From the IMG/VR virus record IMGVR_UViG_3300030060_006682, positions 17,095 through 37,498 of that record: a stretch of DNA of 20,404 bases. One strand, written 5' to 3'. Made by a program: the position numbers and the translations under genes. Below are positions 1-20,404 of the stretch, piece after piece (positions within the stretch are counted from its first letter, which is position 1; each line of letters starts with the position of its first letter). Below the pieces are notes generated by a model. It worked only from the letters and a program-made list of their open reading frames with translations. It ran no database searches and was not told the DNA's origin. The stretch comes from a virus.

Positions 1-69
1 GATATACGCAGGATGTGGTCTATATAACTCGGCACCCAGCAGCTTCGGAAAATCGTTATCTATAAACAT
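1..69 (-). CDS. N-terminus of a truncated gene, probable major capsid protein
   Basis: An ATG at 67-69 on the minus strand opens a frame that stays open to the window edge and encodes 23 residues beginning MFIDNDFPKLLG. It follows portal, candidate scaffold and two small genes in the same direction, which is where the major capsid protein normally lies in tailed phages. No capsid motif is visible in so short a piece, so the product name rests on gene order alone. There is no clear Shine-Dalgarno sequence. A 140-bp gap separates it from the previous gene, long for this block, which fits a strongly expressed gene with its own leader or promoter. Confidence 0.55.
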   Translation of the reverse strand, partial: MFIDNDFPKLLGAELYRPHPAYI

Positions 70-209
70 TTTAGAATTTCAGCTAGGTTTGCTGATTGCG
101 AACACTAAATTGTGCTCATTTTTGAAACTGGAAAATAAATTCCATTATTAGAATTATAAATTAACTTAATATTGTACTTATATAAGCTTTCTCTAAAAAT
201 TTATCTTAA
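70..209 (-). promoter_or_regulatory. Leader of the truncated (capsid?) gene with weak promoter-like elements
   Basis: This 140-bp non-coding gap is strongly AT-rich. On the minus strand it contains TATAAT (153-158) but no convincing -35 box at the right distance. It also contains ACTTATATAAG (176-186), an 11-mer that recurs upstream of the first rightward gene at 13249. Promoter activity is inferred from position and base composition only. Confidence 0.25.
176..186. repeat. ACTTATATAAG motif, copy 1
   Basis: An 11-bp sequence upstream of the truncated leftward gene is identical to part of the 12-bp palindrome at 13249-13260. Both copies lie in non-coding DNA ahead of the first codon of a gene. 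AT-rich composition makes chance matches fairly likely. Confidence 0.35.
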
Positions 210-416
210 TTATGCGTATCCGTTTAACTGATTTGTTACTGTATATTCAGTTGGAGGGACAGTACCAATACGTCCATAAGGATTAATTAATCCATCAGAT
301 GGTTGCATCGTAGCTTGAGAAGTTTCTTCAGCTGCTCTCATTGCATCAAACTCAGCTGCAAATTTTTGAAAATCTTTTGCTTTTTTTGTTGCTTTTTTAG
401 CTTTATTGGAATCCAT
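210..416 (-). CDS. Hypothetical 68-residue protein of the morphogenesis operon
   Basis: I do not recognise this protein. The first 20 residues are Lys/Ala-rich (MDSNKAKKATKKAKDF), likely helical and basic. The remainder is polar with a Pro/Tyr/Asn-rich tail. Its ATG directly follows the TAA of the previous gene with no spacer, suggesting translational coupling. An AAAGG-type ribosome binding site lies about 10 nt upstream, inside the end of that gene. Its place between the candidate scaffold region and the probable capsid gene suggests a head-assembly accessory, decoration or small virion protein, but the sequence does not show which. Confidence 0.7.
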   Translation of the reverse strand: MDSNKAKKATKKAKDFQKFAAEFDAMRAAEETSQATMQPSDGLINPYGRIGTVPPTEYTVTNQLNGYA

Positions 417-845
417 TTACTTTTTACCTTTTCTTGATTCTAAAGGAGGCTGACCTATGGGTAACTGCATAGTTCCGGCTAAAGGCATGTTTTGACCATA
501 TATTAATTGTTCATTAGCGGCTATCTGTTGTTGTGTTATTTGTGCATTCATTACGTTCCTAGGCATCAACATAGCGTTAGCAGGTAAAGGTGAGCCTGGA
601 AGATTTAATTTTAAATAAGATGCATCTAAATCAGAGGGCATAGCTGCTGATCCTGAAACTCTTGTATCTCCCTGTTCCATTCGTCGGTTTGCATATTCAT
701 CTCTATTGCCAGCAAATACCTGCTCACGAAGATCAGATCCTCCAAAACCTATAAGGTTTGGTGATCCTATTAATCCTCCTGCTGTTCCAATCGTATTTAA
801 AAATTGATCAGCTTTTTGTGATGTGCTCGGTTTTTTCTTCTTCAT
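417..845 (-). CDS. Hypothetical 142-residue protein between candidate scaffold and capsid genes
   Basis: I do not recognise this protein. It starts with a Lys-rich stretch (MKKKKPSTSQK), has a Gly-rich segment around residues 20-36, then a Pro/Met/Gln-rich half with little predicted globular structure, and ends in a basic RKGKK. Composition and position are compatible with a small virion or head-assembly protein. Its start lies just after an apparent intrinsic terminator (849-876), so transcripts reaching it must pass that hairpin. No Shine-Dalgarno sequence is visible. The next gene begins directly at its stop codon. Confidence 0.75.
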   Translation of the reverse strand: MKKKKPSTSQKADQFLNTIGTAGGLIGSPNLIGFGGSDLREQVFAGNRDEYANRRMEQGDTRVSGSAAMPSDLDASYLKLNLPGSPLPANAMLMPRNVMNAQITQQQIAANEQLIYGQNMPLAGTMQLPIGQPPLESRKGKK

Positions 846-848
846 TTT

Positions 849-876
849 AAAAAAGTAAGGGGTGAATTATCACCCC
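849..876 (-). terminator. Intrinsic terminator or attenuator inside the morphogenesis operon
   Basis: On the minus strand a perfect 7-bp stem (GGGGTGA at 859-865 against TCACCCC at 870-876) with an ATTA/TAAT loop is followed by TTAC and six T residues (849-854). An A-rich tract precedes the stem, so it could also act on the plus strand. It lies between the stop of the 330-residue candidate scaffold gene and the start of the 142-residue gene. It could partly end transcription and set the ratio of upstream to downstream proteins. Confidence 0.65.
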
Positions 877-888
877 CTGTTGTTTTTC

Positions 889-1881
889 TTAGGAATCCAT
901 TACTAAGAGCTTCTGACGGAAGATCTCAGGATTCTGTTGTGCTGCATTTAGATATTTCCATGCGTTCTGTGGGTCACGGTCTGCCGCAGTTCCGAAGTCA
1001 TTCCAAAAGTCTCCTGCATTTCTAGGAGCTTGTGGCTGTGGAGGAACAGGCATTTCAGGACGTGAAGGAGCCTGAGCTTGAGGCTGACCTGCTAAAGGTC
1101 TTTGCTGTACACCTTGATTAGCATAACCTGCTTGCTCTTCTTCTACTGGATAAGGACCATTAGGACCGAAGAACTCACATGTGTAATCTGCTAATACATC
1201 TGGATCAGTAAGAATCTGTTCATAAGCTTTATGCTCAGTAGACATCTCCTGAAGAAGATTAACAGCTTCCTGTAAGTTAGCGTTTGATTGAATTAATGAA
1301 TCTTCTAGCTGTACTGCATAGTTATTTAAAACTGCTGGAGCATCAGCACCAAAATGATTAATTACTTCAAGACTTGCCTCGCTTACCCCGTTTGCCATTA
1401 GCTGCTCGTTGGTTATCTCCTGAGAAGTTGGGGAATAACTGTTGGAGTATGCCTGGTTGTTGTTGGTCGAAGGCGTATAAGTCGGCGCTACCGCGTTGCT
1501 GTATTGGGCTGGTGTTTGGGAAGCGTAATTGGTTTGGTCGATTGGTTGATTCTGAATCGACTGTTGACCCTGGAACGGGAATTGAACTGGTGAACTCAGG
1601 AGTCCTACCACCCTGTTGAATGCGTCCTTGTATGGGTTCTCCGCTTGTGGAGCCGCCTGTTGTGGCTGGGGGCTGTACTGTGTAGGGTTGTATCCGTTGT
1701 TGATCCCCATCTGCGCTTGCACTTGTGGTGCTGGTGCCGCCACTGGTTGGGATGGAGCCACCCATTGGGAATTCGTTGAAACGGCCGGTGCCTGCGCCGC
1801 TGTCTGAGCCACGTAGCTGGTCGGCTGGGTCTGGGATACTTGGGGTGCCGATTGGGTCGGCGCTGCGGTATCGGCCTGCAT
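889..1881 (-). CDS. Gln/Pro/Ala-rich protein, candidate scaffold; first half overlaps the portal gene
   Basis: The 330-residue product is extremely Gln/Pro/Ala/Ser-rich over residues 1-150 and looks disordered. Residues 165-230 are acidic and probably helical (ending in QEMSTEHKAYEQILTDPDVL). The motif EFFGPNGPYP follows near residue 240, then a Pro/Gln linker and a helical C-terminus (NAGDFWNDFG to VMDS). A low-complexity protein encoded between portal and capsid genes fits a scaffolding or assembly protein, but I see no family signature. The start is well supported: AGAGGT at 1887-1892 lies 5 nt before the ATG. Its first 171 codons lie inside the portal gene in the +1 frame relative to it. 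The 5' half is much richer in GC than its surroundings. An intrinsic terminator follows the stop. Confidence 0.8.
   Translation of the reverse strand: MQADTAAPTQSAPQVSQTQPTSYVAQTAAQAPAVSTNSQWVAPSQPVAAPAPQVQAQMGINNGYNPTQYSPQPQQAAPQAENPYKDAFNRVVGLLSSPVQFPFQGQQSIQNQPIDQTNYASQTPAQYSNAVAPTYTPSTNNNQAYSNSYSPTSQEITNEQLMANGVSEASLEVINHFGADAPAVLNNYAVQLEDSLIQSNANLQEAVNLLQEMSTEHKAYEQILTDPDVLADYTCEFFGPNGPYPVEEEQAGYANQGVQQRPLAGQPQAQAPSRPEMPVPPQPQAPRNAGDFWNDFGTAADRDPQNAWKYLNAAQQNPEIFRQKLLVMDS
1367..1881 (-). other. 515-bp same-strand dual-coding region (portal C-terminus / candidate scaffold N-terminus)
   Basis: Two open frames run in the same direction: the last 171 or so codons of the portal gene and the first 171 of the next gene, offset by one base. 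Both encode Gln/Pro/Ser/Thr/Gly-rich, probably disordered chains. Hand counts of G+C are 37/60 at 1621-1680, 38/60 at 1741-1800 and 38/60 at 1801-1860, compared with 14/60 at 2401-2460 in the single-coding part of the portal gene. This shift is what constraint from two frames could produce. Confidence 0.8.
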
Positions 1882-3616
1882 AGGTTACCTCTTTTTGTAA
1901 ACTTTCTAATGTTCGATATAAGAATGGAGTTAAATCCAATCTGGGGTCTGCAGCCATCGGTAAATTCGGTTGCTGCGGATGTGGTGTTCGCATCTCTTGA
2001 TTTATTAAATCAATAAATTGCGAATATGCCCTCTGTACTTCTCCAACCATCCGGAAGGGAAAACCAGAGAGCATGGCAGCAATCTCATCGTCCGTTTTAG
2101 ATGGGAATAAATACTTCAGTGCTTCTATGCTATCAACGCCTAATTCTTGAAGATTTCGAGTAAAGATAGATTGATTGAGTTTGTCTTGAGCAGTGTCCTC
2201 ATAAACAGGTCCCATCCATCTCCATAAAACAGTTCTATCCCCATCAGGTATCAAGCCTAAAACCCCGTCAGGGATTTCTTTTTTCTCTACTGCTTCATCA
2301 ACAGCAGCTTGTAATTTTTGCTCATATTTTGCTTTTTGTTTATCATACTTTTCAAGTGCTTTTGGATCTTCACTATTTTCTGGTAAAACAGGATATTTTA
2401 TTCCTGAAGCAAAAGCCAATGATTTTCTAAAAATTTGTTCTTCTTGAAAAATAATTAATTCAAAACATTTACATATTCCATATTGATAAATTTGTAAGCA
2501 TTTCTTTTTAGCTGTTGCACTTACTCGACCATAAGCAGATTTAATTTCTGTAGCAGTTACATTAGTAATACTTAAATCATCTATACCACCTAAAGCTAAT
2601 CTGATTTCACTTCTTAATTGTTCAGAAAATCTAGCCTGATCAGAACTTACAGCATTAGGTGTAATAAATCCAACACGATCTGAAGGTTCTAAATTAGCAA
2701 TAACTCTAGGAACTCTCATTCCACTTCCTGGTTTACCAGTATATCCAGGTTGTTGTCTTGTTATAGGATCTTGCTTATATGTAGAGCTAAACAAGTTAAC
2801 ATCAGATTGAAAACCGGACTGACTAGATATACTAGGACGTTGAGCTGTATCACTATCGCTCTCAACAATATCTTGTTTGGGTCTAGAAGAAAGTAAAGTG
2901 GGATTACCAAAGAATGATAAATTAGCTCTAATATTTTTTACCATTTCATCGTGAGCTAATATTTGATTTGCCAAGAAATCAAACTCACCTGAACCATCAG
3001 TTCCAAATGCATCCGGATTATTAAATACCTCAACACATGGAATAAATTCCATAGAATTTTCTACGATTTTTTTATCAAAAGCAGCAAAATTTATATTATC
3101 TTGTTCAAAAGTTATTTCTTGTTCAGTATGTATCTCTTCTATTTCTTTAGCGGTAATTTTTAATCTCATATATCTTTTATCTGTATTTAAACCAACTCCG
3201 GCAAAACCTTTAGAAGATTTTACTTTGTAAGGATAAATAATAATAACTTCCTGTAGATCTCCTTCAGGTGTGTAATAAGTCCTATATGCGTCTTTATTAA
3301 ACCAATAAATTCTATAAGATTTTTCTGTAGGTCTTATATAAAATAATCCTTTTCCATATGCTAAAAATCTATCCCATATTGCATCAAGTCTTGCATCAAG
3401 CTGATTAAATTTTATTACTTGTTGAATAAAATCAAATCTTTGAGTTCCTAAATTATCTTGCTGAGGATAGAACTCAACTCCCTGCCTAATCCCAAACATT
3501 TTCATTTGGGATAAATGAGAACTTAACAGCATAGTATCTGCTGAACCACGGCCATCTCTATTTATGACCGATTTGATCATATCCTCTAAGGCAGTTTTGC
3601 TATTACTTTCACTCAT
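1367..3616 (-). CDS. Probable portal protein
   Basis: Portal proteins form the dodecameric ring at one capsid vertex through which the terminase packages DNA and to which the tail attaches. This 749-residue product lies two genes downstream of the large terminase, the usual place. Visible features are a mixed alpha/beta N-terminal half with FIPCVEVFNNP (about 191-201), a segment ending in TNVTATEIKSAYG (TATE at 354-357) of a type found in podovirus-like portals, and a charged helical region (residues 410-450). From about residue 580 the chain becomes Gly/Ser/Thr/Gln-rich and disordered, ending in basic KRGKRGKS. That tail is the part that overlaps the next gene. The size suits podovirus-type portals. 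Identification rests on position and these short patterns; there is no clear Shine-Dalgarno sequence. Confidence 0.75.
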   Translation of the reverse strand: MSESNSKTALEDMIKSVINRDGRGSADTMLLSSHLSQMKMFGIRQGVEFYPQQDNLGTQRFDFIQQVIKFNQLDARLDAIWDRFLAYGKGLFYIRPTEKSYRIYWFNKDAYRTYYTPEGDLQEVIIIYPYKVKSSKGFAGVGLNTDKRYMRLKITAKEIEEIHTEQEITFEQDNINFAAFDKKIVENSMEFIPCVEVFNNPDAFGTDGSGEFDFLANQILAHDEMVKNIRANLSFFGNPTLLSSRPKQDIVESDSDTAQRPSISSQSGFQSDVNLFSSTYKQDPITRQQPGYTGKPGSGMRVPRVIANLEPSDRVGFITPNAVSSDQARFSEQLRSEIRLALGGIDDLSITNVTATEIKSAYGRVSATAKKKCLQIYQYGICKCFELIIFQEEQIFRKSLAFASGIKYPVLPENSEDPKALEKYDKQKAKYEQKLQAAVDEAVEKKEIPDGVLGLIPDGDRTVLWRWMGPVYEDTAQDKLNQSIFTRNLQELGVDSIEALKYLFPSKTDDEIAAMLSGFPFRMVGEVQRAYSQFIDLINQEMRTPHPQQPNLPMAADPRLDLTPFLYRTLESLQKEVTYAGRYRSADPIGTPSIPDPADQLRGSDSGAGTGRFNEFPMGGSIPTSGGTSTTSASADGDQQRIQPYTVQPPATTGGSTSGEPIQGRIQQGGRTPEFTSSIPVPGSTVDSESTNRPNQLRFPNTSPIQQRGSADLYAFDQQQPGILQQLFPNFSGDNQRAANGKRGKRGKS
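1887..1892 (-). promoter_or_regulatory. Internal ribosome binding site in the portal gene
   Basis: The minus strand reads AGAGGT, then AACCT, then ATG. This is a good Shine-Dalgarno core at normal spacing, placed inside the portal coding sequence. It supports independent initiation of the overlapping gene rather than a frameshift product. Most other genes in this block lack such a site, which makes it stand out. Confidence 0.7.
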
Positions 3617-3633
3617 TAGATTAAAAGTTTGGA

Positions 3634-3816
3634 CTATTGATCAATGTCATATCCTGCATGTAATCTTTTTAATTTGATTTCATCTCCCTCACATTCTACC
3701 TCAAACCTTTCGTTTGGTTGTAGTGCCATGTCATGACATAGTTCATCAGGGAGGGAAATCACAGCAGAACCATATTGGTCTTGCTCTAATTCTAGATTGT
3801 AGTAAGTAGGTGACAT
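3634..3816 (-). CDS. Small AbrB/SpoVT-like swapped-hairpin protein
   Basis: The 60-residue product has the pattern of an AbrB-type DNA-binding fold: a strand ending in GSAVISLPDELC, a short helix with MALQPNERFEVE, and a closing strand GDEIKLKRL. In this family the dimer, made of interleaved hairpins, usually binds operator DNA; examples are antitoxins of the MazE type and transition-state regulators. No toxin gene accompanies it: the neighbours are the large terminase upstream (27-bp gap) and the portal gene downstream (17-bp gap). It could be a regulator of late genes, a packaging-associated DNA binder, or a fold reused for another role. The fold assignment is by eye. Confidence 0.6.
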   Translation of the reverse strand: MSPTYYNLELEQDQYGSAVISLPDELCHDMALQPNERFEVECEGDEIKLKRLHAGYDIDQ

Positions 3817-3843
3817 TAATCTTGTTAGTAATAGTTTAAGTCG

Positions 3844-5367
3844 TCAATACTCTAACTCAAGTTTTCCGCGAGTCATTAACCCATTACATAGCCAAACTAA
3901 TGCATCTACGCAATCATCATGTGAGCTAACCCCAAAATTTACTATTTCATCAGTAAGAGGACCAAACTTTCTAAATTTATTAAAAATAATCTTTCTTTGT
4001 TCAAATAAACCCATAATTCCTCTAAATCTTGCAACCTTATCTCCCCTGAATCCTTTTACTGGATGCCAAATTAAATTATGTAATCCATGATCACCTAAAC
4101 ATATTCTTTTAAAGTCTGCCTCTAGAGAAGCTTGATAAGCAACTGCTTCAGACCAAACATGAGTTGCAGTTCCGGTAGGAAAATAACTTTTACCATCTTT
4201 ATAAACCACTCCCCATTCTTCCATCATTTCCATTAATAATTCTAATTTTTCTAAATTACCCATGACTCTTACTCTTTTACAATCAATAATATGAATTTTA
4301 TCTCGAACTCGTCCACCCATAACAAAAACTGTATAATCATTTTGTTCTCTAACTCCAGCAGATAGATCAACTCCCACGCCTAATGCATCAAACTCTGTAG
4401 AAATAGTTCCTTTAACAATTAGATCTGGAGACAAAGATAGTTCACTTGTCTGTACAATTTGATTTTGATATTGAAAACTAAATGCAACTGGAGCAACTCT
4501 TCTTCTCTCTTCTAAATACTTAAGTGACCACATATCAGGCCAGTAGGATATTTCCTCTCCTTGTTCATCAACAGTAATAGCTGATTGTATTATTTGTGTC
4601 CATCCATTAGCAGGTAGAAAAGCTCTAGCGTGTATATCATCATGGCGAAATCTTGTGCCTAAACAAATAGCCCTAGCACCTTCAAACATAGTAGGAACAA
4701 TAACGGCATTCCAGTTATCTTCCATAGCTTGACGAATATCTTTATTTTTAATATCATCTGAACTTTTTATAGCGTCATCAATAATACATAGATGTGATCT
4801 TTTAGATGTAACAGCACCTTTTAAACCAGCACAACAAACACTAAACTCCTCCTCTCCTGTAGATTTTATTCCTGCAAATTTCCAATCAATACTCCAATAT
4901 TCGTTAGAATTAATTCCTTTTGCTATTTTTACTGTAGGAAAGATTTCTTTATAATTTTTACTTTCTTCTATAATTCTTTTTATTGCCGCACTCTTCGGTC
5001 TAGCAACATCAACAGTATATGAAATATATAAAATTTTTAAAGGTAATTTGTGAAGAGCATGTACACCTATAGCCCAAGCTGTATATAGACCTAAAACAGT
5101 TGACTTAGCAGATCCTCTAGGAGCAAGAATATCAATATTAGGTCCGGCTATTCCACGTAAGCAAACACTATCATCTCCTGTACATAAATATTTATGCCAT
5201 TCCATATGATGTTCTGCAGGAGGTTTTCCCCCTACAACATCACAAAAATACGCAAAATTTTTTCGCGCTTTTTCTATATCAATATTAGAAGTTTTCTTTA
5301 CAACTTGTTGTTTAGCAGCGGCACGAGCTGTGCGTCTGTAAACACTATAAATACTTGTACCTGCCAT
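3844..5367 (-). CDS. terL: Terminase large subunit (packaging ATPase-nuclease)
   Basis: This is the motor that pumps phage DNA through the portal and cuts the concatemer. The 507-residue length is normal for the family. The ATPase half has a Walker A loop APRGSAKST (82-90), a Walker B CIIDD (194-198) with adjacent acidic residues, and a coupling motif LGTRF (236-240). The RNase H-like nuclease half has its first metal-binding aspartate in GVGVDLS (D334), a probable second acidic residue near WSEAV (E407), and the C-terminal HDDCVDAL (483-490). All expected catalytic positions appear present. A candidate small subunit gene lies 24 bp upstream, and the AbrB-like and portal genes follow. The ATG has no obvious Shine-Dalgarno sequence, so coupling or a leader mechanism may be used. 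Confidence 0.95.
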   Translation of the reverse strand: MAGTSIYSVYRRTARAAAKQQVVKKTSNIDIEKARKNFAYFCDVVGGKPPAEHHMEWHKYLCTGDDSVCLRGIAGPNIDILAPRGSAKSTVLGLYTAWAIGVHALHKLPLKILYISYTVDVARPKSAAIKRIIEESKNYKEIFPTVKIAKGINSNEYWSIDWKFAGIKSTGEEEFSVCCAGLKGAVTSKRSHLCIIDDAIKSSDDIKNKDIRQAMEDNWNAVIVPTMFEGARAICLGTRFRHDDIHARAFLPANGWTQIIQSAITVDEQGEEISYWPDMWSLKYLEERRRVAPVAFSFQYQNQIVQTSELSLSPDLIVKGTISTEFDALGVGVDLSAGVREQNDYTVFVMGGRVRDKIHIIDCKRVRVMGNLEKLELLMEMMEEWGVVYKDGKSYFPTGTATHVWSEAVAYQASLEADFKRICLGDHGLHNLIWHPVKGFRGDKVARFRGIMGLFEQRKIIFNKFRKFGPLTDEIVNFGVSSHDDCVDALVWLCNGLMTRGKLELEY

Positions 5368-5391
5368 GAACGTAGCATAGCGTATTTATCA

Positions 5392-5877
5392 CTAAGATTC
5401 TTCTTGCAAAATTTTTGTCCATACGCCCATAGATGCCTCTTGTAGTGGTCCTTCTATTGGATCATCTCTAAAGATACTTAACATCTCTCTCAAAGCCCTG
5501 TCAGCGCCTGCAAGTATTAATCCTTGTTTATCAGTTAAAACTTTTTTATCATCTAATTGTTTAATTGCACCTCGTAATTCTTTTTGTAACATTGCAATTC
5601 TTGCAGCACCCATATCTTGTTTAACCATCCCCATTTGAATAGCTTCTCGTAAATTTGCTATATCAATTTGCATATTATCTATTTCTGTTTCTAAAACTAA
5701 ATGAAAATTTCTTTTTTTAAATTCTTTTTCTGACCATTCATTACATTCAACTATCGTCCCTTGAAACCCAAGAAAACGGGAAAATAAATATATTTGTATA
5801 GGAGAACCTGTTTTTTTACAGAACTGAAGAAAGGATTCGCGATCTTTGGAAGTTAAAGTCTGAATCCAATTCTTCAT
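5392..5877 (-). CDS. Candidate terminase small subunit
   Basis: The 161-residue product is mostly helical and charged. Residues 1-55 include a possible small helix-turn-helix-like section (LTSKDRESFLQFCKKTG). A central helical, coiled-coil-like stretch runs from about 60 to 115, and an acidic C-terminus ends in ILQEES. Length, helicity and a position immediately before terL suit a small terminase, the DNA-recognition ring that recruits the large subunit, but no diagnostic motif is visible. Its ATG overlaps the stop of the hendecad-repeat gene in an ATGA junction, so the two are probably translationally coupled. Confidence 0.55.
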   Translation of the reverse strand: MKNWIQTLTSKDRESFLQFCKKTGSPIQIYLFSRFLGFQGTIVECNEWSEKEFKKRNFHLVLETEIDNMQIDIANLREAIQMGMVKQDMGAARIAMLQKELRGAIKQLDDKKVLTDKQGLILAGADRALREMLSIFRDDPIEGPLQEASMGVWTKILQEES

Positions 5878-6986
5878 ACTCGGTATTGGCTCTGTGCCTG
5901 TTCGAAATCTCTATTCTCTTTATAGCGACGGAACAGCTCTCTTTGCAAGTCTATTGCTCTAGTTTCTCTACCTGATTCTCTTATTCCAGCTCTTTGCTCT
6001 TCTCCTGTAACTCTAGTTGTTTCTCTTTGTTGTCTACCTGTAGTCTCTATACCTAATCTCTGCTGTCTTCCTGTCTCTGCTGTAGTCAATCGTTCCTCTT
6101 GACCTCTTAACCCGATCTGCCTCTCTTGTCCTCCTAATAATTGAGCTTGGGTCAATCTTTGTTGAGTACCGGTAGTCTCTATTCCTCTTCTTTGCTCTAC
6201 TCCTGTAGCAGCGATACCTAGACGTTGCTGTCTACCTCTTTCTGCTTCTGTTAATCTAGTCTCTCTACCTGTTGTCTCTATACCTCTTCTTTGTTCTAGA
6301 CCTGTCGCAGCGATTCCTAAACGCTGTTGTGCTCCCCTTTCTCTTTCAGATAGACGTTCTTGAGTTCCTGTAGTCTCAATACCTAATCTTTGTTGTCTAC
6401 CTCTTTCTGCTGTGCTTAAACGTTCCTGTACTCCTGTAGTCTCTATACCTAATCTTTGCTGTTTTCCTCTCTCTGCAGTTGATAATCGTTCTTGAGTACC
6501 TGTAGTTTCAATACCTAATCTTTGCTGTTTTCCTCTCTCTGCAGTTGATAATCGTTCTTGAGTACCTGTAGTCTCAATACCTAAACGTTGTTGCCTTCCA
6601 GTTTCAGCTGTAGTAAGCCTATCCTGAGCACCGGCTGTCTCAAGACCTCTTCTATACTGAAGACCAGTCTCAGCAACCTCTGCACGACGTTCCTGACCTG
6701 TTACTCTTGCAGTAGCACGATCTTCTTCTCCAGCAACTTTTAGCTGTAATCTATTTTGAGCACCAGTAGATTCAGTCTGTCTGATGTTCTGACTAGTAAA
6801 GAATTCTTTATTAGTCCTATCCAACTCAGCACCTAATTCCATATTTAGACGCTGCTGTTTAGCACTCACTTCATTAAGCGCATTCTGACTCGACAACGAC
6901 TGTGTTGGCACCTGTGTAGTAGGAGCTGGAGGTGGTGGAGCTGGTGGATATATTATCTGTGGGGGTGGTGGAGACTTACTACCCAT
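5874..6986 (-). CDS. Probable virion protein with 25 consecutive 11-residue repeats
   Basis: The 370-residue product begins with a Pro-rich tail (runs of four prolines within residues 6-20) and a short helical section to residue 73. Residues 74-348 are then exactly 25 consecutive 11-residue units of the form [T/R/A/S]G-x-[Q/E]-x-R-[L/R/A] plus four residues, such as TGTQERLSTAE and RGKQQRLGIET. Only unit 20 (LLGGQERQIGL) is out of register. The last 22 residues are helical and charged. An 11-residue period suits a right-handed coiled coil or rod with one Gly per unit. I do not recognise an enzymatic role. The location in the packaging and virion block suggests a long fibrous or internal virion component. 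The start at 6984-6986 has no Shine-Dalgarno sequence. Confidence 0.75.
   Translation of the reverse strand: MGSKSPPPPQIIYPPAPPPPAPTTQVPTQSLSSQNALNEVSAKQQRLNMELGAELDRTNKEFFTSQNIRQTESTGAQNRLQLKVAGEEDRATARVTGQERRAEVAETGLQYRRGLETAGAQDRLTTAETGRQQRLGIETTGTQERLSTAERGKQQRLGIETTGTQERLSTAERGKQQRLGIETTGVQERLSTAERGRQQRLGIETTGTQERLSERERGAQQRLGIAATGLEQRRGIETTGRETRLTEAERGRQQRLGIAATGVEQRRGIETTGTQQRLTQAQLLGGQERQIGLRGQEERLTTAETGRQQRLGIETTGRQQRETTRVTGEEQRAGIRESGRETRAIDLQRELFRRYKENRDFEQAQSQYRV
5943..6767 (-). repeat. Tandem 33/66-bp coding repeats (25 hendecads)
   Basis: The DNA follows the protein period of 33 bp, and pairs of units alternate to give a 66-bp period. The segments 6449-6514 and 6515-6580 are nearly identical 66-bp copies, which points to recent tandem duplication. 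Units towards both ends are more diverged, as expected if the array grew from the middle. Confidence 0.85.
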
Positions 6987-7026
6987 TTTTTAACAAACTG
7001 TGTATTTAAATTTTAACTGCACTAAA

Positions 7027-8052
7027 CTAAGAAACATTACCAAAGGAACGTTGAATACCTGCAACACCAAATTGGTTAGCAGCTGTTTGCTGTGCTGCTG
7101 TTCCTAATGCTCTTCGATACTCAGAATCAGCAGCAAGATTCATTTGTTCTTGTTTTGATTTCATTATTCTTTGAATATTAGATGGTGTTGCTTCCATTTG
7201 GAATAAACCTCTAATTAACCTGTCTTGAGCTGTTTGGCCTGCTCTATTAAGAAAATATTGTCTAAGAGGCTCTGTACCAAACTGCAATGCTGTTGATCTT
7301 AAAGCTTCTCTATTTCTTTTATCAGACTCATACTTATCAAGAAGTTTAAATGCTTCTAATTGTTTTTTTACATTTGTGTCTATATCTCCTAATGGATCAG
7401 ATTTAGTAGTAGGTTCAATTCCTTCTTTTTCTAATTGTTTTTCAATTCTTTTTGCTTGTACAGGATTTACTAAATAATTTTTAGGATCAGTTATATCAAC
7501 TATTCTTGGTTTATCACCTTTCTTACCTCTTCTATCTAAATCTGTTCTGTCACCGGTAATAAGGTCAACTGTTCCGGCAAAAATCCTTGGTACTCCAGAA
7601 TAAGGAGTACCTTTCTTTACTATCTCAAACTGAGGTTCATTCCCACCTAATCCACTGTAAGGAATTTGTCTTATCTCCTCATTTGATCCTAATCCTTTAA
7701 ATTCCAAGTCTGGATTTATCTTAAGTACACCTGCTGTATCTCCAAATATTCTTCCTTGTTTGATATCTAAACCCTTTACAGTTTTAGGTAATCCTAATGC
7801 ACCCTCAACAAAACCTGAGTCACGCCCACTCATATCTATAGCTTCAAAACCTGGTGGTAATTTATTTATTCCACCAAAAGCTTCGGATATTTGTGAAAGA
7901 TCCTGTATCTTTCCATAAGGGCTAGTACTCTTAACTTTTTCTACAAGAGTAGGAGCTAGATCATCACTTAATCCAAGAACGTTTTTCCGAAAGTCATTAA
8001 AACGTTCTATAACACTTTTTCTTTCTTTTTTTTCTGATTTTTCTTCAGACAT
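7027..8052 (-). CDS. Hypothetical virion-block protein, 341 residues
   Basis: I do not recognise a family. The N-terminus is very charged (MSEEKSEKKERKSVIERF). The middle (60-190) is Gly/Asp/Pro-rich with mixed content, and the C-terminal third (230-341) is helical and Ala/Gln-rich, including MKSKQEQMNLAADSEYRRA followed by a Gln/Ala run. Such a C-terminal pattern recurs in the next two or three genes and suits proteins packed inside the virion or in a tail assembly. The ATG lies 2 bp after the stop of the Gly/Ala-rich gene, so the pair is probably cotranscribed and coupled. No catalytic motif was seen. Confidence 0.7.
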   Translation of the reverse strand: MSEEKSEKKERKSVIERFNDFRKNVLGLSDDLAPTLVEKVKSTSPYGKIQDLSQISEAFGGINKLPPGFEAIDMSGRDSGFVEGALGLPKTVKGLDIKQGRIFGDTAGVLKINPDLEFKGLGSNEEIRQIPYSGLGGNEPQFEIVKKGTPYSGVPRIFAGTVDLITGDRTDLDRRGKKGDKPRIVDITDPKNYLVNPVQAKRIEKQLEKEGIEPTTKSDPLGDIDTNVKKQLEAFKLLDKYESDKRNREALRSTALQFGTEPLRQYFLNRAGQTAQDRLIRGLFQMEATPSNIQRIMKSKQEQMNLAADSEYRRALGTAAQQTAANQFGVAGIQRSFGNVS

Positions 8053-8054
8053 AA

Positions 8055-8834
8055 TTAGTAATTAAATCTTGCAGTTAGTGCTGCACCTGCTTGTTGTGCA
8101 GCTGTAGCTCCCATTCCAAGAGCAGCTTGTTGCATGTTTTGAGTGAGGGCTGCGTTTGTAGCAATGTTCTGTGCAATACCCCTTGCTGCAATGCTTCTTG
8201 AAAACTCATCTCTCTTAGCTTGCTCTGCATACTTTCTTACTGTTGGAAGAATAATATTTTGAGCATCTCTTAACGCCTCAGCATCTTTTATAGTTCTTAA
8301 TCTTCTACCGGCATCTAAACCTGTTGGACTTAAAACATCAAGTGCATCACCCATTGGAGGAACTACGCCATAACCTGAAACGGGAGGTAATGGAGAACCT
8401 GTCATAGGTTCGCCGGATACTGATCCATATCCTACTAGACCGGCTGTTCCTCTTCCTGCTCTGCCCCCAGATCCTGCACCAAAGCTACCTGCCTGACCTG
8501 CTAATGCAGCTGTTCCTAATACTCCGGCACCTGCAGCTATATTTTGACCTAAAACATTAGCTAGTGCTCTATTTCTAAGTGATTCTCCTACTAAACCAGT
8601 TTTAGCTAATTGTTTTATACCCTGTCCTCCTGCAAATCGACCTGCCGCTGCAGCACCTCGTCCTACTAATCCAGCAGTTCCCAAACCACCTGTGGCAGCC
8701 CCTAAACCAGCTCCTAATGCAGCCTCTCCTAAATTACCTCTTCGTAAACCTGGTGCAGCCCCAGCGACGGCTCCAATTACAGGTAAATATTTCATCCCTG
8801 CCATAACTAATGGTGCTAGTGCTACTGGTGCCAT
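8055..8834 (-). CDS. Gly/Ala-rich, membrane-seeking putative virion protein, 259 residues
   Basis: I do not recognise a family. Residues 1-135 are strongly Gly/Ala/Leu-rich and hydrophobic (LAPLVMAGMKYLPVIGAVAGA, then repeated GxxxG-like patterns), resembling glycine-zipper membrane-inserting segments. A Pro/Gly-rich linker follows (about 135-170), then a helical Ala/Gln-rich C-terminus ending in QQAGAALTARFNY. Composition of this kind is common in phage proteins that are ejected with the DNA and enter the host envelope; that role is an inference here. It is separated from the next gene by 2 bp. Confidence 0.65.
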   Translation of the reverse strand: MAPVALAPLVMAGMKYLPVIGAVAGAAPGLRRGNLGEAALGAGLGAATGGLGTAGLVGRGAAAAGRFAGGQGIKQLAKTGLVGESLRNRALANVLGQNIAAGAGVLGTAALAGQAGSFGAGSGGRAGRGTAGLVGYGSVSGEPMTGSPLPPVSGYGVVPPMGDALDVLSPTGLDAGRRLRTIKDAEALRDAQNIILPTVRKYAEQAKRDEFSRSIAARGIAQNIATNAALTQNMQQAALGMGATAAQQAGAALTARFNY

Positions 8835-8896
8835 CTCGTTCTTAAATACTTGTTGTTAATATTTTAAATTACGTATTCTTTTAAAATTTATAATAT

Positions 8897-9535
8897 TTAT
8901 CCAAATCCACCCATAAGTGCTCCTCCAAGAGCACCCGCAGGTCCTCCCCCTATAAATCCTTTAATACCTCCTCCTATTGCTCCACGAGCACTAAATAATC
9001 CTGGTCTGCCTGCTTGACCTTGAATAATACCTGTAGGATAAAGACTCTTTTCATCATAAATAGATAAATTAGGTGCAAGCTGTGCAGAGGCAGCATTACC
9101 TCCTCCAAAAATTGTTCCGGCCATACGATTATCACCATTACCTTTTTTAAAAGAATCTGCGTAAGACTTTCCTTCATCTACTCCAGCTGAAAACTTATCA
9201 CGGAAACTTCTATTATCTTTATCATTTGATAAACTCTGCAATTTTAAACTATCTGAAAAAGATATACCACTTGCGTCACCAAACCCTGGGCTATAAACTT
9301 CAGGTCCAAAACGTGGAGCATTTCGTAAAAGACTACTGGAACCAAACGTTGAAGGATTTCTATCTAGAAAGCTTTTAGTAGCCGCAAAAGATGTTAACGG
9401 AGAACGAGATGAAGAAGTAAAATCTATATTTGAATTACCTAAGTTACCGAAACGATCGAAAGTGGTGGACGAGGAATTATTATCACCTCTTCCAAATAAA
9501 CCACCAGCAAATCTTTTTATTGTTTCTAATACCAT
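8897..9535 (-). CDS. Putative virion protein with C-terminal glycine-zipper segment, 212 residues
   Basis: I do not recognise a family. The start MVLETIKRFAGGLFGRGDNN resembles a short amphipathic helix. Residues 20-150 are polar, Ser/Asn/Phe-rich and probably extended or disordered. The last 30 residues are Gly/Ala-rich and hydrophobic (IGGGIKGFIGGGPAGALGGA), a glycine-zipper-like segment able to insert into membranes. A role in genome delivery or tail-envelope contact is plausible but inferred. Gaps on both sides are short (62 and 34 bp), within the single leftward operon. Confidence 0.65.
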   Translation of the reverse strand: MVLETIKRFAGGLFGRGDNNSSSTTFDRFGNLGNSNIDFTSSSRSPLTSFAATKSFLDRNPSTFGSSSLLRNAPRFGPEVYSPGFGDASGISFSDSLKLQSLSNDKDNRSFRDKFSAGVDEGKSYADSFKKGNGDNRMAGTIFGGGNAASAQLAPNLSIYDEKSLYPTGIIQGQAGRPGLFSARGAIGGGIKGFIGGGPAGALGGALMGGFG

Positions 9536-9569
9536 CAGATCTTACTTCTTTTCTAAAATTATAGAATCA

Positions 9570-10133
9570 CTATGCACGTAAACCTGTACCATAAATACTA
9601 CGTGCTACTTGTAATACTTCTGCGTTAGTGATCTCTCCAGCTTCACTCAAAGTCTTCTCTGCTTCTGCCATGTTTAGATATTGTCTACCTGGCTGACTAG
9701 CTTCTTGCTTTGCATACATTAAAGCTAATTCATTTTGAAATTTTAAATTTTGTAATTCTGCTTGTGCTATAAACCTATCCATACCAGAACCCATTGGTTG
9801 AGAATAATTGGACTGCTGTTTATTTGTACCCATCATTGATCCAATCGCACTCATTCCTCCTTGTAAAGGAGCTTCGACTAATTTATATCCTGTGGCTAAT
9901 GTTGCAAGTGAGCCTACAGCTTCAGGAATAGGTCCAGGTGCATTAGCTGATCCTGCTAACGTATCACGAAGAAAAGCAGGTACTTGATTTTTCTTTTTCC
10001 CTAAACCTTTTCTTACAGCTGCCATCCCAGTCTGTGTTGCCTTTGTTCCTATTACACCGGCGGCTTTTAAAAGATTATCTAGAGCCGGTCCTAAAACTTG
10101 ACCACCATAACGCATACCTTGAGCTGCTGACAT
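9570..10133 (-). CDS. Putative virion protein, 187 residues
   Basis: I do not recognise a family. The N-terminal two thirds are Gly/Ala/Leu/Met-rich with several moderately hydrophobic segments (residues 8-30 and 70-105). Residues 117-187 form a likely helical region (FIAQAELQNLKFQNELALMY then AEAEKTLSEAGEI) with a coiled-coil look. The layout, hydrophobic Gly/Ala-rich part plus helical Gln/Glu-rich part, is shared with the neighbouring gene at 8055-8834. The ATG overlaps the stop of the gene before by one base (TAATG), and a GAGGT site lies about 9 nt upstream inside that gene. Confidence 0.65.
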   Translation of the reverse strand: MSAAQGMRYGGQVLGPALDNLLKAAGVIGTKATQTGMAAVRKGLGKKKNQVPAFLRDTLAGSANAPGPIPEAVGSLATLATGYKLVEAPLQGGMSAIGSMMGTNKQQSNYSQPMGSGMDRFIAQAELQNLKFQNELALMYAKQEASQPGRQYLNMAEAEKTLSEAGEITNAEVLQVARSIYGTGLRA

Positions 10134-10657
10134 TAGACACTTACCTCGTTGCTAGGGAATTTACCTGCTGTATTAGGATCAATTGTAGCATTAGCACTTG
10201 CTGCGCTAGTCTGAAAAAATTGCCTTATATTACTAGGAACTACCGCTTGTGGTGACCTCCCAGTATTTGAATCTACTGGACCTAACAAACCAACTTCTTC
10301 TGCTGTCGGAGCATCTCCCTCTCTCTTAAATTCTGTTGCATATTTACGAAGAAAGATATCTGAAAATTCTTTATTTCCAGAGGTAAATTGACTATTTGTA
10401 GTCTGTGACAAAAGATTAATATCTTCTCTACGTTGATCAGCATCTTCATTTAAAAACATTCTTCCTGTATAAAATCCTTCTTGGTCAGGATTACTTTTGT
10501 AAGCTCTAAAGAATTGATTTTCATTAGGATCAAATCTATTCGAAAATGTAGGATTAGGTCCTGTAAAACCTCCGAAGATTTTTTCCCTATTAGGGTCTTT
10601 ATTAAAAGCTTCGTCCCTAGAGTTTGTTCTTTTGTTAAGATTTACAATTTTAACCAT
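10133..10657 (-). CDS. Hypothetical virion-block protein, 174 residues
   Basis: I do not recognise a family. The chain is polar and rich in Asn, Phe, Arg and Asp (for example PNPTFSNRFDPNENQFFRAYK), with no membrane segment and no catalytic motif. It could be a small virion or tail protein. Translation is well supported: AAGGGG lies 5-6 nt before the ATG, formed by the last codons of the holin-like gene, and the stop overlaps the next start in a TAATG junction. Confidence 0.65.
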   Translation of the reverse strand: MVKIVNLNKRTNSRDEAFNKDPNREKIFGGFTGPNPTFSNRFDPNENQFFRAYKSNPDQEGFYTGRMFLNEDADQRREDINLLSQTTNSQFTSGNKEFSDIFLRKYATEFKREGDAPTAEEVGLLGPVDSNTGRSPQAVVPSNIRQFFQTSAASANATIDPNTAGKFPSNEVSV

Positions 10658-10659
10658 TT

Positions 10660-11049
10660 TTACCCCTTATTTACTTGACTGGTAATATGTACCACTTTCG
10701 CCTCATCCTCTTCCGAAGCCCCTGATTTTTCGAGGGCGCGAACTTTTTCGGCGGCCGAGGCAGGTAACCATTTGTTTGCCATATACTTAGCTATTGTCAA
10801 AATCTCATTACGAGACAGTTGACCGTCGCCCACGGTTTCAACTACCAACTCGAAAGCTTTATCAACTTGTGATCCACTCCATTTGCCTATATTTTTATCG
10901 AGTATGGGATCAATGATATCGTAAGCTTTTTTAATTAATTCGCCTTTTTTTAAAACAGCTAAAGCAACACCATTAGTCTTTAAAAAGACGGCTATCGCAG
11001 TAAGTCCTGCTCCAAGAGCTGCAGCGATGATCGGTTCTAAAAAAATCAT
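10660..11049 (-). CDS. Small single-membrane-segment protein, holin-like
   Basis: The 129-residue product has one clear N-terminal hydrophobic segment (residues 5-24, EPIIAAALGAGLTAIAVFLK). A soluble helical domain follows with KKGELIKKAYDIIDPILDKN and FELVVETVGDGQLSRNEILTI, and then an acidic tail. One membrane segment plus a helical domain of this size resembles small phage holins of the LLH-type superfamily, which make membrane lesions for lysis. No endolysin gene adjoins it, so a membrane-anchored virion accessory is an alternative. Parts of the gene have more GC-rich codons than its neighbours (26 of 60 bases at 10741-10800), which may mark separate acquisition. Confidence 0.5.
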   Translation of the reverse strand: MIFLEPIIAAALGAGLTAIAVFLKTNGVALAVLKKGELIKKAYDIIDPILDKNIGKWSGSQVDKAFELVVETVGDGQLSRNEILTIAKYMANKWLPASAAEKVRALEKSGASEEDEAKVVHITSQVNKG

Positions 11050-11087
11050 AATTTGTTCTTTAATACTTCTAATTTAGCAAAGGTTTC

Positions 11088-12671
11088 CTAGATAATCCTT
11101 GGAAAGACTTCTTTTGTTCCTTCCCCAATACCTTCCTCTCCTCTTCCCGCCATACGGAAAAGATAATTGAATTTTTTGCGTCCAAGAGAATCTTCCCCTT
11201 CAGTATCTGCAATACTTTCTAAAATATTTGTAGGAGCTGGATAAGTATATTTAGCTGTTCCTTCCTTACTGTCTACTGCAAAACCTATAGTCGGATCTCC
11301 ATTTGGCGATGGATTAATTTCAATACCTTTTGCTTTTCCTCCCATCTCTCCAGTTCGAAGAATACTTTGTGGTGCAAAGGATGAAATAAAATCATCTGCT
11401 TTTTGAGTTGTAGTAACAACATCTATATCTCCTAATGCACCAGAAACACCTTCTTGATCTTTTTGATCTTTATATTTTTGTGCAATATTTGCTAAGGCAA
11501 TACCTTCGAGAGTTTGATTATCTAATCCAAGTAAACCTTTGTTTCCCCTAAGTTTTGAATATTCCTGTTGAACTTCGGGACTTTGCAACCTTTTCTCTCT
11601 AGTCTTTTGAATAATTCTGTTTCTTGCAGCATCACGTTCTTCTTTAGAGTAATTAGGACCGGCCATTATCGCTTCAAAAGCTGATTGATCTTTTCCTGCT
11701 AACTCATTGGGACTACTGGTTCCTTCATTACCCATTAACTGACTTCCCATGTTGACAAGTTTATCAACTGCCCCCTTATTGACTGCATCTTGGGTTGGCG
11801 CGAAATTTGGGACATTAGTATCATCTTCTCCAGGTGCAACATCAGGATTATCTAGTAAATCTGAATCATTTGGTATCGAATTCTTAAGAAAACCTTTAGC
11901 TCCTGTAGGATCGTTACTTACATCTGTTGCAAATGGCTGATCATCTGTACTTACATCTACGTCAGGTAAATTTACAGCTTTAGGTGTCTGTCTATCAGTC
12001 AAACTATCTGCAACTGTTGGGTTTTGTGTAAGTTCTGCCCCTTGTTTTGTAACCCTGCCAAGAATATTGGTTCCTGTCTGATTATTTACTATTGGTTGAT
12101 CTAAAACTTCTCCTGGAGATTCAAAATCATTAGATTCTGTGTTTACGGAACTAGGATCATATCCTACAAATTCAAAATTAGCATCAAGTGGTGCATCTGT
12201 AACATTTTGCATATTATTTTCACGTCCTTGTCTAGTTAATATAGTTTCTCTGTTTTCCTTTCCTTTAGTTCTGGCAAGATCCTTGTTTAGCTCTGTTATT
12301 TGCTCATTCATCTCCATTTTGTTCTCTTTCTTAATTCTCTCCTTTTCTGTGAAGTTCCGTAACATGTCTTCAGCCTTTGATTCCCTTGCACCAGCTCTAA
12401 TCTTCTCTTTTTCTAACTCAAATTCACGATTTCTTTCATCTTGAAGTTCCTGATAACCTAATCTTGCACCCCCCTGTACACTACGCATCAAACCTTGACC
12501 AATATTACCCACTAAATTGCCTGCTTTTTGTAAAACATTGGGTTCCCGTCCAAAATTTCTTGAAAAATCATAGACTTCTGGAGCCATTCTCATCTTTTCT
12601 TCAGAATCACGGGGCATTGGCCTCCCTGTCATACGTGAATAAAGTTCATAATCCTGTGGAGATATAGGCAT
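11088..12671 (-). CDS. Large hypothetical protein, first gene of the leftward operon, 527 residues
   Basis: I do not recognise a family. Residues 1-70 contain a folded-looking start (MPISPQDYELYSRMTGRPMP) and a Gly-rich segment. Residues 75-140 are a highly charged coiled-coil stretch (RNREFELEKEKIRAGARESK and beyond). Residues 145-310 are Asn/Asp/Thr/Pro-rich and probably disordered. The C-terminal 200 residues are mixed and better ordered. I chose the ATG at 12669-12671; an in-frame TTG nine codons upstream (12696-12698) is possible, and neither has a good Shine-Dalgarno sequence. Being first in the leftward operon it would be abundant, which fits a structural or internal virion protein. 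Confidence 0.7.
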   Translation of the reverse strand: MPISPQDYELYSRMTGRPMPRDSEEKMRMAPEVYDFSRNFGREPNVLQKAGNLVGNIGQGLMRSVQGGARLGYQELQDERNREFELEKEKIRAGARESKAEDMLRNFTEKERIKKENKMEMNEQITELNKDLARTKGKENRETILTRQGRENNMQNVTDAPLDANFEFVGYDPSSVNTESNDFESPGEVLDQPIVNNQTGTNILGRVTKQGAELTQNPTVADSLTDRQTPKAVNLPDVDVSTDDQPFATDVSNDPTGAKGFLKNSIPNDSDLLDNPDVAPGEDDTNVPNFAPTQDAVNKGAVDKLVNMGSQLMGNEGTSSPNELAGKDQSAFEAIMAGPNYSKEERDAARNRIIQKTREKRLQSPEVQQEYSKLRGNKGLLGLDNQTLEGIALANIAQKYKDQKDQEGVSGALGDIDVVTTTQKADDFISSFAPQSILRTGEMGGKAKGIEINPSPNGDPTIGFAVDSKEGTAKYTYPAPTNILESIADTEGEDSLGRKKFNYLFRMAGRGEEGIGEGTKEVFPRII

Positions 12672-12796
12672 CGTGTAAAAATTGGTACTCTTTATCAATT
12701 AATTTTAAGTTCTATACATTTGAGGAGCGATTCCCCCTACTGCGCCTTTAAAAACCTCATTTTTGGGAAAAAAAAATTAGAGCTATCAGGCCGCAG

Positions 12797-13048
12797 GTAT
12801 CAAATGATACAGGCCGAAACAAAAAAAAGAAATATAGGCACAAACAGTGACAAATGATACAAACTCATGTATATTTTGACGAAAATAGGCACAAATGTTA
12901 CAAAATGTGGCGCAAAATCCCCGATAATTTGACAAATGAACCAACTTAGTATCCAAATCCTGTCAAACTCCTGGTATAAATTGTTACAACAGTTTTAACT
13001 TTTACAACTTTCGGTTAGCTCCACAAGATATTTAGGTACAAATTATAC
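12797..13048. repeat. Family of five degenerate 14-15 bp dyad-like sites
   Basis: The copies are GTATCAAATGATAC (12797-12810, a perfect inverted repeat about an AA centre), GTGACAAATGATAC (12847-12860), GGCACAAATGTTAC (12888-12901), GGTATAAATTGTTAC (12973-12987, one base longer) and GGTACAAATTATAC (13035-13048). A further partial match, TTGACAAATGAACC, lies at 12929-12942. The consensus is G[G/T]NACAAATGATAC. All are in the same orientation. They look like operator sites for a dimeric regulator or iterons for an initiator protein. Confidence 0.7.
12876..12904 (+). promoter_or_regulatory. Weak sigma70-like promoter candidate overlapping a repeat
   Basis: TTGACG (12876-12881) is followed after 17 bp by TACAAA (12899-12904). 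The third dyad-like site (12888-12901) covers the spacer and part of the -10, a layout typical of repression. The -10 match is poor, so this is only a candidate. Confidence 0.25.
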
Positions 13049-13248
13049 AAATTCTCCAAATTAGCTTGACAAAACGCCCCAAAACGTCCCAGTTTTACGA
13101 AATTTTTTGGGATAAACAAAAGAGGGGAAACAGATATCATGTAATTAATTATTAATTAAATACAAATGGCAAGACTTGTTGAAAACTTTTAAAAGGTATT
13201 TTTACTCATATATTGATTAATATTTCAATACTTATTAAGTTACTCAAA

Positions 13249-13260
13249 ACTTATATAAGT
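13249..13260. repeat. ACTTATATAAGT palindrome, copy 2
   Basis: A perfect 12-bp palindrome lies 63 bp before the first rightward gene and shares 11 bases with 176-186. It could be a regulator site or promoter element; evidence is limited to sequence and position. Confidence 0.35.
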
Positions 13261-13323
13261 GCGCTAATATATTTATATAGGTTTTAAACCTTTTTACATC
13301 CCTTATTATTTAGGACTTTTCAA

Positions 13324-13518
13324 ATGAAACTAACAAAGAAACAAGCTTACAACGATTACAAAGAAATTATCTTAAATACTTATGAAAGTATGAGAGACTT
13401 TAAAAAGTCTTTCTCTGACTGTGACTTAAGGTATGACTGGTCAATTTATGTTGATCAGTTAAACAAAGACGGATTAATTACAGATAATCAAGTAAATAAC
13501 TGGTCAAATCCTTTTTAG
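13324..13518 (+). CDS. Small early protein, 64 residues
   Basis: This is the first gene of the rightward block. The product is charged and aromatic, starting MKLTKKQAYNDYKEII and ending in YVDQLNKDGLITDNQVNNWSNPF split over residues 42-64. The pattern 'D-x-L-x-K-D-G-x-I-T' followed by a terminal W-S-N-P-F reminds me of a small unnamed protein seen in marine cyanophages; this is from memory and not tested. No enzymatic motif is visible. A TTAGGA site lies 9 nt before the ATG. As a leading early gene it may modify host functions, but that is only inference. Confidence 0.7.
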   Translation: MKLTKKQAYNDYKEIILNTYESMRDFKKSFSDCDLRYDWSIYVDQLNKDGLITDNQVNNWSNPF

Positions 13519-13565
13519 GGTTTGACTTCTTACTATTTATTAATCAATTTTTATTATTTAAAATT

Positions 13566-14282
13566 ATGTCAAAACAAAATTTAAACGGCCGTATATTATT
13601 CGAGGGTTTATCCCCAATTAATGGGAAACCTATTGTAATTATTGCTACTGGTTTTAAGGAAAAATCAGCAAATCCCAAAACAGGTTTTATGTTACAGACT
13701 TGGATTATATCAACTGAGTTAAAACCTAATGAAGCTTTTAAAACTAATGAGAATGGATATGGGGAAAGTGTCTGCGGTGACTGCCCACACGCCTTGTACA
13801 ATGATCCTAAGAAAAATGGCTTTGCTCCTTGTTACGTCAGAACTTACCATGCGCCTAGATCGGTTTTTGAGTGTTATAAAAAGGGGAACTATCCACATAT
13901 TAAAAATGATTGGCATTTATTTGATAATTTGCCTGTAAGATTAGGATCATTTGGTGATCCATGTTGCATACCAGTAGAGATACTTAAAAATATTATTTCA
14001 AGATGCTCAAAACATACTGGCTACACTCATCAGTGGCGCAAACCATACGGCCAACATTTAAAGGGGATTTGCATGGCTAGTGCGGATGGGATGAGAGACT
14101 ATATTGAATCAACTAGTCAAGGTTGGACTCCATTCTTAGTTAGAAAATCTACTGATGAAGCTCCTAAAGGTGCATTAATTTGCCCTGCATCTGCTGAGGC
14201 AGGTAGGAAAATAACTTGTGCAGATTGCACCTCATGTGATGGCGTATCACGTCCTAAAGGCGTTGTAATAATAGCTCATTAG
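13566..14282 (+). CDS. Cys-rich phage/plasmid protein of unknown function, 238 residues
   Basis: The product resembles a widely distributed family of uncharacterised proteins on phages and plasmids. Visible signatures are LQTWII (43-48), a Cys pair C70xxC73 in CGDCPHA, CYV (89-91), RLGSFGDP (125-132), TGYTHQWR (151-158), CMASADGMRD (169-178), CPASAEAG (206-213) and a C218xxC221xxC224 cluster near the end. The Cys clusters suggest bound zinc or an iron-sulfur cluster; no biochemical role is established to my knowledge. It lies near the start of the early block. There is no Shine-Dalgarno sequence. The 12-mer TTTAAACGGCCG occurs inside its 5' end and again 65 bp after its stop. A hairpin begins at the stop codon. 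Confidence 0.8.
   Translation: MSKQNLNGRILFEGLSPINGKPIVIIATGFKEKSANPKTGFMLQTWIISTELKPNEAFKTNENGYGESVCGDCPHALYNDPKKNGFAPCYVRTYHAPRSVFECYKKGNYPHIKNDWHLFDNLPVRLGSFGDPCCIPVEILKNIISRCSKHTGYTHQWRKPYGQHLKGICMASADGMRDYIESTSQGWTPFLVRKSTDEAPKGALICPASAEAGRKITCADCTSCDGVSRPKGVVIIAH
13580..13591 (+). repeat. TTTAAACGGCCG, copy 1
   Basis: A 12-bp sequence made of two joined palindromes (TTTAAA and CGGCCG) lies at codons 5-9 of the Cys-rich gene. An exact copy lies at 14347-14358, so the repeat nearly brackets the gene. Confidence 0.4.
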
Positions 14283-14337
14283 AGTGGTTTCAATCCACTC
14301 TCTAAGGGTTTATATATCTATTTATATTAAACCTTTA
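14281..14337 (+). terminator. Two consecutive hairpins after the Cys-rich gene
   Basis: The first stem pairs AGAGTGG (14281-14287, touching the TAG stop) with CCACTCT (14295-14301). The second pairs TAAGGGTTTA (14303-14312) with TAAACCTTTA (14328-14337), with one G-U pair in RNA. No strong T-run follows either stem, so termination would be weak; an RNA-processing or stabilising structure is an alternative. Confidence 0.4.
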
Positions 14338-14346
14338 TAGAGTGGC

Positions 14347-14358
14347 TTTAAACGGCCG
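14347..14358 (+). repeat. TTTAAACGGCCG, copy 2
   Basis: An exact second copy of the 12-mer at 13580-13591, in the non-coding gap before the next gene. Confidence 0.4.
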
Positions 14359-14386
14359 CTTATGTTCAATCTATTTCTAATTTATT

Positions 14387-14629
14387 ATGGAAAATCAATC
14401 ATCCAAAAATTTAAAACTACAACAAAGTAAAATTAAATGCTTACTTGATGAAATAACTAGCCCTTATTATCAATTGGAAGTTATCTCAAACTTAATTAAA
14501 GATATAAGAGATAAAGACGCTAAAAGACATTTAATGGATCAATATTTTGATATATTCGAAAATAATTTAGATGAAATACAAGAAAATTTAAATAACATAG
14601 TTTATTTTGATCCCACCCCACAAAACTAA
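14387..14629 (+). CDS. Small helical hypothetical protein, 80 residues
   Basis: I do not recognise this protein. It is almost wholly helical, with two amphipathic stretches (about 8-45 and 48-70) rich in Lys, Asp, Leu and Ile, and looks like a small helical-bundle or coiled-coil protein. It has an ordinary ATG but no clear Shine-Dalgarno sequence, after a 104-bp gap containing two hairpins. Another small gene follows after 4 bp. Confidence 0.6.
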   Translation: MENQSSKNLKLQQSKIKCLLDEITSPYYQLEVISNLIKDIRDKDAKRHLMDQYFDIFENNLDEIQENLNNIVYFDPTPQN

Positions 14630-14633
14630 AACA

Positions 14634-14810
14634 ATGAATAAAAACAAGATTAGGATTAAGTTTACTAGTGGCTTAAAAGACTCTCAAAACTTAATTAAAA
14701 CACTTGAGAGCCATGCCCAGTTTTATAACTTTGATATTGAATATTCAAAGACTAAACAACGTGTACCAACACCACTTTATGACAATTGGGTAGGCTTAAT
14801 TTCTAAGTAA
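14634..14810 (+). CDS. Small basic hypothetical protein, 58 residues
   Basis: I do not recognise this protein. The chain is Lys-rich (MNKNKIRIKFTSGLKDSQNL) with a probable helix at 12-30 and an aromatic C-terminus (LYDNWVGLISK). I chose the ATG at 14634; an in-frame TTG at 14607 would overlap the previous gene and is less likely. Evidence for translation is the tight spacing and the shared direction; there is no strong ribosome binding site. Confidence 0.5.
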   Translation: MNKNKIRIKFTSGLKDSQNLIKTLESHAQFYNFDIEYSKTKQRVPTPLYDNWVGLISK

Positions 14811-14817
14811 AGAATGT

Positions 14818-14827
14818 AACATATGTT
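14818..14827. promoter_or_regulatory. AACATATGTT palindrome
   Basis: A perfect 10-bp palindrome lies 8 bp after the stop of the gene at 14634-14810 and upstream of a promoter candidate. It could be a regulator half-site pair, but AT-rich DNA produces such palindromes by chance. Confidence 0.2.
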
Positions 14828-14871
14828 CTCCTGATTTGTTCATTCAAACTACAAAAATCTTATTAAATCCC

Positions 14872-14900
14872 TTGCAATAACTACCTATATCTGCTAGGGT
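14872..14900 (+). promoter_or_regulatory. Promoter candidate for the main cluster of small genes
   Basis: TTGCAA (14872-14877) and TAGGGT (14895-14900) are separated by 17 bp, and TGC precedes the -10 as in extended -10 promoters. It lies in a 134-bp gap, 45 bp ahead of the gene at 14945, after which genes are packed tightly to 16917. Matches to consensus are 4/6 and 3/6, so confidence is modest. Confidence 0.35.
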
Positions 14901-14944
14901 ACTTTTACAAAAGCTATCCACTTTTATTTACATCATTATTATTC

Positions 14945-15190
14945 ATGCAACACAAAATCATTACTTACTTACAGTCTACGGACTTAAAGTTATTTCAAAA
15001 AATTATTCTAAAAGGTTTTGAAGCTTTAGACCCATCCGAACAAAGTGCGCTTATTAGGCAGCGTATAGAGACTGATTGCGAGGACTTTTTTACAGAATTA
15101 GTTAAGGACGTTGAGAATGCGGTACAGGATGCCCACATGGAACAATTAGACCGAGAATTTGATCGCAAATTTAATCAAAGGATTTATTAA
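14945..15190 (+). CDS. Small acidic helical protein, 81 residues
   Basis: I do not recognise this protein. It has a helical pattern throughout, with MQHKIITYLQSTDLKLFQKI at the start and an acidic, charged second half (residues 45-75). It opens a run of nine closely spaced plus-strand genes ending with the methyltransferase-like gene, probably one transcript from the promoter candidate at 14872. No enzymatic or DNA-binding motif is visible. Confidence 0.65.
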   Translation: MQHKIITYLQSTDLKLFQKIILKGFEALDPSEQSALIRQRIETDCEDFFTELVKDVENAVQDAHMEQLDREFDRKFNQRIY

Positions 15191-15192
15191 TT

Positions 15193-15501
15193 ATGACTTT
15201 AAAATATTGTGCCGTAGAAGCTGACCTTAATAGATACATGGATGAACAAGATGCCCATGAAAACTATTTAGAATTGCGTAGGCTATGCAATGAGAAAGCC
15301 ACAGACATAGGCCAAATGCATAACCTTCATGAAGATCTATTTGAACCCTTTATAGAGTGGTTCATAGACTTAAATGAAGGATTAAACGAAGAAGAAAACT
15401 ACTTAGGTTTAACCTTCGATGATAAAAGTCTTATAGATGATTTTTGGAAGCAAGAAGGTGAGTACTTTGACAAATTTACAACACCATATGAGGAGGTTTA
15501 A
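15193..15501 (+). CDS. Small acidic hypothetical protein, 102 residues
   Basis: I do not recognise this protein. It is acidic, with Glu/Asp and Leu-rich helices (residues 15-38 and 48-72). The start ATG lies 2 bp after the previous stop. Its last codons (encoding YEEV) contain the GAGGAGG used as ribosome binding site by the next gene, so the coding sequence doubles as a translation signal. Confidence 0.7.
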   Translation: MTLKYCAVEADLNRYMDEQDAHENYLELRRLCNEKATDIGQMHNLHEDLFEPFIEWFIDLNEGLNEEENYLGLTFDDKSLIDDFWKQEGEYFDKFTTPYEEV

Positions 15502-15504
15502 ACA

Positions 15505-15714
15505 ATGGAAAAAGAAATAGAAACTTACATCCAAAGTTTATTATCTGATAGAAAACGTTTATTAAAAGGAGCGTTAAAAGGTTTATCAGAAGTCAAAAAA
15601 GGTAACTCAAGTATTGAAGTTGACTTTGTTTTAAGGCAAGAAACTCAATGGGAACTAGACCAAATTGTCAAAGCTCAAAGAGCATTAGACATACTTACAG
15701 AGGAGGGTATCTAA
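15505..15714 (+). CDS. Small helical protein, paralogue of the gene at 17511, 69 residues
   Basis: I do not recognise a family, but the layout matches the product of 17511-17696. Both have an N-terminal ETYIQSLL / ITYINQLL segment, a variable charged centre, and a C-terminal helix ETQWELDQIVKAQRALDILT / ATESELEEIENAQKFMDLQT ending in EEGI or KGGI. The two probably arose by duplication. The ribosome binding site GAGGAGG is strong, 7-8 nt before the ATG. The stop overlaps the next start (TAATG), and the last codons supply that gene's Shine-Dalgarno sequence. Confidence 0.7.
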   Translation: MEKEIETYIQSLLSDRKRLLKGALKGLSEVKKGNSSIEVDFVLRQETQWELDQIVKAQRALDILTEEGI

Positions 15715-15851
15715 TGGACGACAGACTAATTAAACTTGCCAACCAATATGAAGGTAATTTATTAAATTACTTTTGTGGTATGACTCCAAAACAGTCAAGA
15801 AAATTTAACAAAATGGTTAAAGATGCAAAGAAAAATAGGAGGTCTAAATAA
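15714..15851 (+). CDS. Very small basic protein, 45 residues
   Basis: I do not recognise this protein. It reads MDDRLIKLANQYEGN at the start and ends in a basic segment (KMVKDAKKNRRSK), which could bind nucleic acid. The start is chosen at the TAATG junction because GAGGAGGG lies 6 nt upstream; longer readings in this frame would enter the previous gene. The AGGAGG near its end serves the next gene. Confidence 0.65.
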   Translation: MDDRLIKLANQYEGNLLNYFCGMTPKQSRKFNKMVKDAKKNRRSK

Positions 15852-16103
15852 ATGTTTTATGACTACAAAATGAGTTCAAATTTTATAGGACGATTTAAAG
15901 AAGCTAAAGGTTATTTTGAACAACAAAATCAAGCTCGGAAGGATTTTTCTCGGAGGTGGCATAATCTCCGCAGTAACACTAGCTTAGACCGCTTTAATAG
16001 GCATGAATGGAATAATACATTTGATGCTATAGATGACCTAGCTAGAGCCGATCTAAAGGAGCTACAACAACCTAATCAAATCATTAAAGGAGATCTATTA
16101 TGA
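15852..16103 (+). CDS. Small basic hypothetical protein, 83 residues
   Basis: I do not recognise this protein. It is rich in Arg, Lys, Asn and aromatic residues in the first 60 residues (including KDFSRRWHNLRSNTSLDRFN), with an acidic helix before the end. AGGAGG precedes the ATG by about 9 nt. The stop overlaps the next start in an ATGA junction and AAAGGAG lies just upstream, so the two genes are translationally coupled. Confidence 0.7.
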   Translation: MFYDYKMSSNFIGRFKEAKGYFEQQNQARKDFSRRWHNLRSNTSLDRFNRHEWNNTFDAIDDLARADLKELQQPNQIIKGDLL

Positions 16104-16336
16104 GCCACCCAGTAAACACAGAAATTTTTGAAAATTTAATTGAAAATTATCAAATATATAAAATGACAGTTGACTATCATTTAAAAAATGACTCTTCAAT
16201 TATTCGTTATGTAATTAAGGATGAAAATGAAGCATTAATTAGGCATAACAATATGTCTTTTTTTCCTACAAAAGAAGATGCTAAAAAAGCATTAAATGAA
16301 ATTATTAATCAAAAGTTTGAGGAGGTTACACAATGA
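16100..16336 (+). CDS. Small hypothetical protein, 78 residues
   Basis: I do not recognise this protein. The layout of strands and a C-terminal helix (FFPTKEDAKKALNEIINQKF) suggests a compact alpha/beta fold. The last codons (FEEVTQ) contain GAGGAGG, the ribosome binding site of the methyltransferase-like gene. Its start and stop both overlap neighbours in ATGA junctions. Confidence 0.7.
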   Translation: MSHPVNTEIFENLIENYQIYKMTVDYHLKNDSSIIRYVIKDENEALIRHNNMSFFPTKEDAKKALNEIINQKFEEVTQ

Positions 16337-16917
16337 AAATGCTAGTAGCGTGTGAGTTTAGTGGAACTGTTAGAGAAGCTTTCGCTAGAAAGGGATGGGA
16401 TGCATGGTCATGTGACCTACTCCCTACAGATATACCAAGTGATAAACATATTCAAGGTGATTGTCTTGAAGTAATTGCTAGTCAATCATGGGATCTCATT
16501 ATTGCTCATCCACCTTGTACCCACCTCAGCGGAAGTGGTAGCCGTTACTGGGCTGAAAAGGTAGCCGATGGTAGGCAACAGGCTGCTATCAAATTTGTAG
16601 AGGATATATGGGATGCAGATTGCCCACGCATATGCATTGAGAATCCTGTAGGAGCGTTAACAAAGAGGTCTAAGCTAGGAAAGGCTACACAATATGTTCA
16701 ACCTTACTGGTTCGGGCATGGGGAGTCCAAGAAGACAGGCTTATGGCTTAAAGGATTACCTAAGCTAACTCCAACAAATATGATAGATATATCAAAGCTA
16801 CCAAAAAAAGAGGTACATAGAATGCATTACCTCGCACCATCAAAGGATAGATGGGCTATTAGAAGTAAAACTTATCAGGGTATAGCCGATGCATTCAGTG
16901 ACCAATGGACTGCCTAG
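16333..16917 (+). CDS. Short C5-cytosine methyltransferase-like protein
   Basis: The 194-residue product has the landmarks of cytosine C5 methyltransferases: an S-adenosylmethionine-binding start LVACEFSG (4-11), CDLLP (27-31), QGDC (41-44), the catalytic-loop motif AHPPC (58-62) with C62 as candidate nucleophile, and IENPVG (102-107) in the place of the family's ENV motif. Full enzymes usually exceed 300 residues with a target-recognition domain; this one is short, so it may use a small recognition region, act with a partner, or modify nucleotides rather than defined DNA sites. No restriction gene adjoins it. Likely roles are protection from host restriction or genome modification. GAGGAGG lies 7 nt before the ATG. 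Confidence 0.8.
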   Translation: MKMLVACEFSGTVREAFARKGWDAWSCDLLPTDIPSDKHIQGDCLEVIASQSWDLIIAHPPCTHLSGSGSRYWAEKVADGRQQAAIKFVEDIWDADCPRICIENPVGALTKRSKLGKATQYVQPYWFGHGESKKTGLWLKGLPKLTPTNMIDISKLPKKEVHRMHYLAPSKDRWAIRSKTYQGIADAFSDQWTA

Positions 16918-16928
16918 TCATATCAATA

Positions 16929-16976
16929 GGTCTAGCCCAGAATTTGCTGTTTGAAGGTAAAATTCTGGCCTAGATC
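16929..16976 (+). ncRNA. Long hairpin after the methyltransferase gene
   Basis: GGTCTAGCCCAGAATTT (16929-16945) pairs with AAATTCTGGCCTAGATC (16960-16976): 17 positions with one mismatch and one G-U pair, around a 14-base loop. No T-run follows, so it is not a standard intrinsic terminator. The 3' side (ATCCC, 16974-16978) can also pair with GGGAT at 16991-16995, giving two competing structures ahead of the gene at 17038. An RNA-processing site, a stabiliser or a cis-regulatory element is possible. It does not match any riboswitch I can recall. Confidence 0.5.
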
Positions 16977-17037
16977 CCTTGCGACCACTGGGGATGTCCT
17001 TAAACTCAACCTTAATGTACACATTTCAATTAAACCA

Positions 17038-17301
17038 ATGTCAAATTACAGCACAATTTCAGAACAGTTATGGTCTTTACCTGTAAAAGAATTACATAGG
17101 GTCAAGGCTTCAATCGGTGACATCATCGAATCAAAAATTAAAAGCTCTTTATATGTAGATCAAGAGGTCTATATAGTTTCTAAAAACAAGAAGGAAAACG
17201 GAGTAATAAAGAAGGTAAATAAAACTAGAGCAGTAGTAGCTATAGAAAATAAAATCCATGAGTATAATGTTCCATTCACAATGATCGAGGTGAAGAACTA
17301 A
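17038..17301 (+). CDS. Small hypothetical protein, 87 residues
   Basis: I do not recognise a family. The start is helical and polar (MSNYSTISEQLWSLPVKELH). Residues 45-87 look beta-rich, with KSSLYVDQEVYIVSKNKKEN and KTRAVVAIENKIHEYNVPF, like a small SH3-like barrel. I chose the ATG at 17038; an in-frame TTG at 16951 would run through the hairpin region and is unlikely. The stop overlaps the next start (TAATG), and GAGGTGA near the end serves the next gene. Confidence 0.65.
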   Translation: MSNYSTISEQLWSLPVKELHRVKASIGDIIESKIKSSLYVDQEVYIVSKNKKENGVIKKVNKTRAVVAIENKIHEYNVPFTMIEVKN

Positions 17302-17510
17302 TGACACAACATGAATTCTTAAAAGAAATCTACAACGATTTTTGTATAAAACATGATATGCCTAAAAACGAAGATGACGCATATCAATCGGCCGATGACC
17401 TTTTATATTCTTATATGTATGCGGAGATCAACTTGACTGTATATCAAAAAGAATGGTTAGAAAACTACATCAAGCTATGGGAAACAACTAACGCAGGGGA
17501 GGAAATTTAA
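17301..17510 (+). CDS. Small acidic hypothetical protein, 69 residues
   Basis: I do not recognise this protein with confidence. It is acidic and aromatic, with a last segment TVYQKEWLENYIKLWE (47-62) that resembles short helical ends seen in small proteins of phages. Translation is supported by GAGGTGA upstream and by the GGGGAGG in its last codons (AGEEI), which the following gene uses. The next ATG directly follows the stop. Confidence 0.7.
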   Translation: MTQHEFLKEIYNDFCIKHDMPKNEDDAYQSADDLLYSYMYAEINLTVYQKEWLENYIKLWETTNAGEEI

Positions 17511-17696
17511 ATGGACAGAGATAAAGCAATTACATACATTAATCAACTTTTGATTGATGAGTACAATCTTATGCAAGACAGAAAATTTGATACTTCAGAG
17601 CCTTGTCTTGCTGATAAAGAAGCAACTGAATCTGAGCTAGAAGAAATCGAAAATGCTCAAAAATTTATGGATCTACAAACTAAAGGAGGTATTTAA
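17511..17696 (+). CDS. Small helical protein, paralogue of the gene at 15505, 61 residues
   Basis: The product shares layout and residues with that of 15505-15714 at both ends (ITYINQLL near the start, ELEEIENAQKFMDLQTKGGI at the end), so a duplication is likely. Function is unknown. GGGGAGG lies 8 nt before the ATG, which directly follows the previous stop. The end of the gene (encoding KGGI) contains AAAGGAGG, a strong ribosome binding site for the next gene. Confidence 0.7.
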   Translation: MDRDKAITYINQLLIDEYNLMQDRKFDTSEPCLADKEATESELEEIENAQKFMDLQTKGGI

Positions 17697-17972
17697 ATGG
17701 ATTCAAAAACTGAAAGCATATGGCTTGAAACTGGTCTTTTAAAAAATGAGGTCAGAGAAAAGATTTTACATAGATGTGAAATCCTTAGATACATGGGGGA
17801 TGATGGTATCTCCTCCATCTATGACCAACTCCCTGATCATGAACTGGTAGATGACTGTGGATGGGTCTTAGATAAGGAGCATGATGATTTAGATCAGTTT
17901 CAATTCCAAGTAACTAGGAAGATCATTAACGAAGCTCCTAAAAGGTCTACTAGTAAAGATATGTGGAGCTAA
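17697..17972 (+). CDS. Small acidic hypothetical protein, 91 residues
   Basis: I do not recognise this protein. It is acidic, with helical residues 8-30, a compact section GDDGISSIYDQLPDHELVDD (34-53), and a helical C-terminus. AAAGGAGGTATTTAA directly precedes the ATG, the best ribosome binding site in the window. The GGAG in its last codons serves the next gene. Confidence 0.7.
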   Translation: MDSKTESIWLETGLLKNEVREKILHRCEILRYMGDDGISSIYDQLPDHELVDDCGWVLDKEHDDLDQFQFQVTRKIINEAPKRSTSKDMWS

Positions 17973-17974
17973 TT

Positions 17975-18202
17975 ATGACTACTTACAGTATTACTTGTCG
18001 AGAATATGCTTACTTTGTTGCAGAAGTAGAAGCTAACTCAGAAGATGAAGCAAAAGAAAAACTTCGTGATAATGTCAATGGTTTTAAAATTACTATGGAA
18101 TGGGATGAAGAATGGGAGATAGCAGATGTTGAGACAAAAGAAGAGCATGAAAAGTATTGGATTGATCATGCTCCTAGAACTAATGTGAGGAATAAAAAAT
18201 GA
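17975..18202 (+). CDS. Small acidic alpha/beta protein, 75 residues
   Basis: I do not recognise a named family. The pattern YFVAEVEANSEDEAKEKLRD (12-31) is a strand, a turn and a helix as in many small phage proteins in which a beta strand ending in 'V-E-A' precedes 'S-x-x-E-A'. The rest is Trp/Glu-rich. The ATG at 17975 is preferred over an in-frame GTG at 17963 because GGAG lies 6 nt upstream. The stop overlaps the next start (ATGA). Confidence 0.65.
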   Translation: MTTYSITCREYAYFVAEVEANSEDEAKEKLRDNVNGFKITMEWDEEWEIADVETKEEHEKYWIDHAPRTNVRNKK

Positions 18203-18396
18203 TTACAGATAGCTATTTAGATAGTAAATTTTACTGTGAATTATCAGGCTCACAAATTAGTATTATTCTCTATCAATTAGAGTTAATACCTCAAGAAAAA
18301 ATCATTAAAGATCCAGAATTACAAAAAGATCTTGGTGAGATATTTACTGAGTTCGAATCAAAAACAAACAACCATGAAGAATTTAACAATGACTGA
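18199..18396 (+). CDS. Small acidic hypothetical protein, 65 residues
   Basis: I do not recognise this protein. It is mostly helical and acidic, with a Leu/Ile-rich central helix (SQISIILYQLELIPQEKI) and an Asn/Glu-rich end. AGGA lies 8 nt before the ATG, and the start overlaps the previous stop (ATGA). It overlaps the following gene by 8 bp. Confidence 0.65.
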   Translation: MITDSYLDSKFYCELSGSQISIILYQLELIPQEKIIKDPELQKDLGEIFTEFESKTNNHEEFNND

Positions 18397-18553
18397 TCAA
18401 AACTTTTACCCATTGAATAAAACAGAAATGCAATGGCTCGCTAATCACAGATTTGATCTTTACTACAGTCTTAACGTGGAAGAAATGTATGAAACGGATC
18501 AGGCCATCTTTAGATCAATTAGTGAAAAATTAGAAAAATCAGCTAAATTATGA
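18389..18553 (+). CDS. Small hypothetical protein, 54 residues
   Basis: I do not recognise this protein. It starts MTDQNFYPLNKTEMQWLANH and is aromatic and charged, probably helical at the end (FRSISEKLEKSAKL). The start is uncertain: ATGs at 18374 and 18389 are in frame. I prefer 18389, with a weak GAAGA site upstream and a short overlap with the previous gene. Confidence 0.55.
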   Translation: MTDQNFYPLNKTEMQWLANHRFDLYYSLNVEEMYETDQAIFRSISEKLEKSAKL

Positions 18554-18604
18554 AAATTTCTAACTCCACAAGAGCCTACAACACCTTTGAAAAAAGTCTC
18601 AGGT

Positions 18605-18937
18605 ATGTTTGTACCTTCATCCTGGGGTACATTTTATACATCAACCCTTAGTCCACCACCACAGTATTTATCTATGGAACAACCCAATGTCAAATTCTTA
18701 GGCACTTTATTAGGAGAAGCTTATGCTTGTTTTGATAGAGGTGATATGGAAAATGGAAAAGCTATTCTTTATTCTTTCTTTGATCGAATGCACCCCGAAC
18801 TAATCGAGGATGCCAGAAAAGATAAAAAATTAATTTACGATTTAATTAAAGAAAAGAATCAGAAAGATCCAATGCATTCATTTGTTGCATTAGCGATGTT
18901 GAATTATTTAAAAGATAAAGGGGGAATAGATATATAG
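18605..18937 (+). CDS. Hypothetical protein, 110 residues (start uncertain)
   Basis: I do not recognise a family. The conserved-looking part begins near MEQPNVKFLGTLLGEAYACF and continues as an all-helical domain with FDRGDMENGKAILYSFFDRM and a terminal helix ending in KDKGGIDI. The helical pairs have a slight repeat-domain look. Possible starts are TTG 18587, ATG 18605 and ATG 18674; none has a good ribosome binding site. ATG 18674 would give a product lacking the Pro/Ser-rich N-terminus. Confidence 0.6.
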   Translation: MFVPSSWGTFYTSTLSPPPQYLSMEQPNVKFLGTLLGEAYACFDRGDMENGKAILYSFFDRMHPELIEDARKDKKLIYDLIKEKNQKDPMHSFVALAMLNYLKDKGGIDI

Positions 18938-19005
18938 ACAGTTACCACATTTCAAGGTAATATACAAATCATGCGACCTAAATGATTACGTCCAAAAACT
19001 GATCT

Positions 19006-19503
19006 ATGTTCACCACAATTACTAGACACATGACCAAAAGTCAAACATCAAATAAAACTTCCAATGCTGAAGTAGTCAGACAGTTATCTGGTATCACTAA
19101 TAGAAAAAGTGTACCTTCAGTAACTGGATCTAGATACGGAGCTAAGAAAGAATTTGATCCTGATACGGAACATGATGAAATGTTAACTAGGTTATCAGAA
19201 ATCAAAGCTTTCAAAGATGAATTAGATTCTGAAGAAAAGCAAATCAAATCTAATCTTAGAAAAGAGCTATTAGCTTTTGAAGAAGATGGAGATGTTCCAG
19301 AAATTCATCACACTTTAGATGAAAAACTTTATGTAGGTTTTAGAAAAACTGATACTTATGAGTACAGCCCAAAACTAGAGCAACGCATAGAAGATCATGC
19401 TAAAGAATTTAAACTAATCAAAAACAAAAAGGATTTTGAAAAGTTAAATGGAATAGCTAAAGTTGCTAAAACTTCTAAATCTGTAGTCCTTTATAGACCA
19501 TAA
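19006..19503 (+). CDS. Charged coiled-coil-containing hypothetical protein, 165 residues
   Basis: I do not recognise a family. The first 45 residues are Thr/Ser/Lys-rich and probably disordered. Residues 52-85 form a charged helix likely to be a coiled coil (including SEIKAFKDELDSEEKQIKSN). The remainder looks alpha/beta, with EKLYVGFRKTDTYEYSPKLE and a final strand SKSVVLYRP. A second in-frame ATG at 19030 is an equally possible start. It is followed after 2 bp by the next gene, so the two are probably in one operon. Confidence 0.65.
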   Translation: MFTTITRHMTKSQTSNKTSNAEVVRQLSGITNRKSVPSVTGSRYGAKKEFDPDTEHDEMLTRLSEIKAFKDELDSEEKQIKSNLRKELLAFEEDGDVPEIHHTLDEKLYVGFRKTDTYEYSPKLEQRIEDHAKEFKLIKNKKDFEKLNGIAKVAKTSKSVVLYRP

Positions 19504-19505
19504 TT

Positions 19506-19844
19506 ATGTTATTTCCAGTTGAAACACCTCCCTCCAAGTTTGGAGCTACTGCCATCACAATAGGCATTAGAGAAGTCCCACAAGAGATATGGGAACGTCT
19601 ACTAGAACGTCACATGAATGGTGATTGGGGCGATCTAGATGACACAAGCAAGGCCACCAATGATCGAGCCTATATAAAAGGTAAGACTTATTGGATATAT
19701 TCCGTTTACAAGAATGCTTACAAAGGTAAAGACATTTGTATCGAGACAAATGGCTACGGATTATCTAGAAAAGTTATGGATCTTGTTAACTACAAGGAAG
19801 AAGATTACAACCACACAGTAATCATGTTCCCATCGGAACGCTAG
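19506..19844 (+). CDS. Small protein of a plasmid/phage family with an RHxxGDWG motif, 112 residues
   Basis: The centre of this product, LLERHMNGDWGDLDDTSKATNDRAYIKG (split around residues 32-59), followed by YWIYSVY and a terminal TVIMFPSE, matches a widespread small-protein family on plasmids and phages. Databases have given that family loose names such as 'plasmid related protein'; its function is unknown to me. The pattern is RHxxGDWG, an acidic stretch, N-x-x-A, a basic or polar turn, S-x-Y, and a final hydrophobic strand ending in P-x-E. It probably folds as a small alpha/beta unit. It is the last gene before a strong terminator. Confidence 0.7.
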   Translation: MLFPVETPPSKFGATAITIGIREVPQEIWERLLERHMNGDWGDLDDTSKATNDRAYIKGKTYWIYSVYKNAYKGKDICIETNGYGLSRKVMDLVNYKEEDYNHTVIMFPSER

Positions 19845-19852
19845 TCATTCCA

Positions 19853-19888
19853 GGGGGTTTGAAGTTTTTCAAATCCCTTTTATTTATT
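19853..19888 (+). terminator. Intrinsic terminator after 19506-19844
   Basis: GGGGTTTGAA (19854-19863) pairs with TTCAAATCCC (19868-19877) over 10 positions including one G-U, with a 4-base loop (GTTT). It is followed by TTTTATTTATT. This is the clearest rho-independent terminator in the window and closes the transcript that covers the preceding small genes. Confidence 0.85.
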
Positions 19889-19910
19889 CACTTTATTTTT
19901 TACAATTATC

Positions 19911-20234
19911 ATGACCATCGAAGAAATCAGAACAGCCTCAGTAATGGCTCTATTCCAATCAAATAAAGACAAAGAATCAGGAGTTTTCATCCCTGATATT
20001 GTAGATGAACAATCAAAAGTTATAGGTAAGGTTTTTGCCAATAAATTTTTATTCTCATGCTTAATAGAAGCACAAGAAATGAAAACTAATCAAGAAAAAT
20101 TTGATCTTTATTTTAAAAAATATGAAATTGTTGGCGATAAATTTTGTTTAGATCAAACAGAAATAGAAGATGGAGAATTAATTGATCTTTTCTCAGACAT
20201 CAAAGGTCTTGAGGATGAGGAGGAGGAAAACTAA
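19911..20234 (+). CDS. Acidic hypothetical protein, 107 residues
   Basis: I do not recognise a family. The sequence is mixed alpha/beta, with IEEIRTASVMALFQ at the start and a very acidic end (GLEDEEEEN). It lies just after a terminator, so it needs its own promoter or read-through. No Shine-Dalgarno sequence is obvious. Its last codons (EDEEEEN) form GAGGAGGAGG, the ribosome binding site of the next gene. Confidence 0.65.
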   Translation: MTIEEIRTASVMALFQSNKDKESGVFIPDIVDEQSKVIGKVFANKFLFSCLIEAQEMKTNQEKFDLYFKKYEIVGDKFCLDQTEIEDGELIDLFSDIKGLEDEEEEN

Positions 20235-20404
20235 ATGAGTTTAACGAAAGAACATACGATCTCTCTTAACTGTAGGATTAATGAATTAACTCCAGAACAT
20301 CAAATCACAGTAGTTCGTTTAGTAAATCATCTTGCAAGTTTACCTTATGAGTATACGCAACACGCTATGTATAGGATTTTAAAAATTACTGAAGAAAATC
20401 CATA
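20235..20404 (+). CDS. N-terminal part of a truncated gene
   Basis: An ATG at 20235, 7-8 nt after a strong AGGAGG, opens a frame that runs to the window edge and encodes at least 56 residues beginning MSLTKEHTISLNCRINELTP. It is helical and charged so far. No family can be assigned from this part. Confidence 0.65.
   Translation, partial: MSLTKEHTISLNCRINELTPEHQITVVRLVNHLASLPYEYTQHAMYRILKITEENP

Follow-up and report, generated by a model that had tools for sequence, protein, structure and literature searches.

The microvirus phiX174 contains the A/B and D/E gene overlaps, and its internal scaffold B is read from within gene A in a different frame. Among the tailed phages, the lysis genes Rz and Rz1 of lambda form a +1 out-of-frame overlap of two functional proteins, while the lambda scaffold Nu3 is produced by internal initiation inside the neighbouring head gene C, which codes for a protease, and corresponds in frame to the C-terminal part of C. 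The gene 8-9-10 blocks of T7 and P-SSP7 have the order portal, scaffold and capsid; gp8 and gp9 of P-SSP7 have 1 nt in common, and genes 8 and 9 of T7 lie about 100 nt apart. Phage portals generally form a 12-copy, dodecameric ring situated at one vertex, whereas scaffolding proteins are typically elongated and helical, with a helical C-terminal part that binds the coat, and occur in proheads but not in mature virions.

The locus described here, in which the portal gene of an S-EIV1-like phage overlaps the next open reading frame on the same strand (working name P2, a candidate head scaffold gene), resembles each of these systems in part. Like phiX174, it appears to encode an assembly protein in a different frame within another essential gene and to employ internal initiation, but phiX174 is a small ssDNA phage with tight capsid limits and complete nesting, whereas the present case concerns a tailed dsDNA phage (79 kb in S-EIV1), has the portal as partner and involves overlapping gene ends. 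The +1 phase is shared with Rz/Rz1, which differ in being shorter, fully nested lysis genes, while the portal/P2 overlap spans 461-677 bp and connects two head genes. With C/Nu3 it has in common a scaffold-type protein apparently initiated inside a neighbouring head gene, but the portal and P2 frames differ and their sequences are unrelated. The gene order is that of T7 and P-SSP7, and T7-like portals are found among the structural matches. The portals of P-SSP7 and T7 comprise 522 and 536 residues, so that the overlap-encoded stretch of 171 residues is regarded as an extra tail, which those portals lack. Judged by these analogies, the overprinting would be of a known kind, with phiX174 B in A and lambda Rz1 in Rz as the nearest phage analogues and Nu3 in C as an in-frame parallel.

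Virus overlaps are generally much shorter. In a survey of 12,609 genomes, the median was 15.6 nt for DNA viruses, and +1 virus overlaps had a median of 14 nt and an interquartile range of 8-26 (PMC8903798). A study of prokaryotes judged all of 715 same-strand overlaps longer than 60 bp to be misannotations (PMC2478687). Long overlaps in tailed phages are usually taken as annotation errors, and bacterial ones on the same strand are frequently dismissed, whereas the portal/P2 overlap represents about 500 bp of DNA shown to be dual-coding across a lineage. No description of an out-of-frame overlap of portal and scaffold genes was found in the literature searched, which mostly excluded subscription journals. 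If the speculative pairing of portal and P2 considered below were true, this would be the first head of a tailed phage, to our knowledge, whose portal and scaffold sequences are interlocked.

The stretch of DNA analysed (20,404 nucleotides, hereafter the window) represents bases 17095-37498 of a 39,462-base IMG/VR virus record. The minus strand encodes, in this order, the terminase large subunit (3844..5367; 507 residues; phrog_38, E=7e-79), a 60-residue ORF, the portal protein (1367..3616), P2 (889..1881), two small genes of 142 codons (417..845, without family match) and 68 codons (210..416, without convincing family match), and the major capsid protein. Only the 5' end of the capsid gene (1..69) lies inside the window; its start at about 69 was assigned by similarity to the frame of S-EIV1, and the ORF in the flanking sequence matches phrog_1357 (major head protein, E=1.9e-11) as well as S-EIV1 DNA at 69% identity. 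The portal gene thus follows the terminase gene, as expected of a portal, and P2 occupies the scaffold-type position between the portal and major capsid genes.

The 749-residue product of 1367..3616, which starts with ATG, consists of a core of about residues 1-578 and the 171-residue C-terminal tail from the overlap, which is predicted to be disordered. It matches phrog_20475 (head and packaging, E=3e-212), and a Foldseek search with its predicted structure returned the portal of cyanophage P-SCSP1u (8i4m, E=1.7e-5) as best match, followed by the HRP29 tail, SaPI1/80alpha, SPP1 and T7. With a mean pLDDT of 44 the model is a low-confidence one, but the matches are coherent, nearly all top PDB entries being phage portals or portal-tail complexes, and as judged from this model the protein is assigned a portal fold. 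The last 20 residues of the portal (1367-1430) are basic across the lineage, with means of 5.9 K+R and 0.7 D+E, although their sequence varies.

The phage belongs, as judged from its portal, terminase and capsid genes, to the lineage of S-EIV1 (KJ410740), which infects the cyanobacterium Synechococcus and is the only isolate of a group of water viruses that is widespread but has received little study. Identities to S-EIV1 amount to 52% for the portal (AHV82224), 66% for the terminase and 69% for the capsid protein. In one survey, group G238, which includes S-EIV1, accounted for 3.3% of the marine cyanophage content (PMC5332604). S-EIV1 has orthologous portal, P2, terminase and capsid genes and carries the portal/P2 overlap as well, over 554 bp, and its unannotated full-length frame is 37% identical to P2 over nearly the entire length. 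The difference lies in the annotation: the overlap is absent from the S-EIV1 record because P2 is shortened there, starting at an internal ATG (AHV82225, 133 aa), so that 133 of 325 P2 residues are retained. Gene calling that avoids long overlaps can therefore cut real structural proteins.

In the window, the portal and P2 frames share positions 1367-1881 (515 bp), and P2 (330 aa, minus-strand ORF 1881..889) is read in the +1 frame relative to the portal. Its start codon (1879..1881) is supplied by the portal Tyr codon TAT, and a Shine-Dalgarno motif AGAGGT (1887..1892) is located 5 nt before the ATG, within the portal codons Lys575-Glu576-Val577. A first-pass annotation of this DNA, made from the sequence of the one genome, had reported the same-strand overlap with its own ATG, called its length unusual, and pointed to a well-spaced AGAGGT rare in this block and to a raised G+C content. 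These observations hold throughout: the coordinates are exact, 515 bp compare with the DNA-virus median given above, the predicted anti-Shine-Dalgarno pairing of -7.1 kcal/mol is stronger than at any of eight other gene starts in the block (-4.0 to +2.9 kcal/mol, most of them near 0), and the G+C figures are correct, with values of 0.595-0.605 at 1601-1900 against 0.26-0.39 across most of the remaining portal gene. An open second frame in a single genome is weak evidence, however, because sequences reshuffled synonymously with fixed portal amino acids often stay open, namely in 6-33% of trials for the window genome and in 6-50% for some genomes. The case therefore rests on the comparison among relatives.

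Relatives were collected in sets of 80 close, 80 P2-anchored and 80 S-EIV1-anchored sequences, complemented by further, less biased sets retrieved through degenerate motifs from the portal and from the C-terminus of P2. In 286 of 291 distinct homologous junctions the two genes keep a +1 overlap, which measures 461-677 bp with a median of 533, and the phase is +1 in every complete junction; the common reading frame of an in-frame nested scaffold arrangement of the lambda C/Nu3 type was not found. Among 92 dereplicated relatives, none has a single stop in the +1 frame across the overlap, compared with means of 6.1 stops in the +2 frame of the overlap and 9.3 in the +1 frame of the upstream portal core. 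These comparative data settle what one genome cannot, namely that the overlap is real. The part of P2 encoded in the overlap is conserved between clades, with 37.8% identity over 156 positions.

The five remaining junctions are a relative with a point stop (L032), three contig-edge cases (L326, L389 and L451) and L378, in which P2 starts with GTG. The last of these, on a 20 kb IMG/VR contig, represents a third deep lineage with a portal of about 44% identity; its P2 frame (34% identity to P2) is open through an overlap of 464 bp and starts 3 nt past the position of the usual ATG, preceded by a strong Shine-Dalgarno sequence. As L378 came from a single scan, more divergent members of the lineage probably exist.

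Relatives with one frame broken and the other intact, or with a portal ending short of the overlap, had been named in the first-pass annotation as evidence against two coding frames. A search for such cases turned up three apparent breaks, all of which could be accounted for. L032 carries a single CGA-to-TGA change, which lies in the portal shortly upstream of the overlap, and is intact from there on; in L063 (= L280) a deletion at about 3580-3671 fuses the frames of P2 and portal and disrupts both; and L250 shows frameshifts over the whole contig, which is probably unpolished long-read sequence. The deletion in L063/L280 is a single case and perhaps a repeat-driven assembly error. A portal truly ending before the overlap was not present among the relatives found, and searches of phages and of GTDB genomes, together with three scans of viral contigs by degenerate motif, yielded only overlap-bearing relatives and no outgroup without the overlap.

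Substitution rates were estimated as approximate pairwise values, rather than from a full phylogenetic model, using 33 and 17 pairs without common sequences. In independent clade 1 pairs differing by 3-10%, the portal core shows 0.022/0.008/0.166 differences per site at codon positions 1/2/3, and the single-coding part of P2, read in its own phase, shows 0.037/0.013/0.166 in clade 1 pairs. The overlap, counted in portal codon positions in the same way as the core, yields 0.057/0.017/0.033, a pattern that fits neither portal-only nor P2-only coding: third positions of the portal are second positions of P2, third positions of P2 are first positions of the portal, and both are held back. Changes that are synonymous for the portal and nonsynonymous for P2 occur at rates of 0.072 and 0.045 (clades 1 and 2), corresponding to 10-15% of the portal-core dS and thus to a 7-10 fold suppression. 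The opposite class (portal-nonsynonymous, P2-synonymous) reaches 0.112 and 0.097, changes nonsynonymous in both frames 0.028 and 0.015, and changes synonymous in both 0.59 and 0.60, compared with core dS values of 0.49 and 0.45. Because the doubly synonymous rate is close to that of the core while the mixed classes are low, the mutation rate is normal, each frame restraining the changes that are silent in the other. In addition, the alternate-frame ratio (SN/SS) is 0.07-0.12 for P2, whereas the same estimator gives 0.56-1.26 when the +1 and +2 frames of the portal core, which are non-coding, serve as controls (the last clade 2 control being incomplete). As judged from these rates, purifying selection acts on both frames.

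The base composition shows the same constraint. Across the 92 relatives, the G+C content of the overlap follows that of the core with a slope of 0.43, compared with 1.02 for single-coding P2, a difference to be expected where two frames constrain the same DNA. The G+C content of about 0.6 is attributed to the lack of a free wobble position in either frame together with two chains rich in G, P, S, A and Q, and a foreign insert is not needed to explain it.

The start signal of P2 is also preserved among the relatives, where the mean predicted anti-Shine-Dalgarno pairing is -7.6 kcal/mol at the P2 start and -2.1 kcal/mol at other internal ATGs. The Lys-Glu codons of the portal at the junction are AAA GAG, AAG GAA or AAG GAG in 92 of 92 dereplicated relatives; AAA GAA, which lacks the Shine-Dalgarno sequence, never occurs there (0/92), yet outside the junction it is the most frequent Lys-Glu pair of the portal. 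Likewise, the Tyr codon at the start site is invariably TAT (92/92), which is used for 65% (clade 1) and 52% (clade 2) of the Tyr codons elsewhere in the portal. This codon choice shows that the P2 Shine-Dalgarno sequence and ATG are maintained by selection. Most of the neighbouring structural genes (3616..8052, minus strand) start without a recognisable Shine-Dalgarno sequence (about 0 kcal/mol), unlike P2.

Both frames thus stay open in the alignment of relatives that the first-pass annotation had proposed as a check, with reduced synonymous change in each, and its assumption that both are translated gains support from the open frames, the selection on both and the retained start signal. We infer translation of the two frames from the selection evidence, and assign a probability of roughly 0.9 to an ancient dual coding of portal and P2 in the S-EIV1-like lineage, with P2 produced by internal initiation. 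Three other explanations must be weighed against it. The overlap might be an illusion of annotation, P2 actually starting at a downstream ATG beyond the end of the portal gene, while the +1 frame inside the overlap would be an untranslated by-product of stop-poor portal codons rich in G, S and P. AHV82225 of S-EIV1 is annotated in exactly this way, the verdict on 715 of 715 long prokaryotic overlaps (PMC2478687) points in the same direction, and so do the reshuffled single genomes, in which the frame often stays open. Nevertheless, an untranslated by-product accounts neither for the conservation of the overlap-encoded P2 residues across clades and the 7-10 fold suppression of P2-altering, portal-synonymous changes, nor for a Shine-Dalgarno sequence and ATG held by codon choice and the complete absence of stops in 92 relatives, which leaves this explanation very improbable.

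A programmed frameshift, in which ribosomes slip from the portal into the P2 frame and generate a portal-P2 fusion with an incidental ATG, is hardly more probable than such an illusion, although the frames are indeed +1 to each other and tailed phages employ frameshifting in head and tail genes. It is opposed by the strong Shine-Dalgarno sequence and start at the junction, conserved through codon choice, and by a stop that closes the P2 frame two codons upstream of its ATG (TAA at 1885..1887 in the window), which is present at this distance in 182 of 187 distinct relatives and nine codons upstream in the other five. Because of this stop, slippage upstream of the ATG cannot yield P2. Synonymous suppression by itself cannot separate a second protein from an RNA or DNA element, such as a structure, a packaging signal or a regulatory signal. 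Such an element would suppress the doubly synonymous sites too, however, and these vary at 0.59-0.60 as compared with core dS values of 0.45-0.49, while the substitutions follow the codon phase of P2, making a nucleotide element the least probable of the three.

According to the favoured reading, dual coding with internal initiation, one transcript would bear both genes. Ribosomes translating the portal would read frame 0 to the stop at 1367 and produce a portal with a disordered, basic-ended tail of 171 residues, while other ribosomes would enter at the internal Shine-Dalgarno sequence (1892-1887) and synthesize P2 in the +1 frame from the ATG at 1881. Because ribosomes would enter P2 at a separate site, its output need not follow that of the portal and could exceed the 12 portal copies, which would suit a scaffold, as this is required in far larger numbers than the portal.

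The function of P2 is less certain than its coding. The first 171 residues are encoded in the overlap and the rest is single-coding, acidic and helical. In the AF2 model (mean pLDDT 53), residues 2-82 and 96-155 are predicted to be disordered (pLDDT<50), and helices are predicted at 181-225, 227-238, 289-302, 304-315 and 318-329. Net charge averages -5.8 over the segment encoded in the overlap and -12.4 over the remainder, giving a total of about -18. Disorder is in known excess among overlapping proteins (PMC8227390), and the predicted disorder of both overlap-encoded chains is in line with the view that disordered chains tolerate a double constraint. The first-pass annotation had suggested a scaffold. 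Place, predicted helices and acidity fit this suggestion, but it gains no sequence match to the gp9 proteins: hhalign profile comparisons of P2 with P-SSP7 gp9 and T7 gp9 showed no similarity, and PHROG, Pfam and solved structures yielded no convincing match beyond its own lineage. The sole good viral fold match is a 133-residue entry of 36% identity, a length equal to that of the shortened S-EIV1 protein. Given that it lies between the portal and capsid genes, and given its size, predicted helices and acidity, P2 is probably a head scaffolding protein. There is nevertheless a substantial, if smaller, chance that it is dual-coded but serves as a minor head, core or ejection protein retained in the virion. 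The missing homology to known scaffolds and the disordered Q/A/P-rich N-terminus, which is atypical of T7-like scaffolds, speak for such a role, whereas the intermediate position between portal and capsid genes, a size near that of T7 gp9, the long central and C-terminal helices and the net charge of about -18 speak against it.

It was also proposed in the first-pass annotation that overprinting created either a disordered portal tail or a new N-terminus of P2. Dual coding and predicted disorder agree with this proposal, but the clues as to which frame came later conflict. Per-codon usage is slightly more typical of the respective genome when the overlap is read as portal, which holds for 73% of clade 1 genomes and for 89% in clade 2, and leans slightly toward an older portal frame, whereas selection is stricter on P2 (0.15-0.25 as compared with 0.32-0.39 for the portal), and no verdict on the order of the frames is therefore given. 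As a speculation that we consider rather unlikely, the basic-ended portal tail and the disordered N-terminus of the acidic P2 might bind each other or the same partner and thereby nucleate the prohead at the portal vertex, with strong internal initiation setting the ratio of P2 to portal; portal and P2 would then be an assembly pair locked together by the DNA they have in common. With hundreds of sequences and one cultured phage, the locus offers a data-rich case for the evolution of two disordered proteins on one DNA, and it is also suited to asking whether entangled assembly genes serve prohead formation.

Some further observations concern other genes of the lineage. The major capsid gene of S-EIV1 is misannotated (L002:11320-12465, KJ410740 about 60865-62010): a plus-strand frame is open throughout this region and 69% identical to the capsid protein of the window phage, while the record splits it into a minus-strand ORF (AHV82227) and the C-terminal half only (AHV82228). 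The terminase large subunit of S-EIV1 (AHV82220, L002:4535-7072) contains an intein (PF14890, E=1.4e-11, residues 202-526), which is absent from the 507-residue terminase of the window phage. Two contigs of the S-EIV1-like lineage (L237 and L239) are binned in a Bacteroidetes MAG (QQUU01), probably as a binning error or else as a hint at a host. Finally, positions 5874-6986 of the window encode a protein of 370 residues that contains numerous, almost identical repeats of the type TTGTQERLSTAERGKQQRLGIE.
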